Position numbers and translations under genes: made by a program. This document shows, piece after piece, positions 1-64,000 of a stretch of DNA of 64,000 bases (within the stretch, counting starts at the first letter, position 1; the number at the start of each line of letters is the position of its first letter). The stretch lies in NCBI RefSeq assembly GCF_003628555.1, contig NZ_CP021731.1, positions 1,364,001 through 1,428,000 on the forward strand, given 5' to 3'. The DNA comes from Azoarcus sp. DN11. Its GTDB lineage: Bacteria; Pseudomonadota; Gammaproteobacteria; Burkholderiales; Rhodocyclaceae. Under the pieces are notes generated by a model. The model worked only from the letters and a program-made list of their open reading frames with translations, was not told where the DNA came from and did no database searches.

Positions 1-522
1 GAAGCTGCCCGTGTACAGGCCGAGCGATTCGAGCCAGGCGTCGACGCGTTCGATCTTGCCGGCCTTGAACGCGGGCATACCGCGCGGCTTGCCGGTGAAG
101 GCGCCGTTCTCCTGTGCCGGGATCGTCGCGACGAGGTGCGGGATGCCGAATTCGCGCACGATGGGGCCGGTGACGAAGCTGTTGGTGGCGGTGACGACGG
201 CGACCAGGGCGCCACTGTCGAGGTGCCGGCGCACCAGCGCGCGCGCCTGGTCGGTGATCATCGGCGCGACCGCGGTCGCCATGAACTCGCGGTGCCAGGC
301 GTCGAGCTGTTCGCGCGGATGGCGCGCGAGCGGGGCGAGCTGGAAGTCGAGAAACTCGAAGATGTCGAGCGTGCCGTCCTTGTACTGCTCGTAGAACCGG
401 ACGTTCTTCGCTTCCTGCACCTCGCGGTCGAGGACGCCCTTGGCGATGAGGAACTGGGCCCACTCGAAGTCGGAGTCGCCGGCGAGGAGGGTGTTGTCGA
501 GGTCGAAGAGGACGAGATCCAC
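1..522 (-). CDS. HAD-superfamily phosphatase, SerB-like (3' end outside window)
   Basis: The first 174 codons are present and the gene runs off the left edge. The start is GTG at 520-522, with AAGGA eight bases upstream. Motif I (FDLDNT, nucleophile about D7) is at the N-terminus. Motif II (VTATN) lies near residue 110, and a lysine-bearing stretch (KPRGMPAFKAGK) follows as motif III. This order is that of HAD-IB phosphatases related to phosphoserine phosphatase. It is a cytoplasmic phosphomonoesterase with unknown substrate; SerB activity is not proven by these motifs. It lies 29 bp downstream of hda on the same strand and is probably cotranscribed with it. Confidence 0.85.
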   Translation of the reverse strand, partial: MDLVLFDLDNTLLAGDSDFEWAQFLIAKGVLDREVQEAKNVRFYEQYKDGTLDIFEFLDFQLAPLARHPREQLDAWHREFMATAVAPMITDQARALVRRHLDSGALVAVVTATNSFVTGPIVREFGIPHLVATIPAQENGAFTGKPRGMPAFKAGKIERVDAWLESLGLYTGSF

Positions 523-551
523 GGTGTTTCCTTGGGGTTGGGGCGGCCGGC

Positions 552-1229
552 TCAGATGTCGAGGCCGGCCTGCATCATTTCGCGCAGCAGCGGCAGCGTG
601 ACGGCACGCTTGCGTTCGAGCGAGGCGGTGTCGAGGGCGTCGAGCACCGCGAGCAGGCTGGGCAGGTCGCGGCGGCCGTGGCGCATGAGGAAGTCGATCA
701 CGTCGTCTGCCAGCCGCAGGCCGCGGCGCGCGGCGAGCGTCGCGAGGATGGCCGCGCGCGATGCGTCGTCGAGCGGGCGCACCTCGTAGATCAGGCACTG
801 GCCGATGCGGGTGCGCAGGTCTTCGCGCAGGGCGAGCCGGCGCGGCGCTTCGCTGCCCGCGAGGAGCAGCGTCTGGCCGAGGCCGCGCGAGCGGTTGAAG
901 GCGTTGAAGAGCGCGATCTGGGCGTCGTCTTCTAGGCGGTCGACATCGTCGATGGCGAGGAGCAGGCCCGGTGTCTGCGGCAATTCGTCGCCGACTTCGT
1001 GCGCGGCGATGCAGGCCGTGGGCCGTCCCGTCGCGGCGGCGAGCGCGCCGCGCAGGAGATGGCTGCGGCCGCTGCCGGCGGGCCCCCAGAGGTAGAGGTG
1101 GCCGAGCGGGGGCGCCGACGGATTGGCGATGGTGCGCAGCGCGGCGGCGAGCTCTTCGTTGCCGCCGACGACGAAGTTGTCGAGGGTCGGGGGGGCGTCG
1201 GGGCGGATGTCGAGGACGAGCTGTTTCAT
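552..1229 (-). CDS. hda: Hda, DnaA-related regulator of replication initiation
   Basis: This 225-residue AAA+ protein resembles the central domain of DnaA. In E. coli, Hda binds the DNA-loaded sliding clamp and drives hydrolysis of DnaA-bound ATP after initiation (RIDA). A QLVLDI clamp-binding motif sits at residues 3-8. The P-loop reads GPAGSGRSHLL, with arginine where DnaA has the Walker lysine. The Walker B-like stretch is LLLAIDDVDRL. The ATG at 1227-1229 gives the expected Hda length; an in-frame extension further upstream would run through the preceding permease gene. The start overlaps the stop of that permease by 4 bp, so translation is probably coupled. Confidence 0.93.
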   Translation of the reverse strand: MKQLVLDIRPDAPPTLDNFVVGGNEELAAALRTIANPSAPPLGHLYLWGPAGSGRSHLLRGALAAATGRPTACIAAHEVGDELPQTPGLLLAIDDVDRLEDDAQIALFNAFNRSRGLGQTLLLAGSEAPRRLALREDLRTRIGQCLIYEVRPLDDASRAAILATLAARRGLRLADDVIDFLMRHGRRDLPSLLAVLDALDTASLERKRAVTLPLLREMMQAGLDI

Positions 1230-2314
1230 TGCGGTTCGTCCGCGGACGGGGCGCCGAGATAGACGCGGCTCGCGAGCCAGGCCGTGCGCACTTCGCGCAG
1301 CCCGACGAGGATGGCGGCGCTGGCCGGCAGGGCGACGAGGATGCCGACGAAGCCGAAGAGCTGGCCGAAGGCCATCAGCGCGAAGATGACCGCGAGCGGA
1401 TGCAGGCCGATGCGTTCGCCGACGAGGTAAGGGGTGAGGAGGAAGCTTTCGATGAGCTGGCCGAGGCCGAACACGATGGCGACGCCGATGAGCGGCGACC
1501 AGCCTTCGGCCTGCAGCAGGGCGGTGAGGATCGCGAGCAGCAGGCCGCCGCCGAAGCCGACGTAGGGGATGAACACCAGCAGGCCGGTGATGACGCCGAC
1601 CGGCAGCGCGAACTTGAGGCCGGCGATCCACAGGCCGACGCTGTAGTAGACGGCGAGCAGCAGCATCACCGAGAGCTGGCCGCGCAGGAATTCGGAGAGA
1701 ACGCGGTCGATGTCGCCGATGATGCGCATCGTGCGTTCCAGCATCGGGCGCGGGATCACGGTCTGCAGGCCGCCGAGGATGTGCGGCCAGTCCTGCAGCA
1801 GGTAGAACATCACGACCGGCACGAGGAAGATGCTCGCGGCGACGCCGAGGAGCGCCGTGCCGCCTTGGCGCAGGTGGTTCAGCACGACGGGGATGAGATC
1901 CTGGGCGCTGCTCCAGTGTTCGGCGATCCAGCTGCGGATGAAGGCCGCGTCGAGCTGGAACTCGACGTCGAAATGGGTCAGCAGCAACGGGGCGAGGCGC
2001 GCATTGAGGAGTTCGACGAGGTCGGGCAGGCGGCGCAGCAGGGCGACCGCTTCGCGGTACACCATCGGCACGAGGATCAGCGAGAGCAGCAGCAGGAGCA
2101 GGCCGGCGCCGAGGATCACGACCAGTACCGCGAGGGCGCGCGGGATGCGGCGCGCGGCCATCCCGTTGACCGCCGGATCGCAGATATAGGCGAACACCGC
2201 GGCGATCGCGAAGGGGGCGAGGATCGGCGACAGGGCGTAGAAAAGTCCGCCCAGCGCGAGCGCGACGCCGGCCCAGGCGGCGGTTTGCAGACGGTCGGCG
2301 CGGGAAGGGTTCAT
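1226..2314 (-). CDS. AI-2E family transporter (PerM-like permease)
   Basis: This 362-residue polytopic inner-membrane protein has two hydrophobic helices near the N-terminus (about 15-60), a long amphipathic stretch, then a cluster of helices from about residue 150 to the end. That profile is typical of the AI-2E/UPF0118 family. Conserved family stretches include FIPYVGFGGG and LIESFLLTPYLVGERIGLHPLAVI. Members have been linked to autoinducer-2 export or Na+/H+ antiport, so the substrate is uncertain. It is divergent from purM across 140 bp and overlaps hda by 4 bp. The purM / AI-2E permease / hda arrangement recurs in betaproteobacteria. No strong Shine-Dalgarno precedes the ATG. Confidence 0.88.
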   Translation of the reverse strand: MNPSRADRLQTAAWAGVALALGGLFYALSPILAPFAIAAVFAYICDPAVNGMAARRIPRALAVLVVILGAGLLLLLLSLILVPMVYREAVALLRRLPDLVELLNARLAPLLLTHFDVEFQLDAAFIRSWIAEHWSSAQDLIPVVLNHLRQGGTALLGVAASIFLVPVVMFYLLQDWPHILGGLQTVIPRPMLERTMRIIGDIDRVLSEFLRGQLSVMLLLAVYYSVGLWIAGLKFALPVGVITGLLVFIPYVGFGGGLLLAILTALLQAEGWSPLIGVAIVFGLGQLIESFLLTPYLVGERIGLHPLAVIFALMAFGQLFGFVGILVALPASAAILVGLREVRTAWLASRVYLGAPSADEPQ

Positions 2315-2454
2315 TTCGAGTAAAATCGCGGATTTGGCGCGGGCGCTCGGCGACCCGCGAAACCCGTAAATGTAGCCACTTGGCGTTGCGGCCTCAAGTT
2401 CCGCTGCCCGCCGGGTCGGCCGGAACGTGCATCCCGCAAGCCTGAGGAACGATC

Positions 2455-3501
2455 TTGAGCGCCCCGAAAACTTCGCTTTCCTACCGTGATGCCGGCGTCG
2501 ATATCGATGCCGGCGACGCCCTCGTCGACCGCATCAAGCCGCTGGCGAAACGCACCATGCGCCCCGAAGTGCTGGGCGGCATCGGCGGCTTCGGCGCGCT
2601 GTTCGAACTGTCGAAGAAGTACCGCGAGCCGGTGCTGGTGTCCGGCACCGACGGCGTCGGCACGAAGCTGAAGCTGGCGTTCCAGCTGAACAAGCACGAC
2701 ACGGTGGGCCAGGATCTGGTCGCGATGAGCGTGAACGACATCCTCGTGCAGGGCGCCGAACCGCTGTTTTTCCTCGACTACTTCGCCTGCGGCAAGCTCG
2801 ATGTGGAGACCGCCGCGGCGGTCGTCGGCGGCATCGCGCGCGGCTGCGAGCTGTCGGGCTGCGCGCTGATCGGCGGCGAGACCGCCGAGATGCCGGGGAT
2901 GTACCCGGACGGCGAGTACGACCTCGCAGGTTTCGCGGTCGGCGCGGTCGAGAAGTCGGAGATCATCGACGGTTCGACGATCCAGCCGGGCGACGTGGTG
3001 CTGGGCCTCGCGTCGAGCGGCGCGCATTCGAACGGCTATTCGCTGATCCGCAAGATCATCGAGCGCGCGAAGCCGGACCTGGATGCCGATTTCCACGGCC
3101 GGCCCTTCCGCGACGTCGTGCTCGAGCCGACTCGCCTGTATGTGAAGCCGATGCTGGGCCTGATGCGCGCGATCCCGGGTGTCGTGAAGGGCATGGCGCA
3201 CATCACCGGCGGCGGCCTGACGGAGAATGTGCCGCGCATCCTCGCCGACAACCTGACCGCGAAGATCGACGCATCGTCGTGGACGCTGCCGCCGCTCTTC
3301 CAGTGGCTGAAGCGGGAAGGCAACGTCGATGCGCAGGAGATGTACCGCGTGTTCAACTGCGGCGTCGGCATGGTCGTGATCGTGGCGCCCGGGCAGGCCG
3401 ATGCGGCGATCGCGAATCTGCGGGCCGCCGGTGAGACGGTGTATCGCCTGGGCTGCATCGAGGCGCGCGCCGAAGGCGTGGCGCAGACGACGGTCGCCTG
3501 A
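2455..3501 (+). CDS. purM: Phosphoribosylformylglycinamidine cyclo-ligase (PurM)
   Basis: PurM closes the imidazole ring of AIR from FGAM with ATP, the fifth step of de novo purine synthesis, in the cytosol. The 348-residue length is standard. The N-terminus ([14 protein letters not shown]), the [11 protein letters not shown]-binding stretch, the [11 protein letters not shown] motif and the [12 protein letters not shown] segment are diagnostic. The start is TTG at 2455, with GAGGA about 8 bases upstream; no better ATG or GTG exists before the conserved N-terminus. It stands alone, divergent from the AI-2E permease, and is followed by a strong intrinsic terminator at 3589-3621. Confidence 0.97.
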
Positions 3502-3588
3502 GGTTTTCCGCCTTGCCGAGGGGGTGCGGAAAGGCGCTCCCGCTGTCCGTGCAACTCGCTGCCGGACGGGTTGTCTGCAGTAGTCAGG

Positions 3589-3621
3589 GAGCGCACCACT
3601 GCGGGGTGCGCTCGTTTTTTT
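3589..3621 (+). terminator. Intrinsic terminator after purM
   Basis: A 9-bp perfect stem (GAGCGCACC / GGTGCGCTC) with a 7-nt loop is followed by G and seven T residues. It separates purM from the efflux genes that start 32 bp downstream. Confidence 0.9.
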
Positions 3622-3652
3622 CTCCGGATCCTTCCTTGAGTGCTCGTCCAAG

Positions 3653-4798
3653 ATGCCCGCCCGCCGTCGCCTGATCGCCGCCGTCAGCCTTGCCGGAACC
3701 GCCGCCCTCGCAGGCTATGCGTATCACGCGAACCGCAGTGCCGGGCCGGCCCCGTTGGTGCCCGGTGCGACATCGCCGGCGGCCGCCAGTGCAGCGGCCG
3801 TGCAGGGGCCCGCGGACGTCGAGACGGCCGCCGTCGTGGCCGAGGCGATGGCGGACGACGTGACCGCGGTGGGAACGCTGCGTTCGAACGAGTCGGTGGT
3901 CCTGCGCCCCGAGGTCGCCGGGCGCATCGCGGCGATCCGCTTCCGCGAAGGCAGCCCGGTCCGGCACGGTGACGTGCTCGTCGACTTCGATGCCGCCGTG
4001 CAGCAGGCCGAGGTGCAGCAGGCGCGGGCGAACCTCGCGCTGGCACAGGCCAACTTCGGCCGCACCGAGGACCTCTTCAACCGCAAGTTCCTGAGCCAGA
4101 GCGCGCGCGACGAGGCGGCTTCGCGGCTGGAAGTGGCGCGCGCGAACATGGCGCTGGCCGAGGCGCGCCTCGGCAAGATGAGTGTCCGCGCACCCTTCGC
4201 GGGGATCGTCGGCATCCGCAACGTGAGCGTCGGCGATTACGTCAAGGAAGGCGCGGAGCTCGTCAATCTGGAGGACATCGCGACGCTCAAGGTCGATTTC
4301 CGGCTGCCGGAGATCTACCTCGCGCAGATCCGGCCGGGGCAGAAGCTGGAGCTCGCGTCCGATGCGGTGGAGGGCAGGCGCTTCGCTGCGGTGGTCAGCG
4401 CGATCGATCCGCTCGTCGACGAGCAGGGGCGGGCGGTGGTGATGCGCGCGACGCTGCAGAACGACGGGCTGCGCCTGCGCCCGGGGATGTTCGCGCGCGT
4501 GCGGCTGATCCTGCAGGAGCGCGCGAACGTCGCGGTGGTGCCCGAGGAGGCGCTGGTGCCGGCGCCGGGCGACGTGCAGTTCGTGTATCGCGTCGTGGAT
4601 GGCAAGGCGCAGCGCGTCGAGGTGAAGACGGGCGCGCGGCGCGGCACGCGGGTGGAGATCGTCAGGGGCGTGCAGGCGGGCGACCTGGTCGTGACCGCCG
4701 GGCAGCTGAAGCTGCGCGACGGGGCGGCGGTGCGGGTCGTGGGCGCCGGTGACGCGCCGGTCGCGCCCGAAGCGGGCACCGCCAAGCCGGCGAGCTGA
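3653..4798 (+). CDS. RND efflux periplasmic adaptor (membrane fusion protein)
   Basis: This 381-residue HlyD/AcrA-class adaptor links an inner-membrane RND pump to an outer-membrane channel. An N-terminal hydrophobic signal anchor (residues 5-25) has no lipobox cysteine. A split lipoyl domain follows: RPEVAGRI and VRHGDVLVDFD, then APFAGIVGIRNVSVGDYV. Between the halves lies a coiled hairpin of about 60 residues rich in Ala, Gln and Glu. Beta-barrel and membrane-proximal domains complete the protein. The pump gene starts 11 bp downstream. No outer-membrane factor gene is present here, so the complex probably borrows a TolC-type channel encoded elsewhere. Confidence 0.92.
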   Translation: MPARRRLIAAVSLAGTAALAGYAYHANRSAGPAPLVPGATSPAAASAAAVQGPADVETAAVVAEAMADDVTAVGTLRSNESVVLRPEVAGRIAAIRFREGSPVRHGDVLVDFDAAVQQAEVQQARANLALAQANFGRTEDLFNRKFLSQSARDEAASRLEVARANMALAEARLGKMSVRAPFAGIVGIRNVSVGDYVKEGAELVNLEDIATLKVDFRLPEIYLAQIRPGQKLELASDAVEGRRFAAVVSAIDPLVDEQGRAVVMRATLQNDGLRLRPGMFARVRLILQERANVAVVPEEALVPAPGDVQFVYRVVDGKAQRVEVKTGARRGTRVEIVRGVQAGDLVVTAGQLKLRDGAAVRVVGAGDAPVAPEAGTAKPAS

Positions 4799-4809
4799 GG
4801 GGGGCGGCC

Positions 4810-7800
4810 ATGGTCCTGTCGGAGATCTGCATCAAGCGCCCGGTGTTCGCGACGGTGCTGTCGCTGCTGGTGCTGCTGATCGGGCTGATGTCGTACTTGC
4901 GCCTGACGGTGCGTGAGTACCCGAACATCGACGAGCCGGTCGTGACCGTCGATACGACGTACAAAGGGGCGAGCGCGGAGATCGTCGAGTCGCAGGTGAC
5001 GAAACCGCTGGAGGATTCGCTCGCCGGCATCGAGGGCGTCGACGTGCTGCAGTCGATCAGCCGCCAGGAGCGCAGCCAGATCACCGTGCGTTTCCGCATC
5101 GAGCGCAGCGCCGACAGCGCCGCCGCGGACGTGCGCGACCGTGTGTCGCGCGTGCGCCGGCGCCTGCCCGACGACATCGACGAACCGGTGATCTCGAAAG
5201 TGGAGGCCGACGCCAACCCGATCATCTGGATCGCGTTCTCGTCGGATCGCCATTCGCCGCTGGAGCTTTCCGATTTCGCCAGCCGCGTCGTCAAGCCGCG
5301 CCTGCAGACATTGTCGGGGGCGGCGGATGCGCGCATGTTCGGCGAGCGCCGCTATTCGATGCGCGTGTGGCTGGACCGCGACCGGCTGGCGGCTTTCCGG
5401 CTCACGCCGCAGGACGTCGAGGACGCGATCCGCCGGCAGAACGTGGAGCTGCCCGCGGGGCGCATCGAGAGCCGCGAACGCGAGTTCGCGGTGGTGGCGC
5501 AGACCGATCTGGCGACGCCGCGCGAATTCGAGTCCATCGTCGTGCGCCAGCCGCAGGCGCCCGGCGGCTACGCGGTGCGCATCCGCGACGTCGGCCGTGT
5601 CGAGGTCGCGGCGCAGGACGAGCGCACGCTGGTGCGCTTCATGGGCAAGCCGGCGGTGTCGATCGGCCTCATCAAGCAGTCGGTGGCGAATCCGCTGGAT
5701 CTCAAGCGCGGCCTCATGCAGATGCTGCCGGTGCTGCAGGCGGAGCTGCCGCAGGGCATGAAGATGGACATCGCCAACGACACGACGGTGTTCATCGACC
5801 GGTCGATCGCGTCGGTGTTCAGCACGATCTGGGAGGCGGTGCTGCTGGTCGCGGTGATCTGCTTCTTCTTCCTGCGCAACTGGCGCGCGATGCTGATCCC
5901 GCTGGTGACGATCCCGGTGTCGCTGGTCGGGGCGTTCGCGCTGATGTTCCTGTTGGGCTTCTCGATCAACACGCTGACGCTGCTCGCACTGGTGCTGGCG
6001 ATCGGCCTCGTCGTCGATGACGCGATCGTCGTGCTGGAGAACATCTACCGCCACGTCGAGGAAGGGATGGCGCCGCTCGCGGCGGCCTTCCGCGGGGCGA
6101 AGGAGATCGGCTTCGCGGTGGTCGCGATGACGATCACGCTGGCGGCGGTGTATGCGCCGGTGGCGTTCATGACCGGGCGCACCGGCAAGCTGTTCACGGA
6201 GTTCGCGCTGACGCTCGCGGGCGCGGTGATCGTGTCGGGCTTCGTCGCGCTGACGCTGTCGCCGATGATGTGTTCGAAGCTGCTGCGCCACGAGAAGAGG
6301 CACGGACGGCTGTACAACGCGATCGAGGGCTTCCTGGCGTGGCTGACGGCGGGCTACCGCCGCGCGTTGGGGGTGGCGCTGAACCTGCGCTGGGTGGTGA
6401 TGCTGGCGTTCGCGCTGGTGGCGGGGACTTCGGCGCTGCTGTTGAAGACGCTGAAGACCGAGCTCGCGCCGGTCGAAGACCGCGGCCGCGTCGTGGGCAT
6501 CTTCTCCGGGCCGGAAGGCGCGACGATCGACTTCATGGCGCGCTACGCGGCACAGCTCGAGGGGATCTATTCGAAGGTGCCCGAGGTGGATCGCTACCTC
6601 GTGATCTCGGGCAACCCGACCGTGTCGCAGGGCATCTCCTTCGCCGGCTTCACCGACTGGAAGGCGCGCGAACGCAGCGCGACCGCGATCGCCGGCGAGA
6701 TGCGGCCGAAGCTCGCCGCGATCCCCGGCCTGCAGGTGTTCCCGGTGCTGCCGGCGTCCTTCGGGCAGAGTCCGCGCACGCGGCCGATCAGCTTCGTCGT
6801 CACGACGTCCGAGTCCTACGACGAGCTGGCGCGCTACACGGAGCAGATCCTCGACGCGATGCGCCAGCAGCCGGGCTTCGTGTCGCCCGACACGGACCTG
6901 AAGCTGACCAAGCCGGAACTCGCGGTCGACGTCGATCGCGACAAGGCGGCCGACCTCGGTATTCCGGTCGATGTGATCGGGCGCACGCTGGAGACGATGC
7001 TGGGCGGGCGGCAGGTGACGCGCTACAAGCAGGACGCCGAGCAATACGACGTGATCGTGCAGGTGGATGCGCCGAGCCGCGCGGTCGCGCGCGACATCCG
7101 CGAGATCTACGTGCGCGCGAAGAACGGCGGGATGGTGCCGCTGGCGAACCTCGTGAAGGTGCAGGACCGCGTGAGTCCGCGCGAGCTCAATCACTTCGGG
7201 CAGCGGCGCTCGGTGACGATCTCGGCGAACCTCGCGCCCGGCTTCGCGATGGGCGAGGCGCTGGCGTGGATGGAAGGCACGGCGGCGCGCATCCTGCCGG
7301 CCGGCTATGCGGTCGACTACGACGGCCAGTCGCGCGAGTTCAAGACCAGTTCGGCAAGCCTGGCGCTGACCTTCGTGCTCGCGCTGGCCTTCATCTACCT
7401 CGTGCTGGCGGCGCAGTTCGAGAGCTTCCGCGACCCCTTCATCATCATGCTGACGGTGCCGCTGTCGATGACCGGCGCGCTTGCGGCGCTGTACTTCGCA
7501 GGTGGCACGCTCAACGTGTATAGCCAGATCGGGCTGGTGACGCTGGTCGGCCTCATCACCAAGCACGGCATCCTGATCGTCGAATTCGCGAACCAGCTGC
7601 GCGACCAGGGGGCGGCGCTGCGCGATGCGGTCGTCGAGGCGTCGGTGCTGCGCCTGCGACCCATCCTGATGACCACCGGCGCGATGGTGCTGGGCTCGAT
7701 CCCGCTCGCGCTCGCGACCGGCGCGGGGGCGGAGAGCCGCCAGCAGATCGGCTGGGTGATCGTCGGCGGGCTGCTGCTGGGGACCTTCTTCACGCTCTTC

Positions 7801-7884
7801 GTCGTGCCGACGGTCTATACCTTGCTCGCGCGGCGCGAACGCAACCTGCTCGCGGCGGAGCACGGCACGCCGGTGTCGGCCTGA
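4810..7884 (+). CDS. RND-family multidrug efflux permease (HAE1 type)
   Basis: This 1024-residue inner-membrane proton/drug antiporter is of the AcrB/MexB class. It has a first transmembrane helix at about 13-30, a large periplasmic loop, a helix bundle at about 330-530, a second periplasmic loop and a final bundle from about 850. The proton-relay aspartates are present in helix 4 (VVDDAIV, D403 and D404), and the partner lysine is in helix 10 (TKHGILIVEF, K918). The N-terminal SEICIKRPVFATVLSLLV segment is typical. All of this suggests a working pump. It is cotranscribed with the adaptor upstream and possibly with the membrane protein 11 bp downstream. The substrate cannot be read from the sequence. 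Confidence 0.95.
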   Translation: MVLSEICIKRPVFATVLSLLVLLIGLMSYLRLTVREYPNIDEPVVTVDTTYKGASAEIVESQVTKPLEDSLAGIEGVDVLQSISRQERSQITVRFRIERSADSAAADVRDRVSRVRRRLPDDIDEPVISKVEADANPIIWIAFSSDRHSPLELSDFASRVVKPRLQTLSGAADARMFGERRYSMRVWLDRDRLAAFRLTPQDVEDAIRRQNVELPAGRIESREREFAVVAQTDLATPREFESIVVRQPQAPGGYAVRIRDVGRVEVAAQDERTLVRFMGKPAVSIGLIKQSVANPLDLKRGLMQMLPVLQAELPQGMKMDIANDTTVFIDRSIASVFSTIWEAVLLVAVICFFFLRNWRAMLIPLVTIPVSLVGAFALMFLLGFSINTLTLLALVLAIGLVVDDAIVVLENIYRHVEEGMAPLAAAFRGAKEIGFAVVAMTITLAAVYAPVAFMTGRTGKLFTEFALTLAGAVIVSGFVALTLSPMMCSKLLRHEKRHGRLYNAIEGFLAWLTAGYRRALGVALNLRWVVMLAFALVAGTSALLLKTLKTELAPVEDRGRVVGIFSGPEGATIDFMARYAAQLEGIYSKVPEVDRYLVISGNPTVSQGISFAGFTDWKARERSATAIAGEMRPKLAAIPGLQVFPVLPASFGQSPRTRPISFVVTTSESYDELARYTEQILDAMRQQPGFVSPDTDLKLTKPELAVDVDRDKAADLGIPVDVIGRTLETMLGGRQVTRYKQDAEQYDVIVQVDAPSRAVARDIREIYVRAKNGGMVPLANLVKVQDRVSPRELNHFGQRRSVTISANLAPGFAMGEALAWMEGTAARILPAGYAVDYDGQSREFKTSSASLALTFVLALAFIYLVLAAQFESFRDPFIIMLTVPLSMTGALAALYFAGGTLNVYSQIGLVTLVGLITKHGILIVEFANQLRDQGAALRDAVVEASVLRLRPILMTTGAMVLGSIPLALATGAGAESRQQIGWVIVGGLLLGTFFTLFVVPTVYTLLARRERNLLAAEHGTPVSA

Positions 7885-7895
7885 GCGGGCGCGGC

Positions 7896-9224
7896 GTGTC
7901 CGACGCGCAGATACATACGCCATCGCGCCCGCGCAGCGTCCTCGCAGCCTGGCTGATGGCGGGACTGGTGCTGCTCGCCTTCGCGCACGGCGCGCGCACC
8001 GGGCTGCCTGCGTGGCCGGCGGGTGTTGCCGCGTGGGGCGCGGGCGTTGCGCTGTGGCCGCGGCTCGACGGCAAGCAGCGGCGCTTTGCGCTGATCCTGT
8101 GCGGACTGGGGGCGCTCGCGCTGGCCGCGGCCGTGTGGCGCGGCGCGCGGCCCGCGTGGGGCGGGCTGCTGACGCAGAACACCGCGCTCCTGGGGATGCT
8201 CGCGGCGGTGAGTTTCCTGCAGCTCGTCGGCTTCGGCAAGGACGGGGAGCGGCCGCTGCCGCGCGGGCGGCGCGCGCTGTGGCAGACGCTCGCGGGCGTG
8301 CATGTGCTCGGGGCGGTGATCAACATGTCGGTGGTCTTCATCCTTGCCGAGCGCATCGCGCAGAACGGGCGGCTGAGTGCGGCGCAGGCGGCGCTGCTGT
8401 CCCGCGGATTTCTGCTCGCGGCGCTGTGGTCGCCCTTCTTCGGCGCGATGGCGGTGGCGCTCACCTACGCGCCGGGCGCGCGGCTGGAGGATCTGGAGCT
8501 GGCCGGGCTGCCGCTCGCCGTGGTGTTGCTGTGGCTGATCACGCGCACGTTGCCGCTGTCGGCGGGCGAGGCGGAGGGCGGATTCGTCGGCTTCCCGATG
8601 CGGGTGTCGTCGCTGTGGCTGCCGCTGGTCCTGACGGCGATGGTGTCGGCGGGACTCGTGTGGCTGCCGGGCTGGTCATCGCTGGCGGTGATCAGCGGGT
8701 CGGCGCTCGCGATCAGCGCCGTGGCGGTGCTGGTCGCGAACGGACCGGCGGACGGCGTCGAGCGCATCGCCGCGCACGCGCTGCGCCGGCTGCCGGCGAT
8801 GTCCGGCGAGCTGATGCTGTTCCTCGCCGCGGGCGTGTTCGCGACTGGGCTGCAGGCGTTGATGCAGGGCGACGTCGGCTGGACGCCCTTCGACCGCTTC
8901 GGCCCGGTGCAGGCGGCGCTGGTGCTGGGGGCGATGGTGGCGCTCGCGGCCATCGGCGTGCATACGGTGATCACGATCGTGATCGCCTCGACCTGGCTCG
9001 CGCCGCTGTCGCCCGATCCGATGCTGCTGGCGCAGATCTTCCTGATGGCATGGAGCATCGGCCTCGCGCTGAATCCGATGGCGGGCGTACATCTGTCGCT
9101 GCAGGGGCGCTTCGGTCTGTCGGCGGTCGGGCTCGCCCGTGGCAATCTTCGCTACTGCCTCGCGAGCTATGTGCTGGCGTCGCTGTGGCTGATTACCGTG
9201 GGGGCGTGGCGCGGGCTGCTATGA
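7896..9224 (+). CDS. Polytopic membrane protein of unknown function
   Basis: This 442-residue protein is almost entirely hydrophobic, with roughly 11-12 predicted helices. The layout recalls ion-transporter-superfamily permeases: two similar halves, a helix break near [20 protein letters not shown], and a C-terminal TVITIVIAS / [18 protein letters not shown] segment. I do not recognise a named family with certainty. The GTG start lies 11 bp after the RND pump stop, so it may belong to the efflux operon, although no proven partner of this kind is known to me. Its last 6 bp overlap the 3' end of convergent miaA. Confidence 0.7.
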
Positions 9225-10166
9225 GGCGGCAAGCAGGCGCCGGGCCGTCGCGGCGACCGCGTCGGTGAGGTCCGCACGCAGGCAGTCGAGTTCGACCAGC
9301 TCCGGCCAGGTCTCGCGGAACTGGCGCTGCCAGGTGAGCTGGCGCTTGGCGAGTTGGCGTGTCGCGGCGATGCCCTTGAAGCGCATCGTGTCGTAGTCGT
9401 CCACCCCGTCGAGGTATTCCCACGCCTGGCGGTAGCCGACGCAGCGCATCGACGGCATCGTCAGCTCCAGGCGGTAGCGGTCGCGCAGCTTGCGGACCTC
9501 GTCGAGGAGGCCGCCGGCGAGCATCGCATCGAAGCGCTGTTCGATGCGCGCATGCAGCACCGCGCGGTCGGACGGTGCGAGCGCGATCGGCAGCAGGCGG
9601 AAGGGTGGCGGCGCCATCTCGCGCTTCGCGTAGCTGTCGGCGAGGGGCTGGCCGGTGAGGCGGACGATCTCCAGTGCGCGCTGGATGCGTTGGGAATCGC
9701 CCGGTTCGAGCCGCGCGGCGGCCTCCGGGTCGAGGCGCGCAAGCTCCGCGTGCAGCGCCGGCCAGCCGTGCTGTGCCGCTTCGGCGTCGATCTCGGCACG
9801 CAGCGCCGCGTCCGCGGCAGGCAGGTCGGACAGCCCCTCGCGCAGCGCCTTGAAGTACAGCATCGTGCCGCCGGCGAGCAGCGGGACGCGGCCGCGCGCG
9901 GTGATCTCGTCCATCAGGCGCAGCGCGTCGGTGCGGAACTGCGCGGCCGAGTAGTTCTCCTCCGGCGTGACGATGTCGATCAGGTGATGCGGGCAGGCGG
10001 CGAGCTCCTCCGCCGTCGGCTTGGCCGTGCCGATGTCCATGTCGTGATAGACGAGCGCCGAATCGACGCTGACGATCTCGATCGGCAGCTCACGGGCGAG
10101 CGCCAGCGCGGAGGCGGTCTTGCCGCTGGCGGTGGGGCCGAGGAGGAGCAGGGCGGGGGGAAGCAT
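9219..10166 (-). CDS. miaA: tRNA dimethylallyltransferase (MiaA)
   Basis: MiaA transfers a dimethylallyl group to N6 of A37 in tRNAs reading UNN codons; this is the first step to the ms2i6A modification. The 315-residue length is normal. The P-loop GPTASGKT is at residues 10-17. The [17 protein letters not shown] substrate-binding segment, the [12 protein letters not shown] motif and the C-terminal [13 protein letters not shown] tRNA-contact segment are all present. It is monocistronic on the minus strand. Confidence 0.97.
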
Positions 10167-10213
10167 CGCGGCGGGCGGACGGGCAGGAAGTCAGGCCGCG
10201 ATTGTAGCGACGA

Positions 10214-10247
10214 ACGGCCCGGCAGGGTTCGCCGGGATCCGGGCCGT
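10214..10247 (-). terminator. Stem-loop downstream of the MFS gene
   Basis: A 9-bp perfect stem (ACGGCCCGG / CCGGGCCGT) lies just after the MFS stop codon and before miaA. The tract following it on the minus strand is only weakly T-rich (TTCGTCG), so its role as a terminator is probable rather than certain. Confidence 0.5.
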
Positions 10248-10251
10248 GGTT

Positions 10252-11448
10252 TCAGTGCGTTCGCACGAGCACGGCGAGCAGCGTTGCGCCCGCGAGCGCA
10301 GCGCCCGCGACGAAGGTCCAGGCCGCGCCGAACTGTTCCCACAGCAGCCCGGCCAGCGCGCTGGCGAGCAGCAGGCCGACGCCGCTGACGAGGTTGAAGA
10401 CGCCGTACGCGGTGCCGCGCAGCGGGGCCGGCGCGGTGTCGGCGATCATCGTCGCGAGCAGCCCCTGGCTCATGCCCATGTGCAGGCCCCACAGCGCGAT
10501 GCCGGCAGCGAGCCACGGCCAGTCGGCGCCGCGCGCCAGCGCGAGGTCAGCGGCGATCAGCACGACGAGCCCGAGCGCGAGCAGGCGCGCGTGGCTCATG
10601 CCGTCGGCCAGCCGCCCGAAGGGGTAGGCGGTCAGCGAGTAGACGACGTTCATGCCGACCAGCACCAGCGGCGTCCACGCGACGGGCAGGCCGGCGTCGA
10701 GCGCGCGCAGCACGAGGAAGGCTTCGGAGAAGCGCGCCAGCGCGAACAGCGCGCCGATCCCCACGACCCGCCAGTAGGCGTGCGGCAGCAGGCGCAGGTT
10801 CTCGCGCCGGATCGGGTTGAGCACCGGCGTGCCGGCCGGGCGTTCGGGTTCGCGCACGCCGAACAGGAGCAGCGCGACCGACAGGAAGCCGGGGATGATC
10901 GCGACCCAGAACACCGCGCGGAAATCGTTCGCCCACAGCAGCATCAGCCCCATCGCGAGCAGCGGGCCGAGGAAGGCGCCGATGGTGTCGAGCGACTGCC
11001 GCAGCCCGAAAGCCGCGCCGCGCATCTCGGGCGGGGCGATGTCCGCGACCAGCGCGTCGCGCGGCGCGCCGCGGATGCCCTTGCCGACGCGGTCGATGAG
11101 GCGCGCGGCGAGCACCAGGCCGGAACTCGTCGCCAGCGCGAACAGCGGTTTCGACAGCGCGCCGAGCCCGTAGCCGAACACCGCGAGCGGCTTGCGCTTG
11201 CCCCAGTAATCCGACAGCGCGCCCGAGAACACCTTGACGATCAGCGCGGTCGCCTCGGCGGCGCCTTCGATGAGGCCGACCGCGAGCGCGCCGGCGCCGA
11301 GCGAGGTGACGAGGAAGACCGGCAGCAGGCTGTGGATCAACTCGGACGAGACGTCCATCAGCAGGCTGACGAAGCCGAGCATCCAGATTGCGACCGGCAG
11401 ATTCGGGCGGGCCGAAGCCCGGGGCAGTACGGACGATGCGTCTTTCAT
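10252..11448 (-). CDS. Major facilitator superfamily transporter
   Basis: This MFS carrier of about 398 residues has 12 predicted helices in two halves. Supporting segments are a helix 1 with DVSSELIHSLLP and a cytoplasmic loop with the MFS-A-like DYWGKRKPLAVFGYG. The DRVGKGIRGAPRDALVAD stretch is characteristic of a large uncharacterised MFS subfamily. The substrate is unknown. The ATG at 11446-11448 is preceded by AGGA only 2 bases away. An upstream in-frame ATG at 11478 lacks any ribosome-binding site, so the start is uncertain by 10 codons. It is divergent from nnrS across 163 bp. Confidence 0.88.
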   Translation of the reverse strand: MKDASSVLPRASARPNLPVAIWMLGFVSLLMDVSSELIHSLLPVFLVTSLGAGALAVGLIEGAAEATALIVKVFSGALSDYWGKRKPLAVFGYGLGALSKPLFALATSSGLVLAARLIDRVGKGIRGAPRDALVADIAPPEMRGAAFGLRQSLDTIGAFLGPLLAMGLMLLWANDFRAVFWVAIIPGFLSVALLLFGVREPERPAGTPVLNPIRRENLRLLPHAYWRVVGIGALFALARFSEAFLVLRALDAGLPVAWTPLVLVGMNVVYSLTAYPFGRLADGMSHARLLALGLVVLIAADLALARGADWPWLAAGIALWGLHMGMSQGLLATMIADTAPAPLRGTAYGVFNLVSGVGLLLASALAGLLWEQFGAAWTFVAGAALAGATLLAVLVRTH

Positions 11449-11611
11449 GGTCCTGGCGTGGCGAATCGGTTGCGGCATTGTGGCATGCGGACGTGGACCG
11501 AGAAATGACGGGACTGCGAAATGTCGCAGATCAAGGACCCGTGCGCGAACCTTGCCCAGAATCGGCCGCGGTCCAATCCGGACATCCGTTTCAGCTCGTG
11601 TTCACCATCGC

Positions 11612-12772
11612 ATGAAGTTCCTCGCCCATCCCCTCTGGCTCGTCGGTTTTCGCCCCTTCTTCAGCCTCGCATGCCTGGCGGGACTGAGCCTGCCGCTCCT
11701 CTGGGCGCTCATGTTCAGCGGGGCGCTGCCGGCGCCGGCCGGGCGCTTCACGCCCGTGCAATGGCATGCGCACGAAATGTTCTTTGGCTTCGGCTGGGCG
11801 GTGATGGGCGGCTTCCTGCTGACGGCGTCGAAGAACTGGGTGCAGATCCGCGGCTACCACGGCGTGGCGCTGATGTGGCTCGCCGCCGCGTGGGGCTTCG
11901 AGCGCATCGGCATGGCGTGGGGTGGAACGTGGCCGGCAGCGCTGTTCTGGCTGTCGAACCTGGTCTTTCTCGGCTCCATCGTCGCGATGCTGTTGTGGAC
12001 GCTGATCCGCTACCGCAGCCGGGACAGCTTCCGCGACAATTACTTCTTCCTCGTCGCGCTGCCGCTTTTCATCGCCGCGAAGCTGCTGCTCCTCGACGGC
12101 GCGCATTTCCACGCCGGCGTCGCGATGGTGATCGGGCTCTTCCGCGTCGCCTTCCTCGTGATGCTCGAGCGCACGCTGACACAGTTCATGAAGGGCGTGT
12201 TCCAGGCCGAGATCGTGCGCCACCCGGTGCTCGACAACCCGATCAAGCTGATGGCGCTGTCGCTGGTGTTCGTCGCCTGGATGCCGAAGGCGATGGCGGG
12301 GGCACTGCTGGTCGTGCTCGCCTTCCTGCTCGTCGCGCGATTCATGCTGTGGAAGCCGCAGCTCGCGATGCGCCGGATCGAGCTCGCGGTGATGTACCTC
12401 GGTTACGCGGCGATCGTCGCCCAGCTGCTGCTCGAATTCGCTGTGCTGCACGCGTCGCCGGGCTGGGTCGGCAGCGTGTCGGTGCACGTGTTCACGTTCG
12501 GCGTGATGGGGCTGATCATCCCGGCGATGTTGGTGCGCATCTCCAAGGGGCATACGGGGCGCAAGGTGGTCTTCGACGCCGGCGACAAGCTGCTGCTGTG
12601 GATCATGATGGCCGGATTCGTCGTGCGCGTCGTGCTGCCGCAGCTCGCGCCGGGGGCCTACACCGCGTGGGTCCATCTGGCCGCCACGGCGTGGTTCGCG
12701 TGCTTCGCGATCCTCGGCTGGCGCTACATCCCCTTCCTGTTCGCGCCGCGCGTCGACGGCAAGGAGCACTGA
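11612..12772 (+). CDS. nnrS: NnrS family haem/copper membrane protein
   Basis: This 386-residue protein has about 12 transmembrane helices. The N-terminus (LWLVGFRPFFSLACLAGL) and the QWHAHEMFFGFGWAVMGGFLLTA segment with paired histidines are hallmarks of NnrS. Family members accompany denitrification genes and relieve nitric-oxide stress in the cytoplasm. The ATG at 11612 fits the conserved N-terminus; the open frame continues upstream but without family resemblance. The upstream gap holds an imperfectly documented dyad (TGCGA-AATG-TCGCA, 11515-11528), but I found no perfect FNR site. No other denitrification gene is in the window. Confidence 0.92.
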   Translation: MKFLAHPLWLVGFRPFFSLACLAGLSLPLLWALMFSGALPAPAGRFTPVQWHAHEMFFGFGWAVMGGFLLTASKNWVQIRGYHGVALMWLAAAWGFERIGMAWGGTWPAALFWLSNLVFLGSIVAMLLWTLIRYRSRDSFRDNYFFLVALPLFIAAKLLLLDGAHFHAGVAMVIGLFRVAFLVMLERTLTQFMKGVFQAEIVRHPVLDNPIKLMALSLVFVAWMPKAMAGALLVVLAFLLVARFMLWKPQLAMRRIELAVMYLGYAAIVAQLLLEFAVLHASPGWVGSVSVHVFTFGVMGLIIPAMLVRISKGHTGRKVVFDAGDKLLLWIMMAGFVVRVVLPQLAPGAYTAWVHLAATAWFACFAILGWRYIPFLFAPRVDGKEH

Positions 12773-12779
12773 GGGCGGA

Positions 12780-13838
12780 TCAGTCGGGCCGCAGGTCCGC
12801 GCCCGTCGCGGGCAAGCGTCGCAACACGGCCGGCGTGCGCGGCGCAACGACGCGCGCGCGCAACTGGCCGCAGCCGCCGTCGACGTCCTGCCCGGCCGAC
12901 TGGCGCAGCTTGGTGAGCACGCCGCGCTCGTGCAGGCGGCGCGCGATCGCCTCGGCGTGCCCGCGTTCGGGGCGCGCGAAGCCGAAGCCATCCACGCTGT
13001 TCCACGGAATCATGTTCATGATCGCGTACTTGCCGGCGAGCAGGCGCACGATGCCGTCGATCTCCTCGTCGGTATCGTTGATGCCGGCGAGCAGCGTCCA
13101 CTGGTACTGGATCGGGTAACCGGTCGCACGCGCGTAGTCTTCGCCCCGCTCGACGAGTTCCTCGGGGGCGATGCGCGGCGCGCGCGGCAGCAGCTGCTCA
13201 CGCAGCTCCGCGCGCGTCGTGTGCAGCGACAGCGCCAGCGCGGGCTTGACGCGCCCCTGCGGCAGGCGCTCGAACACGCGCGCGTCGCCGACCGTCGAGA
13301 ACACCAGGTTCTTGTGCCCGATGCCGCCCTCGGTGCCGAGGAAGTCGATCGCTTCGAGCACGTTGTCGAGGTTGTGCGCCGGCTCGCCCATGCCCATGAA
13401 CACGACCTTCTTCACGAAGCGGCGGGCGCGCGCGAGCACGACCTGGGCGACGATCTCGGCGCTGCCGAGCTGGCGGATGAGGCCGTCGCGACCGGTCATG
13501 CAGAAGGTGCAGCCGACTGCGCAGCCGACCTGGGACGACACGCACAGGCCGTCGCGCAGCAGCAACACGCTTTCCACCGACTGGCGGTCGGCGAGCTGCA
13601 CCAGCAGGCGCGCGGAACCGTCCTCGCCGGGATGCTCGGAGAGCACGCGGGCGAGATTGCCGAGCTCCTCGCCGAGCGCCGGCAGCGCGCCGAGGATGCG
13701 CGGCGAGAGGAAGCCGTCGGCGCGCTTGCGCCCGCTGTCGAGCGGCCGCGCCTGCGCCCATGCGCGCAGGATCGCCTGTTCGTGGCAGGGCTTGGCGCCA
13801 AGGTCTCGCAGGCGCTGGCGGAGGTGTTCGATACGCAT
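12780..13838 (-). CDS. RlmN/Cfr-family radical SAM RNA methyltransferase paralogue
   Basis: This 352-residue protein is of the RlmN family, which methylates C2 of adenine in 23S rRNA A2503 and tRNA A37. The radical-SAM cluster motif is C106-AVG-C110-TF-C113, the GMGEP SAM-binding motif follows, and the C-terminal covalent-catalysis cysteine lies in DVDGGCGQLRA. All key cysteines are present. The N-terminal domain is short and the surroundings lack the usual rlmN neighbours (ndk, ispG, hisS). It may therefore be a second copy; some bacteria have such paralogues. The start is taken at 13838; a second ATG at 13856 adds six residues. It converges on nnrS with a 7-bp gap. Confidence 0.85.
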   Translation of the reverse strand: MRIEHLRQRLRDLGAKPCHEQAILRAWAQARPLDSGRKRADGFLSPRILGALPALGEELGNLARVLSEHPGEDGSARLLVQLADRQSVESVLLLRDGLCVSSQVGCAVGCTFCMTGRDGLIRQLGSAEIVAQVVLARARRFVKKVVFMGMGEPAHNLDNVLEAIDFLGTEGGIGHKNLVFSTVGDARVFERLPQGRVKPALALSLHTTRAELREQLLPRAPRIAPEELVERGEDYARATGYPIQYQWTLLAGINDTDEEIDGIVRLLAGKYAIMNMIPWNSVDGFGFARPERGHAEAIARRLHERGVLTKLRQSAGQDVDGGCGQLRARVVAPRTPAVLRRLPATGADLRPD

Positions 13839-13887
13839 CGGGGCGGATGCTAGCACGGCGGCCGCGCCGCGGAGCGCGCCGGAACCT

Positions 13888-14490
13888 TTACACGTCGCTG
13901 TCGTTCGTGCCGCGCTTGCGGCCGCGCCGCAGCAGGCCGCCGAGCAGCCTGCCGACCCGCTCGGGGAAGTGGCTGGACGTCCAGGCGAAGGCGCTGTACT
14001 TGATCAGCTTGCCGGCCAGCATCGCCGCGAACACGCCGGCGTAATCCGGGCGCAGCGCGCCGAAGAACATCAGCGCCGGCGTCTGCGGCAGCGGCGACAG
14101 GGCGACCAGGAACAGCGCGGCGGTGCCGTAGCGGGCCCCCCAATCGACGACCCGGGTCCAGGACGCATCGGTCGCCAGCTCGGGATAGCGCTCATAGAGC
14201 TGGGTCCAGCCGAGATGGTGAAAAACCAGCATCAGCACCGTCGCGCCGATCGCGCTGCCCAGTGCGGACACCCCGCTGATGGCGCGCCAGCGCCCCGCGG
14301 CCATCAGGGTCGCCGGCACGACCACCGCCGTGACGGGCCAGGCGGCCGTCACGGTGCCGACGAAGGACAGCGCGGCGCAGGCGAGCACCAGCCGGTTCCC
14401 TGCCGCTGCGAAGCGCAGGATACGGTAGAGCAGGGCTTCGATGCGGGCGGCGAGCATGCCTGGGCGTCTTTCCGTAAGTGGCAAGGGCAT
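13888..14490 (-). CDS. VTT-domain (YqaA/DedA-like) membrane protein
   Basis: This 200-residue integral membrane protein has about five hydrophobic segments and the glycine/proline-rich re-entrant signature of the VTT (SNARE-associated) family: SALGSAIGATV and VALSPLPQTPALMFFGAL. Relatives act in lipid scrambling or undecaprenyl-phosphate recycling; which applies here is unknown. The ATG at 14490 has little Shine-Dalgarno; an alternative ATG at 14457 also precedes the first helix. The C-terminus is basic (RRGRKRG). Confidence 0.75.
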   Translation of the reverse strand: MPLPLTERRPGMLAARIEALLYRILRFAAAGNRLVLACAALSFVGTVTAAWPVTAVVVPATLMAAGRWRAISGVSALGSAIGATVLMLVFHHLGWTQLYERYPELATDASWTRVVDWGARYGTAALFLVALSPLPQTPALMFFGALRPDYAGVFAAMLAGKLIKYSAFAWTSSHFPERVGRLLGGLLRRGRKRGTNDSDV

Positions 14491-14579
14491 GGCGGGAAAG
14501 GGGTACTTTACCCTTGAGACGGGGCACGGGGGATGGGGCTGGCGTCGGCAGGATCGTCTGCCGCGCCCGTTCCTGGCTT

Positions 14580-14630
14580 GATTGCGGGGGCAATCCGGGC
14601 AGGCGCCAAGGGGCGGCGGCGTCTGCCCGG
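14580..14630. other. Tandem stem-loops between VTT-domain gene and degP
   Basis: Two adjacent hairpins lie in the 207-bp gap. GATTGC-GGGG-GCAATC is at 14580-14595, and a 13-bp stem (CCGGGCAGGCGCC / GGCGTCTGCCCGG, one G-T pair) is at 14595-14630. They follow the protease stop on the minus strand. There is no T tract, so this could be a weak terminator or mRNA 3'-end protection. Confidence 0.45.
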
Positions 14631-14697
14631 TTGTCCGTGAGGTGCCCCGCCGGCCGTGACCCGTCGTCCCTGGGGGCGGCGGTCGGCTCTCGTTGCG

Positions 14698-16167
14698 TCA
14701 GCCCAGCTCGATCGGCACGAAGATGCGTGCGTCGCCGCGCTGGATCAGCAGTGCGACGTGCTTGCCCGCATCGGCGAGCTGCTTGCGCAGCTCATCCACG
14801 CGACGCACCTGCTTGCCGTTCACCGCGAGGATCACGTCGCCTTCCTCGATCCCGGCGCGGGAGGCCGGCCCGGACGAATCGAGCACCAGCAGCCCGCCGT
14901 GCGTTTCGGTGGCTTTCTGCTCGTCGGGGGTCAGCGGGCGCACCGAGACGCCGAGGCGCCCGCTGTCGTCGGGTTGGGCCGCCTCGTCGGCCGCCGCAAC
15001 CTTGTCGGGCTGCTGTTCGCCCACCGTGACGGTGACTTCCTGTGTCTTGCCCTTGCGCCAGATCTCGAGTTTCACCGGTTTCCCGGGCGCCACGACCGCA
15101 ACCTTGGGCGGCAGCTCCGCGGACGATGAGATCGCGTCCCCGTTGAACTTCAGCACCACGTCGCCGGCTTCCAGCCCGGCGGCGGCGGCGGGGCTGCCGG
15201 CTTCGACATGGCTCACCAGGGCGCCGCGCGCGACGGACAGCCCGAACGAATCGGCAAGCCCCTGGTTGAGATCCTGGATCGCGATGCCGAGCCGTCCGCG
15301 CGTGACCTTGCCCTGCGCGAGGAGTTGGTCCTTCACGTGCGCGGCGACGTTGATCGGGATCGCGAACGAGAGGCCCTGGTAGCCGCCCGACTGGCTGTAG
15401 ATCTGCGAATTGATGCCGACGACCTCGCCTTTCAGGTTGAGCAGCGGCCCGCCGGAGTTGCCCGGGTTGATCGCCACGTCGGTCTGGATGAAGGGAACGT
15501 AACCTTCGTCCGGCAGCGAGCGCGACTTGGCCGACACGATGCCGGCGGTGACGCTGTTCTCGAAGCCGAAGGGCGAGCCGATCGCGAGCACCCAGTCGCC
15601 GACGCGCAGATCCGCCGGGTCGCCGAGCGGCACGGTGGGGAGGCCCTGCGCGTCGATGCGCAGCACGGCGATATCGGTCTGCTTGTCGATCCCCACCACC
15701 TTCGCGGTGAATTCGCGCTTGTCGGTGAGCTTGACCGTGACGTTGTCGGCGTTCGCGACGACGTGTGCGTTGGTGAGCACGATCCCGTCGGAACTCACGA
15801 TGAAGCCCGAGCCCTGTCCATGCGTGATCTGCTCGCTCGGCTTGCCCTTGCCGCGCGGCGCGAAGCGGCGGAAGAAGTCGGAGAAGGGGTCGTCGGGGTC
15901 CAACTGGCCGAACGGGTTGCGTCCGCGCGCGGTGGTCTTCACCGTGCCCTCGACGCTGATGTTGACGACCGCCGGACCATACGACTCGACGATGCTGCCG
16001 AAGTCCGGCAACGCCGCGGCGGCAAGCGGCTGTCCCGCGCGCACGGCGGCCGGGGCGGTGACGGTAGCCAGCGGGGTCACCGAGTGGCCGATTTCGTAAC
16101 CGCCCCACATCGTGGCGGCGATGGTCGCTGCTGCGACACCGGCAAGCTTGAGTGTTTGTGAAGTCAT
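14698..16167 (-). CDS. degP: DegP/DegQ-type periplasmic serine protease (Do family)
   Basis: This 489-residue HtrA-class protease/chaperone handles misfolded envelope proteins. The N-terminus has a hydrophobic signal or anchor (about 8-28). The trypsin-like domain carries the triad H135 (LTNAHVV), D165 (QTDIAVL) and S238 (GNSGGPL). Two PDZ domains follow (about 280-370 and 400-480). The ATG at 16165-16167 has GGAGGAAT upstream; the open frame extends further but without a ribosome-binding site. It lies 119 bp below a two-component system on the same strand, and a putative FNR box stands between them. Its length and two PDZ domains are standard for the family. Confidence 0.95.
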   Translation of the reverse strand: MTSQTLKLAGVAAATIAATMWGGYEIGHSVTPLATVTAPAAVRAGQPLAAAALPDFGSIVESYGPAVVNISVEGTVKTTARGRNPFGQLDPDDPFSDFFRRFAPRGKGKPSEQITHGQGSGFIVSSDGIVLTNAHVVANADNVTVKLTDKREFTAKVVGIDKQTDIAVLRIDAQGLPTVPLGDPADLRVGDWVLAIGSPFGFENSVTAGIVSAKSRSLPDEGYVPFIQTDVAINPGNSGGPLLNLKGEVVGINSQIYSQSGGYQGLSFAIPINVAAHVKDQLLAQGKVTRGRLGIAIQDLNQGLADSFGLSVARGALVSHVEAGSPAAAAGLEAGDVVLKFNGDAISSSAELPPKVAVVAPGKPVKLEIWRKGKTQEVTVTVGEQQPDKVAAADEAAQPDDSGRLGVSVRPLTPDEQKATETHGGLLVLDSSGPASRAGIEEGDVILAVNGKQVRRVDELRKQLADAGKHVALLIQRGDARIFVPIELG

Positions 16168-16242
16168 GATTCGATTCCTCCCGTCCCGGATGTTCCGGTA
16201 TCGGATGCATTCCCGGAGGCGATGGTGGCACTCTACGGGCCG

Positions 16243-16256
16243 TTGACTTAAATCAA
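16243..16256 (-). promoter_or_regulatory. Putative FNR/ANR box upstream of degP
   Basis: The sequence TTGAC-TTAA-ATCAA is a 14-bp site with 9 of the 10 positions of the FNR consensus TTGAT-N4-ATCAA (read on the minus strand it is TTGAT-TTAA-GTCAA). Its centre lies 82 bp before the protease start. A class II promoter (site centred at -41.5) would therefore start transcription about 40 bp before the ATG. This is inference from sequence only. Confidence 0.5.
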
Positions 16257-16286
16257 GCTTAAGAAAGCACTGATTTGCCCGAGGCG

Positions 16287-17591
16287 TCAAGCCGCAGGGC
16301 TGAATCCGACGGCGATGCGCAGACCGCCGAGCGGCGAGGCGTTCAGCACGACCGACGCCTCGTGGCGCTGGGCGATGCTGCTGACGATGGCCAGCCCGAG
16401 TCCGCTGCCGGATTCGACCTGGCCGGCCGGCCGGTAGAAACGGTCGAGCACACGCTCGCGCTCTTCGGGCGGGATGCCCGGCCCGCTGTCATCGACACGC
16501 AGCCAGCACCGTCCTTCGTCCCGGCCGACCGACACATCCACGCGGCCGCCGCGCGGCGTGTAGCGGACGGCATTGTCGATCAGGTTGCCGGCGAGCGTGC
16601 GCAGCGCGGCCGGCTCGCCCATCGTCGCGAGGCCGTCGTCGAGCGACTCGGCCCCGAGATCGATGCCCCGTTCGCGCGCCAGTGCGGCGTGGTCGGCGAG
16701 CGACTTGCGCGCCAGCTCGGCGAGCTGGACGCGCTCGCGCCGTGCCGCAATGCCTTCTCCCGGCTCCTCGCGCGCGAGTGTCAGCAGTTGCTGCACCAGA
16801 TGGGTCGCGCGGCCCAGTCCCGTGCGCAGCTCGCCCAGCGCGGCGGCGCGTGTCGTTTCATCGCGGGCGCGTTCGCACAGCTGGAGCTGGATCTGCAGCG
16901 CCGCGAGCGGGGTGCGCAGTTCGTGGGCAGCGTCGGCGACGAAGGCGCGCTGCACGCTCATCGCATGCCGCAGCTGCTCGAGCAGTTCGTTCAGTGCGCG
17001 CGCCAGCGGCCGCGCCTCGTCCGGGATGCCCGTGAGCGGCAAGGCGTCGAGCGAATCGGCGCGGCGCGTGGCGACCTCCCGCGCGAGCCGCTCCAGCGGG
17101 CGCAGGCCGCGGCCGACCAGGTACCAGATCAGCGCCCCCAGCAGCGGGGTCAGGGCAATCAGCGGAATCAGGGTGCGCAGCGCCGCATCGGCGGCAAGGC
17201 GGCTGCGCACCGCCATCGGCTGGGCGATCTGGATCACGTGGTCGAGCAGCGGGATCGAATACACGCGCCATTCGCCTTCGGACGTGGTGACTGTCGTGTA
17301 GCCCAACTGCGCGCGCGCCGGCAGCGCGGTGTGCGGGTGCGAGAGATACAGGCGAACCCCGGTGTCGTCCCAGATCTGGATCACCATGTCGAGCGACTCG
17401 TCCGGCGGCGCGACGTTGGGGCCCGCGAAGCGCCGGTCACGCAGCGACAGCGCGAACTGGCGCAGGTTGTAATCCATCAGCGCATCGATCTCGCCGTGCG
17501 CCATGCGATAGGTCGCGGCACCGCCGAGCGCGAACACCAGCACCAGGGCGCCGAGCAGCGACAGCACGAGTGTGCGGCGCAGGGAGTTCAT
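16287..17591 (-). CDS. Sensor histidine kinase (EnvZ/QseC-like)
   Basis: This 434-residue membrane kinase has a first transmembrane helix at about 10-30, a periplasmic loop of about 130 residues, a second helix near 155-180, and a HAMP-like linker. The HisKA domain carries phospho-acceptor H223 (AAHELRTPL). The HATPase domain has N, G1 (DSGPGIP) and G2 (GSGLGLAI) boxes. It senses an unknown envelope signal and passes phosphate to the response regulator encoded just upstream, whose stop overlaps its start by 4 bp. Organisation and periplasmic loop size resemble QseC/PmrB. Confidence 0.93.
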   Translation of the reverse strand: MNSLRRTLVLSLLGALVLVFALGGAATYRMAHGEIDALMDYNLRQFALSLRDRRFAGPNVAPPDESLDMVIQIWDDTGVRLYLSHPHTALPARAQLGYTTVTTSEGEWRVYSIPLLDHVIQIAQPMAVRSRLAADAALRTLIPLIALTPLLGALIWYLVGRGLRPLERLAREVATRRADSLDALPLTGIPDEARPLARALNELLEQLRHAMSVQRAFVADAAHELRTPLAALQIQLQLCERARDETTRAAALGELRTGLGRATHLVQQLLTLAREEPGEGIAARRERVQLAELARKSLADHAALARERGIDLGAESLDDGLATMGEPAALRTLAGNLIDNAVRYTPRGGRVDVSVGRDEGRCWLRVDDSGPGIPPEERERVLDRFYRPAGQVESGSGLGLAIVSSIAQRHEASVVLNASPLGGLRIAVGFSPAA

Positions 17592-18250
17592 GGCTGTTCC
17601 GGCACGTAGTAACCGACGCCGCGCAGGTTGCGGATCCATTCGGCGCCCAGCTTGCGGCGCAGCGAGTGGATATGCACCTCCACGGCATTGCTTTCGACTT
17701 CCTCGTCCCAGCCGTAGATCCTTTCCTCGATCTGGGCACGCGACAAGGGGCGGCCCGGATGTTCCAGCAAGGCCGACAGCAGCGCGAATTCGCGCGCGGA
17801 CAGCCGCACCGGTTCGCCCGCCAGCGTCACGGCACGGTTCGCGGGGTCGACCTGGAGGTCCCCCAGCGTCATCAGGGGGCTGGCCTGGCCGCGTTGGCGG
17901 CGCAGCAGCGCCCGCACGCGCGCCGACAGTTCGTCGAGGTCGAAGGGCTTGACGAGGTAGTCGTCGGCGCCCGCATCGAGCCCGCGGATGCGGTCGGCGA
18001 CCGCGTCCCGCGCCGTCAGCACCAGCACCGGCAGCGCGTGGCCGGCCGTGCGCAGGCGCTGCAGCAGCTCGATGCCGTTGCGGCGCGGCAGGCCGACGTC
18101 GAGCAGCACGAGGTCGTAAGGGTTGTCGCTGATCGCGAGTTCGCCGGCGATGCCGTCGCGCACCCAGTCGACGGCATAACCGTCCTGGCGCAGCGCCTGT
18201 TGCACGCCGGCACCGATCATCGGATCGTCTTCGATCAGCAGCAGTCTCAT
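17588..18250 (-). CDS. OmpR/PhoB-family response regulator
   Basis: This 220-residue DNA-binding regulator has a receiver domain at 1-115 with phospho-acceptor D51 (LLLDVGLP), acidic pocket E7-D8-D9 and switch lysine in YLVKPFD. A winged-helix output domain covers 125-218. It is most like QseB/PmrA/TctD regulators. It is the first gene of an RR-HK operon reading toward the DegP-type protease and is divergent from a START-like secreted protein across 145 bp. That intergenic region contains an ATGCATATTATGCG stretch that could be its promoter. Confidence 0.94.
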   Translation of the reverse strand: MRLLLIEDDPMIGAGVQQALRQDGYAVDWVRDGIAGELAISDNPYDLVLLDVGLPRRNGIELLQRLRTAGHALPVLVLTARDAVADRIRGLDAGADDYLVKPFDLDELSARVRALLRRQRGQASPLMTLGDLQVDPANRAVTLAGEPVRLSAREFALLSALLEHPGRPLSRAQIEERIYGWDEEVESNAVEVHIHSLRRKLGAEWIRNLRGVGYYVPEQP

Positions 18251-18395
18251 GGTGGCGAAGTTCGCGGGAGCGGAATCCGGAATGATGCATATTATGCGAG
18301 CCGCGGGCACGCATTGCTGCATTGCGCTACGCTGCGTGACGTCCCGCCGGGGCCCCGCGACGCCCGGCTCCGCCCAACCGAGAGGATATCCCGCC

Positions 18396-18959
18396 ATGCC
18401 CTGCGCCCTGGTCCGCCGCGGCCTCCTGCTCCTGGCGCTGCTGCCTGCCGTGCAGGCCGGCGCCACCGAAGCGCCGCCCGCGGTGGTGGCCGACGACGTG
18501 CGCGTCGTGCGGACGGCCCGCGGTTTCACCATCGACATGGCGGCCCATGCGCCGGTCGGCGCGGAACTGGCGTGGGAGGTCCTGACCGACTTCGATCACA
18601 TGGCGAGCTTCGTCCCCAACCTGAAAACGAGCCAGGTGACGGAGCGAAGCAGCGACCTGCTCCGTGTGCGCCAGACGGGCACGGCGCGCTACGGCGTGTT
18701 CTGGACGGATTTCGAGTCGGAGCGCGAGATCCGGCTGCGCTTTCCGCGCGAGATCCGGTCGCTGGGGATCCGGGGCAACGTCGGGCACATGGAAAGCCTG
18801 ATGCGCCTCGAGCCGGAACCGGGCGGGACGCTGCTCCGCTATCACGCGCAGATCCAGCCCGATTTCTGGCTGCCCCCGCTGCTCGGCCCGGCTTTCGTGC
18901 AGCATGAAACGGCCGAGCAGTTCTCCGCGATGATCCGCGAAATGGTGCGAAGGCGCTGA
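18396..18959 (+). CDS. Secreted SRPBCC (START-like) fold protein
   Basis: This 187-residue protein has a cleavable signal peptide (MPCALVRRGLLLLALLPAVQAGA). The mature part has the profile of polyketide-cyclase/RatA-like SRPBCC domains: VGAELAWEVLTDFDHMASFVPNLKTSQV, then alternating strands and a C-terminal amphipathic helix. Such folds bind hydrophobic ligands; no enzyme residues can be assigned. The ATG at 18396 has GAGAGGA ten bases upstream, which decides the start. It is divergent from the two-component operon and might be one of its targets; this is only a neighbourhood inference. Confidence 0.75.
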   Translation: MPCALVRRGLLLLALLPAVQAGATEAPPAVVADDVRVVRTARGFTIDMAAHAPVGAELAWEVLTDFDHMASFVPNLKTSQVTERSSDLLRVRQTGTARYGVFWTDFESEREIRLRFPREIRSLGIRGNVGHMESLMRLEPEPGGTLLRYHAQIQPDFWLPPLLGPAFVQHETAEQFSAMIREMVRRR

Positions 18960-19079
18960 GCGCGGGCGCATGAAATCTGATTTTTTTTTAATGTTGCGGG
19001 TGAGGGCGGCTTAATCCCGGCGGGCACAGACTCCTCCTCACGACGAAACCGTCGTCAATCAATGCACAGGAGAGTCACC

Positions 19080-19331
19080 ATGCAATCGAAGTACATCAAG
19101 GCCCTTATCGCTGCCACCGCTGCCGCTTTCGCCCTGTCCGCCTCGGCTGCTGCCCCGGCTGCTGCCGCCCCGGCCGACGCCGCTCCCGCCGCTGCCGCTG
19201 CTGCGGACCAGGCCCCGAGCGCCAAGGCCCCCGCCAAGAAGGCCGCGAAGCACGCCAAGAAGGCTTCCCACAAGAAGGCGGCCGACAAGAAGGCGGCTCC
19301 TGCTGCGGCTCCGGCTCCGGCGGCCAACTAA
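19080..19331 (+). CDS. Small Ala/Lys-rich secreted peptide
   Basis: This 83-residue protein has a signal peptide (residues 1-24, ending ALSASAAA) followed by about 35 residues of Ala/Pro/Asp and then a basic block of AKK/HKK repeats. The composition recalls acid-shock (Asr-like) or histone-H1-like tails, but there is no sequence proof of function. CAGGAG precedes the ATG at 19080; another in-frame ATG at 19062 is less well placed. It lies upstream of a PhoPQ-like gene set and reads in the same direction. A nine-T tract (18981-18989) and two TTAAT elements (18988 and 19011) lie before it, which could be regulator half-sites. Confidence 0.65.
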   Translation: MQSKYIKALIAATAAAFALSASAAAPAAAAPADAAPAAAAAADQAPSAKAPAKKAAKHAKKASHKKAADKKAAPAAAPAPAAN

Positions 19332-19397
19332 GCGTTTCCAAGATGACCGGGTCGGACCCGTGGGGGTGTCCGACCGGTTGCATCCGGCCGCACTCGC

Positions 19398-19883
19398 ATG
19401 GGTCCGCTCCGTTTCCCGATGCGCTTGCGGCTTCGTAAGGCCGCGATCGAGCGCCTGCTGCTGCTGCTGTGCCTGGCGACCCTGCCCGCGATCGGGCTGG
19501 TGTGGGCATCCGAGCTTCCGCAGGCAGCGACGCTGGTTGCGGGCGGGGCAAACCCGCCGCGGGCCGTGCGCGTGTTCCGCGTCTACGGCTGGCATTCCCT
19601 CGATGCCGGTACCGGGCTTATCTGGCTCGGCGTCGACGAACCCTACGTGATCCGTGTGAGCGCGAACTGCGGCGCCGCCGGCGATGAAGTCCCCTCCGTG
19701 CTCGTGCTGCGCGACAACCACCTCGTTCCCGGCCGCGACCGCCTCGTGTTTCCGGCGGGCGAGTGCGTGATCGATAGCCTGTTGCGTGCCGACCGGAATA
19801 AACTGCGCGCGAGTGAGATAACCCCGGACGGCAATGTCGTCGTCCGCCTGATCCACGATGCCGGACCGCGCAGGAAGAAATGA
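19398..19883 (+). CDS. Small exported protein of unknown function
   Basis: This 161-residue protein has a basic N-terminus and a hydrophobic stretch (RLLLLLCLATLPAIGLVWA) that acts as signal or anchor. The mature part has two cysteines (SANCGAA and GECVID) that could form a disulfide, and strand-rich segments such as YGWHSLDAGTGLIWLG. It resembles DUF6491-type periplasmic proteins, but I hold that loosely. Its stop overlaps the next response regulator by 4 bp (ATGA), so it belongs to that two-component operon and may be an accessory sensor or target. An alternative start lies at 19419. Confidence 0.7.
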   Translation: MGPLRFPMRLRLRKAAIERLLLLLCLATLPAIGLVWASELPQAATLVAGGANPPRAVRVFRVYGWHSLDAGTGLIWLGVDEPYVIRVSANCGAAGDEVPSVLVLRDNHLVPGRDRLVFPAGECVIDSLLRADRNKLRASEITPDGNVVVRLIHDAGPRRKK

Positions 19884-20572
19884 AGATACTCCTCGTCGAA
19901 GACGATCCCCAGCAAGCAGCCTACATCCGCAAGGGCATCCAGGAAGCGGGACACGTCGTCGACGTGGCGGCAGACGGCCGCGACGGGCTGTTCCTGGCCA
20001 CCACCGAAAGCTATGACGTGCTGGTCCTCGACCGCATGCTGCCACGCGTCGACGGTCTGACGGTATTGCGCACGCTGCGCGCGTCGAACGTCGCGACGCC
20101 GGTCGTGATCCTCAGCGCGCTGGGCGAAGTCGACGACCGCGTTGCGGGGTTGCGCGCCGGCGGCGACGATTACCTCGTCAAGCCCTTCTCCCTGATCGAA
20201 CTCGTCGCGCGCCTCGAAGCGCTGGCGCGACGCGGTGTGGCGGCCTCGGGGGATGCGGCGCCGCGCACGCGCCTGGCCGTGGCAGACCTCGAGATGGACC
20301 TGCTGCGGCGCAGTGTCGCGCGCGCCGGCCGGAAGCTCGATCTCAAGCCGAAGGAGTTCCAGCTGCTCGAGTTCCTGCTGCGGCACTCCGACCAGGTCGT
20401 CACGCGCGCGATGCTGCTCGAGGCGGTGTGGAACTACCATTTCGATCCGCAGACCAATGTCATCGACGTGCATATCTCCAACCTGCGTGCGAAGATCGAC
20501 CTGCCGGGCCTGCCGCCGCTGATCCACACCGTGCGCGGCGCCGGCTACCGGTTGAGCGCGGATGTCGTGTGA
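19880..20572 (+). CDS. OmpR-family response regulator (PhoP-like)
   Basis: This 230-residue regulator has a receiver domain with E7-D8-D9 and phospho-acceptor D51 (LVLDRMLPRVDG), lysine in YLVKPFS, and a winged-helix output domain from about 130. The recognition helix region NVIDVHISNLRAKID is typical. It is translationally coupled to the small exported protein before it and overlaps the kinase after it by 11 bp. The gene set suggests a PhoPQ-like envelope-sensing system, but the ligand is unknown. Confidence 0.94.
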   Translation: MKILLVEDDPQQAAYIRKGIQEAGHVVDVAADGRDGLFLATTESYDVLVLDRMLPRVDGLTVLRTLRASNVATPVVILSALGEVDDRVAGLRAGGDDYLVKPFSLIELVARLEALARRGVAASGDAAPRTRLAVADLEMDLLRRSVARAGRKLDLKPKEFQLLEFLLRHSDQVVTRAMLLEAVWNYHFDPQTNVIDVHISNLRAKIDLPGLPPLIHTVRGAGYRLSADVV

Positions 20573-21959
20573 TGCGCCGCAGCGCGGGCTGCGCGCTTGG
20601 TTCGCCAGCCCCTTCCACCGCTTTGCCGTCGCGCTGCCCGCAGCGATCGCGCTGATCGTCGGCGCGCTCTTTTACCCGCTTTTCCTGGAGGCGGAGGGCA
20701 ACATCAGCGACGAGGTGCGCGCGGCGATCACGCTGGAGATCACCGGTCTCGACGAGCATTTCCACGAGCGCGGCCTCAAGGGGCTGCGCGAAGTCCTGCA
20801 GCGCCGGGTCGATGATGCGGCCGACAGCGACGCGGTGTATCTGCTCACCGACCGTGACGGGCGTCCCACGGTCGGCAACCTGAGTGAATGGCCGGCCGGG
20901 GTCCCCGTCTCCGACGAGGCATGGTTCAGCGTCCGGGAGGCCGACGGCAGTACGCTGGAAGGCCAGGTGTTCATGCTCTTCGGCGGCGACCGCCTGCTCG
21001 TCGGCCGTCATTCCCCGCTCCAATCTTTCCAGCGGCACATGTCGATGCGCCTGTGGGGGTCGGCGGTGCTGATCATCGTCGTTGCCGCGGCGATCGGCTG
21101 GTTCTTCATGCAGCACCTGCACCGCCGGCTCGAGACGTTGGCGCGCGAAGCGGCCCGCATCCAGGAAGGCCACCTCGCGCAGCGCCTGAGCCTGAGTGCG
21201 CGCGGCGACGAACTCGATGCGCTGGCGCGCCGCTTCAACCGCGCCTTCGACGAAATCGAGCGCCTCGTCGACGCGTCGCGGCACGTGTCCAGCGCGATCG
21301 CCCACGACATGCGCAGGCCCCTGATCTCGCTGCGGCGAGCCATCGACGAGGCCCGCGAGGCGGCCGTCGCGGATGCGGTGCTGCGCGAACGGCTGGAAGG
21401 GCTGGGCGCGCAGACCGATGCCTTGCTGCGCACCTTCGCGGCGCTGCTGAGCCTGGCACGGATCGAGGCGGGCGCGCTCGGGCCCAAGTGGCAGGCGGTG
21501 GACCTCGCCGCGCTGGCCGCCGATGCGATCGAACTGTACGAGCCGCTCGCGGCCGCGGAGGGGCGCGAACTCGTCGGCACGCTGGCGCCCGCGACCGTGC
21601 GCGGCGATCCGGATCTCCTGTTCCAGGTGCTGCAAAATCTCATCGAGAACGCGCTGAAGTACGGCGCGGGCAGGATGGAACTGAGCGTGGCGGTGCAGGA
21701 GGAGAGCGTCGTCGCGTGCGTGCGCGATCACGGTCCCGGGGCACCCGAGGCGGCGCTGCCGAAGCTGTTCGAGCGCTTCTTCCGCCTCGACGAGAGCCGC
21801 AGCGCGCCCGACGGCGCGGGGGTCGGCCTCGCGCTCGTCAAGGGCATTGTCGAGGCGCACGGCGGGCGCGTCGCGGCGCGCGATGCGCAGCCCGGCCTGG
21901 CGGTGGAACTGGTGCTGCCGGCGTCGCGCGGCGGCGGGGTTGACGCCGACCTTGTCTGA
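20562..21959 (+). CDS. Sensor histidine kinase with atypical H-box
   Basis: This 465-residue kinase has a transmembrane helix near 25-45, a periplasmic domain of about 115 residues, a second helix at about 165-188, and HAMP at 190-240. The dimerisation/phosphotransfer domain carries H248 in AIAHDMRRPL; most kinases of this class have HELRTP. The catalytic domain has NLIENALKY, DHGPGAPE and GAGVGLALVKGI boxes. The start ATG at 20562 lies inside the regulator gene (11-bp overlap). It is expected to phosphorylate the adjacent PhoP-like regulator. The HDMRRP variant is known in some kinases and does not by itself imply loss of activity. Confidence 0.92.
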   Translation: MSCDAPQRGLRAWFASPFHRFAVALPAAIALIVGALFYPLFLEAEGNISDEVRAAITLEITGLDEHFHERGLKGLREVLQRRVDDAADSDAVYLLTDRDGRPTVGNLSEWPAGVPVSDEAWFSVREADGSTLEGQVFMLFGGDRLLVGRHSPLQSFQRHMSMRLWGSAVLIIVVAAAIGWFFMQHLHRRLETLAREAARIQEGHLAQRLSLSARGDELDALARRFNRAFDEIERLVDASRHVSSAIAHDMRRPLISLRRAIDEAREAAVADAVLRERLEGLGAQTDALLRTFAALLSLARIEAGALGPKWQAVDLAALAADAIELYEPLAAAEGRELVGTLAPATVRGDPDLLFQVLQNLIENALKYGAGRMELSVAVQEESVVACVRDHGPGAPEAALPKLFERFFRLDESRSAPDGAGVGLALVKGIVEAHGGRVAARDAQPGLAVELVLPASRGGGVDADLV

Positions 21960-22103
21960 TTCCGCCCGCGGCTGCACGGCTGCGTGTAAGCTGAATGCAT
22001 GATGAGCGGGCGGGGAGCATCGAGGTATGGCGGGCGGGGATGGCGGGGCGAGTAGCGTTCGTGCCGGTTGCGGGCGTCCCGGCGGTAGTGGCGGAGCGCA
22101 GCG

Positions 22104-23399
22104 GTGAGCGGGGCCGCGGCGGCGCTCAAGGCCCGCGAGCTGGCGAAAATGAAGCGCATCGCGCTGGCGCTACTCGCGACCGTGACGCTGCTGTTCGTGC
22201 TGGCGCGGCTGCAGCACGGTGCCGGGCCGTGGGCCTGGGTCGCGGCCTTCGCCGAGGCGGCGATGATCGGCGCGCTCGCCGACTGGTTCGCGGTGGTCGC
22301 GCTGTTCCGGCATCCCCTCGGCCTGCCGATCCCGCATACCGCGATCATCCCGGCGAACAAGGACCGCATCGCGGGCAACCTCGCGGCGTTCATCCGCGAC
22401 AAGTTCCTCGCCACCGATACCATCGTCCGCAAGATGCGCGCCTTCGACCCCGCCGGCCGCATGGCGGTGTGGCTGCAACAGCCGGACAATGCGCGGCTCC
22501 TCGCCGACAAGCTCGCGTCGGCGCTGGCGGGCTGGCTGGATTTCATCGACGACGCGCGCGTGCGCCGGTTTCTGGCGGCGGCGATCCGCGGCCGGCTGCG
22601 GCAGGTCGACCTTTCCGCGATGTCGGGGAAGATCCTCGACGCGCTGACCGCCGATGCCCGCCATCAGGAGGTGCTGGATGCGGCACTCGCGCGCCTGGCG
22701 CGCTGGCTCGACGATCCCGACGTGCAGTCGGCGTTCGCGGGGATGATCGTGGAGGTCGCCGGCAAGGAGTATCCGAAGGTGCTGCGGGCGGTCGGCCTCG
22801 TCACCGACACGGACGAATTCTCGCGCCGCATCGCCGCGAGCATCGTGCGCGGCATCAACGGCTGGCTGCACGACATCGGCGACGATCCGCAGCATCCGCG
22901 CCGAGAGGCGTTCGACGAGTCGGTGGCGGAGTTCATCGGGCGCCTGAAGACGGATGAAACCCTAACGGTGCGCATCGAGGCGGCCAAGCGCGACCTGCTC
23001 GCCCATCCGGCGACGGCCGAATACCTGAACGGCCTGTGGGACGACTTGAAGGCGTGGCTGCGCAGCGACCTGCAGCGGCCGGATTCGCACCTCGCGACCC
23101 GGCTCCGCGGCGCGGCGGCGGCGTTCGGCAAGGCGCTCACGGAGAACCGCGCTTTGCGCGATTCGCTCGACGATCACCTCGAATCCGCGGTCACCGCGCT
23201 GGCGGACGACTTCCGCGACGGGCTGGCGGACCACATCGCATCGACGGTCAGGGGCTGGAAGGACGCGGATCTCGTGCGCGAACTCGAACTGAGCGTCGGC
23301 CGCGACCTGCAGTTCATCCGCCTGAACGGCACGCTCGTGGGCGGGGCGATCGGCCTGCTGCTGCACGCGGCGACCTTGCTGGTGCCCGGCGTGGGATAG
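22104..23399 (+). CDS. DUF445 (YjiN-like) membrane protein
   Basis: This 431-residue protein has a hydrophobic N-terminal pair of segments and the family hallmark ALADWFAVVALFRHPLGLPIPHTAIIPANKDRI at about 50-85. A long helical region and a C-terminal helix (LVGGAIGLLLHAATLLV) follow. DUF445/YjiN proteins are inner-membrane proteins without assigned function. The start is GTG at 22104 with GGAG 9 bases upstream. The 144-bp gap after the kinase suggests its own promoter, though none is obvious. Confidence 0.88.
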   Translation: MSGAAAALKARELAKMKRIALALLATVTLLFVLARLQHGAGPWAWVAAFAEAAMIGALADWFAVVALFRHPLGLPIPHTAIIPANKDRIAGNLAAFIRDKFLATDTIVRKMRAFDPAGRMAVWLQQPDNARLLADKLASALAGWLDFIDDARVRRFLAAAIRGRLRQVDLSAMSGKILDALTADARHQEVLDAALARLARWLDDPDVQSAFAGMIVEVAGKEYPKVLRAVGLVTDTDEFSRRIAASIVRGINGWLHDIGDDPQHPRREAFDESVAEFIGRLKTDETLTVRIEAAKRDLLAHPATAEYLNGLWDDLKAWLRSDLQRPDSHLATRLRGAAAAFGKALTENRALRDSLDDHLESAVTALADDFRDGLADHIASTVRGWKDADLVRELELSVGRDLQFIRLNGTLVGGAIGLLLHAATLLVPGVG

Positions 23400-23436
23400 G
23401 GTGCCGTGGTCATGGGGGCGGTTCCGCGCCCGCTCT

Positions 23437-24117
23437 TCACTTCTCCGCGAAGCAATACAGCAGCCCGTCGCCGCCGGTGCTCTGCAACGCCGCCTGGCTG
23501 CAGCCGCCGTGCGTCGTGTGCGCGGAGTTCCAGGACGTGGCCCAGGGGTGCGTCACCGGGCCGGACCGGTCGTGGTGGCCCAGCATCGCCGCGCCCTCGT
23601 CGCCGCCCTTCGTCCAGTTCCCGCAGGTCATGTCGCTGAACGGCGGGCTGGGCGGGAAGGCCGTTCCGTCCGGCCGCGAGCCGGTGAGGATGTCGTGGCG
23701 ATTGGGCTTGTCGGTGCGGCCGTTGACGATCTGCCCTTTCTCGTCCAGCAGGGTTTCCTTGGTCAGGTTCGCCTGTGGCGAATGCAGGTCTTCCACGTCG
23801 CGCGCGATCCGCACGCCCTTGGCATTGAACCAGGGGCCGCTGCCGATACGGTCGCGCGCATGGACCGCATTCGCGTCGGCGAGCGCCGCCGCCTGCGTGC
23901 TGAGGTAGGCCCGCCAGGTGCGCTTTCCCGCGCCGACCGCGGCGGCAAGCGATTGGCAGTGCCGGTCGGCGCCTTCCAGCCCGCCAAGGTTCGCCCCGTT
24001 GCCCACCCCGACGCTGGTGACGAAGAAGGACATCTCGTCCGCCGCCGCCGGCGGCGAGATCCCGGACAACAACCAGGAGCCCGCCAGAATGCCCACCGTC
24101 TTCGCTGCGTTGTGCAT
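23437..24117 (-). CDS. Secreted lectin-like (endostatin/NC10-related) protein
   Basis: This 226-residue protein has a signal peptide (about 1-26, ...SPPAAADEM). The mature start FFVTSVGVGNGANLGGLEGADRHCQSL is typical of a bacterial secreted family with a C-type-lectin-like fold related to collagen NC10/endostatin domains. Cysteines near residues 54, 182, 212 and 223 could pair in the oxidising periplasm. A metal- or glycan-binding role is possible but unproven. AAGGAG lies 6 bases before the ATG. It is convergent with the DUF445 gene (37 bp apart). Confidence 0.72.
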   Translation of the reverse strand: MHNAAKTVGILAGSWLLSGISPPAAADEMSFFVTSVGVGNGANLGGLEGADRHCQSLAAAVGAGKRTWRAYLSTQAAALADANAVHARDRIGSGPWFNAKGVRIARDVEDLHSPQANLTKETLLDEKGQIVNGRTDKPNRHDILTGSRPDGTAFPPSPPFSDMTCGNWTKGGDEGAAMLGHHDRSGPVTHPWATSWNSAHTTHGGCSQAALQSTGGDGLLYCFAEK

Positions 24118-24266
24118 GAAGTTCTCCTTCCTTGGGGTTGGTGGACTGGGTTAGATGAAATCGGTCCCCTTCGGTTCGTGCGGCATCGGTATGAGCACGG
24201 CCCTCAGCGTCCGGGGCAAAGTGCGATACGCTTCCGTTCTACGTCCGAATTCGAAGAATCCGACCC

Positions 24267-25361
24267 ATGACAGTCTCCAGCAAGTGGAGCAGGCTCCCAG
24301 GGCTGCTCCGTGAAGAACTGCGTCAGCTCGTCACGATCAAGCCGAGCGACCGCCCCTGGCAGATGCCTTTCGGCGCTGCGCTGGCTTCCGGCCTGCCGCT
24401 GATGGTCGGCGCGTATTTCGACCACATGGACTACGGCCTGATCTCCTCGCTCGGCGGGCTGGTTTTCCTGTATCTCCCAGAGACTCCCCTGCATCACCGC
24501 ATGGTGGCGCTGATGGCATGCGCGTTCGCAATGACCGCCAGTTATGCGTTGGGCGTGATGAGCCACCTCGTGCCGCCGCTCATGATGCTGGTGCTGACCT
24601 TCACCGCGATCCTCGTCACGATGGTGTGCCGCTTCTACCGCGTCGGCCCGCCCGGCAGCCTCTTCTTCATCATGGCGGCATCGATCGGCGCCTATTCGCC
24701 CGGCGACGTCCTGGCCGTGCCGCTCAAGGTGGGGCTGATCGCGATGGGCTGCCTGCTGGCGAGCCTGATCGCGTTCTTCTACAGCGTCTATATCCTGCGC
24801 CAACGCGACCCCAAGCCGGCGCTGCCGCTGCCCCCGCCGACCTTCGACTTCGTGGTGTTCGATTCGGTCGTGATCGGCCTGTGCGTGGGCGCATCCCTCG
24901 CGCTCGCGCAACTGCTGCAGCTCGAGCGCGCTTACTGGGTGCCCGTGAGCTGTCTCGCGGTGATGCAGGGCATGAACCTGCGCGCGGTGTGGAACAAGCA
25001 GTTGCACCGCCTGCTCGGCACCGCGATCGGCATGCTCGTGTCGTGGGGGCTGCTGAGCCTGCCGCTGGGCAACTGGTCCATCTCCGTCGTCATGATCGCG
25101 CTGACCTTCGTCGTCGAGACCGCCGTAGTGCGCCACTACGGCTTCGCGGCGATCTTCATCACCCCGCTGACGATCCTCCTCGCGGAGGCGGCCACCCTCG
25201 GGCATGGCTCGGCCACCGAACTGATCCAGGCACGTTTCCTCGATACCCTGCTCGGCTGCCTTGTGGGCTTCGCGGGCGGCATCTGCCTGCACAGTCCGCG
25301 CTTCCGCACCGCCGTCGGCACGCAGATGCGGCGGTTGGTTCCGGCACGCCTCTTCGGCTAG
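24267..25361 (+). CDS. FUSC-family (YccS-like) membrane protein
   Basis: This 364-residue protein has two clusters of about five transmembrane helices (about 35-180 and 205-350), the layout of half-size FUSC / aromatic-acid-exporter proteins. Typical segments are ISSLGGLVFLYLPE and YWVPVSCLAVMQGMNLRAVWNKQLHRLLGTAIG. It probably exports an organic anion, substrate unknown. Its TAG stop (25359-25361) lies inside the CTAG target duplication of an insertion sequence that begins at the next base. The insertion therefore left the coding sequence complete but moved its downstream region about 1.56 kb away. Confidence 0.82.
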   Translation: MTVSSKWSRLPGLLREELRQLVTIKPSDRPWQMPFGAALASGLPLMVGAYFDHMDYGLISSLGGLVFLYLPETPLHHRMVALMACAFAMTASYALGVMSHLVPPLMMLVLTFTAILVTMVCRFYRVGPPGSLFFIMAASIGAYSPGDVLAVPLKVGLIAMGCLLASLIAFFYSVYILRQRDPKPALPLPPPTFDFVVFDSVVIGLCVGASLALAQLLQLERAYWVPVSCLAVMQGMNLRAVWNKQLHRLLGTAIGMLVSWGLLSLPLGNWSISVVMIALTFVVETAVVRHYGFAAIFITPLTILLAEAATLGHGSATELIQARFLDTLLGCLVGFAGGICLHSPRFRTAVGTQMRRLVPARLFG

Positions 25362-25378
25362 GAGTCTGCGCGGCAGAA
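25362..25378 (+). repeat. Left terminal inverted repeat of the IS
   Basis: GAGTCTGCGCGGCAGAA, identical to the complement of the right end. It is preceded by target duplication CTAG, whose last three bases are the stop codon of the FUSC gene. Confidence 0.93.
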
Positions 25379-25519
25379 CTCCAGAGAGTGGGGTTTTAGC
25401 AGAAGGATCGGCGAAGCGAGAGGTGCGGGAAGAGACTGCGGCCGTGGTTGAATTGCTTCGCGACGGTGCTGCGCCCGTGCCGGACGGGAACGGGGACAGA
25501 TTTGCGCCCCTTTTTCCCG

Positions 25520-26842
25520 TTATGCCGTCCTCAGTGTGCTCATCCTGCGCAGGTTCAGGGCCATACAGACGAGCTTCCACTCCGCTTTGACGCGCTCCAG
25601 GCCCCGCAGGCTGAACTGCCGGAATCCCAATACGTTCTTGATCCAGCCGTTGGGCGGTTCGGCGATCCATTTCCGTTTTCGGTAAGCCGTCTTGCCCGCC
25701 TCGCTATCGAGCTTGTCGGCCATCTGCGCGGTGTGCGGACTGCGTTCACGGTCGAAACCGAGTCGGCGCTTGCCTTCCCGGCCCAGCGCCACCACCAGTT
25801 CGGTCCCGCAGCCGTCGAGCTCCCGGAACGTCTGCTCCGAGCGGTAGCCGGTGTCGGCCAGCGCCTGGCGCGGGCGCTGCGCGAGGGTGTCGCGCACGAC
25901 CTGCAACATCCCCGGCAGTAGCCCGGCGTCGCTGGCGTTGTTGGTCAGTTCGGCCGCCACGATGATGTGGGCGGTCTCGTCGACCGCCGTCTGGGCGTTG
26001 TAGCCCGGATCGAACCCGCCGCCGGCGCGCTTCATGATGCGGCTGTCTGGATCCGTGAAGTTCTCCTGTGCCTTGTCCTCGGGCACCCCGAAGTCGCGCT
26101 TGTAGCGCCCACCCTTCGGTTTGCCGTCACCGCCGCGCGGACGGCGGTCGTCATCGTCGCTGCGCCCGCGCGCCTGATCGGCCTCGCGCTGGCGCTGCTC
26201 GAGCCGCGCCCGGGCTTCGGCAATCGCCGTCAGCCGCGCCTCGCGCCGCGCGATCTCGGCCGGCACATCCAGCTCGGGCTCGTTCCTCTCGGCGTCGTCG
26301 GCGGCCTTGGCCCGATTGAGCAGCGCCTCGATCTGCCGTTTCAATTCGGCCTCCGCCTTCACCATGTGGCCGTAACTCATCGCCTTGTGGCGGCTGGCGT
26401 TCGCCTTGACCTTGGTGCCGTCGATGGCCACCGTCCCGAGCTTCACCAGCCCCATCTCGCGAGCCAGTCGCACCACCTGCACGAACAACTCGCTCAGCTC
26501 CTTCAAGTGGACAGCGCGAAAGTCGCTGAGCGTGCGGTGGGCCGGGAAGTTGCCTGCCGCCAGCACCCGGAACGCCACATCCTCGTGCAGCTTGCGCGCG
26601 ATCTTGCGCGAGCTGAACACGCCCGTGGCGTACGCATACAGCAGCACCTTGACCATCATGGCCGGATGAAACGGCTGGTTGCGCGGTCCGCCCCCGGCAT
26701 ACCGGGTGTGGAACGCGCTCAGGTCCAATCCGTCGACCGCGTCGCTAATGAAGTACGCCAGGTGGCCTTCGCGTAGCCACTCCTGCAGCGCCTGGGGCAG
26801 CAGCATCTGCTGCTGCGGGCAATAGGGCAGATAGCTCGTCAT
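25520..26842 (-). CDS. IS1182-family DDE transposase
   Basis: This 440-residue transposase has an N-terminal helix-turn-helix-like region, then a catalytic core with D141 (VAIDGTKVKANAS), D330 (LADTGYRSE) and E395 (IAEPPNGWIKNVLGF). The C-terminal Y/R/K-rich helices are typical of IS1182/IS5-superfamily enzymes. A charged linker (about 185-250) is rich in Arg, Asp and Glu. The frame is intact over its whole length. It cuts and rejoins at the flanking inverted repeats. Confidence 0.95.
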   Translation of the reverse strand: MTSYLPYCPQQQMLLPQALQEWLREGHLAYFISDAVDGLDLSAFHTRYAGGGPRNQPFHPAMMVKVLLYAYATGVFSSRKIARKLHEDVAFRVLAAGNFPAHRTLSDFRAVHLKELSELFVQVVRLAREMGLVKLGTVAIDGTKVKANASRHKAMSYGHMVKAEAELKRQIEALLNRAKAADDAERNEPELDVPAEIARREARLTAIAEARARLEQRQREADQARGRSDDDDRRPRGGDGKPKGGRYKRDFGVPEDKAQENFTDPDSRIMKRAGGGFDPGYNAQTAVDETAHIIVAAELTNNASDAGLLPGMLQVVRDTLAQRPRQALADTGYRSEQTFRELDGCGTELVVALGREGKRRLGFDRERSPHTAQMADKLDSEAGKTAYRKRKWIAEPPNGWIKNVLGFRQFSLRGLERVKAEWKLVCMALNLRRMSTLRTA

Positions 26843-26899
26843 CTCGACAGTCTACCGGCCCCGACACGCCAGGGAGGGCTTACCTCACCGACGCTTGGC

Positions 26900-26916
26900 T
26901 TCTGCCGCGCAGACTC
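26900..26916 (-). repeat. Right terminal inverted repeat of the IS
   Basis: TTCTGCCGCGCAGACTC, the exact complement of the left terminal repeat, followed by the second CTAG copy (26917-26920). Confidence 0.93.
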
Positions 26917-26958
26917 CTAGGCGATTCTGGTTGGAGGGTGGGAATAAATCCCCGCGGG

Positions 26959-27082
26959 CTGGGAATAATTCCCAGGGGGCGGGTGTCTACAACATGGCGA
27001 CACCGCGCAGACCGGATGGTCCCGGTGCCGCTTCGGGAACCCCATCCCGATCAGCGCGACGCGGCCGATGGAGAGGCCGCGT
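26959..27082. promoter_or_regulatory. Two dyads upstream of the CHRD gene
   Basis: CTGGGAAT-A-ATTCCCAG (26959-26975) is a perfect 17-bp palindrome. ACGCGGCC-N8-GGCCGCGT (27059-27082) is a perfect 8-bp stem ending 39 bp before the CHRD start codon. The first could be an operator and the second a 5'-leader hairpin or a second operator. Nothing ties either to a known regulator. Confidence 0.4.
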
Positions 27083-27121
27083 TGATCAATGCAGGTCTCA
27101 CAATCATGGAGGACCCCCAAC

Positions 27122-27697
27122 ATGAGGAAGACTTTGACCGCGCTTGCCTTGGCGCTCGGGTTCGCTTCTGCGGTCCACGCGCAGGATCCGATGCAGTTCC
27201 AGGCCCATCTCGTCGGTGGCGACCTTTTCGGCAACGTGATCGCGACGCCGGCGACCGGCGAGGCGAAATTTGAAGTGATCCAGCACGCCACCGGTCAGGC
27301 CGTTAAATTCAAGCTGGAGGTGGAAGGCCTCAGGAACCTGTTTATGGCCCACATCCACGTCGCGCCCGTCGGGCCGGTCGCCAACAACCAGCCGGTCGGA
27401 CCAATCGCGTTCTGGTTCGTGCCGACAGTTCCGGGCGTGCCGGACAGCAATATCGCGGCGGTGCTCGATGACCGCCTGAGCGACGGTTTCGTCATGACCA
27501 ATGCCCAGATGGTCGGCCCGCTTGCCTTCGATCCGGCCAATCGGATGACTACCGGGATCGCCGGCCTGATCAAGGCGATCCATGAGGGACGGGCAACCAT
27601 CGTGGTGCATACCAGCGATCTCGACAACACCAACAACAAGACACCGGGCGTCGCGGGTGACTCGCCAGCAGGCGAACTGCGCGGGCTGATCCAGTAA
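27122..27697 (+). CDS. Secreted CHRD-domain protein
   Basis: This 191-residue protein has a signal peptide (MRKTLTALALALGFASAVHA). A single CHRD domain follows: FQAHLVGGD, the strand FKLEVEGLRNLFMAHIHVAPVGPVANNQPVG, and the C-terminal TIVVHTSDLDNTNN / GELRGLI. The CHRD beta fold occurs in chordin and in many bacterial exported proteins of unknown role; the H-x-H motif may bind metal. GGAGGA lies 9 bases before the ATG and settles the start. Nothing in the sequence links it to the alkaline phosphatase downstream. Confidence 0.85.
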   Translation: MRKTLTALALALGFASAVHAQDPMQFQAHLVGGDLFGNVIATPATGEAKFEVIQHATGQAVKFKLEVEGLRNLFMAHIHVAPVGPVANNQPVGPIAFWFVPTVPGVPDSNIAAVLDDRLSDGFVMTNAQMVGPLAFDPANRMTTGIAGLIKAIHEGRATIVVHTSDLDNTNNKTPGVAGDSPAGELRGLIQ

Positions 27698-27959
27698 TCG
27701 GCCGCATCCTTGCGCCGGCAGTTAGCGGCCCGGCCTCGTCCCGGGACGCGGCGGCCGGCGCGCCCCACCGCGCGACGATGCAGGCTTTCCACCTGCTCCG
27801 CACTCCCTCCCGCATCGCATTCCCTGGCCGTTGAAAATCATTGCATCCCCGCGCAGGCCGGGGACGCCTCATCACGACCTCGAAATATTCCCGGCGTAGT
27901 GTTTGCGCGAGCCAGGCCGATTTCCGTGCCTGATCCGTTCGCCACGAGGAGCTGCTGCC

Positions 27960-29510
27960 ATGCCGAGAATACTTCGCCGTACGCATCTGGTTTCCGCCGT
28001 CACCGCCTGTTTCGCTGCACTGAGCCTTCAGCCGGCGCTCGCCGTCGAGCCCGTCGTCAAGGGGCCGGAGTCGGTCGAAGACTGGTACAACGCCGGACAG
28101 GACTTCGTCCGCGACAGCGAGCGCGTCGTTGCGAACCATCGCACGGCGAAGAACGTGATCCTGTTCGTCGGCGACGGGCTGGGCATCTCGACCATTACGG
28201 CGGCCCGTATCCTCGATGGGCAGATGCACGGCAAGCCCGGCGAGGAAAATCGCCTGTTCTTCGAAACGCTGCCCAATGTGGCGCTCTCGAAAACCTATTC
28301 CTGGGACCAGCAGACGTCCGACTCCGCCCCGACGATGACGGCCATGGTGACCGGCTACAAGGCGCGCGAAGGGATGCTGTCGGTCAATCACACGACGGCG
28401 CGCGGCGAATGCGATCCCGATGCGATCGCGGCCCGATCGCTGCCGACGATCCTCGAACAGGCCGCCGCCGCAGGCAAGGACACCGGCGTGGTGACCACGG
28501 CCCGCGTGACGCACGCGACCCCGGCGGCGACCTACGCCCACACGGCCGTACGCGACTGGGAAGCGGATTCGAACCTGCCGGCCGGCTGCGGCGTGAAGGA
28601 CATTGCCCGCCAGCTGATCGAAGCCGGGCCCGCGGTCAGGAAAAGCCTCAAGGTGGTGCTGGGCGGCGGACGCGATTACTTCCGGAAAGTCGACCAGGCC
28701 GACCCGGAATACCCGACGAAAAAAGGTCTGCGCAAGGATGGCCGCGACCTGACCGAGGAGTGGGTGGGGACGCGCGGCAAGGGCGCCCGGTACGTGTGGA
28801 ACAAGGCGGGCTTCGATGCCGCCGACCCCGACTCGACGCCGTACCTGCTGGGCCTCTTCGAGCGCTCGCACGTGCAGTATGAGGCCGACCGTGCCAACGA
28901 CCCGGCCGGTGAGCCGTCCCTGACCGAGATGACCGAGAAGGCCATCCGGATGCTCGACAAGAACCAGAAGGGCTTCTTCCTGCACGTCGAGGCCGGCCGC
29001 ATCGACCATGCGCACCACGCGGGCAACGCCAAGCGGGCGCTGCTCGACACCATCGAACTCGCAAACGCGGTGAAGAAAGCGTACGAGATGACCGATCCGC
29101 ACGAGACGCTGATCGTCGTCACCGCTGACCACAGCCACGTCTTCACGATCGCCGGCTATCCGCACCGCGGCAACGACATCCTCGGTCTCACCAGGGAAGT
29201 GCCGAACGTGGATGGCAACACCCCGGTGCCGACCAGGGACAAGCTCGGGCTGCCCTACACCACGCTGGGCTACCAGAATGGCCCGGGCTGGCGCGATGCC
29301 ATCGCGACCGGCCAGAAGCGGCCGAACCTGAACGGCGTCGACACCACCGCGCTGGACTATCTGCAGGAAGCGGCCGTGCCGCTTTCCTCTGAGACCCATG
29401 CCGGTGAGGATGTCGCCATCTTTGCCAGCGGCCCGAAAGCCTATCTTGTGCGCGGCGTGATGGAGCAGAACTGGATCTATCACGTGATGAGGGACGCGTT
29501 CGGTCTTTGA
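27960..29510 (+). CDS. phoA: Alkaline phosphatase (PhoA family), periplasmic
   Basis: This 516-residue enzyme has a signal peptide (residues 1-27). It hydrolyses phosphomonoesters using two zinc ions and a magnesium ion. The metal site begins with NVILFVGDGLG. The nucleophile is S122 in TSDSAPT. The later metal ligands lie in EAGRIDHAHH and VTADHSHVF. The frame extends upstream to 27903, but GAGGA before the ATG at 27960 fits the signal peptide. I saw no Pho box (CTGTCATA direct repeats) in the 262 bp before it, so phosphate control is not evident. A terminator-like hairpin follows. Confidence 0.92.
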   Translation: MPRILRRTHLVSAVTACFAALSLQPALAVEPVVKGPESVEDWYNAGQDFVRDSERVVANHRTAKNVILFVGDGLGISTITAARILDGQMHGKPGEENRLFFETLPNVALSKTYSWDQQTSDSAPTMTAMVTGYKAREGMLSVNHTTARGECDPDAIAARSLPTILEQAAAAGKDTGVVTTARVTHATPAATYAHTAVRDWEADSNLPAGCGVKDIARQLIEAGPAVRKSLKVVLGGGRDYFRKVDQADPEYPTKKGLRKDGRDLTEEWVGTRGKGARYVWNKAGFDAADPDSTPYLLGLFERSHVQYEADRANDPAGEPSLTEMTEKAIRMLDKNQKGFFLHVEAGRIDHAHHAGNAKRALLDTIELANAVKKAYEMTDPHETLIVVTADHSHVFTIAGYPHRGNDILGLTREVPNVDGNTPVPTRDKLGLPYTTLGYQNGPGWRDAIATGQKRPNLNGVDTTALDYLQEAAVPLSSETHAGEDVAIFASGPKAYLVRGVMEQNWIYHVMRDAFGL

Positions 29511-29542
29511 ACCGGACTTGACTCATCGCCGCTGATCAGCCG

Positions 29543-29560
29543 GAGCGCCTTCGGGCGCTC
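29543..29560 (+). terminator. Terminator-like hairpin after the phosphatase
   Basis: GAGCGCC-TTCG-GGCGCTC is a 7-bp stem with a stable UUCG tetraloop, extendable by neighbouring pairs, followed by TGGTCATTGTTG. The T tract is imperfect. Confidence 0.6.
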
Positions 29561-29584
29561 TGGTCATTGTTGAAGGAACAATCC

Positions 29585-30304
29585 GTGCAAGCCTCCAAGC
29601 TGATAACCCTGACCGCATGCCTGCTCGCGTGCATCCTCGGCAATGGCGCACTGGCGCATGAAGGGCAGGCCGATGAAGCCGCCGCTCCGGTCGTCTCATC
29701 CAGTGCCGCACCGGCGCCGCTGGCGGCACGTTTCGACCTGCAGATCGATGGCCAGCGCACCGACTGGTATCTGTGGCGCGACGGCAACGCCATCGAAACG
29801 GCGAACGCGGGAAGCGGCCGTGGCGAAATCTGGGAGCGTCAGGGTGAGCAGACGTACGGCTATTCCCGCATCTTTCACCACGAGCGCAAGATCGTCGAGT
29901 ACGCGCCCGGCGAACTGAAAACGCGCAACGTGGAGCCGGACTGGGAGCAACTCGGCTCGATCATCTCGCCCCGGCAGCTGGCCCTGCTCAAGCGCGTCGA
30001 GGGCAAGACCCTGTTCGGTCAAAAGGCCGTCCGCTACCGCGGCCGGTTGAACGGCGAGAAGGTCGATCTGTGGTGGCTCGAGCAGGCACGCCTGCCCGCG
30101 CTGCTTCACAGGACGGAGGGCGGCCGGCGTGTCACGCTGCGCCTGAAGGAGCTCGAGGCCGTGTCGCCTGCGACCTGGCCACGTGTCGACGCATCGACCG
30201 TCTCAGGCTACGGGCATATCGACGCCGCCGATTTCGGGGACATGGAAACAGATCCCTTCGTTGCCCGCGTGCTCCACGAGGACGGCCATCGGCATGACCA
30301 TTAG
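29585..30304 (+). CDS. Exported protein of unknown function with His-rich tail
   Basis: This 239-residue protein has a signal peptide (MQASKLITLTACLLACILGNGALA). The mature domain is rich in strands: FDLQIDGQRTDWYLWRDGN, YSRIFHHERKIVEYAPGELK, VRYRGRLNGEKVDLWWLEQARLPALLHR. The C-terminus HEDGHRHDH could bind divalent metal, as could HEG near the mature N-terminus. I do not recognise the family. The start is set at GTG 29585 because GAAGGA lies 7 bases upstream; an in-frame TTG at 29567 has no ribosome-binding site. It sits 75 bp below the alkaline phosphatase and may share its metal environment. Confidence 0.7.
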   Translation: MQASKLITLTACLLACILGNGALAHEGQADEAAAPVVSSSAAPAPLAARFDLQIDGQRTDWYLWRDGNAIETANAGSGRGEIWERQGEQTYGYSRIFHHERKIVEYAPGELKTRNVEPDWEQLGSIISPRQLALLKRVEGKTLFGQKAVRYRGRLNGEKVDLWWLEQARLPALLHRTEGGRRVTLRLKELEAVSPATWPRVDASTVSGYGHIDAADFGDMETDPFVARVLHEDGHRHDH

Positions 30305-30412
30305 TTAGGGCGATCGGGTGAGGCGGGAACGTTTTTGACAAGTTAGGGTCTTGAATCCTGCATATCGCAACGCTGCCGGCGATCCCTCAGGCGCACTCAT
30401 TCAGGAGCTCCG

Positions 30413-31012
30413 ATGTCCAAAGTTCTCGTCCTCTACTACTCGACCTACGGTCATATTGAGAGCATGGCTCACGCTGTGGCCGAAGGCGCCCGTTCGACCG
30501 GCGCCACTGTCGACCTCAAGCGCGTCCCGGAAACCGTCCCGGAGGAAATCGCCCGGCCGGCTCATTTCAAGCTCGACCAGGCTGCCCCCGTCGCGACCGT
30601 TGCCGAACTGGAAAATTACGACGCGATCATCGTCGGATGCCCGACCCGCTTCGGCCGCATGCCCTCGCAGATGGCCAGCTTCCTTGACCAGGCGGGCGGA
30701 CTGTGGGCGCGCGGCGCACTCAACGGCAAGGTGGGCGGCGCGTTCACATCGACGGCAACCCAGCACGGCGGCCAGGAGGTCACCCTCTTTTCGGTCATCA
30801 CCAACCTGTTGCACTTCGGCATGGTCGTCGTCGGCTTGCCCTACAGCTACCAGGGCCAGATGACGCTCGACGAGATCGTCGGCGGCAGCCCTTACGGCGC
30901 CACGACGATTGCCGGCGGTCAGGGACAGCGCCAGCCCAGCGCGAACGAACTGGATGGCGCCCGGTACCAGGGCAAGTTGGTCGCCCAAACGGCCAACAAA
31001 CTGTTCGGCTGA
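30413..31012 (+). CDS. wrbA: NAD(P)H:quinone oxidoreductase WrbA
   Basis: This 199-residue flavodoxin-fold protein reduces quinones by two electrons with NAD(P)H and FMN, protecting against semiquinone stress. The FMN phosphate loop is [13 protein letters not shown] at 7-19. The [32 protein letters not shown] segment and the C-terminal [24 protein letters not shown] are diagnostic for WrbA. CAGGAG precedes the ATG. It appears monocistronic, with a stem-loop 24 bp after the stop. Confidence 0.96.
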
Positions 31013-31035
31013 CGCTTCAACGCATCTTCTCGGCC

Positions 31036-31065
31036 GGTCGGTTGGCCCCTTGAGGGCGACCGACC
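31036..31065 (+). terminator. Stem-loop downstream of wrbA
   Basis: GGTCGGT / ACCGACC arms of 7 bp with additional pairing inside the loop; no T tract follows. It lies in the 228-bp gap between convergent wrbA and the ammonium transporter gene. The rest of that gap shows no gene. Confidence 0.45.
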
Positions 31066-31240
31066 TCCGCACATCCCGCACTTCGGACTCGGCCGGCGAT
31101 ACTGTTCCGTATGCCGTTGAAGTCGCGAATCCGATCTGCCTTCAAAAGATTCTGATCTTCCGCGCTCGGCACCGACTTCGTGCCGGTCGCCTAGGTCGTC
31201 TGCCACGCGCTGCCCGAGATGGCTGGAATGAGCTCTCCCG

Positions 31241-32443
31241 TCACCACGACGTCTCGCGCTCGGCGGTCGCCGAAATCTTGTGGATGGAGAGGTCGGCGCC
31301 GGCGAATTCTTCCTCGGGATCGAGGCGCAGGCCCAGGGTTGCGCGGATCAGACCATAGACCAGGGTGCCGCCTGCGAGTGCGATCGCGATGCCGCCGAGG
31401 GTGCCGACAAGCTGCGCGCCGAAGCTGACGCCGCCGATGCCGCCGAGGGCCTTCGTGCCGAAGATGCCGGCAGCGATGCCGCCCCAGGCACCGCACAGGC
31501 CGTGCAGGGGCCACACGCCGAGGACGTCATCGATCTTCCAGCGGTTCTGCGCAATGGTGAAGAGTTGCACGAAGAGCACGCCAGCGATGGCGCCGACGAC
31601 GAGCGCACCAAGCGGGTGCATCAGGTCGGAGCCGGCGCACACTGCGACGAGGCCGGCGAGGGGGCCGTTGTGCACGAAGCCGGGGTCGTTCCTGCCGGCG
31701 GCGAGCGCTGCCAGGGTGCCGCCGATCATGGCCATCAGCGAGTTGAGCGCGACGAGGCCGTTGATCGCGTCGAGACGCTGGGCACTCATGACGTTGAATC
31801 CGAACCAGCCCACGGCGAGGATCCACGCGCCCAGCGCGAGGAACGGGATGCTCGATGGCGGGTGTGCCGACATCTGGCCGTTCTTGTGGTAACGGCCGCG
31901 CCGGGCGCCGAGCAGCAGCACCGCGGGCAGCGCGATCCAGCCGCCGAAGGCGTGCACGACGACGCTGCCGGCGAAGTCGTGGAACTTGGCGCCGAACGCG
32001 CCGTCGAGCCAGTTCTGCAGGCCGAGGTTGCCGTTCCACACGATGCCTTCGAAGAAGGGGTAGAGGATGCCGACGATGAGGAAGGTCGCGACGAGCTGCG
32101 GAACGAAGCGCGCGCGCTCGGCGATGCCGCCGGAGATGATCGCGGGAATGGCTGCGGCGAAGGTGAGCAGGAAGAAGAACTTCACCAGTTCGTAGCCCGA
32201 GTTGGCGGCGAGTTGTTCGGCGTTGACGAAGAAGCCGTTCCCGTAGGCAAGGGAGTAGCCGATGACGAAATACGCCAGCGTCGACACGGCGAAGTCGCTG
32301 AGGATCTTCACGAGCGCGTTGACCTGGTTCTTCTTGCGTACGGTGCCGAGTTCGAGGAAGGCGAAGCCGGCGTGCATGGCGAGCACCATGATGGCGCCGA
32401 GCAAGACGAAAAGAACGTCGGTGGATGTTTTGAACTGCTCCAT
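31241..32443 (-). CDS. amtB: Ammonium transporter (Amt/Rh family)
   Basis: This 400-residue channel has 11 predicted helices and conducts NH4+/NH3 across the inner membrane. The twin pore histidines are H164 (VVVHAFGGW) and H314 (WPLHGLCGAWGG); the structural aspartate is D156 (KFHDFAG). The AIISGGIAERARF segment and the cytoplasmic C-terminus with LGLRLDPEEEFAGADLSIH are typical. There is no cleavable signal peptide, unlike enterobacterial AmtB. No glnK gene is adjacent, unusual for amtB but common for secondary Amt copies. GGAG lies 8 bases before the ATG at 32443. A sigma-54 promoter and an NtrC-type site lie upstream. Confidence 0.94.
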   Translation of the reverse strand: MEQFKTSTDVLFVLLGAIMVLAMHAGFAFLELGTVRKKNQVNALVKILSDFAVSTLAYFVIGYSLAYGNGFFVNAEQLAANSGYELVKFFFLLTFAAAIPAIISGGIAERARFVPQLVATFLIVGILYPFFEGIVWNGNLGLQNWLDGAFGAKFHDFAGSVVVHAFGGWIALPAVLLLGARRGRYHKNGQMSAHPPSSIPFLALGAWILAVGWFGFNVMSAQRLDAINGLVALNSLMAMIGGTLAALAAGRNDPGFVHNGPLAGLVAVCAGSDLMHPLGALVVGAIAGVLFVQLFTIAQNRWKIDDVLGVWPLHGLCGAWGGIAAGIFGTKALGGIGGVSFGAQLVGTLGGIAIALAGGTLVYGLIRATLGLRLDPEEEFAGADLSIHKISATAERETSW

Positions 32444-32476
32444 CAATGTGCTCCGGGTGGCGTGATCGGTGCGTTG

Positions 32477-32493
32477 AAGCAACCCGTGTGCCT
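32477..32493 (-). promoter_or_regulatory. Sigma-54 promoter of the ammonium transporter
   Basis: On the minus strand AGGCACACGGGTTGCTT matches the sigma-54 consensus TGGCAC-N5-TTGC, with GG and GC separated by exactly 10 bases. The predicted start of transcription is about 24 bp before the ATG. This fits nitrogen control of Amt genes. Confidence 0.75.
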
Positions 32494-32584
32494 GAAAAAT
32501 AGATACGTAAATTCAACTGCTTGTAAAATCAATGCCGCCGGGTGGTGCGCGGAGCTCCCGGTCATGGTGCATGCCTGGGGATTT

Positions 32585-32603
32585 GCGCACAGCAATGGTG
32601 CGC
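32585..32603. promoter_or_regulatory. Putative NtrC-binding site
   Basis: GCGCAC-N7-GTGCGC contains the NtrC core GCAC-N7-GTGC as a perfect dyad about 105 bp upstream of the sigma-54 promoter, the normal distance for an enhancer. The remainder of the 311-bp gap between the transporter gene and the divergent EamA gene contains no other gene that I can support. Confidence 0.6.
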
Positions 32604-32754
32604 GGATGGCGGTGTCGCGGTTCGTGGTGGTGCGTCGTCGCGCAACAAAACGGGGCATGAGTGCTGTGCTTGAGTGGTTAACAATTACGGCACGAATTGC
32701 CTACAAAAACGTAGAATCGGCCTTTGCGTGGCGCCGGGCGCCAGGATTTGCCAA

Positions 32755-33684
32755 ATGAGTCGAGATCGAAAACTGCTGGGCGCGGCGGGCGTGATGCTGC
32801 TTCTGTCCCTGATCTGGGGCTACAACTGGGTGGTGATGAAGAAGGTGATGCGCTATGTCGATCCCTTCGATTTTTCCGCGCTGCGTACCTTCTTCGGTTC
32901 GCTCGCGCTGTTTGCGGTGCTCGCGCTGCGCCGCCGATCGCTGCGTCCGGTCGCGCTGGGCGGCACGCTGTGGCTGGGTCTGCTGCAGACGGCGGGGTTC
33001 ACGGGCCTGGCCCAGTGGGCGCTGGTGAGCGGCGGGGCCGGCAAGACCGCCGTGCTGGTCTACACGATGCCCTTCTGGTTGCTGCCGCTGGCGTACGCCT
33101 TCCTCGGCGAGCGGGTGCGCGGCTCGCAATGGGTGGCCGTGGGGCTGGCACTGGTGGGCCTGTTGCTGATCCTCGAGCCCTGGAAGCTGCACGGGGACAA
33201 GCAGAGCACGCTGATGGCGTTGCTGGCCGGACTGGTGTGGGCGGCGAGCGCGGTATGGGCGAAGCGTCTGCGTGGCAATGTCGAGATCGACCTGTTGTCG
33301 CTCACGGCGTGGCAGATGCTGCTCGGTTCGCTGGCGCTGTGCGTGCTGGCGTGGTGGCTGCCGTCCGAGCCGCCGCAGGTGACGCCCTATTTCGTCGGCG
33401 CGCTGGTATATAACGCGTTGTTGGCGACGGGGCTGGCGTGGCTGATGTGGCTCTTCATCCTCGACCGTCTGCCGGCCGGGCTGGCCGGGCTGTCATCGCT
33501 GGCGGTGCCGGCGGTGGGCGTGCTGAGCGGCTGGATCGAACTGGGCGAGCGGCCGAGCACGACCGAATCCTGGGGCATGGCATGCATCGCGGTGGCGTTG
33601 CTGGCGATCAGCGTGGTTGCGATGCGCGGGCGCAATGGCGCGGCGGCGAAGCGCGCCGCTGCCGAAGCGCGCGGACGGGGATAG
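32755..33684 (+). CDS. EamA/DMT-family exporter
   Basis: This 309-residue membrane protein has ten predicted helices in two EamA repeats (about 10-140 and 155-295). Typical segments are LLLSLIWGYNWVVMKKVMRYVDPFDFSALR and the repeat signature LSSLAVPAVGVLSGWIELGE. Members export amino acids or other metabolites; the substrate is unknown. The ATG at 32755 directly precedes the first helix; the frame extends 81 bp upstream with no helix. It is divergent from the ammonium transporter. Confidence 0.88.
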   Translation: MSRDRKLLGAAGVMLLLSLIWGYNWVVMKKVMRYVDPFDFSALRTFFGSLALFAVLALRRRSLRPVALGGTLWLGLLQTAGFTGLAQWALVSGGAGKTAVLVYTMPFWLLPLAYAFLGERVRGSQWVAVGLALVGLLLILEPWKLHGDKQSTLMALLAGLVWAASAVWAKRLRGNVEIDLLSLTAWQMLLGSLALCVLAWWLPSEPPQVTPYFVGALVYNALLATGLAWLMWLFILDRLPAGLAGLSSLAVPAVGVLSGWIELGERPSTTESWGMACIAVALLAISVVAMRGRNGAAAKRAAAEARGRG

Positions 33685-33710
33685 CCGGAGAGCGGTACCC
33701 CTCGGGGCGC

Positions 33711-34493
33711 TCAGCCGCCACGCGCGCGTTCGGCCGCTTCGAGAAAGTCCTGCAGGATGGGGCTGCCGTCGAGGAGATCGCCCCCGCCGCCGTGGAATTC
33801 CGGGTGCCACTGGCAGCCGAAGAGGTAGCCGTTGCCCTGCCAGCGGATCGCCTCGATGACGTCGTCGCCGCGCGAACGGGCCTCGATGCGCAGGTCGGAG
33901 CCGAGGTCGCGCACGGCCTGGTGGTGGATGCTGTTCACGCGGCCGCCCGTGCCCTTGTAGAGCCTGGCGAGGCGACTGCCGTCGACGAAATCGATCGCGT
34001 GGTGGTGCTGGTCGTAAAGTTCCGCATCGCGGTGCGGGCCGGCGCCGGGAATGTATTCGGAGATGTCCTGCCACAGCGTGCCGCCGCAGGCGACGTTGAT
34101 GAGCTGGGCGCCCCGGCACACGCCCAGCACCGGTTTGCCCTGGATCACGAACTCCCACAACAGTTCGATTTCGTACAGGTCGCGGATGCGGTCGCCGGTC
34201 CATTCGGGCCGCAAGGGCTCCTGCCGGTAGGTGGTGGGGCTGACGTCCGCGCCGCCCTGCAGCACCAGCCCGTCCAGCGCGCGAACGTAGTCGTGCACGG
34301 AAATCTGCGCCCGGCGCAGGCCGAGGTGTTGCGCGATCGTCGGCACCATGAGCACGAGCGCGCCGTGCGACATGATCCAGTGCGCCATCGACTGTTCGAG
34401 GTACTGCAGGGATTTGCCTGGAAAGCCGAGCTCCGCCGGCGGCGTGTGCAGCAGGCGGGCCGATAGGCCGATCCGCAGCGGCGCCTTGCTCAC
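33711..34493 (-). CDS. Class I glutamine amidotransferase-like (peptidase C26, PuuD-like)
   Basis: This 260-residue protein has the nucleophile C126 in [13 protein letters not shown] and the catalytic His/Glu in CQWHPEF. An LQGGADVSP oxyanion-type loop is at about 78-86. The family hydrolyses gamma-glutamyl bonds, as in gamma-glutamyl-GABA hydrolase. The start is GTG at 34493, with GGAGGAGG 6 bases upstream; it overlaps the stop of the ligase gene by 3 bp. The coupled YbdK-type ligase makes gamma-glutamyl bonds, which suggests linked synthesis and turnover of a gamma-glutamyl compound; this is inference. Confidence 0.88.
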
Positions 34494-35617
34494 ATCGCTC
34501 CTCCTCCCATCCAGCGCCCGCATTGGTCCATCACGAGTTCGGGCAAGGGCATGCCCGCGCCATGCCGCTCGCGCAGCCAGGCGGTGTCGTTGCGGCGGTC
34601 GCGCACCTGGCGCAGCAACTCGCCGAGCGCCTCGTCGCAGCCGAGTTCGATGGCGTGCTGTTCGATGCGCGCGAAACTGGCTTCGACTTCATCCGCGACG
34701 GAGCGTTGCTCATGGGTTTCCGGGTTCACGTAGGAGCCGGTGAAGCCAAAGCGGCAGGCCTGGAAGCGGTTGAAGGTGTACACGAGGTAGTCGTCTTCCG
34801 AGAGCCGGATGGGGCGCTCGATCATCAGGTAGCGGGCGATGGCCTGGATGTAGGCGGCGATCGCGGCGGCGCGGCTGACGGTGAGCGGCGTGTCCATCAC
34901 GCGCACCTCGATGGTGCCGTACTCCGGCTTGGGGCGGATGTCCCAGTAGAAATCCTTCATGCTCTCGACGACCCCGGTCTTGCTCATCTTGGCGAAATAG
35001 GCCTCGAACTCGGCCCAGCTCTCGACGAAGGGCGCGCGGCCCGATAGCGGGAAGGCGAACACCGAGTTGAGGCGCGCCGACTGGAAGCCGGTGTCCTTGC
35101 CCTGCACGTAGGGCGAGGAGGCCGACAGCGCGATCAGGTGTGGGATGTAGCGCGACATGCCGTGGAGCAGGTAGAGCGCGGCGTCGGGGCCGGGACAGCC
35201 GATATGCACGTGCTGGCCGAAGACGGTGAATTGCTTGGCGAGGTAGCCGTACAGATCGGAGAGATAGTGGAAACGCGGTTTGTCGAAGATGCGGCGTTCG
35301 CTCCAGTCCTGGAAGGCGTGGGTGCCGCCGCCGCAGATGCCGATGTTGAGCCTGCGCGCGGCCGCGGTGAGGGCGGCGCGCAGGGCTTCGAGCTCTTCGG
35401 CGACCTGGGCATAGTCGTTGCAGATGCCGGTCGACACTTCGATCATCGAGCAGGTCATCTCGGGCTTGACGTCGCCCGGCACGTCCTTGCGGGCCATCAC
35501 GCGCAGAAGATCCTCGGCCGAGGCAGCGAGATCGTAGTCGTGCGTGCTGACGAGCTGCAGCTCGAGCTCGACGCCCAGCGACAGGGCGCGCGAGGAGGCA
35601 AAGGTTTCCAGGCTCAT
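34490..35617 (-). CDS. YbdK-type carboxylate-amine ligase (glutamate-cysteine ligase 2 family)
   Basis: This 375-residue ATP-dependent ligase is of the GCS2 family. E. coli YbdK has weak glutamate-cysteine ligase activity. The N-terminal [11 protein letters not shown] with metal-binding glutamates, [25 protein letters not shown] and the C-terminal [10 protein letters not shown] are family hallmarks. The length equals the standard 370 or so. It is the middle gene of a tightly overlapping trio: 4 bp with the Kef-type antiporter upstream and a coupled stop/start with the amidotransferase downstream. Confidence 0.92.
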
Positions 35618-36816
35618 GAATGTTCTCCGCGGCGGTGTTCGCGGACGCGGATCAGCGCCCGTCGGGTGGCGATCGGGCCCAGCAGCCCGAGGACCACGGC
35701 CATTGCGACGACGATCGGCAGCAGGCGGTCGCCGAACTCCGGATACAGCAGGCGAACGTCTTCGGCTTGCAGGAGCGCGAGGATCGACAGGGGCATGAGG
35801 CCGACGCCAAGCGCGAGGCTCTTCCGCAGGTCGAGCCCGCTCACCGGGCCGAAGGCCATCGCGCCGCCGAGTTTCGCGAGCGCACGCACGAGGATCGCCA
35901 GGAGACCGACGCCGGCGCCGGCGAAGAGTTCGCCCGCGCTGACTGCCGCGCCCGAAAGCATGAAGGTGACGATGACGAGCACGCCGCCGACGGTGCCGAC
36001 CTGCTGCGGCCACAGGTGCGGGCGCGGGTCGCGCCACTTGATGAACGCGCCCGCGATGATCGGCGCGAGCTGGGTCGGCAGGCGCAGGGCCGAGAGCAGC
36101 GCGAGGGCGGCCAGCAGCAGTGCGATCAGGGCCGCAAGCCCCTGTTCCGAGGTGGGGTCGACGATCTTGCGCAGCCCTAGGTAGGCCGCGGCGATGAGCG
36201 CGCCGGCGAGCGCGGAGCCGAGCAGCAGGTACAGCGGGTGGAGCAGCGCGAGCTGCCAGCCCGCATGCGTGCCGTGCAGGACGCCGACGAGCAGCTTGAG
36301 CAGGATCAGCGACACCGTGACGTTGAGGGCGCACAGCGCGAGCAGGCGATCGGTGGTCGGGCCGGCGGCGCGCAGCTCGTTGGTCACGTGCATGAGGATC
36401 ACCGGCGACGTGCCGACGGCAATGGCGGCAACGGCCAGGGCGACGCGGGGGCCGGTGCCGACCGCCCACAGCGCGCCGAAGGTCAGCGCGAAGGTCAGCG
36501 CCATTTCCCCCGCGCTCGCCGCGACCACCCAGCGGTTCGTGATCAGCCAGCGCAGGTCCAGCCGGAGGCCGAGCTCGAACAGGATCAACGCGATGGTGAA
36601 GTCGACGACGAGGCGGTAGCTCGCGAGGTCGTTGGCGTCGAACCAGCCCAGCGCGAGCGGGCCGAGCACGATGCCGGCGAGAACATAGCCGCTCACGCGC
36701 GGCAGGCCGATGCGCCGGCCTGCTTCGCCGACGAGGGCCGTCAGCACGAGCGCAAGCGCAACGGGTAACAGGGCGCCAAGCGGCAGCGGCCAGGCGGGCC
36801 AGATCAACTGATCCAT
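35614..36816 (-). CDS. CPA2/Kef-type cation:proton antiporter
   Basis: This 400-residue antiporter has 12-13 predicted helices without the C-terminal RCK/TrkA-N domain of full-length KefB/C. Family segments include [34 protein letters not shown] and [17 protein letters not shown]. It would move K+ or Na+ against protons across the inner membrane. GGAGG precedes the ATG by 9 bases. It leads the operon with the YbdK ligase and amidotransferase. E. coli KefB/C are gated by glutathione adducts, so cotranscription with a gamma-glutamyl ligase may be functional. The lack of the regulatory domain argues for a different gate. Confidence 0.88.
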
Positions 36817-36914
36817 CAGGGGGAGTCCTCCGATACCGGTGCGGTGTTCTGTCCCCTCCGACAGCGCGGGGGGAGCGATTTATCCGGGTGGGTGGAGACG
36901 GACGGAGAAGCTTA

Positions 36915-36944
36915 ATAATATTTTAGAAATATTCATTGCTGCAA
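36915..36944 (-). promoter_or_regulatory. Putative sigma-70 promoter of the Kef/YbdK operon, with dyad
   Basis: On the minus strand TTGCAG (36939-36944) and TATTAT (36915-36920) are 18 bp apart. A perfect AT-rich dyad AATATTT-TAG-AAATATT (36917-36933) overlaps the -10 element and could be an operator. It is 98 bp before the antiporter start in an otherwise GC-rich 207-bp gap. Confidence 0.5.
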
Positions 36945-37023
36945 ATGTAACCGCGCGTATCCAGACGTGTCATGGTAGGCGCGCGCCGCGCCTGGAACGT
37001 GTGAACGATTTCTTCACGGGCGC

Positions 37024-37281
37024 TCAGCGCAGGTTGGACGAGTTGAACAGCACGACCTGGTCGGCGACGAAATTCACCTGCACGTAGCGCGCTTCGTTGC
37101 CCCAGGTGCAACTCTTCAGTGCGAGCACGTCGCTGCATTTGTCCGGCGTTCCGAGCAATTGCTTCACTTCGTTATAGGTCATGCCCATCTTTAGCTTGTC
37201 GTAATTTTCGACCGTGAGCTTGGTGCAGGCGCCCAGCATGCAGGCAAGGGCGGCGAGGCTGAGGAGGGCTGCGGGTTTCAT
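37024..37281 (-). CDS. Small outer-membrane-type lipoprotein (BamE/SmpA-like fold)
   Basis: This 85-residue protein has signal peptide and lipobox LGAC (lipidated cysteine at residue 19). The mature part LTVENYDKLKMGMTYNEVKQLLGTPDKCSDV follows the BamE/DUF3862 pattern, where a 'MT.eev..lLG.P' helix precedes a small sheet; two cysteines (about 49 and 58) may form a disulfide. It probably sits on the periplasmic side of the outer membrane. The function is unknown. The Shine-Dalgarno is weak. Confidence 0.78.
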   Translation of the reverse strand: MKPAALLSLAALACMLGACTKLTVENYDKLKMGMTYNEVKQLLGTPDKCSDVLALKSCTWGNEARYVQVNFVADQVVLFNSSNLR

Positions 37282-37375
37282 CGTTAGCGTTGGTCCGGAT
37301 GATGGAATGGCATGTAATTGAAGCTTAATCCATCGGTCACGAGTTTTTCGTTTCCGACGGTTAGCGTTCGGGTTC

Positions 37376-38602
37376 ATGAAAGACGTCGATTTCGTGACCG
37401 AAGAACGCTGCCTGCGACCGAGCCTGCGCATCGCACTGGTGACGGAGACCTGGGCACCCGAGATCAACGGTGTCGCGATGACACTGGGCCGGATGGTCGA
37501 CGGCCTGATCGCGCGCGGGCACCACGTGCAGCTCGTGCGCCCGCGTCAGGCGCTGTCCGAGCGCGCCGCGGACGGGCCGGGCTTCGAGGAAGTGCTGGCG
37601 CACGGGATGAAGATCCCCAAGTACGATGGCTTGCGCTTCGGGCTGCCGGCGCGCACGCGGCTCCACCGCCTGTGGTCGCGCCACCGGCCGGACATCGTGC
37701 ATGTGGCGACCGAAGGGCCGCTGGGCTGGTCGGCGGTGTCGGCGGCGACGCGCCTGGGCATTCCGGTGACGTCGGATTTCCACACCAACTTCGACAGCTA
37801 CAGCACGCACTACGGCGTGGGCTGGCTGGAGCGCCCGGTCGCCGCGTGGCTGAAGCGCATGCACAACCGCACGGCGGTGACCTTCGTGCCGACGCGCGCG
37901 ATGGCGCAGGCGCTGCGGGCGCGCGGCTACCGGTCGGTCGACGTGGTGGCGCGCGGCGTGGATACCGAGCTCTTCAGCCCGGCGCGCCGCAGCGCGGCGC
38001 TGCGCAGCGAATGGGGCGTCGCCGCGGACGAGTTGGTGGTGGTGTGGGTCGGGCGCGTGGCGCCGGAGAAGAACCTGCCGCTGGTGCTGGAGGCCTTCGC
38101 CGCGATCCGTCGGCAGGATCCGAAGGCACGGCTGGTCATCGTCGGCGACGGGCCGCTGCGCAAATCGCTGCAGGAAACCCACCCGGATGTCGTGTTCGCC
38201 GGTGCGCGCCGCGGCGAGGACCTGGCGACGCACTACGCCTCCGGCGACCTGTTCCTGTTCCCCAGCCTGTCGGAGACCTGGGGCAATGTCACGCTGGAGG
38301 CGATGGCCTGCGGCCTGTGCGTCGTCGCCTACGACCACGCGGCGGCGTCCGAAGTGATCTCCAGCGGCTGCGACGGCCTCCTCGTGAAGCCGGGCGCGGC
38401 GGCGGCCTTCGTCGCCGAATCGGTGCTCGCCGCGTCGGACACCGGCTTGCGCGCGCGGCTCGCCGCGGCGGCGCGCCGGCGCAGCGAATCGATGGATTGG
38501 GAGCGCATCCACGACCGCTTCGCGAGCGCGCTGCAGCGCGTCGTGGATGAAGCACAGGCGGCGCTTCCCGACATGTTTTCCTTCAAGGCAACGGTGCGCT
38601 GA
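37376..38602 (+). CDS. Glycosyltransferase family 4 (GT-B)
   Basis: This 408-residue enzyme is like GDP-mannose-dependent alpha-mannosyltransferases and other GT4 members. The N-terminal domain begins with RIALVTETWAPEINGVAMT; the C-terminal nucleotide-binding domain has VWVGRVAPEKN, IVGDGPLR and the E-x7-E motif in SETWGNVTLEAMACG. It transfers a sugar to a lipid or glycan acceptor at the inner face of the membrane; the acceptor is not known. Its TGA overlaps the ATG of the next gene by one base, and such GT4/phosphoesterase pairs suggest a lipid- or envelope-glycan pathway. Confidence 0.88.
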   Translation: MKDVDFVTEERCLRPSLRIALVTETWAPEINGVAMTLGRMVDGLIARGHHVQLVRPRQALSERAADGPGFEEVLAHGMKIPKYDGLRFGLPARTRLHRLWSRHRPDIVHVATEGPLGWSAVSAATRLGIPVTSDFHTNFDSYSTHYGVGWLERPVAAWLKRMHNRTAVTFVPTRAMAQALRARGYRSVDVVARGVDTELFSPARRSAALRSEWGVAADELVVVWVGRVAPEKNLPLVLEAFAAIRRQDPKARLVIVGDGPLRKSLQETHPDVVFAGARRGEDLATHYASGDLFLFPSLSETWGNVTLEAMACGLCVVAYDHAAASEVISSGCDGLLVKPGAAAAFVAESVLAASDTGLRARLAAAARRRSESMDWERIHDRFASALQRVVDEAQAALPDMFSFKATVR

Positions 38603-39450
38603 TGCCCCAGGTACGTTCCGTATTCATCTCCGACGTTCATCTCGGCACCCGTGCGTGCCAGGCCGACCGGCTGCTCGATTTCCTGCGCGAACACCCGTCT
38701 GACTACCTCTACATGGTGGGCGACATCGTCGACTTCTGGGCGATGAACCGCGGCATCCACTGGAGCGTGGCGCAGAACACCGTGGTGCAGAAGGTGCTGC
38801 GGCGCGCGCGCGGGGGATGCAAGGTGTTTTTCATTCCCGGCAATCACGACGAGGCACTGCGCGAGTACTCGGGGATCGCGTTCGGCGACATCCGCGTCGA
38901 GGCGGAATGGATGCATGAGGCGGCCGACGGACGCCGCTACTGGCTCGTGCATGGCGACGAATACGACCAGGTCACGCGCCACCACCGCTGGGTCGCGGTG
39001 CTGGGCGACGTCGGCTACAACACGCTGGTGCGCATCAACCTGTGGCTGTCGCGCGTGCGCCGGCTGCTGCGGCGGCCGGGTTACTGGTCGCTGGCAGGCT
39101 ATGCGAAGCAGAAGGTGAAGCGTGCGGTGAATTTCATCTTCGACTTCGAGGCGTCGATCGCCCACGCGACGCATCGCAAGGGGGCGGACGGGGTGATTTG
39201 CGGCCATATCCACTGGGCCGCCGACGCGCAGATCGAGGGTGTGCGCTATCTGAACTGCGGCGACTGGGTGGATAGCTGCACCGCGATCGTCGAGCATCTC
39301 GACGGACGCATGGAAATGGTGCGCTGGGGTGTGCCACGTGCATACGGCGCGGCGCAGCCGGTGTTCGACCGCGCCGACCTGCCGGGGCTGGCGACGGCCC
39401 GCGTGGCCGATCCGGCGGCACCCTCCGGGATCAGCGGGCGCATGCCCTGA
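38602..39450 (+). CDS. LpxH-like calcineurin-type metallophosphoesterase
   Basis: This 282-residue protein resembles UDP-2,3-diacylglucosamine diphosphatase. Metal-binding motifs are present in order: FISDVHLG (D10, H12), VGDIVDFW, PGNHDEAL, VHGDEYD and GHIHWA. Between the last two lies a helical insertion, rich in Arg, Trp and Leu, that in LpxH binds the acyl chains. The C-terminal tail beyond residue 245 is longer than in E. coli LpxH. Whether it acts in lipid A synthesis or on another lipid pyrophosphate is open. It is translationally coupled to the glycosyltransferase. Confidence 0.85.
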   Translation: MPQVRSVFISDVHLGTRACQADRLLDFLREHPSDYLYMVGDIVDFWAMNRGIHWSVAQNTVVQKVLRRARGGCKVFFIPGNHDEALREYSGIAFGDIRVEAEWMHEAADGRRYWLVHGDEYDQVTRHHRWVAVLGDVGYNTLVRINLWLSRVRRLLRRPGYWSLAGYAKQKVKRAVNFIFDFEASIAHATHRKGADGVICGHIHWAADAQIEGVRYLNCGDWVDSCTAIVEHLDGRMEMVRWGVPRAYGAAQPVFDRADLPGLATARVADPAAPSGISGRMP

Positions 39451-39510
39451 GCGGTCGCTTCGGCAGGCATCGCCGGCGGCCCGCCCGGGAACGCCGCCGG
39501 CCGGCCGCGT

Positions 39511-39696
39511 TCAGTCGTTGTCCTTCAGCCACTCCGGCAGCGTGCGGTTGCCGGCGTTCTCCTGAACGTACTGGCGGATCAGCCGACGAACGACCTGTGA
39601 GGGCGTCAGATCCTTGCTGGCGCAGATCTCTTCGAAGAGCCGCTTCTTTTCCGGGTCGATCAGCAGGGTCAGGCGGGCAGTCCGATTCTCTTTCAT
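39511..39696 (-). CDS. Ribbon-helix-helix (CopG/Arc-like) regulator
   Basis: This 61-residue protein has an N-terminal strand (RTARLTLLIDPEK) followed by helix-turn-helix segments KRLFEEICASKDLTPSQVVRRLIRQYVQEN, as in ribbon-helix-helix DNA-binding dimers. The LTPSQVVRRLIR segment is the usual second helix. Its start lies 21 bp from a pair of ATTAACAT direct repeats and 255 bp from the divergent Ehr operon. No toxin gene is beside it, so it is probably an autonomous repressor. The Shine-Dalgarno is weak. Confidence 0.78.
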   Translation of the reverse strand: MKENRTARLTLLIDPEKKRLFEEICASKDLTPSQVVRRLIRQYVQENAGNRTLPEWLKDND

Positions 39697-39717
39697 CTCG
39701 CGTCACCGGCGACGGTG

Positions 39718-39763
39718 ATTAACATCAAATTAACATTGAAAGCGGCATCGGTATTAATGTAAT
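39718..39763 (+). promoter_or_regulatory. Promoter and direct repeats before the Ehr operon
   Basis: Two ATTAACAT copies start at 39718 and 39729, one DNA turn (11 bp) apart. They are followed by a sigma-70-like promoter TTGAAA-N16-TGTAAT (39736-39763) reading toward the Ehr operon. The second repeat abuts the -35 element. The arrangement fits binding by the adjacent ribbon-helix-helix protein. The leader from here to the first Ehr codon (about 180 bp) holds no convincing gene. Confidence 0.55.
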
Positions 39764-39950
39764 GTGCAAAGGATGCAAACGCAATGGCACACTCAGGGAG
39801 TCCGGCCGGTGGGCGAAAGGGAAGCGGTTCTCGGTTGCTGCATGGCACCGTCCGAAGGTGTGCGGCCCCGCGCGCGGTGCAATGCGCCCGGCTTGCGGCG
39901 CGGACGTGCCGCTGTGGGCGACCGTCGGCGCTGACATCGGGGGAGGAGGC

Positions 39951-41954
39951 GTGCTGGTTCTCGACTGGATCCTGATCGTCGTCGCGGGCTGGCTCGCGCT
40001 GGGGTTCGCCGGGATCGCGGCGTTGCGCAACACCGCGTTCGTCGCCCGCGTGCTGTTTCCGACCGGGGCCGTGCTCGCGGCCGCGCTCGCGGGGTTCGCC
40101 GCCGCTGCATTGCCCGGCTCGCCGGAGACCGCCGTGCTCGCGCTGGGCCTGCCCGGGCTGCCTTTCCACCTGCGTCTGGACGGGCTGTCGGCCTTTTTCC
40201 TGCTCGTGATCGGCGTGACCTCCTTCGGCATTTCGGTTTTCGCCGCGGGCTACTTCCGCCACGGCGAGGGCACGCCGCCCGGGCTGATGTGCCTCGAATA
40301 CCACATCTTCCTCGCCAGCATGGCGCTCGTCGTGCTCGCTGACGACGCCTACGCCTTCATGGTGATGTGGGAAACGATGGCCTTGTCGTCCTTCTTTCTC
40401 GTCACCGCGAACCACCGCGTGCCCGCGATCCGCGAGGCGGGCTTCCTTTATCTGCTGATCGCGCACATCGGCGCGATCGCGATCCTGCTGTGCTTCGGCG
40501 TGCTGCAGGCGAACACGGGCGACTACACCTTCGCCAACATGCGCGCGCAATCGCTGCCGCCGCTGTGGGCCTCGGCCGCCTTCCTCCTCGCGACGCTCGG
40601 TTTCGGCGCGAAGGCGGGCATCCTGCCGCTGCACGTGTGGCTGCCGGAGGCCCACCCGGCGGCGCCGTCGCCGGTGTCCGCGCTGATGAGTGCCGTGATG
40701 CTGAAAACGGCGGTCTACGGCCTGCTGCGCGTGAGCTTCGACCTGCTCGGCGCGCAGCAGTGGTGGTGGGGCGTGCTGCTCATGGCCGTCGGCCTCGCGA
40801 CGGCGCTGTACGGGGTGGTGTTCAGCGCGGTGCAGACCGACATGAAGCGCCTGCTCGCGTATTCGTCGATCGAGAACATCGGCCTGCTTTTCGTCGGTAT
40901 CGGCCTCGGCGTGCTGTTCAACGCCTACGGCATGAAGGCGCTGTCGGCGCTGGCGCTCACTGCGGCGCTGTACCACGTGGTCGCCCATGCCCTCTTCAAG
41001 AGTCTGCTGTTCCTCGCGACCGGCTCGGTGCTGCACTCGACCGGCGAGCGCAGCCTGGGCAAGCTCGGCGGTCTGATGCGACGCATGCCCTGGGTGGCCT
41101 GGCTGTCGCTCGTCGGCGTGCTGGCGAGTTCGGGGCTGCCGCCGTTCTCCGGCTTCGTCTCGGAATGGCTGCTGTTGCAGAGCTTCCTGTTCACGACGGG
41201 CCTGCCGGACTCCTTCCTCAACATGCTGGTGCCGGTGCTCGCGGCGGGCATCGCGCTGGTGGCAGCGCTCGCCGGCTACACGATGGTGAAGTTCTACGGC
41301 GTGATCTTCCTCGGCCAGCCGCGCGAGCCCAAGCTTGCCCACGCGCATCCGTCTTCGCCGCTCGAGCGCGCGGGCCTCGTCTGGCTCGGGGCGTGCTGCG
41401 TGCTGCTGGGACTCTTCCCGGCGCAGCTGATCGACCTGATCGACCGGGTCACACAACTCCTGGTGGGTGGCGGCATTGCCGACACGGTGCGCGCGAACGG
41501 CTGGCTGCTGCTGGCGCCGCGATCGCTCGATCGCGCGAGCTACGGCCCGCTGGTATTCCTGCTGGTGGTCAGCTTCGCGGTGCTGCTCGCGGTGGTGCTG
41601 GTGCGCAAGCTCTATCACGGCCGCCTGCGCCGTGCGCCGGCGTGGGATTGCGGCTATCCGGCGCAGACGCCGCGCATGCAGGATACGGCGGAGGGCTTTG
41701 GCCAGCCGATCCGCCAGATCTTCGAACCCTTCTTCCGCATGCGGCGCGAGCTGCCGTCGCCCTTTGACGCGAAGCCGCGTTACAGCGTCACGATCGAGGA
41801 CCATTTCTGGCACTGGCTGTATCTGCCGGTCGCCGGCCTCACCGCGCGCATCGCGCGCGGCATCGGGCGGCTGCAGCAGGGGCGCATCGCGATCTACCTG
41901 CTGTACAGCTTCGTGACCCTGATGGTCCTGCTGCTGGTGGTGGTGAAATCATGA
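39951..41954 (+). CDS. HyfB/NuoL-like antiporter subunit of Ehr complex
   Basis: This 667-residue membrane subunit has about 16 predicted helices. The central Mrp/NuoL-type domain has E in MVMWETMALSSF, K in GAKAGILPLHVWLPEAHP and K in SALMSAVMLKTAVYG, the proton-channel residues of this family. The C-terminal third has a long amphipathic region. The start is GTG at 39951, directly preceded by GGGAGGAGGC; the frame runs 189 bp upstream but has no ribosome-binding site and no helices. It is the first gene of the operon and overlaps the next by 4 bp. Confidence 0.9.
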   Translation: MLVLDWILIVVAGWLALGFAGIAALRNTAFVARVLFPTGAVLAAALAGFAAAALPGSPETAVLALGLPGLPFHLRLDGLSAFFLLVIGVTSFGISVFAAGYFRHGEGTPPGLMCLEYHIFLASMALVVLADDAYAFMVMWETMALSSFFLVTANHRVPAIREAGFLYLLIAHIGAIAILLCFGVLQANTGDYTFANMRAQSLPPLWASAAFLLATLGFGAKAGILPLHVWLPEAHPAAPSPVSALMSAVMLKTAVYGLLRVSFDLLGAQQWWWGVLLMAVGLATALYGVVFSAVQTDMKRLLAYSSIENIGLLFVGIGLGVLFNAYGMKALSALALTAALYHVVAHALFKSLLFLATGSVLHSTGERSLGKLGGLMRRMPWVAWLSLVGVLASSGLPPFSGFVSEWLLLQSFLFTTGLPDSFLNMLVPVLAAGIALVAALAGYTMVKFYGVIFLGQPREPKLAHAHPSSPLERAGLVWLGACCVLLGLFPAQLIDLIDRVTQLLVGGGIADTVRANGWLLLAPRSLDRASYGPLVFLLVVSFAVLLAVVLVRKLYHGRLRRAPAWDCGYPAQTPRMQDTAEGFGQPIRQIFEPFFRMRRELPSPFDAKPRYSVTIEDHFWHWLYLPVAGLTARIARGIGRLQQGRIAIYLLYSFVTLMVLLLVVVKS

Positions 41955-42898
41955 GTGTCGCGGGCCTGTTCGCGCAGTTGCTCGCCGTGGTGCTCGCGCT
42001 CGCGCTGGCGCCCTTGCTGACGGGCTGGGTGAACCAGTGGCGCGCGTGGCTGCAGAACCGGCGCGCGCCGGGCCTGCTGCAACCCTATCGCGTGCTGCAC
42101 AAGCTGTTCAACAAGGAATCGGTCGTCGCCGAGCACGCGACGCCGCTGTTTCGCGTCGCGCCCTACATCATGTTCGGCTGCATGGCGCTGGCGTGCGGCA
42201 TCGCGCCGACGCTGTCGACCGACCTGCCGCTCGCGCCCGCGGCCGACGCGATCGCGTTGGTCGGCCTGTTCGCGCTGGCGCGGGTGTTCATCTCGCTTGC
42301 GGCAATGGATATCGGCACTTCCTTCGGCACGCTGGGCGCGCGGCGCGAGATGCTGATCGGCTTCCTCGCCGAGCCAGCGCTGCTGATGGTGCTGTTCTCG
42401 GCCTCGCTCATCACGCGCTCGACCTCGCTGGCGAATATCGTCGAGACACTCGCACACCAGCCCTTCGCGATCCACCCGAGCCTCGCCGTCGCGGGCGTTG
42501 CGTTCACGATGGTGTCGCTGGCGGAAAATGCGCGCGTGCCGGTCGACAACCCCGCCACCCATCTCGAACTGACGATGATCCACGAGGCGCTGATCCTGGA
42601 ATATTCGGGGCGCCATCTGGCGCTCGTCGAATGGGCAGCGTCGCTGAAGCTGTTCGCGTATTCGTGCATCGGGCTGGCGCTGTTCGTGCCGTGGGGCGTC
42701 GCAGAGGCGGGTACGCCGCTGGCAATCCTGTTCGCGATTCCGATGTTGGTCGTGAAGCTGGCGGTCGGCGGTGTGCTGCTCGCGCTGATCGAGACGATCA
42801 ACGCGAAGATGCGCCTCTTCCGCGTGCCGGAGTTCCTCGCGACGGCCTTCCTGCTCGCGGTGATCGCGTTGCTGGTGCATGTGCTGCTGGGGGCCTGA
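41951..42898 (+). CDS. HyfC/NuoH-like membrane subunit of Ehr complex
   Basis: This 315-residue protein has eight predicted helices, homologous to NuoH/HycD, the subunit joining the membrane arm to the peripheral arm. Conserved loops are present: NRRAPGLLQPYRVLHKLFNKE, FGTLGARREMLIGFLAEP and ENARVPVDNPATHLELTMIHEALILEYSG, with the acidic residues of the quinone/proton path. It overlaps the upstream gene by 4 bp and abuts the next. Confidence 0.92.
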   Translation: MSVAGLFAQLLAVVLALALAPLLTGWVNQWRAWLQNRRAPGLLQPYRVLHKLFNKESVVAEHATPLFRVAPYIMFGCMALACGIAPTLSTDLPLAPAADAIALVGLFALARVFISLAAMDIGTSFGTLGARREMLIGFLAEPALLMVLFSASLITRSTSLANIVETLAHQPFAIHPSLAVAGVAFTMVSLAENARVPVDNPATHLELTMIHEALILEYSGRHLALVEWAASLKLFAYSCIGLALFVPWGVAEAGTPLAILFAIPMLVVKLAVGGVLLALIETINAKMRLFRVPEFLATAFLLAVIALLVHVLLGA

Positions 42899-42899
42899 G

Positions 42900-43559
42900 G
42901 TGACGAACCTGCTGTCCCAGTCGATCAATCTCTTCGCCGTCGTGCTGCTCGTGCTCGCGTTCGCGATGATCGCGCAGCGCCGCATCCTGACGCTGATCCA
43001 TCTGTTCACGCTGCAGGGCGCGGCGCTGGCGGCGGCGACCCTGATCGTCGGCTACCTCACGGGCCAGCACCACTTGTACTTTTCCGCGGTGCTGACCTTC
43101 GTGCTGAAGGTGATCCTGATCCCGATCCTGCTGCACCGGGTGATCCGGCGCCTGAACGTGCGCTGGGACGTCGAGACGCTGTTCAACATTCCGACGACGA
43201 TGCTGATCGGCATCGTGCTGGTGATCTTCGCCTTCAACCTCGCCGCGCCGATCGCAGGCCTGTCCACCTCGATCGCGCGCGGCACGCTGGGGATCGCGCT
43301 CGCCTGCGTGCTGCTGTCCTTCCTGATGATGATCGTGCGCGCGAAGGCGGTGCCGCAGGTGATCGGCTTCCTGTCGATGGAGAACGGCCTGTTCTTCGCG
43401 GCCACCGCGGCGACCAGCGGCATGCCGATGATCGTCGAGCTGGGTATCGCATTCGACGTGCTGGTCGGCATCCTGATCCTCGGCGTGTTCATGTTCCAGA
43501 TCCGCGAGCAGTTCGACAGCCTGGACATCCGCCATCTCGAAAAGCTGAAGGAAGACTGA
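42900..43559 (+). CDS. HyfE/NuoK-like membrane subunit of Ehr complex
   Basis: This 219-residue protein has about seven helices and resembles HyfE/HycC-associated NuoK-type subunits. The N-terminal LFAVVLLVLAFAMIAQRRILTLIHLFTLQGAALA and VIGFLSMENGLFFAATA are typical. GTG at 42900 follows the previous stop by one base; a 7-codon upstream extension would lie within the preceding gene. The C-terminus is charged (HLEKLKED). Its last base is the first base of the next start codon. Confidence 0.88.
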   Translation: MTNLLSQSINLFAVVLLVLAFAMIAQRRILTLIHLFTLQGAALAAATLIVGYLTGQHHLYFSAVLTFVLKVILIPILLHRVIRRLNVRWDVETLFNIPTTMLIGIVLVIFAFNLAAPIAGLSTSIARGTLGIALACVLLSFLMMIVRAKAVPQVIGFLSMENGLFFAATAATSGMPMIVELGIAFDVLVGILILGVFMFQIREQFDSLDIRHLEKLKED

Positions 43560-45013
43560 TGGATCCGCTCCTCCTCGTTCTCGCGACTCCGCTGCTGGGC
43601 GGCGTGCTGCTCGCGTTGTGGGGCGACCGCGAGCGGGCGGGGGAGCTGAACGCCGCGATGAGCCTGCTGACATTGGCGGCGTCCGTGTGGCTCACGGTGA
43701 TCGTCGTGCGCGACGGGCCGCTCATGGTGTGGGGCGAGTGGTTCTTCGTCGATCCGCTCAACGTTTTCCTGGTGACGCTGACCGCCTTCGTGGGCTTCAC
43801 GACTTCGCTGTTTTCGCGGCCCTACATGCGCATCGAGCGCGACCACGGGAAGATGACGCCGGGGCGGATGCGGCTCTTCCACAGCATGTACCAGCTCTTC
43901 AACGGCATGATGCTGGTCGCGCTGACGACCAACAACCTCGGCATCCTGTGGGTGGCGATGGAGGCGGCGACGCTGACGACCGTGCTGCTGGTGTCGGTGT
44001 ATCGCACCGCGGCGAGCCTGGAGGCGGCGTGGAAGTACTTCATCCTGTGCGGCGTGGGCATCGCGCAGGCGCTGTTCGGGACGATCCTGCTCTACCTCGC
44101 GGCCGAGCGCGCGATCGGGGGCGGCGAGGGGGCGCTGCTGTGGACCCACCTTGCGCAATCCAAGCACCTGCTCGATCCCGGCATCCTGTCGCTGGCTTTC
44201 GTGTTCCTGCTGCTCGGCTATGGCACCAAGGTGGGCCTCGTGCCGGTGCACAACTGGTTGCCCGACGCGCACGCGGAAGGCCCGACGCCGATCTCGGCGG
44301 TGCTGTCGGGGCTGTTGCTGAACGTCGCGCTGTATGCCTTGCTGCGCTGCAAGGTGCTGGCGGACGGGGCGCTTGCGAACGGCCTGCCGGGGCGCATGAT
44401 GATCGGCTTCGGCCTCGTCACCGTGGTCGTCGCGGCTTTCTTCCTGTCGCGCCAGCGCGACGTCAAGCGCATGTTCGCGTATTCGTCGATCGAGCACATG
44501 GGGCTGATGACCTTTGCCTTCGGCCTGGGCGGCCCGATCGCGAATTTTGCCGGGCTGCTGCACATGACCGTGCATGCGCTGGTGAAGTCGGCGATCTTCT
44601 TCGCCGTCGGCCACGCCGCGCAGAAGGCCGGTTCGCAAGCGATGGAGGACATCCGCGGCCTGCTGAAGGTGAATCCGACGGTTGGCTGGGGGCTCATGCT
44701 CGGCTCGCTGGCGATCCTCGGCATGCCGCCCTTCGGGGTGTTCGCGAGCGAGTTCCTGGTCCTGACGACGGCGATGCGTGAGGCGCCGTGGGCCACGCCC
44801 TTCCTGCTCGTCGCGCTCGGTGTGGCGTTCGCGGCGATCTTCGGGCGCGTGCAGCCGATGGTGTTCGGCGAGACTTCGCTGCGCCCGCTCGCCCACCCGC
44901 CGGCGCTGCTGCCGGTGTTCGCCCATCTCGGGCTCGCGCTGCTGCTGGGGCTTTACGTCCCGCCCTACCTGGACGGCTGGTACCGGCAGGCGGCCCAGAT
45001 GATAGGAGGCTAG
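43559..45013 (+). CDS. HyfF/NuoM-like antiporter subunit of Ehr complex
   Basis: This 484-residue antiporter-like subunit has about 14 helices. Channel residues are E in VAMEAATLTTVLLV, K in YGTKVGLVPVHNWLPDAHAEGPTP and K in RDVKRMFAYSSIEHMG. It forms the second proton-pumping unit with the HyfB-like protein. It starts with the ATG that overlaps the previous stop by one base. The next gene is 154 bp away, the only large gap in the operon. Confidence 0.9.
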   Translation: MDPLLLVLATPLLGGVLLALWGDRERAGELNAAMSLLTLAASVWLTVIVVRDGPLMVWGEWFFVDPLNVFLVTLTAFVGFTTSLFSRPYMRIERDHGKMTPGRMRLFHSMYQLFNGMMLVALTTNNLGILWVAMEAATLTTVLLVSVYRTAASLEAAWKYFILCGVGIAQALFGTILLYLAAERAIGGGEGALLWTHLAQSKHLLDPGILSLAFVFLLLGYGTKVGLVPVHNWLPDAHAEGPTPISAVLSGLLLNVALYALLRCKVLADGALANGLPGRMMIGFGLVTVVVAAFFLSRQRDVKRMFAYSSIEHMGLMTFAFGLGGPIANFAGLLHMTVHALVKSAIFFAVGHAAQKAGSQAMEDIRGLLKVNPTVGWGLMLGSLAILGMPPFGVFASEFLVLTTAMREAPWATPFLLVALGVAFAAIFGRVQPMVFGETSLRPLAHPPALLPVFAHLGLALLLGLYVPPYLDGWYRQAAQMIGG

Positions 45014-45167
45014 AGTGCAACTACCCCCACGCTCACAGGTTTCGTGGAGGGCCGACTGCGCACAGCCGGCCCGTTCGGCGGGCGCGAAGCAGTGCTTCGC
45101 GAATTCCCCTCCTCACCCCCCCGAGGGGGCGCAGGCCTCCCTTGGGGCGGCCCGGCGGGAGGCCTGA
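45014..45167 (+). repeat. GC-rich dispersed-type repeat within the Ehr operon
   Basis: The 154-bp gap begins GCAACTACCCCCACGCTCAC and contains CCCCCCGAGGGGG and a GGCGGCCCGGCGGGAGGCC block. I recognise similar sequences as dispersed intergenic repeats in GC-rich betaproteobacteria, from memory only. The hairpin arms are at about 45114-45129. The GGGAGG at its 3' end serves as the ribosome-binding site of the large-subunit gene. Only one copy is seen in this window. Confidence 0.5.
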
Positions 45168-46712
45168 GTGGAGTTTTTCGGACTGGATTGCCGCTTCGAA
45201 CGCTTCGACGCGCCCCTGCCGATCTACGGTGCGCGCGTCCTCGCCGGGCAGTGGAGTGCGCTCGCGCTGGCCGTGGCGGAGGCGAAGGGGCGGCTCGTGA
45301 GCTTGTGGGGCAGCGACGAGCGTGCCGCCGGCGACGGTTTCGCGGTGTCGGCGGCGTACGCGACCGCGGACGGGCTGCTGTGGGCGAAGCTCGGGCTGGA
45401 TGCGGCGAAGCCTGCGTACCCGGACATCTCGCGCTTCTTCCCCGTGGCGAACCGCATGCAGCGCGCCGCGCGCGACCTGGTCGGCATCGAGGCCGAGGAC
45501 GCGGGGGACGCCCGCGCGTGGCTGCGTCACGGCGCGTGGCCGGCGGACTATTTCCCGCTGCGCATCGGGAACACCGGCCAGGAGCGCTTCGAGGCGCAGG
45601 CCGACGCCTACCCCTTCGTCCCCGTCGAGGGCGACGGCGTGCATGAGATCGCGGTCGGGCCGGTGCATGCGGGCACGATCGAACCGGGCCACTTCCGCTT
45701 CTCGGTGGTGGGTGAGAAGGTGCTGCGGCTCGAGGAGCGGCTGGGTTACAACCACAAGGGAATCGAGCGCCGTTTCATGGGCATGGCCACGGACGAGGGC
45801 GCGCGGCTGGCCGGACGGGTATCGGGCGACAGCACCGTTGCGTATGCGTGGGCCTACGCGATGGCGGTCGAATCGCTGGCCGGCGTGAAGGTGCCCGAAC
45901 GCGCGGCGTGGCTGCGCGCGCTGATGCTCGAGCGCGAGCGGGTCGCGAACCATCTCGGGGACCTCGGCGCGCTCGGCAACGACGCGGCGTTCGGCTTCGC
46001 GCTCGCGCAGTTCTCCCGTCTGCGTGAGGACTGGTTGCGCCTGAACCGCGAGTGCTTCGGCCATCGCCTGATGATGGATGGTGTCCGTCCGGGCGGGGTC
46101 GCGCGCGACCTCGACGCGGATGGTTGCGCGCAGCTGCGTCGGCAGGTGACGGTGATCGCAGGCGAGGTCGCCGAGCTGAAGGACATCTACGACGAGCACG
46201 CGGGGCTGCAGGACCGTCTCGTCACGACCGGCCGCGCCACGCCGGAACTCGCACAACGCCTGGGCCTGACGGGGCTCGCCGGGCGGGCGAGCGGACAGGC
46301 GGCCGACCTGCGGGCGGACTTTCCGTGGCCGCCTTACGACGGCCTCGCCGTGACGGCCTGCACGCAGCGCAACGGCGACGTCGCGGCCCGCGTCGCGGTG
46401 CGCTTCGACGAGTGTTTCGCGTCGCTGCGGATGATCGACGCGCTGCTCGCCGGACTGCCGGGCGGATCGGTCCATGAGCCGGTCCTCGCCACGCGGGACG
46501 GGGTCGGGGCCGGCTGGGTCGAAGGCTGGCGCGGCGAGGTGTTCGTCGCGCTGGAGACCAACGCGCAGGGGCGCATCGCGCGCTGCCACTGCCACGATCC
46601 TTCGTGGCAGAACTGGCCGGTGCTCGAGCACGCGATCATCGGCAACATCGTTCCGGACTTCCCGCTGATCAACAAGTCGTTCAACCTGAGCTATTCGGGG
46701 CAGGATCTGTAA
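45168..46712 (+). CDS. HyfG-like large subunit lacking the NiFe site (Ehr)
   Basis: This 514-residue fusion has a NuoC-like N-terminal domain (about 1-140) and a NuoD/hydrogenase-3-large-subunit domain. In true group 4 hydrogenases the NiFe cluster is held by CxxC in the RxCGxC motif and by DPCxxC at the C-terminus. Here the first reads GRVSGDSTVAYAW and the last LSYSGQDL, so all four cysteines are gone. The fold segments (YNHKGIERRF, VPDFPLINKSFNL) are retained. The GTG start has GGGAGG 6 bases upstream. It can still dock on the HyfI-like FeS subunit but cannot be a hydrogenase. Its stop overlaps the next ATG by one base. Confidence 0.9.
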   Translation: MEFFGLDCRFERFDAPLPIYGARVLAGQWSALALAVAEAKGRLVSLWGSDERAAGDGFAVSAAYATADGLLWAKLGLDAAKPAYPDISRFFPVANRMQRAARDLVGIEAEDAGDARAWLRHGAWPADYFPLRIGNTGQERFEAQADAYPFVPVEGDGVHEIAVGPVHAGTIEPGHFRFSVVGEKVLRLEERLGYNHKGIERRFMGMATDEGARLAGRVSGDSTVAYAWAYAMAVESLAGVKVPERAAWLRALMLERERVANHLGDLGALGNDAAFGFALAQFSRLREDWLRLNRECFGHRLMMDGVRPGGVARDLDADGCAQLRRQVTVIAGEVAELKDIYDEHAGLQDRLVTTGRATPELAQRLGLTGLAGRASGQAADLRADFPWPPYDGLAVTACTQRNGDVAARVAVRFDECFASLRMIDALLAGLPGGSVHEPVLATRDGVGAGWVEGWRGEVFVALETNAQGRIARCHCHDPSWQNWPVLEHAIIGNIVPDFPLINKSFNLSYSGQDL

Positions 46713-47266
46713 TGTGGCACATCCTGAAGTACATCGCCCGCCGCGGCCGTGTCACCGAGCCCGCGCCCGAATCGCTGAAGGGCCCGCATCGCCCCGCGCA
46801 CCCGGTCCATGACGAGATCCTCGCGATCCTCGGTCGCGCGCTGGCGATCCGGCAGGTCGATGCCGGGTCGTGCAACGGCTGCGAGCTGGAGATCAACGCG
46901 CTCAGCAACCCCTACTACAACATCGAGGGACTCGGCATCCGCTTCGTCGCCAGCCCGCGCCACGCCGACATGCTGCTCGTGACCGGACCGGTGTCGCGCC
47001 ACATGGAGCTTGCACTGCGGCGCACCTACGACGCGACGCCGGCGCCCAAGCTGGTCGTCGCGGTGGGGGATTGCGGCTGCACCGGCGGGATCTTCGGCGA
47101 GAGTTACGCGAGCTGCGGCGGCGTGTCGAACGTGATCCCGGTGGACGTGATCGTGCCGGGCTGTCCGCCGCCGCCGGCGGAGATCCTGGCCGGGATCCTG
47201 GCCGCGGTGCGCGCGCGGCCACCGATCGAGGCTGCGCCAGCGACTTTCGAACCCGGGTTCAACTGA
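46712..47266 (+). CDS. HyfI/NuoB-like iron-sulfur subunit of Ehr complex
   Basis: This 184-residue protein binds one 4Fe-4S cluster (N2-like). Ligands are visible in DAGSCNGCELEI (CxxC), GDCGCTGG and VPGCPPPPAEIL. It would pass electrons between the large subunit and a quinone-like site at the membrane arm. The C-terminal extension after PPP is short. It is the last gene; a 7-bp-stem hairpin follows. The operon has no HyfH (two 4Fe-4S ferredoxin) subunit and no hyfA or hyfD. Confidence 0.92.
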   Translation: MWHILKYIARRGRVTEPAPESLKGPHRPAHPVHDEILAILGRALAIRQVDAGSCNGCELEINALSNPYYNIEGLGIRFVASPRHADMLLVTGPVSRHMELALRRTYDATPAPKLVVAVGDCGCTGGIFGESYASCGGVSNVIPVDVIVPGCPPPPAEILAGILAAVRARPPIEAAPATFEPGFN

Positions 47267-47272
47267 CAGCCA

Positions 47273-47288
47273 GACCGCCGGGGCGGTC
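47273..47288 (+). terminator. Stem-loop after the Ehr operon
   Basis: GACCGCC-GG-GGCGGTC begins 7 bases after the last stop codon. No T tract follows, so it may mark mRNA processing rather than intrinsic termination. Confidence 0.45.
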
Positions 47289-47352
47289 GCGTCCCGTCGG
47301 GCCGAGCGCGATCCGTTTCGCAAGCCGCGTGGCCGGACGCCGACCGGCCGGT

Positions 47353-47742
47353 TCATTTCCGGTGCGCCTGCCACCAGGCGTCGAGGCTCCACGCGCCTGC
47401 CCCGTGCACGGCCAGCGTCAGCAGGCCGCCCGTGATCGCGAGGTTCTTCATGAACATGATGGACTGAATCTGGTTCGTGAAGTCGGTGTGGAAGAACATC
47501 GCGGCGAGGATGCTGAAGACGGCGAGCCCCGCAGCGGCGAGCCGCGTAAGCGCGCCGAAGAGCACCCCGAGGCCGCCGCCGAGCTCGGCGAAGATCACGA
47601 GCGGCAGCAGGGCGCCGCTCACGCCCATCGCCGCCATGTACTGCTGCGTGCCGGCATAGCCGGCGCCGAGTTTGCCCCAGCCTGCAGTGATGAAGATCAG
47701 CGCGAGAAGAATGCGCGCAACAAGTGCGACAGCGTCTTTCAT
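47353..47742 (-). CDS. DoxX-family membrane protein
   Basis: This 129-residue protein has four predicted helices. LLALIFITAGWGKL and the central LVIFAELGGGLGVLFG are the DoxX family signatures. Family members are inner-membrane oxidoreductase or redox-linked subunits; the local role is unknown. AGGAG lies 6 bases before the ATG. It is convergent with the Ehr operon and lies 104 bp below pyk, with a large hairpin between. Confidence 0.85.
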   Translation of the reverse strand: MKDAVALVARILLALIFITAGWGKLGAGYAGTQQYMAAMGVSGALLPLVIFAELGGGLGVLFGALTRLAAAGLAVFSILAAMFFHTDFTNQIQSIMFMKNLAITGGLLTLAVHGAGAWSLDAWWQAHRK

Positions 47743-47808
47743 TCGATTTCTCCTTGTTGGTCGGGCATGTTGCCCTCCTATGGATGTAGTCGAAATATGA
47801 CGCGTTTG

Positions 47809-47834
47809 CAGGCCGCCGCGCATCCGGCGGCCTG
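47809..47834 (-). terminator. Hairpin between pyk and the DoxX gene
   Basis: CAGGCCGCCG / CGGCGGCCTG is a perfect 10-bp stem. Immediately beside it TAGCGC-GGG-GCGCTA (47835-47849) makes a second hairpin at the pyk stop. The tract after the stem is not T-rich (CAAACGCG on the minus strand). Confidence 0.5.
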
Positions 47835-47846
47835 TAGCGCGGGGCG

Positions 47847-49265
47847 CTACTTCGGGATTTTGACGACGTGCAGCAGGTTGGTGCTGCCGCTGCGCCCGAA
47901 AGGCAATCCCGCGATGATGACGACCGAGTCGCCCGGCCGGGCGAAGCCGTGGGTGACGACCGCGGCGCTGGCGTGCTGCACCATCTCGGCGACGTCATGC
48001 ACGTCCTCGAACGGCACCGGATGCACGCCCCACACGAGCGCGAGGCGGCGCGCGGTCGCAAGTTGCGGCGTCAGGCCCAGGATCGGCGTGTCCGGGCGTT
48101 CGCGGCTCGCGCGCAGGCAGCTGAAGCCGCTGCTCGAATAGGCGACCGTCGCCGCCGGGGCGAGCAGCGCCGCGATGCCGCGCAGCGCGCCGCAGATGGC
48201 GTCCGGGGTGTTCGCCTGCGCGGGGGTGTGGCTCGCGGCGAGGCCGGCGCGCCAGTCGGGGTCCTGCTCGACCTGGGTGATGATGCGGTCCATGATCGTG
48301 ACCGCCTCGACCGGATACTGGCCGGACGCGGATTCGGCGGACAGCATCACCGCGTCGGCGCCGTCGTAGATCGCGGTGGCGACGTCGGAGGCTTCGGCGC
48401 GGGTGGGCACCGGCGCGCTGATCATCGATTCGAGCATCTGCGTCGCGACGACGACCGGCTTGCCGGCGGCACGCGCGGCGCGGACGATGCGCTTCTGCAG
48501 GATGGGCACGCGCTGCGGCGGCAGTTCCACGCCGAGGTCGCCGCGCGCGACCATGATGCCGTCGGCGAGCGCGACGATCTCGTCGAGGCGCTCGATCGCG
48601 GCGGGCTTTTCCAGCTTGGCCATGATCCACGCGCGGTCGCCGACGATCTCGCGCGCCTCGCGGATGTCTTCGGGGCGCTGCACGAAGGAGAGGGCCACCC
48701 AGTCGACGCCCAGCGACAGGCCGTAATCGAGGTCGGCGAGGTCTTTGGGCGTGAGCGGCGAGATCGGCAGCACGACGCCGGGCACGTTCACGCCCTTGCG
48801 GTCGGACAGCGGGCCGCCGACGAGCACCGTCGTGTCGGCGAAGTCGGGGCCGAAGGCGTCGACGCGCAGGCGCAGCTTGCCGTCGTCGAGCAGCAGCTCG
48901 GTGCCGGTTTCCAGCGCGGCGAAGATTTCGGGATGCGGCAGGTTCGCGCGCGTGGCGTCGCCCTCGGCCGGGTCGAGGTCGAGGCGGAAGCGGTTGCCGA
49001 CGGTGAGCGCGACCTTGCCTTCGGCGAGCTTGCCGATGCGCAGCTTCGGCCCCTGCAGGTCCATCAGCACGCCGATCGGGCGGCCGACCTCGCGCTCGAT
49101 CTCGCGGATCTGGCGCAGCCGCTCGGCATGGTCGGCGTGGCTGCCGTGGCTGAAGTTCAGGCGGAACACGTCGGCGCCGGCCTCGACGAGCGCGCGGATG
49201 CGCTCGGGCGTGGAGCTCGACGGCCCGAGCGTCGCGAGGATGCGCGACTGGCGGTGGCGTCTCAT
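47847..49265 (-). CDS. pyk: Pyruvate kinase
   Basis: This 472-residue enzyme makes pyruvate and ATP from phosphoenolpyruvate. Motifs: TLGPSS near the start, RLNFSHGSH, the K-bearing IMAKLEKPAAIERLDEI, MVARGDLGVELP and the C-terminal allosteric domain with AYSSSGFSC. ATG at 49265 gives the standard N-terminus; a longer open frame upstream has no support. It closes the glyoxylate cluster, so that glycerate-derived carbon reaches pyruvate. It resembles the PykA type more than PykF but that is not certain. Confidence 0.95.
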   Translation of the reverse strand: MRRHRQSRILATLGPSSSTPERIRALVEAGADVFRLNFSHGSHADHAERLRQIREIEREVGRPIGVLMDLQGPKLRIGKLAEGKVALTVGNRFRLDLDPAEGDATRANLPHPEIFAALETGTELLLDDGKLRLRVDAFGPDFADTTVLVGGPLSDRKGVNVPGVVLPISPLTPKDLADLDYGLSLGVDWVALSFVQRPEDIREAREIVGDRAWIMAKLEKPAAIERLDEIVALADGIMVARGDLGVELPPQRVPILQKRIVRAARAAGKPVVVATQMLESMISAPVPTRAEASDVATAIYDGADAVMLSAESASGQYPVEAVTIMDRIITQVEQDPDWRAGLAASHTPAQANTPDAICGALRGIAALLAPAATVAYSSSGFSCLRASRERPDTPILGLTPQLATARRLALVWGVHPVPFEDVHDVAEMVQHASAAVVTHGFARPGDSVVIIAGLPFGRSGSTNLLHVVKIPK

Positions 49266-49293
49266 GGGTGTCTCCAAGTTGTTATTGCTGTGC

Positions 49294-49695
49294 CTACTGG
49301 TCCAAGGCAGCGATGCCCGCACGGGCGATCTGCGCGTCGTCGCTGGCCTTGACGCCGGACACGCCGACCGCGCCGATCACGGCGCCGTCGACCACGATCG
49401 GTTCGCCGCCTTCGAGCGGCACGACCGGCATCGCCAGCGCGGCGTAGCGGCCGCCGTTGATCATATCCTCCAGGGCCTTGCTGGGCTTGCCCGCCATCAC
49501 GCTGGTGCGCGCCTTCTCGGGTGCGATCAGCGCGCTCGAGAGCGGGGCGCCGTCCAGGCGCTGCAGCCACAGCGCGTGGCCGCCGGCGTCGCATACGGCG
49601 ATCGTCACGGCCCAGCCGTTCCTGAGCGCCTCGGCTTCGGCCGCGGCAGCGATGCGCTTGACGTCGTCGAGGGTGAGGGCCTTGATGGTTTTCAT
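49294..49695 (-). CDS. glcG: GlcG/HbpS family protein
   Basis: This 133-residue protein belongs to the DUF336 family with GlcG and the haem-binding HbpS. The conserved DDVKRIAAAAEAEALRNGWAVTIAVCDAGGHALWLQRLDGA start and the VGAIGVSG-type C-terminus (here AVIGAVGVSGVKASDDAQIA) are present. The function is unproven; GlcG lies in glycolate operons, and this copy lies among glyoxylate genes, so it may protect or supply a cofactor. It is cotranscribed with ttuD upstream and pyk downstream. GGAGG is seen before the ATG. Confidence 0.9.
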   Translation of the reverse strand: MKTIKALTLDDVKRIAAAAEAEALRNGWAVTIAVCDAGGHALWLQRLDGAPLSSALIAPEKARTSVMAGKPSKALEDMINGGRYAALAMPVVPLEGGEPIVVDGAVIGAVGVSGVKASDDAQIARAGIAALDQ

Positions 49696-49735
49696 TGCGT
49701 GATACCTCCTGTGGTTCGAGTGTGCGGCGTCGGCG

Positions 49736-51004
49736 TTACAGCACGACGATCGCGCGGAAGTCGTTTACGTTGGTCAGCGTCGGGCCGGTGACGAGCGAGT
49801 CGCCCAGTGCTTCGAAGAAGCCGTGGCCGTCGTTGTTTGCGAGACTGTCGCGCGGACGGATGCCTCGCGACCAGGCGCGTTCGAGGGTGTCGGGCGTGAC
49901 GAAGGCGCCGGCGATCTCTTCCTGCCCGTCCACACCATCGGTGTCGCCCGCGACCGCATGCACGCCCGGTTCGCCGTCGAGCGCCACCGCGAGCGAGAGC
50001 AGGAACTCGACGTTGCGTCCGCCGCGCCCCTGGCCGCGCACCGTGACGGTCGTCTCGCCGCCCGAGAGCAGCACGCAGGGCGCCGCGACCGGCTGGCGGT
50101 GGCGGCGCACCTGCAGCGCGATGCCGGCCATCACTTTGCCGACGTCGCGCGCTTCGCCTTCGATGCTGTCGCCGAGCAGCAGCGGCGTGTAGCCGGCGCA
50201 GGCGGCGACCTTCGCGGCGGCTTCGAGCGCCATCTGCGGCGTCGCGACGAGCGTCGTCGTCACGCGGGCGAGGCGCGCATCGCCGGGTTTGACCGATTCG
50301 CCCGCGCCGCTCTCCAGCAGCGCGCGCGCCGCGGCCGGGAGCTCGATGCCGTAGCGCGCGACGATCTCCAGCGCGTCGGCGCAGCTCGTCGGGTCGCCGA
50401 CGGTGGGGCCGGAGGCGATGGCGATGGGGTTGTCGCCGGGTACGTCGGAGATCAGCAGATTGACGACGCGCGCCGGATGGCAGGCCGCGGCGAGCCGGCC
50501 GCCCTTGATCGCCGAGAGGTGGCGGCGCACGCAGTTCATCTCGGCGATCGTCGCGCCGGATTTCAGCAGCGCGCGGTTGATCGCCTGCTTGTCCTCGAGC
50601 GTGATGCCTTCGGCCGGCAGCGGCATCAGCGCCGAGCCGCCGCCCGAGATCAGGCAGATCACGAGGTCGTCCGCGGTGAGGCCCTGCACGGTTTCGAGCA
50701 TGCCGCGTGCGGCGGCGAGGCCCGCCACATCGGGCACCGGGTGGGCGGCCTCGACGATGGTGATGCGCTCGCAGGGCACGGCGTAGCCGTAGCGGGTGAC
50801 GACGAGGCCGGAGAGCGGCCCCGGCCAGTTGCGTTCCAGCGCCTGCGCCATCGCGGCAGAGGCCTTGCCCGCGCCGATGACGACGGTGCGGCCCTTCGGC
50901 GGCGCGGGCAGGTGGCGCGGGATGCAGCGTTCGGGCTGGGCGGCTTCCACAGCGGCGGTGAACATCTGCCGCAGCAGGGCGCGGATGTCGTCTTCAGTGG
51001 TCAT
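49736..51004 (-). CDS. ttuD: Glycerate 2-kinase of the MOFRL/TtuD type
   Basis: This 422-residue kinase phosphorylates glycerate, giving 2-phosphoglycerate. GAGKASAAMAQALE near residue 45, SGGGSALMPLP, NCVRRHLSAIKGGRLA, the DGVDG loop and the C-terminal NNDGHGFFEALGDSLVTGPTLTNVNDF are characteristic. Older records annotate this family as hydroxypyruvate reductase (TtuD), and the biochemical role should be taken as kinase. The start ATG at 51004 is used; the longer frame to 51139 has no family support. A stem-loop (51054-51083, ATGTTC / GAACAT) lies in the 124-bp gap to glxR. Confidence 0.93.
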   Translation of the reverse strand: MTTEDDIRALLRQMFTAAVEAAQPERCIPRHLPAPPKGRTVVIGAGKASAAMAQALERNWPGPLSGLVVTRYGYAVPCERITIVEAAHPVPDVAGLAAARGMLETVQGLTADDLVICLISGGGSALMPLPAEGITLEDKQAINRALLKSGATIAEMNCVRRHLSAIKGGRLAAACHPARVVNLLISDVPGDNPIAIASGPTVGDPTSCADALEIVARYGIELPAAARALLESGAGESVKPGDARLARVTTTLVATPQMALEAAAKVAACAGYTPLLLGDSIEGEARDVGKVMAGIALQVRRHRQPVAAPCVLLSGGETTVTVRGQGRGGRNVEFLLSLAVALDGEPGVHAVAGDTDGVDGQEEIAGAFVTPDTLERAWSRGIRPRDSLANNDGHGFFEALGDSLVTGPTLTNVNDFRAIVVL

Positions 51005-51128
51005 GGCGGGATCCGAATCGGGAGGGGCGAGGTGTTTGACCGCGCGGGGTCTGATGTTCTCCCGCGAGCCTTGCGGGGAACATCCGGTATTACGCGTATT
51101 GCCTTGCGGACGTGGAGTTACTGGCCAC

Positions 51129-52013
51129 TTATTGCCCAATCTCGAAGTTCGCCATCTTCTCCAGCGCCTGCACCATCGCGGAGTGGTCGCGGCCGGCCCC
51201 GCCGTGCGCAGCGCAGGCGTTGAAGAGCTCCTGCGCGGTCGCGGTGTTGGGCAGCGACACGCCGATCTGGCGCGCGGTCGCCAGCGCGAGGTTGAGGTCC
51301 TTCTGGTGCAGCTCGATGCGGAAGCCCGGATCGAAGGTGCGCTTGATCATGCGCTCGCCGTGCACTTCGAGGATGCGCGAGGACGCGAAGCCGCCCATCA
51401 GCGCCTCGCGCACGCGCGCCGGATCGGCGCCGTTCTTCGCGGCGAACAACAGCGCCTCGGCCACCGCCTCGATGTTGAGCGCGACGATGATCTGGTTGGC
51501 GACCTTGCAGGTCTGGCCGTCGCCGTTCCTGCCGACCAGCGTGATGTTCTTGCCCATCAGCTGGAAGAGCGGCAGCGCCTTCTCGAAGGTCGAGTGCTTG
51601 CCGCCGACCATGATCGACAGCGTGCCCGCCTTCGCGCCCACCTGGCCGCCCGAGACCGGCGCGTCGAGGTATTCGCAGCCGAGGTCGTTGATCTTCTGCG
51701 CGAATTGCTTGGTCGAGACCGGGCTGATCGAGCTCATGTCGATGACGATCTTGCCCGGCGACAGGCCTTCGGCGACGCCGTTCGCGGCGAAGAGCGCCTC
51801 TTCGACGTTCGGCGTGTCGGGCACCATCAGGATGATGAAGTCGGACTTCTGCGCGACTTCGCGGCCGGTTTCGCACACGGTCGCGCCGGCGTCGACGATC
51901 TGGCGCGGCGTCTTGCCGTGGGTGTTCACGAACAGCGTGTGGCCGCCGTCGATGAGGTGCTGGGCCATCGGCGCGCCCATGATGCCCAGTCCGATGAATC
52001 CGATGTTCGCCAT
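51129..52013 (-). CDS. glxR: Tartronate semialdehyde reductase (GlxR)
   Basis: This 294-residue member of the beta-hydroxyacid dehydrogenase family reduces tartronate semialdehyde to D-glycerate with NAD(P)H. Rossmann motif GFIGLGIMGAPMAQHL at 5-20, the substrate segment DAPVSGGQVGAKAGTLSIMVGG, and catalytic lysine in QTCKVANQI are seen. Its context (gcl, hyi, ttuD) is exactly the glycerate pathway. It is 45 bp downstream of hyi. Confidence 0.95.
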   Translation of the reverse strand: MANIGFIGLGIMGAPMAQHLIDGGHTLFVNTHGKTPRQIVDAGATVCETGREVAQKSDFIILMVPDTPNVEEALFAANGVAEGLSPGKIVIDMSSISPVSTKQFAQKINDLGCEYLDAPVSGGQVGAKAGTLSIMVGGKHSTFEKALPLFQLMGKNITLVGRNGDGQTCKVANQIIVALNIEAVAEALLFAAKNGADPARVREALMGGFASSRILEVHGERMIKRTFDPGFRIELHQKDLNLALATARQIGVSLPNTATAQELFNACAAHGGAGRDHSAMVQALEKMANFEIGQ

Positions 52014-52058
52014 GTCGTGGTCTCCTTTATGTATGGTGTCTCTGTGGGGCAGGGGTGC

Positions 52059-52838
52059 TCAGCGCGTCAGCGCCTCGATCCAGCCGAGTCCTGCGCGCGT
52101 GTCGCCAGCCGGCTTGTATTCGCAGCCGATCCAGCCGTCGTAGCCGCTGCGGTCGATGAAATCGAACAGGAAGCGCCAGTTGATCTCGCCCGTGCCCGGC
52201 TCGTTGCGGCCCGGGTTGTCGGCGAGCTGCATGTGCGCGATCTGCGGCAGGTAGCGCTTGATCGTGTTCGCGAGTTCGCCTTCCATGCGTTGTGCGTGAT
52301 AGATGTCGTACTGGATGAAGAGGTTGTCCGAGCCGACCGCTTCCAGGATCTCCGCCGCCTGCGACGTGCGGTTGAGGTAGAAGCCGGGGATGTCGTACGT
52401 ATTGATCGGCTCCATCAGCAGGCGGATGCCCGCGTCCTTGAGTTTCGCCGCGGCGAAGCGCAGGTTGTCGATGAAGGTCTCGCGCACGCGGCCCGCCTCG
52501 ACGCCGGCCGGCACCTTGCCGGCGAGGCAGTTGAGCTGCCTGCAGCCCAGCGCCTGCGCGTATTCGATGCCGCGCCCGACACCGTCCTGGAATTCGCCGA
52601 CGCGCGCCGGATCGCAGGCGAGGCCGCGGTCGCCCGCGTCCCAGTCGCCCGCCGGCAGGTTGTGCAGCACCTGCGTGAGGCCGTAATGGTCGAGGCGCTC
52701 GGCGAGTTCCTCCTTCCTGAACGCGTAGGGGAAGAGGTACTCGACGCCCTTGAAGCCCGCATCGGCGGCCGCCTCGAAGCGGTCGAGGAAGCCGACCTCG
52801 TTGAACAGCATCGTCAGGTTGGCATTGAACTTCGGCAT
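52059..52838 (-). CDS. hyi: Hydroxypyruvate isomerase (Hyi)
   Basis: This 259-residue TIM-barrel enzyme interconverts hydroxypyruvate and tartronate semialdehyde. The N-terminus PKFNANLTMLFNEVGFLDRFEAAADAGFKGVEYLFPY and the metal-binding glutamate in LLMEPINTYDIPGFYLN match E. coli Hyi, as does the near-identical length (258). The ATG at 52838 is preceded by GGGAGAAAG. It is 17 bp below gcl. Confidence 0.94.
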   Translation of the reverse strand: MPKFNANLTMLFNEVGFLDRFEAAADAGFKGVEYLFPYAFRKEELAERLDHYGLTQVLHNLPAGDWDAGDRGLACDPARVGEFQDGVGRGIEYAQALGCRQLNCLAGKVPAGVEAGRVRETFIDNLRFAAAKLKDAGIRLLMEPINTYDIPGFYLNRTSQAAEILEAVGSDNLFIQYDIYHAQRMEGELANTIKRYLPQIAHMQLADNPGRNEPGTGEINWRFLFDFIDRSGYDGWIGCEYKPAGDTRAGLGWIEALTR

Positions 52839-52855
52839 GTGTCTTTCTCCCGTTG

Positions 52856-54631
<1,776 letters not shown>

Positions 54632-54703
54632 GGTGTCTCCTCCTGTCTCCTGATCGGCTCGGGGCCGTCGATGGGTGTTGGATGCAGGATAGGGAGGAAC
54701 GCA

Positions 54704-54755
54704 CGCGGAATGAATTACCGCGGGAATCGTTTCTGTCGATACTTCAAGTATCGAC
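54704..54755 (-). promoter_or_regulatory. Paired palindromes upstream of gcl, likely operator
   Basis: GTCGATACTT-C-AAGTATCGAC (54735-54755) is a perfect 10-bp dyad. A second, CGCGG-N9-CCGCG (54704-54722), has its centre 32 bp (three DNA turns) closer to gcl. The position suits a regulator of the glyoxylate genes (for example an IclR- or GntR-class protein), none of which is encoded in this window. Confidence 0.6.
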
Positions 54756-54779
54756 TTCTTCGGCGGGCGCCGAAAATGC

Positions 54780-54804
54780 AAAACCCCCGGCGGATGGCCG
54801 GGGG
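54780..54804 (-). terminator. Terminator after the glycine-zipper lipoprotein gene
   Basis: On the minus strand CCCCCGGC-N5-GCCGGGGG is followed by TTTT. It ends the transcript of the small lipoprotein and insulates the gcl promoter region. Confidence 0.8.
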
Positions 54805-54825
54805 CATGGGTGACACACTGTCGGA

Positions 54826-55023
54826 TCAGCGCGAGAGTTCGTGGCCGATGACGCCGCCGAGGGCAGCACCGCCGATCGCGCCGGCGGTCGAGTGGGTGGC
54901 ATGGTGGCCGACGCCGGCGCCGACCGCGGCACCGAGGATGGTGCCGCCGGTGGTCGAGCAGGCCGACAGGCTGAACGCGGCGGCCACGATCACGAGCATC
55001 GATTTCAGGCCCTGGTTTTTCAT
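54826..55023 (-). CDS. Glycine-zipper lipoprotein
   Basis: This 65-residue protein has signal peptide and lipobox LSAC (cysteine 22). The mature region [36 protein letters not shown] contains GxxxG repeats of a glycine zipper, as in small outer-membrane proteins like OsmB. It ends with HELSR. It probably inserts in or lines the outer membrane. GGAGG precedes the ATG. It stands in a row of four small envelope proteins on the same strand. Confidence 0.85.
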
Positions 55024-55075
55024 GATGACCTCCTTGCGGAAGATTAACCCGCTGCCGGGGCCGGGCTGGCCGCGC

Positions 55076-55318
55076 TTATTTCGCCGGTTCGCTGCCCGTT
55101 GCGGGCGCGGCCGGTGATGTCGAATCCGAACCGCTTGCCGGCGGCGTCGGGGCAGCGGGCGCCGGCGAGCTCACCGGGGAGGCGGGCGGCGCCGCTGACT
55201 TGGACGGCATCGGCGACGCCGCTTCCTTCTTGCCGCAGGCCGCGAGCAGCAGCGGCGTCACCAGGGCCGCGATCAGCAGGGGGCGGACGAGCTGTCGCGA
55301 TGTCTTCGTCGTACTCAT
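55076..55318 (-). CDS. Pro/Ala/Ser-rich small lipoprotein
   Basis: This 80-residue protein has a lipoprotein signal (LLLAAC, cysteine 28) followed by GKKEA and then about 45 residues of Pro, Ala and Ser of low complexity. It may be a tether or spacer. No recognisable domain is present. GGAG is seen before the ATG. It lies between the glycine-zipper and BON genes. Coding status is supported by the clear lipobox and ribosome-binding site, while its low complexity leaves the function open. Confidence 0.7.
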   Translation of the reverse strand: MSTTKTSRQLVRPLLIAALVTPLLLAACGKKEAASPMPSKSAAPPASPVSSPAPAAPTPPASGSDSTSPAAPATGSEPAK

Positions 55319-55346
55319 GATGAATCTCCTGTGTTTGGGGCGGGGG

Positions 55347-55652
55347 TTACTTCACGCGGATGTCGTTCTTCACCGACGTCACGCCTTTCACGCTGCGGGC
55401 GAGCTGCACGGCCCGTTCCATTTCCTGCCTGTTGTTCGCGAAGCCCGAGAGCTGCACGGCGCCCTTGAAGGTCACGACCTTGATGTCCAGGGCGTCGACC
55501 GCCTTGTCCTGCACGAAGGCCGTCTTGACCCGGGTCGTGATCACGCTGTCGTCGATGTATTCGCCGGTGCTCTCGTGCGTCGGCGTGCCGCTGCAGGCCG
55601 CCAGCGCGCACAGCGCTGCGGCGAGCAGGGTGGAGGCGATGATGCGCTGCAT
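55347..55652 (-). CDS. BON-domain lipoprotein
   Basis: This 101-residue protein has a lipobox (LAAC, cysteine 20) and a single BON domain: DSVITTRVKTAFVQDKAVDALDIKVVTFKGAVQLSGFANNRQEMERAVQLARSVKGVTSVKNDI. BON domains occur in OsmY and bind phospholipid surfaces. GGAGG lies 7 bases upstream of the ATG at 55652; the longer open frame is not supported. It is 14 bp below the EF-hand gene and probably cotranscribed. Confidence 0.9.
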   Translation of the reverse strand: MQRIIASTLLAAALCALAACSGTPTHESTGEYIDDSVITTRVKTAFVQDKAVDALDIKVVTFKGAVQLSGFANNRQEMERAVQLARSVKGVTSVKNDIRVK

Positions 55653-55666
55653 GATGTGTCCTCCTT

Positions 55667-56023
55667 TCATTCCGGCAATCCGCCCGGCCGCGCTGACTGT
55701 TGCGACAGCCGTTTCGCCTTTTCGTGCGCGTTCCACTCGATCAGCGAAATCTTTCCGTTGTGGTCGGTGTCGATCGCATCGAAGTTCGACAGGACCTCGG
55801 CCGAGCGCTTCGCCTCGTCCTTCGAGATCTGCCCGTCCTTGTCCTGATCGAGCTCCTTGAACATCGGCGGCAGTTCGGTGCGGCCGGCCTGGGGTGTCAC
55901 GCCCTTGAGCGCCGCCGGGGCGGAATCCGGGGTGACAGGGGGCTTGGCCGGGTCGGCGGCCGCCGCTGCAACGGGCAGGGTACCGGCGGCTGCCAGTGCG
56001 AGTACGGTAAGAATGTTTTTCAT
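55667..56023 (-). CDS. Periplasmic EF-hand protein
   Basis: This 118-residue protein has a signal peptide (1-22) and two EF-hand loops at 59-70 (DQDKDGQISKDE) and 85-96 (DTDHNGKISLIE). Both have the acidic residues and glycine needed for calcium binding. The mature N-terminus is Pro/Ala-rich. GGAG precedes the start. It is the first gene of the four-gene envelope set, divergent from the NarX-like kinase. A role in calcium sensing or buffering in the periplasm is inference. Confidence 0.87.
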   Translation of the reverse strand: MKNILTVLALAAAGTLPVAAAAADPAKPPVTPDSAPAALKGVTPQAGRTELPPMFKELDQDKDGQISKDEAKRSAEVLSNFDAIDTDHNGKISLIEWNAHEKAKRLSQQSARPGGLPE

Positions 56024-56226
56024 CGGTCCTCTCCTGCAGGGGTGGGGCTATCGTTTCGTTCGTGGCCCCGGCGGCGAATGCCGCTGCGTGCCTGTGCGAG
56101 GTGCGTCGCGAGCAGGGCCCATGGTAGGGATCGCGCAGGGGAGGGTCTGTCGGACGATGCGGAATCGCGTGTAGGACAAATCCTGCAAGAATCGAGACTC
56201 GCAAGAGCCCGTCGTGGAGATTCGCC

Positions 56227-57654
56227 ATGAGCCTGATGACGCCGATTCGCGCCTACGCCCGCACTGCCCGCCTCGGACGCCAGGGACTGCTGGCGCTGGG
56301 CTGCGTGCTGGTGCTGTCGCTCTTCGCGTCGAGCTTCTGGCAGGCGGGCACCAGCCTCGAGGCGCTCGGCAAGCTGCAACTGCATGCCGAGCGCACGGGG
56401 CGCGTCGACAGCCTGATGATCCAGCTCGTCGAAGCCGAGAACGGGGTGCGCGGCTACCTGCTCACGCGCAACCGCGCCTACCTCGAGCCTTACCTCAACA
56501 GCCTCGCCACGCTCAACTACACGCTCGACGACATCTACCTCGATCTCGGCAAGGGGCCGGAGAACGAGGAGATCCTGTCCCACATCACCGGGCTCATCAC
56601 GCTGCGCATGCGCATCCTCTCGGACGAGGTCGAGCGCGGCCAGCTCGCCGACCGCTCCGCGTCCGCGGACGGCCGGCGCTACATGGACGACATTCGCAAG
56701 ACGCTGGGCGAGATCAAGCGCCGCACGCGCGCGCAGGGCCAGCGATCGTTCGACGAGTCGATCGCCCACGTCGACCGCACGCGCTGGGTCGTCGCGACGC
56801 TCGCGGGCGGCGCGCTCGCGCTGCTGGTGATCCTGTTCCTCACCTTGCGCGCGCAGGTGCGGCTGCGCGAACAGATCGCCACGCTGCTCACGCGCGAAAA
56901 CGCCCGCCTGGAAGGCCAAGTGCGTGCGCGCACGGCCGAACTCTCCGATCTCGCGAGTCACCTCACGAACACGCGCGAAGCCGAAAAGGCGCGGCTCGCG
57001 CGCGAACTCCACGACGAGCTCGGGGCACTCCTCACCGCGGTGCGCATGGACGTCGCGTGGATCGCGCGCAAGCTCGAACCGGCCGCGCTCGCGCCGCATC
57101 GCGACCGCTTCGACCGCCTGCTGCGCACGCTCGACAGCGGCATCGCGCTCAAGCGCCGCATCATCGACGACCTGCGCCCGCCGCTGCTGAAGGAGCTCGG
57201 CATCGTCGCCGCGCTGCGCACGCTGGGCGAGGAATTCGCCAAGAACACCGGCATCGGGGTCGCGCTCGAGCTGCCCGAAGACGACCTCCCGCTGCCCGAG
57301 GAAACCTCGCTCGCGCTGTTCCGCATCGTCCAGGAAGCGCTCACCAACGTACGCCGCCATGCGCACGCGCAGCGCGTCGAACTGTCGCTGCAGGTCACGC
57401 CCGAATGCGTGCAACTGGTGGTCGCGGACGACGGCGCAGGCTTCGACGCGCACGCCGCGCGCGGGCGACACGGCCTTGCGGGCATGCGTCACCGCGTGCA
57501 GATGTTTGCCGGCGAACTCGCCATCGACAGCGCCCCCGGCCGGGGCACGCACATCCGCGCGAGCCTGCCCTGCGCACGGGGCAGGGCGGGCGAGCCGTCT
57601 GCCGAGTCCCCTCAGCCCGCCCTGGCGGAAGAACGGCGTATGGATTCCACGTAG
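56227..57654 (+). CDS. NarX-class sensor histidine kinase with CHASE3-like domain
   Basis: This 475-residue kinase has a transmembrane helix at about 22-40, a periplasmic domain resembling CHASE3 (DSLMIQLVEAENGVRGYLLTRN), a second helix near 185-207 and a coiled linker. The HisKA_3 domain has H262 in ARELHDELGALL; the HATPase domain ends with RHGLAGMRHRVQMF. It should act with the NarL-type regulator 0.4 kb downstream on the opposite strand. Its 3' end overlaps the receiver-only gene by 43 bp on the other strand. The signal is unknown. Confidence 0.92.
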   Translation: MSLMTPIRAYARTARLGRQGLLALGCVLVLSLFASSFWQAGTSLEALGKLQLHAERTGRVDSLMIQLVEAENGVRGYLLTRNRAYLEPYLNSLATLNYTLDDIYLDLGKGPENEEILSHITGLITLRMRILSDEVERGQLADRSASADGRRYMDDIRKTLGEIKRRTRAQGQRSFDESIAHVDRTRWVVATLAGGALALLVILFLTLRAQVRLREQIATLLTRENARLEGQVRARTAELSDLASHLTNTREAEKARLARELHDELGALLTAVRMDVAWIARKLEPAALAPHRDRFDRLLRTLDSGIALKRRIIDDLRPPLLKELGIVAALRTLGEEFAKNTGIGVALELPEDDLPLPEETSLALFRIVQEALTNVRRHAHAQRVELSLQVTPECVQLVVADDGAGFDAHAARGRHGLAGMRHRVQMFAGELAIDSAPGRGTHIRASLPCARGRAGEPSAESPQPALAEERRMDST

Positions 57655-58022
57655 TCCAGCAGGGCATCCATCTCCAGCGCCTTGTCGAAGAAGCGGTCCA
57701 CCCCCAGCGCGCAGCAGCGCTCGCGCAGGTGCGTGTGGGTGTGGTTCGTGAACACCGCCGTCGAGGGCTGCCCGTAGCGCTCGGGTTTCGCCCGCAATGC
57801 GTGCAGCACCCCGAGCCCGCTGCCCTCGCGCAGGTTGAGATCCACGATCGCCAGGTCCGGGCGCTGTGCCTCCAGCTCCGCGAGCGCCGCAGCTTCGTCC
57901 GCCGCGACGGCGACCACTGCGACGCCCTCCAGCTCCTCCAGCATCCCGCCCAGCAGCTTGCCGAGGAGGGGGGAATCCTCGATCAGCAGGACCTTCAGCG
58001 GCGGGAGGGCGTGCGGCGCCAT
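57612..58022 (-). CDS. Stand-alone response-regulator receiver domain
   Basis: This 136-residue CheY-like protein has only a receiver domain: E15-D16 in LLIEDSPLL, phospho-acceptor D61 in LAIVDLNLREG, threonine in VFTNH and the lysine in FDKALEMD. There is no output domain. Start ATG at 58022 is 13 bp after the NarL-type gene stop, so the two are cotranscribed. It may serve as a phosphate sink or protein-interaction switch for the neighbouring kinase. The start is given by context; ribosome-binding is weak. Its 3' end overlaps the kinase gene by 43 bp (opposite strand). Confidence 0.85.
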   Translation of the reverse strand: MAPHALPPLKVLLIEDSPLLGKLLGGMLEELEGVAVVAVAADEAAALAELEAQRPDLAIVDLNLREGSGLGVLHALRAKPERYGQPSTAVFTNHTHTHLRERCCALGVDRFFDKALEMDALLDYVESIRRSSARAG

Positions 58023-58035
58023 GATCGGGGCGTCC

Positions 58036-58671
58036 TCACTCGACCAGCAACCCGTGCCGGATCGCGTACGCCGCGAGTTCCGCATTGCTCGCGACCTCCA
58101 GCTTTTCCAGCAGGCGCGAGCGATAGGTGCTTACGGTCTTCACGCTCAGCGCAAGCGTATCCGCGATATCCGACACCGACTCGCCGCGCGCGAGACGCAG
58201 GAACACCTGCAGCTCGCGCTCCGACAGCGACTCGTGCGCCGGCGCCGTCCCGCCGCCCGCCAGCTCCTCCGCGAGCAGCTCCGCGGTGCGCGTCGACACG
58301 TAGCGCCGGCCCTCCGCCACGGTACGGATCGCGCGGATCAGCGCGTCGCGGTCGCAATCCTTGCACAGGTAACCGTCGGCCCCGTTGCGCAGCAACGCCA
58401 CCGCGTAGCGCTCCTCGGGAAAGCCCGACAGCACCAGCACGCGCACGTCCGCAAAGCGCTGGCGGACCGCGCGCAGCACGTCCACGCCGCTCTGCCCCGG
58501 CAGGGCGAGGTCGAGCAGCACGACATCGCAGCCCGTGTTGCGCAGCGCCCCGAGCGCCTCCTCGCCGGAAGTGGCCTCGAACGCGATTTCGAGGTCCAGC
58601 TCCTCCGCGAGCATCTCGCGAAAACCCGCGCGGACGATCTGGTGGTCATCGACGATGGCGATTCGCAGCAT
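58036..58671 (-). CDS. NarL/FixJ-family response regulator
   Basis: This 211-residue regulator has a receiver domain with D8-D9 and D54 (VLLDLALPGQSG), lysine in CKDCD, and a LuxR-type helix-turn-helix at about 148-205 (LSERELQVFLRLARGESVSDIADTLALSVKTVSTYRSRL). Its partner is probably the NarX-like kinase convergent to it. It lies in an operon with the receiver-only protein. Confidence 0.94.
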   Translation of the reverse strand: MLRIAIVDDHQIVRAGFREMLAEELDLEIAFEATSGEEALGALRNTGCDVVLLDLALPGQSGVDVLRAVRQRFADVRVLVLSGFPEERYAVALLRNGADGYLCKDCDRDALIRAIRTVAEGRRYVSTRTAELLAEELAGGGTAPAHESLSERELQVFLRLARGESVSDIADTLALSVKTVSTYRSRLLEKLEVASNAELAAYAIRHGLLVE

Positions 58672-58743
58672 GCAGGCTCCCGAAATGGCATCCGAACAGT
58701 TAGTCCGTCCCCGCGCCGCTTGCGTTCGCGCCGCGGCATTCCC

Positions 58744-59211
58744 TCAAGCGCCCACCGGCAGCGCCTGCCGGTCCACCACCCGCCGCAGCACGAAGCTCGA
58801 ATGCACACCCGTCACGCCGGGAATGCGCGTGATGCGGTTCAGCAGCAATTCCTGGTAGGCGTCCATGTCGCGCACGACGACTTTCATCTGGTAGTCCGCC
58901 GACTGCCCGGTGATCAGCAGGCATTCGAGCACTTCCGGGATGGCGAGCACGGCTTTCTCGAAGTCCTTGAAGCGCTCCTGCGTGTGGCGGTCCATCGAGA
59001 TCTGGATCAGCGCCATCAGCGTGAGCCCCAGCGCCTTCGCATCGACCAGCGCACGGTAGCCCGCGATCAGGCCCGATTCCTCCAGCGCGCGCACACGCCG
59101 CAGGCAGGGCGAGGGCGACAGGCCGATGCGGTCGGCGAGATCCTGGTTGCTGATGCGCCCGTCCTGCTGCAGCACGCGCAGGATCTCGCGGTCGTAGCGG
59201 TCGAGTTGCAT
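58744..59211 (-). CDS. Lrp/AsnC-family transcriptional regulator
   Basis: This 155-residue protein has an N-terminal helix-turn-helix (DREILRVLQQDGRISNQDLADRIGLSPSPCLRRVRALE) and a C-terminal RAM (ligand-binding) domain. Such proteins sense amino acids, typically leucine. It is divergent from leuA, with nested dyads between, so it probably regulates leucine synthesis and itself. The ATG at 59211 is at the canonical MQLDRYDREIL; the longer open frame upstream covers the promoter region and is not credible. Confidence 0.93.
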   Translation of the reverse strand: MQLDRYDREILRVLQQDGRISNQDLADRIGLSPSPCLRRVRALEESGLIAGYRALVDAKALGLTLMALIQISMDRHTQERFKDFEKAVLAIPEVLECLLITGQSADYQMKVVVRDMDAYQELLLNRITRIPGVTGVHSSFVLRRVVDRQALPVGA

Positions 59212-59248
59212 GTGATTGCCGGTGTGTTGACGATTATTTCCGTGGATG

Positions 59249-59280
59249 TCTGCAAATCTAGCAGATGCGCAATAATCTGC
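59249..59280. promoter_or_regulatory. Nested dyads between lrp-type gene and leuA
   Basis: TCTGC-N7-GCAGA (59249-59265) and GCAGAT-N8-ATCTGC (59261-59280) share one arm. The 15-bp-like spacing and AT-rich middles (AAATCTA, GCGCAATA) resemble Lrp/AsnC family sites. They lie 37-69 bp from the Lrp-type start and about 104-135 bp from leuA. Confidence 0.6.
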
Positions 59281-59383
59281 CAAAAAAATCGTTGATGCGC
59301 TGCAAGAACGCAAGCCTCTGCCAAGTCCTTTTGCGTACCATGCTTCCCATCGACAACCATTCTTCGCACCCCCGGACCCCATC

Positions 59384-61081
59384 ATGTTGACCGACCCGTC
59401 CAGCAAGTACCGTCCCTTCCCGCCGGTGAACCTCCCGGACCGCCAGTGGCCCAGCCGCGTCATCGACAAGCACCCGATCTGGATGAGCACGGACCTGCGC
59501 GACGGCAACCAGTCGATCTTCGAACCGATGGACGCCGCGAAGAAGATGAAACTCTTCCACACGCTGTGCGACATTGGCTTCAAGGAAATCGAAATCGCCT
59601 TCCCGTCGGCGTCGCAGATCGAATTCGACTTCGTGCGCGAACTCATCGAAGGCGGCCACATCCCCGACGACGTCACGATCGAGGTCCTCACCCAGGCGCG
59701 CGAGGAGCTCATCCGCCGCACGATGGAGTCGATCCGCGGCGCCAAGCGCGTGATCGTGCACGTCTATAACGCCACGTCGGAAACCTTCCGCGAGACCGTC
59801 TTCGGCATGAGCAAGCCGCAGATCATCGACCTCGCCGTGTCGACCGTGAAGCTCATCAAGCAGCTCGCCGCCGAACAGCCCGAGACCGAGATCCGCCTCC
59901 AGTACAGCCCCGAGACCTTCACCGCCACCGAGCTCGATTTCGCACTCGAAGTCTGCAACGCCGTCACCGAAGCCTGGGGTGCGACGCCCGACAACAAGGT
60001 CATCCTCAACCTGCCCGCGACGGTGGAGGTCGCGACGCCCAACGTCCACGCCGACCAGATCGAGTGGATGCACCGCAACGTCGCCCGCCGCGACAGCGTC
60101 CTCATCAGCGTCCACCCGCACAACGACCGCGGCACCGCCGTCGCCGCCGCCGAGCTCGGCCTCATGGCCGGCGCCGACCGCGTCGAAGGCTGCCTCTTCG
60201 GCAACGGCGAGCGCACCGGCAACGTCGACATCGTCACGCTCGCGCTCAACCTCTACACGCAAGGCGTCAATCCGGGACTCGACTTCTCGGACATCAACGC
60301 CGTCGCCCGAACCGTGGAGCACTGCACCCAGCTCCCCATCTCCCCGCGCCACCCCTACGTCGGGGACCTCGTCTTCACGGCCTTCTCCGGCTCCCACCAG
60401 GACGCCATCAAGAAGGGTTTTGCGGCTCACAAGGCCGATCAACCGTGGAACGTGCCCTACCTCCCGATCGACCCGGCGGACGTCGGCCGCAGCTACGACT
60501 CGGTGATCCGGGTCAACAGCCAGTCCGGGAAGGGCGGGATCGCCTACCTGCTCGAAACCGAATACGGCATCGTCCTGCCGCGGCGCCTGCAGGTCGAATT
60601 CGCCGCCGTCGTGCAGAAGCACGCCGACACGCACAAGGGCGAAGTCACGGCCGCCGACATCTGGCGCCTGTTCTCGGAAACCTACCTCGCCAACGACAAG
60701 TCGGTGCGCTACGTCGGGCACCACCTCTTCGAGCACGACGCCGCCCAGGGCATCCGCCTCACGCTCGAAATCGCTGGCCAGCCGCAGACCCTCGTCGCCG
60801 AAGGCAACGGCCCGATCGACGCTGCCGTGCGCGCGCTGCACGTAATCGGCATCGACCTTCAGGTGCGCAGCTACGAGGAACGCTCCTTCGGCAGTAGCGC
60901 CCAGTGCGGCGACGCCCGTGCCTACGCGCTGATCGAAGTGGCGCGCCCCGGCGCCGCGGGAGACTGCTTCGGCGTCGGCATCGACGAGAACATCGTCACC
61001 GCGTCGATCAAGGCGATGGTCAGCGCGCTCAACCGCGCCGGCGGTGCGGCCCTCGCCAGCGAAAAGCCGCACGCGGCCTGA
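59384..61081 (+). CDS. leuA: 2-Isopropylmalate synthase
   Basis: This 565-residue enzyme condenses acetyl-CoA and 2-oxoisovalerate, the first step in leucine synthesis. The N-terminal form [16 protein letters not shown] and the length place it in the LeuA subfamily also found in yeast and actinobacteria. The metal site HPHNDRGTA and the C-terminal leucine-sensing domain ([16 protein letters not shown]) are present. No leader peptide or T-box is evident, so control through the divergent Lrp-type protein is the likeliest. A hairpin follows the stop. Confidence 0.95.
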
Positions 61082-61090
61082 CAAGCCTGG

Positions 61091-61118
61091 TAGCGCGGAC
61101 GCTCAGGCGTTCGCGCTA
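61091..61118 (+). terminator. Hairpin after leuA
   Basis: TAGCGCGGACGC-TCAG-GCGTTCGCGCTA is a 12-bp stem (one G-T pair) with a 4-nt loop, starting 10 bases after the leuA stop. There is no T tract. Confidence 0.6.
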
Positions 61119-61186
61119 CAGCCTGTCCGGAGGGCTGACGACACCCCTCCACAGCGATTATTAACACGGCAATCTAATAGATCACC

Positions 61187-61251
61187 CCGTTCGCCCTGAG
61201 CTTGTCGAAGGGCTAGGCTCGGCAGGGCTTCGACAAGCTCAGCCCGAACGG
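61187..61251. repeat. REP-like inverted repeat
   Basis: Arms CCGTTCGCCCTGAGCTTGTC and GACAAGCTCAGCCCGAACGG face each other across about 25 bp. TTCGACAAGCTCAG-type repeats are widespread between proteobacterial genes. The arms are nearly, not perfectly, complementary (GGG/CCC swaps inside). It lies at the point where the integrase remnant stops. Confidence 0.7.
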
Positions 61252-61266
61252 TATTTGGTTGCCGGG

Positions 61267-61865
61267 TTAATAAGCACATGTGTGCAGAGGGGCAAGCATT
61301 GCAGGCAGCATCACGCGCCCTTTCCTCCCTTGCCTTCGCGCACCGTAATCCCGTTACGCTCGAAGCCGACGTCCTTCACGCGCAAGCGAAGAGCCTCCAT
61401 GAGTCGCATGCCCGTGCCGTACAGGAGCAGCGCGAGATCGCCCTCCACGCCGTCCATTGTCGCGAGCAATCTTGCTACTTCGCCCCGCGACAGCACCGCC
61501 GGCACGCGCTCACGCTGTTTCGGCCGGCCAATCTCGATCATCCATGGCAAATTCATCCTAGGCACTTCGCGGTACAAGAATAGGAGCGCGGAAAGCGTCT
61601 GAGTGTGTGTCGAAGGCGCCACCGCGCGCTCGCTGATCAGCCAGCGCAGGAAGTCCTCGACCTCGGCGGCGCCCATCTCGCTCGGATGGCGCAAACCCTG
61701 ATGCCGGACGAAAAGGCGCACCCAATAGACATACGCCTGTTCCGTTCGTATGCTGTAGTGCTTGTACCGGATACGTTCCCGCACCTGATCGAGCAGCCGC
61801 GCGGGCCGCGGATAGTCCCCGGAAGGCTTCAAGGCGGGTTTGGTCGTGTTGTGTATACTGTGCAT
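61267..61865 (-). pseudogene. Truncated integron integrase (IntI-like)
   Basis: The reading frame of 184 codons (61311-61865) matches the N-terminal half of integron integrases: RIRYKHYSIRTEQAYVYWVR, GLRHPSEMGAAEVEDFL, LPWMIEIGRPK and the first catalytic arginine R154 in YGTGMRLMEALRLRVKD. A one-base deletion after GKGGK (about 61318) shifts the frame to an early stop; read in the restored frame, RVMLPAMLAPLH continues the IntI pattern to a stop at 61267. The HxxR, H and Tyr residues are lost, so it cannot recombine DNA. Its promoter keeps a perfect LexA box. No cassette (attC) array was recognised. Confidence 0.85.
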
Positions 61866-61899
61866 AAATACAGTATAGCCAATAAGGATGTGATTACAA
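61856..61899 (-). promoter_or_regulatory. SOS promoter: LexA box over the -10 of the integrase remnant
   Basis: TACTGTGCATAAATACAGTA (61856-61875) is a perfect LexA site, CTGT-N8-ACAG. On the minus strand TTGTAA (61894-61899) and TATACT (61872-61877) are 16 bp apart, and the LexA site overlaps the -10 element. Integron integrases are known to be under SOS control. Confidence 0.85.
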
Positions 61900-62134
61900 T
61901 GGCATCATGCAGTGACGTGCGCGCCTACTTATACAGCACGCAACCTACTTATGCAGCAACTTTGCTGTCTACAACACGTTGAACTAAACCGCTTGCGCGG
62001 TGGCAGGCAGTCGATGCGTTTAGCATCGCCATCTTGTTCGCTGACCACTGCCTTGCGACAGGATTTTCCAGCAAATTTCGTCACCTGATCGATCCTGAAA
62101 CCGGGAATGTTCCCGGCATCTTCAGGAGACGATC

Positions 62135-62980
62135 ATGTCTGTCTTGCGCCAACGAATGGATGAGGCGATGGTGCTGCGCGGCTTCTCGGCGCGCACGCGC
62201 GAGTGCTACCTGCGCTGCGTGGCGGGGCTGGCGCGCCACTACCATTGCCCACCGGATCGGCTCGACGCGGCCCAGATCCAGGCCTATCTGCTGTACCTGA
62301 TCGAAGAGCGCAAGCTCGCCTACGCGTCGGTCAATCAGGCCAATTGCGCGATTCGCTTCCTGTTGGCGCGGGTGCTCGGGCGCGAAGCGGGGGACTTCGA
62401 GATTCCGATGGCCAAGGTGCCCAAGCGGCTACCCCAGATCCTCACCCGCGAGGAAGTGGTGCGGCTGCTGGCGGCGGCTCGCAACGAACGCGCCCGCGCC
62501 GCGCTGACGACGGCCTATGCGGCCGGTTTGCGGGTGTCCGAGCTGTGCGCGCTGGAACTCTCCGATATCGAGTCAGCCTCGGATCGGATGTGCCTGAAGG
62601 TGCGGCAGGCCAAGGGCGGCAAGGACCGCTACACGCTGCTCTCGCCGCGGCTGCTCGAAGTCCTGCGCCACTACTGGCGCCTGTACCGTCCGGGGCGCTG
62701 GCTGTTTCCGAACGGCGCCGGCGACGGACCGATGGGCGCGGAAACGGCCCAGCGCATGTACTGGGCCGCGCGCGATACGGCTGGGATCGCCCCGGGCGGG
62801 GGCATCCATTCGCTGCGCCACGCCTTCGCCACCCATCTGCTCGAAGCCGGCGTCGATCTGCCGACCCTCCAGCGCCTGCTCGGACACGGCCATGTCACCA
62901 CGACGATGCGCTACCTGCATCTGGCGCGCTCACGCCTGACCGGCACGACTTCGCCGCTCGAGCTGCTCGACCCGCACTGA
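62135..62980 (+). CDS. Tyrosine recombinase of an IS91-type element
   Basis: This 281-residue recombinase has a complete catalytic set: R133 (AAGLRVSELCALEL), K160, H225-SLR (R228), H251 (LLGHGHV) and Y260 (TTTMRYLHL). The N-terminal SAM-like arm-binding domain spans 1-85. It is of the XerC/XerD type, but its neighbour 7 bp downstream is an IS91 transposase. AGGAG lies 7 bases before the ATG. Its role in these elements is not settled; it may resolve dimers or help integration. The intact frame suggests selection. Confidence 0.9.
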   Translation: MSVLRQRMDEAMVLRGFSARTRECYLRCVAGLARHYHCPPDRLDAAQIQAYLLYLIEERKLAYASVNQANCAIRFLLARVLGREAGDFEIPMAKVPKRLPQILTREEVVRLLAAARNERARAALTTAYAAGLRVSELCALELSDIESASDRMCLKVRQAKGGKDRYTLLSPRLLEVLRHYWRLYRPGRWLFPNGAGDGPMGAETAQRMYWAARDTAGIAPGGGIHSLRHAFATHLLEAGVDLPTLQRLLGHGHVTTTMRYLHLARSRLTGTTSPLELLDPH

Positions 62981-62987
62981 GCGCCCG

Positions 62988-64000
62988 ATGTGCCCGGCCG
63001 GCCTGGCCGAGGTGCTCGACACCTTCGGCCCGGCCTATCTCGCCACCCGGCCGCTGCCGCGCGGCGGCGCGAAGGTCTGGCGGGCGATCGCCGCCTGCCG
63101 CACGCCGGCCCTCGGCGGGCATCTCGAAGCCTGCGACTCCTGCGGGCGGCGCCGGCACGTCTATCATTCGTGCCGCAACCGCCACTGTCCGCAATGCCAG
63201 ACGCGGGCGAAGGAAGCCTGGCTCGCCGCCCGGCGCCGGGAGGTGCTGCCGGTGCCTTACTTCCACCTTGTCTTCACGTTGCCGCACATCCTCAACGGTC
63301 TCGTCGCCGCCCGCCCGAGGGCTCTGTACGAGTTGCTCTTTGCCAGCGTGGCCGCCACGCTCACGGAGTTCGCGGCCAGCCCCCGCCATCTGGGAGGCGT
63401 GCCGGCGTTCTCGCTCGTGCTGCACACCTGGACCCAGGATCTGCGCCGCCACGTTCATGTTCATGCGCTCGTCGCCGGCGGCGCGTTGAGTTCAGGCGGC
63501 GAGTGGATTCGGCCGAAGAAGGGCTTCCTGTTCCCGGTGCGCGCGCTCTCGCGCGTGTTCCGCGGCAACTTCGTCGCCGGCCTCGCACAGCTGGCCGGCA
63601 GCGAGCACTGGCCGGCCGGCGCCGACTGGCTGCCCCTCAAGCGGCGCCTGCACGACCATGACTGGGTGGTCTACGCTAAACAGCCGCTCGGCGGGCCCGA
63701 AGCGGTCCTCGAATATCTCGGCCGTTATACCCACCGGGTCGCGATCTCCAACGAGCGCATCGTCGGCATCGACGGCGAGCAGGTCGCCTTCCGCGTGCGA
63801 GCGGAAGCCGGTGGCGGCAAGAAACGGACACTGCGCCTCCCGGGCGTCGACTTCATCGGCCGCTTCCTGCTCCATGTGCTCCCCGCCGGCTTCAAGCGCA
63901 TTCGCCACTACGGCCTGCTTTCGCCGGCGCGCAAGCGCCCCGGCCTGGCCGCCGCGCGGGCCGCGCTCGCCGTGCCGGCCCCGTCACCGGCCACCGTCGA
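62988..64000 (+). CDS. IS91-family HUH transposase (3' end outside window)
   Basis: The first 337 codons are present, without stop, to the window edge. The N-terminal zinc-binding segment has CDSCGRRRHVYHSCRNRHCPQCQ-type cysteines (written here as positions 49-71). The HUH motif HVHVH is at 155-159, and the paired catalytic tyrosines are Y243 and Y247 (EYLGRYTHRVA). This is the single-strand, rolling-circle-like IS91 enzyme. ATG at 62988 is 7 bp after the recombinase stop, so the two are cotranscribed. Confidence 0.92.
   Translation, partial: MCPAGLAEVLDTFGPAYLATRPLPRGGAKVWRAIAACRTPALGGHLEACDSCGRRRHVYHSCRNRHCPQCQTRAKEAWLAARRREVLPVPYFHLVFTLPHILNGLVAARPRALYELLFASVAATLTEFAASPRHLGGVPAFSLVLHTWTQDLRRHVHVHALVAGGALSSGGEWIRPKKGFLFPVRALSRVFRGNFVAGLAQLAGSEHWPAGADWLPLKRRLHDHDWVVYAKQPLGGPEAVLEYLGRYTHRVAISNERIVGIDGEQVAFRVRAEAGGGKKRTLRLPGVDFIGRFLLHVLPAGFKRIRHYGLLSPARKRPGLAAARAALAVPAPSPATV

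Follow-up and report, generated by a model that had tools for sequence, protein, structure and literature searches.

What a membrane complex does that is built like a group 4 hydrogenase and holds no NiFe site is the question raised by a six-gene operon of Azoarcus sp. DN11, encoded at positions 39951–47266 (plus strand) of a 64-kb stretch of its genome, which is hereafter called the window (Table 1). That this operon is real, and that its large subunit lacks the four cysteines which ligate NiFe, is confirmed. The genes stand in the order B-C-E-F-G-I, the large subunit consists of a NuoC-like domain fused to a NuoD/NiFe-large-like domain, and HyfA, HyfD and HyfH have no counterpart.

The Hyq/Ehr family to which the complex belongs is little studied, and Hyq subunits are annotated as hydrogenase 4, formate hydrogenlyase or NADH-quinone oxidoreductase subunit C—annotations that can mislead metabolic reconstructions. 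Published work has credited Hyq with taking up H2 and with evolving it at high rates, and has at the same time doubted its NiFe site (PMC3357923). The present genome survey turns this into a testable question: either the H2 effects described in Azorhizobium caulinodans are indirect, or a new kind of H2 chemistry is at work. Furthermore, Hyq offers a view of a complex-I-like pump minus both the catalytic metal and the electron wire; since family members are also found in bacteria that apparently cannot make a NiFe site, the window complex probably pumps ions by some other chemistry.

Table 1. Features of the Hyq locus, in window coordinates.
Feature	Position	Strand	Basis or remark
RHH_9 protein (ribbon-helix-helix) of 61 aa, transcribed away from the operon	39511..39696	-	PF19839, 108.8 bits
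HyqB / HyfB-like antiporter-like membrane subunit	39951..41954	+	NF005086, 929 bits
GTG start of HyqB, directly after GGAGGAGG	start of 39951..41954	+	
HyqC / HyfC-like (NuoH family) membrane subunit, E-channel carboxylates	41951..42898	+	PF00146, 123.6 bits
HyqE / HyfE-like membrane subunit	42879..43559	+	NF008556, 88 bits, below the cut-off of 136
HyqF / HyfF-like antiporter-like membrane subunit	43559..45013	+	NF005045, 895 bits
hyqF-hyqG gap, 154 bp	45014..45167	n/a	dispersed-repeat sequence and inverted repeat
HyqG-like large subunit, 514 aa	45168..46712	+	PF00329, PF00346; best solved relative 7z0s_E
RVSGDS (residues 217-222), where NiFe hydrogenases have their first CxxC	45816..45833	+	
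LSYSGQDL (residues 507-514), at the place of the last CxxC; protein end, no cleavable tail	46686..46709	+	
HyqI-like small subunit, one hydrogenase-type [4Fe-4S] site	46709..47266	+	PF01058, 108 bits

Relatives of the complex

Judged from gene order and sequence, the window complex is an orthologue of Hyq (hyqRBCEFGI) of A. caulinodans ORS571, whose six structural genes have the identical order (at locus L174, as read from where the matches lie). HyqG was located there via a published primer, and its identity to the window protein is 46.5% (residues 18–514); neither protein has the CxxC pairs, both end in ...SY.G.DL, and both complexes possess a single-cluster small subunit and no ferredoxin subunit. 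Unlike A. caulinodans, the window has no hyqR-type gene directly before hyfB, where a divergent RHH_9 gene is found instead, and its large subunit is devoid of the three cysteines (258, 491 and 497) of HyqG that are reported to be completely conserved in eight genera (PMC3357923), the corresponding residues being G270, I501 and L507. In each of these columns, cysteine is present in 22 of the 23 proteins of the HyqG branch, and in 19, 2 and 17, respectively, of the 104 window-like proteins; the three cysteines are taken here as a reported property and not as a defining trait of Hyq.

The name Ehr reportedly goes back to Coppi, and a survey of such complexes to Marreiros; it is a loose label, which at least three lineages encountered here could bear (the window, L179 and L182 types). 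The earlier note was right to place the window complex under it, given that group-4-like subunits are combined with an antiporter-like arm and that NiFe ligands are absent, as in the definition of PMC6349859. The Ehr complex of Geobacter sulfurreducens (GSU0739-45) is likewise hydrogenase-like, without NiFe ligands and with antiporter-like subunits, and is reported to be more abundant with formate (PMC7894505). In the tree, Hyq and L179 form a clade with a support of 0.995, and Hyq, L179 and L182 one with 0.939; the separation of Hyq from L179 has a support of only 0.29, hence, the position of L179 as a sister outside Hyq is not firm.

Matches to PF00329 and PF00346, with 7z0s_E as best solved relative, bear out the group 4/NuoD fold that the earlier note had assigned to the large subunit. 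By sequence and structure match alike, 7z0s_E points to group 4a (HycE/HyfG of formate hydrogenlyase and hydrogenase-3/-4), which shares the fused NuoC/D large subunit and the same kinds of membrane subunits, but which alone has the four cysteine ligands, a 29–35-residue tail and the HyfH/HycF ferredoxin subunit. Complex I (NuoB, C, D, H, L, M, N) has the fold as well as the E-channel and antiporter carboxylates and lysines in common with the window, and an Asp of NuoD is matched by D272; unlike complex I, the window complex has no NADH module and no NuoI, and its cluster motif is of the hydrogenase type (CxxC) versus the CC pair of NuoB. A further solved relative (E 1e-23) is 6u8y_L, which bears the name NADH dehydrogenase subunit D and which we take to be the sulfane sulfur reductase MBS.

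The former NiFe site, the cluster and the membrane arm

Both CxxC pairs are gone from the window protein, as had been noticed from the sequence: RVSGDS stands in the place of the first and NLSYSGQDL in that of the last, so that the ligand columns read SSSG. Of the four ligand cysteines, 116 of the 127 Hyq large subunits have lost all, 11 have one left and no protein has two; in the same alignment columns, all four are present in 7/7 HycE controls (G226, G282, G300, G170, G007, the second copy of G043, and K. pneumoniae hycE; G259, G318 and G338 are HycE-like by score only, and G038, being of the L179 type, is no HycE control). The C-terminus lies exactly three residues past the last ligand column (511) in 126/127 Hyq proteins, as compared with 29–35 residues in the seven controls. 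Thus, of the two hallmarks of group 4 [NiFe] hydrogenases—four cysteine ligands and a C-terminal extension removed on maturation—the window protein has neither, and Hyq almost certainly contains no NiFe. For HyqG, the missing CxxC pairs were already noted by Sprecher et al. in 2012, who called a NiFe site “uncertain, if not unlikely” (PMC3357923).

The NiFe site has been replaced, not merely lost, since D221, D477, K503 and other new residues are near-invariant, while a degenerate site would drift. D221 is found in 127/127 large subunits, and G511 and D513 in all 126 that have a residue there; the S219 column holds S in 109/127 and A or C in 18/127. In the NuoD-like part, 70 columns show one residue in at least 97% of the 127 proteins, and these most conserved columns include positions at the former ligand loops, at and around which G220-D221, D272, R455, D477-P-S, N502-K503-S-F, Y509 and D513 stand out. 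Twenty columns combine conservation of at least 97% in Hyq with absence of the same residue from all seven HycE controls, among them D221, D272, D477, K503, N506 and G511; at D272, Asp also occurs in the host NuoD, and Phe or Leu in the controls. GDS, DPS and NKSF.LSY...DL recur in the L179 type (33/33). Aligned with hydrogenases, the conserved new residues would line one pocket. An AlphaFold2 model of the large subunit alone agrees in fold; its pLDDT falls below 50 at residues 147–197, 492–495 and 510–514, which partly coincide with the sites of interest, and we therefore make no claim on pocket geometry. Another candidate, C473/H474 (RCH motif), suggested as a new metal site by the first 30 sequences, was dropped, because C473 is poorly kept: cysteine is present in only 58/104 window-like and 20/23 HyqG-branch proteins, with Ala in A. 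caulinodans.

The small subunit has the cluster motifs CNGC, GDC and PGC with the ligands C64, C67, C131 and C161 (numbered in the extracted frame), of which the first three are present in 123/123 small subunits and the fourth in 122, with one gap. The ferredoxin wire has gone from Hyq; in the two sister types L179 and L182, which have no full NiFe site either, a two-cluster ferredoxin domain is fused to the small subunit. A scan of the operon flanks, many of them short, for a ferredoxin-like double motif, which other ferredoxin types would escape, gave a match at one of 127 loci only (L162), where two frames carry it; the nearer one is Rnf-like by eye and lies some 3.5 kb beyond the operon. 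At L007, a gene annotated as “4Fe-4S binding protein” is situated some 3.4 kb upstream. Genes for a donor or acceptor linked to the Hyq operons were not found in the flanks.

As to the antiporter-like arm, the ion-channel residues that the earlier note described as kept are so with one exception. In HyfB, E150, K230, K261, K359 and E414 are conserved, and in HyfC, E201, E215, E221 and E226 occur in 113–114 of 114 sequences (numbers refer to the extracted frame, whose start precedes the ATG at 41951 by some residues); in HyfF, the central TM8 lysine is replaced by Asn264. A carboxylate/lysine chain can be followed through HyfC, HyfB and HyfF, one HyfF lysine short.

Occurrence with and without HypD

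Called by score, Hyq genomes account for 22 of the 61 genomes sampled from the family of the host and for 57/299 from its phylum; G204, whose match is partial and lies at the end of a contig, is not counted. The HypD count covers Hyq genomes together with HycE-like comparison genomes; left out of the HypD and NifD counts were, of the 57 Hyq genomes, G188, G192, G196, G228, G244 and G252, and likewise G258, G263, G266, G302 and G323 (11 altogether). The HypD profile is matched in 38/66 Hyq genomes and lacks a match in 28/66, some of which are drafts; it is matched in all seven HycE-like genomes, and also in G007 and G038. NifD over the cut-off is missing from 44/66. Three genomes that each consist of a single contig (G199, G277, G346) have neither HypD nor NifD, and their ligand columns read SSSG. 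G109 is without HypD and has strong matches to other NiFe hydrogenases, and G255 has other NiFe-family matches; in these two, the assembly may simply have missed HypD. The HypD that a group 4 [NiFe] hydrogenase needs is, hence, dispensable to the Hyq family, which says nothing of the window genome alone, where HypD and another NiFe hydrogenase-type large subunit are present. Where both HypD and NifD are lacking, Hyq exists without a NiFe cofactor and without H2 from nitrogenase, so that its general task consists neither in NiFe catalysis nor in reclaiming the H2 that nitrogenase releases.

NuoF is present in 66/67 genomes (the 66 Hyq genomes and A. caulinodans), in 65 of them over the cut-off, so that Hyq is normally additional to complex I. 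NuoF and COX1 are both missing from the reduced, 0.9-Mb genome G239, which nevertheless keeps open Hyq genes (hyfB lies outside the contig read); this weakens the idea that Hyq feeds aerobic respiration. In titles and abstract openings, with subscription journals little covered, we found no literature linking Hyq to the absence of HypD; new here are the counts of ligand cysteines and tails in Hyq, the HypD-less genomes, the replaced site, and the kept cluster and pump without ferredoxin wire.

Possible functions and genomic context

Hyq probably performs redox-coupled ion translocation. For its window-side branch, we favour, with a little less than even confidence, a six-subunit NiFe-free machine of the complex I type, in which electron transfer via one [4Fe-4S] cluster leads to ion movement; that a low-potential carrier and a quinone are the partners is proposed more tentatively still. 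A soluble carrier such as ferredoxin or flavodoxin would dock at the place vacated by the HyfH/NuoI-like ferredoxin module, in direct electron exchange with the cluster. In the pocket, a small molecule, most likely a quinone, would be reduced or oxidised, and this reaction would drive proton transfer. The His and Tyr of NuoD, which are presumably quinone-site residues, are absent in the window (GPVHAGTIEP vs GPQHPSAHGV; RVSGDS vs RLDYVS); thus, the classical residues give a quinone no support. Alternatively, the machine might run in reverse and spend membrane potential on a low-potential reductant, which would fit the NifA control reported for Azorhizobium hyq. A search for TGT-N10-ACA gave no site in the 64-kb window and none in the A. 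caulinodans locus, and is hence powerless.

The earlier note's statement that no physiological role is established is only partly right, as it overlooked deletion phenotypes of A. caulinodans Hyq: growth on N2 is reported to be about one-fifth slower and in vivo H2 release to be changed (PMC2650096, PMC3357923), which we count as an energy phenotype in favour of ion translocation. At 20 µM O2, H2 release rises more than tenfold upon hyq deletion (from 12 to 175 in the authors' units); under microaerobic conditions, it is 61,000 in a hupSL mutant versus 14,000 in the double mutant that lacks hyq as well, with 56,600 remaining in a nifK hupSL strain (PMC3357923). H2 oxidation or evolution dependent on the operon, which the earlier note would have taken as refutation, has in this way been claimed for the orthologue, in whole cells. 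The ion-translocating oxidoreductase favoured here leaves these H2 effects unexplained unless they are indirect.

Among the alternatives, an ion antiporter or gated channel without electron transfer, its cluster being structural or a redox sensor, is unlikely. The loss of the ferredoxin input module and of the NiFe and quinone-site residues speaks for it, as do SulP-type permease genes that flank 11 of the 85 operons surveyed, but the conservation of cluster ligands, E-channel carboxylates and former-ligand-loop columns described above speaks against it. Quite improbable, too, is a NiFe-free H2:quinone oxidoreductase that truly oxidises and evolves H2, as inferred by Sprecher et al.; the H2 changes in both directions on hyq deletion speak for it. 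The published support consists of whole-cell data, the published table holds no nifK hupSL hyq triple mutant, and the nifA strain set beside nifK hupSL is hup+ by its listed genotype (PMC3357923). The genomes without NifD and without HypD weigh further against it. Slighter still is the chance that Hyq constitutes a fourth kind of hydrogenase, with a polar, Asp/Lys/Arg-rich site next to the single [4Fe-4S] cluster that would combine reversible H2 chemistry and ion pumping without nickel, iron-cyanide or Hyp maturation proteins; if true, the H2 effects reported for living cells would no longer conflict with the absence of the cysteines and of HypD. We know of no H2 chemistry at such a NiFe-free site.

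Just as slight is the chance of a relative of MBS that reduces sulfur or another substrate, with a polar ligand replacing sulfur in the pocket. 6u8y_L, taken for MBS, is among the solved relatives, MBS has no complete NiFe site either, and several Hyq loci stem from MAGs of sulfur- or iron-oxidising genera, e.g., Thiobacillus and Gallionella; however, MBS keeps cysteines in its site, unlike the 116 Hyq proteins that have none, and the recurring neighbours, for the most part unannotated, included no gene that could be recognised as one of sulfur metabolism. A NiFe hydrogenase with ligands moved to the three cysteines of the HyqG branch, or another metal site made of these, is hardly credible, given the scarcity of these cysteines in window-like proteins, the absence of HypD even from three genomes of the three-Cys branch (G199, G277, G346) and the missing tail. 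A decaying relic, suggested by the loss of four ligands and the ferredoxin module, has a negligible probability, being contradicted by the 70 conserved columns and by a six-gene operon kept in alpha- and betaproteobacterial loci.

The neighbours were surveyed at 85 loci (the window, four plasmid loci and 80 genome-contig loci), with counts that are lower bounds owing to short flanks. No substrate clue emerged from the recurring neighbours of these and 40 further loci, and a promoter/terminator scan of 39400–40050 yielded nothing. An RHH_9 homologue accompanies 28/85 loci, including the window, and lies less than 600 bp from the hyfB start in 19/69 loci having that much upstream sequence; the protein is likely a local regulator. 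Small spermidine-synthase-domain proteins (19/85), a MetG-like gene recognised by eye (13 loci), which is taken for shared synteny, and a DUF1275 cluster (9 loci) also recur, and two kinds of HTH regulators were seen by eye at 11/40 and 7/40 of the further loci, in other genomes. Within the window operon, the inverted repeat of the hyqF-hyqG gap spans 45132–45166, and the gap sequence has eight more partial matches elsewhere in the genome (75–94% identical).

A known complex on a separate branch

The operon under study comprises six tightly spaced genes (gene calling and profile search). Four code for the membrane arm, with subunits resembling HyfB, HyfC, HyfE and HyfF, one for a large subunit in which NuoC- and NuoD-like parts are fused, and one for a small subunit of the NuoB kind; the operon contains no gene for a ferredoxin-type subunit (HyfA, HyfH). 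The nearest named relatives are Azoarcus and Aromatoleum, with large subunit identities of 84% to Azoarcus sp. KH32C and 82% to A. aromaticum, and the protein of P0001 is 92% identical.

Searched against 391 genomes, all from the family to which the sampled genome G346 belongs, the published primer Hyq-Prox matched once, on a 5,369,772-base contig. The 16-kb stretch that contains this match also holds matches to Hyq-Dist and to the gene-specific ends of Hyq-B and Hyq-C, spaced as in a 7.4-kb operon, and Hyq-A as printed has no match there. The Azorhizobium caulinodans HyqG read from this locus shares 46.5% identity with the window protein; its C-terminus is NCSYAGHDL. R. leguminosarum is named as carrier of a Hyq orthologue in PMC2650096/PMC3357923, and the operon of its strain 3841 has the gene order of the window operon. 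By sequence, the operon is thus assigned to Hyq, a kind already known, which falls under the label of energy-converting-hydrogenase-related (Ehr) complexes, and adds to it a new member, on a branch other than that of A. caulinodans HyqG.

In A. caulinodans, deletion of hyqR-I is described to slow growth on N2 by about one fifth, leaving growth on ammonium nearly unaltered, and hyq expression required NifA (Ng et al. 2009, PMC2650096). H2 release of the hyq mutant was up at 20 µM O2 and down under microaerobic conditions, and Hyq was inferred to be an H2:quinone oxidoreductase (Sprecher et al. 2012, PMC3357923). The earlier note, which had read the operon as an Ehr-type complex that may couple an unknown redox reaction, or none, to ion movement, is supported in part: it was right as to type, but deletion phenotypes of this complex were already published (PMC2650096, PMC3357923).

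Loss of the NiFe ligands and the site in their place

Aligned with E. coli HycE (7z0s), the first CxxC motif corresponds to S219-G-D221-S222 and the last to S508-Y-S-G511 of the window protein. Among 127 Hyq-type large subunits extracted (104 closer to the window protein, 23 closer to HyqG), the four ligand columns hold no Cys in 116, one in 11 and more than one in none; the most frequent pattern is SSSG (88/127), as against CCCC in 7/7 HycE-type controls. This confirms the earlier note both in its observation of a hydrogenase-like membrane complex lacking a NiFe site and in the loss of both CxxC pairs. The latter is not new here: both motifs were reported absent from HyqG in eight genera and a NiFe site called "uncertain, if not unlikely", with three conserved Cys of HyqG pointed to as an alternative (Sprecher et al. 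2012, PMC3357923). In our alignment, these three Cys are a trait of one branch, occurring at each column in 22/23 members of the HyqG branch and in 19, 2 and 17 of 104 window-like proteins, whereas the window protein has none of them.

The C-terminal tail of HycE-type large subunits is cleaved off during maturation. It extends 29–35 residues beyond the last ligand column in the controls; 126 of the 127 Hyq proteins stop exactly three residues past that column, and the remaining one is without that end in the alignment. In the NuoD-like part, 70 columns have the same residue in at least 97% of the Hyq proteins, and in 20 of these the Hyq residue is absent from every HycE control, including D221 (127/127), D265, D272, D477, N502, K503, N506 and G511. 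As judged from these columns, a set of conserved polar residues has taken the place of the former NiFe site.

Two further lineages lack a full NiFe site, namely those of L179 (genome G038; 1/4 ligand-column Cys, motif ICGDSS) and L182 (0/4). In both, the small subunit is fused to a two-cluster ferredoxin domain, which has no counterpart in the window operon. The L179 type forms a clade with Hyq (0.995 in the tree) and carries G-D-S (220–222), D-P-S (477–479), N-K-S-F, L-S-Y and D-L at the C-terminus in 33/33 relatives aligned, these being 33 of the 120 listed with the query's own copy counted. It is therefore probable that the ferredoxin wire was lost after the conserved site had arisen, an order of events that speaks for a redox role of the site at present or in the recent past. 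By eye, the Hyq small subunit N-terminus (consensus M..LLKQI.RTG..TEPAP) resembles the HycF start MFTFIKKVIKTGTATHAYPLEPMP, which could mean that a fused ancestor lost its internal ferredoxin domain. The best 120 L179 relatives listed, which include Rhodoferax ferrireducens, are at least 64% identical, and this operon type may be a separate unnamed enzyme. The L182 operon begins with a DUF190 gene.

Genome content and candidate functions

We rank redox-coupled ion translocation first as the putative function of Hyq, because cluster ligands, new site and proton path are all strongly constrained; its donor and acceptor can only be inferred. Three [4Fe-4S] ligands of the small subunit are present in 123/123 proteins and the fourth in 122, with one gap. 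The NuoL/M/N/H equivalents of the pump residues carry protons. HyfC keeps E201, E215, E221 and E226, and HyfB keeps E150, K230, K261 (98 K, 7 N), K359 and E414. The claim that both antiporter-like subunits retain their ion-channel residues holds for HyfB and for E144, K233, K352 and E407 of HyfF, but the central lysine of HyfF is Asn in 120/123 rows.

The pump might be driven in reverse by the membrane potential and supply low-potential electrons, which would fit the NifA control in one diazotroph; against this, NifD is below cut-off in 44/66 Hyq genomes.

Assembly of the Fe(CN)2CO moiety of the [NiFe] site requires HypD. In profile searches, HypD was found in all 7 HycE-like genomes, in G007 and in 38/66 Hyq genomes, and was missing from 28/66, including the single-contig genomes G199, G277 and G346 (completeness 100; large subunits SSSG). 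NifD exceeded the cut-off in 22/66, and both are missing from 26/66; therefore, for a large share of the family, neither NiFe chemistry nor recycling of nitrogenase H2 can be what the complex serves. For the present host this rests on the family, because its own genome (4.96 Mb, single contig) has HypD, NifD and another NiFe-family large subunit. With the family comparison, the conflict between published findings becomes accessible to simple genetics. A third PF00374 match of the host genome (L003) is presumably a HupK/HoxV-type accessory protein.

In G239, a 0.9-Mb genome of completeness 100, the NuoD search returned besides Hyq only a broken 107-aa piece, with fragmentary NuoB and NuoC matches beside it, and profile searches gave no match for NuoF, HypD, NifD or heme-copper oxidase. 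Of its Hyq genes (L189, L154), those for the small and large subunits and for F and E are open, as is hyfC until the contig end; no hyfB was found on the contig examined. Should this be borne out, Hyq would outlive complex I and oxidase in genome erosion.

Genomic setting

The RHH_9 protein, with homologues in 28/85 related loci, is a candidate regulator of the operon; several HyqG-branch loci have HTH regulators in its place. A small spermidine-synthase-domain protein lies close to the operon in 19/85 loci, at times on both flanks, and we know of no functional tie to Hyq. A SulP-type permease (PF00916 and STAS) is found near hyfB in 11/85 loci, directly upstream with a 10-base gap in L050 and L052, and L142 has an upstream membrane protein of 577 aa that is a similar-looking candidate. 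The doubled hyfB of L163 and L169 would equip the complex with a third antiporter-like subunit.

Coordinates of the operon, its neighbours and the compared loci
Feature	Location	Strand	Remark
Hyq operon	window 39951-47266	+	
RHH_9 gene	window 39511-39696	-	61 aa; immediately upstream of operon, divergent
Repeat sequence	window 45014-45167		between hyqF and hyqG; 8 more partial matches elsewhere in genome
L003	own genome 4927496-4927744	-	final motif DPCMAY, second Cys absent; ~3 kb from HypD
L179 operon	L179:7-7165		
L182 operon	L182:3778-11920		Burkholderia cenocepacia plasmid, typed conjugative
Spermidine-synthase-domain protein	L008:1699-2532		example
SulP-type permease	L050:2375-4591		example
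Tandem hyfB-like genes	L163:2760-6874	operon oriented to +	701 and 670 aa
Tandem hyfB-like genes	L169:2737-6851	operon oriented to +	701 and 670 aa
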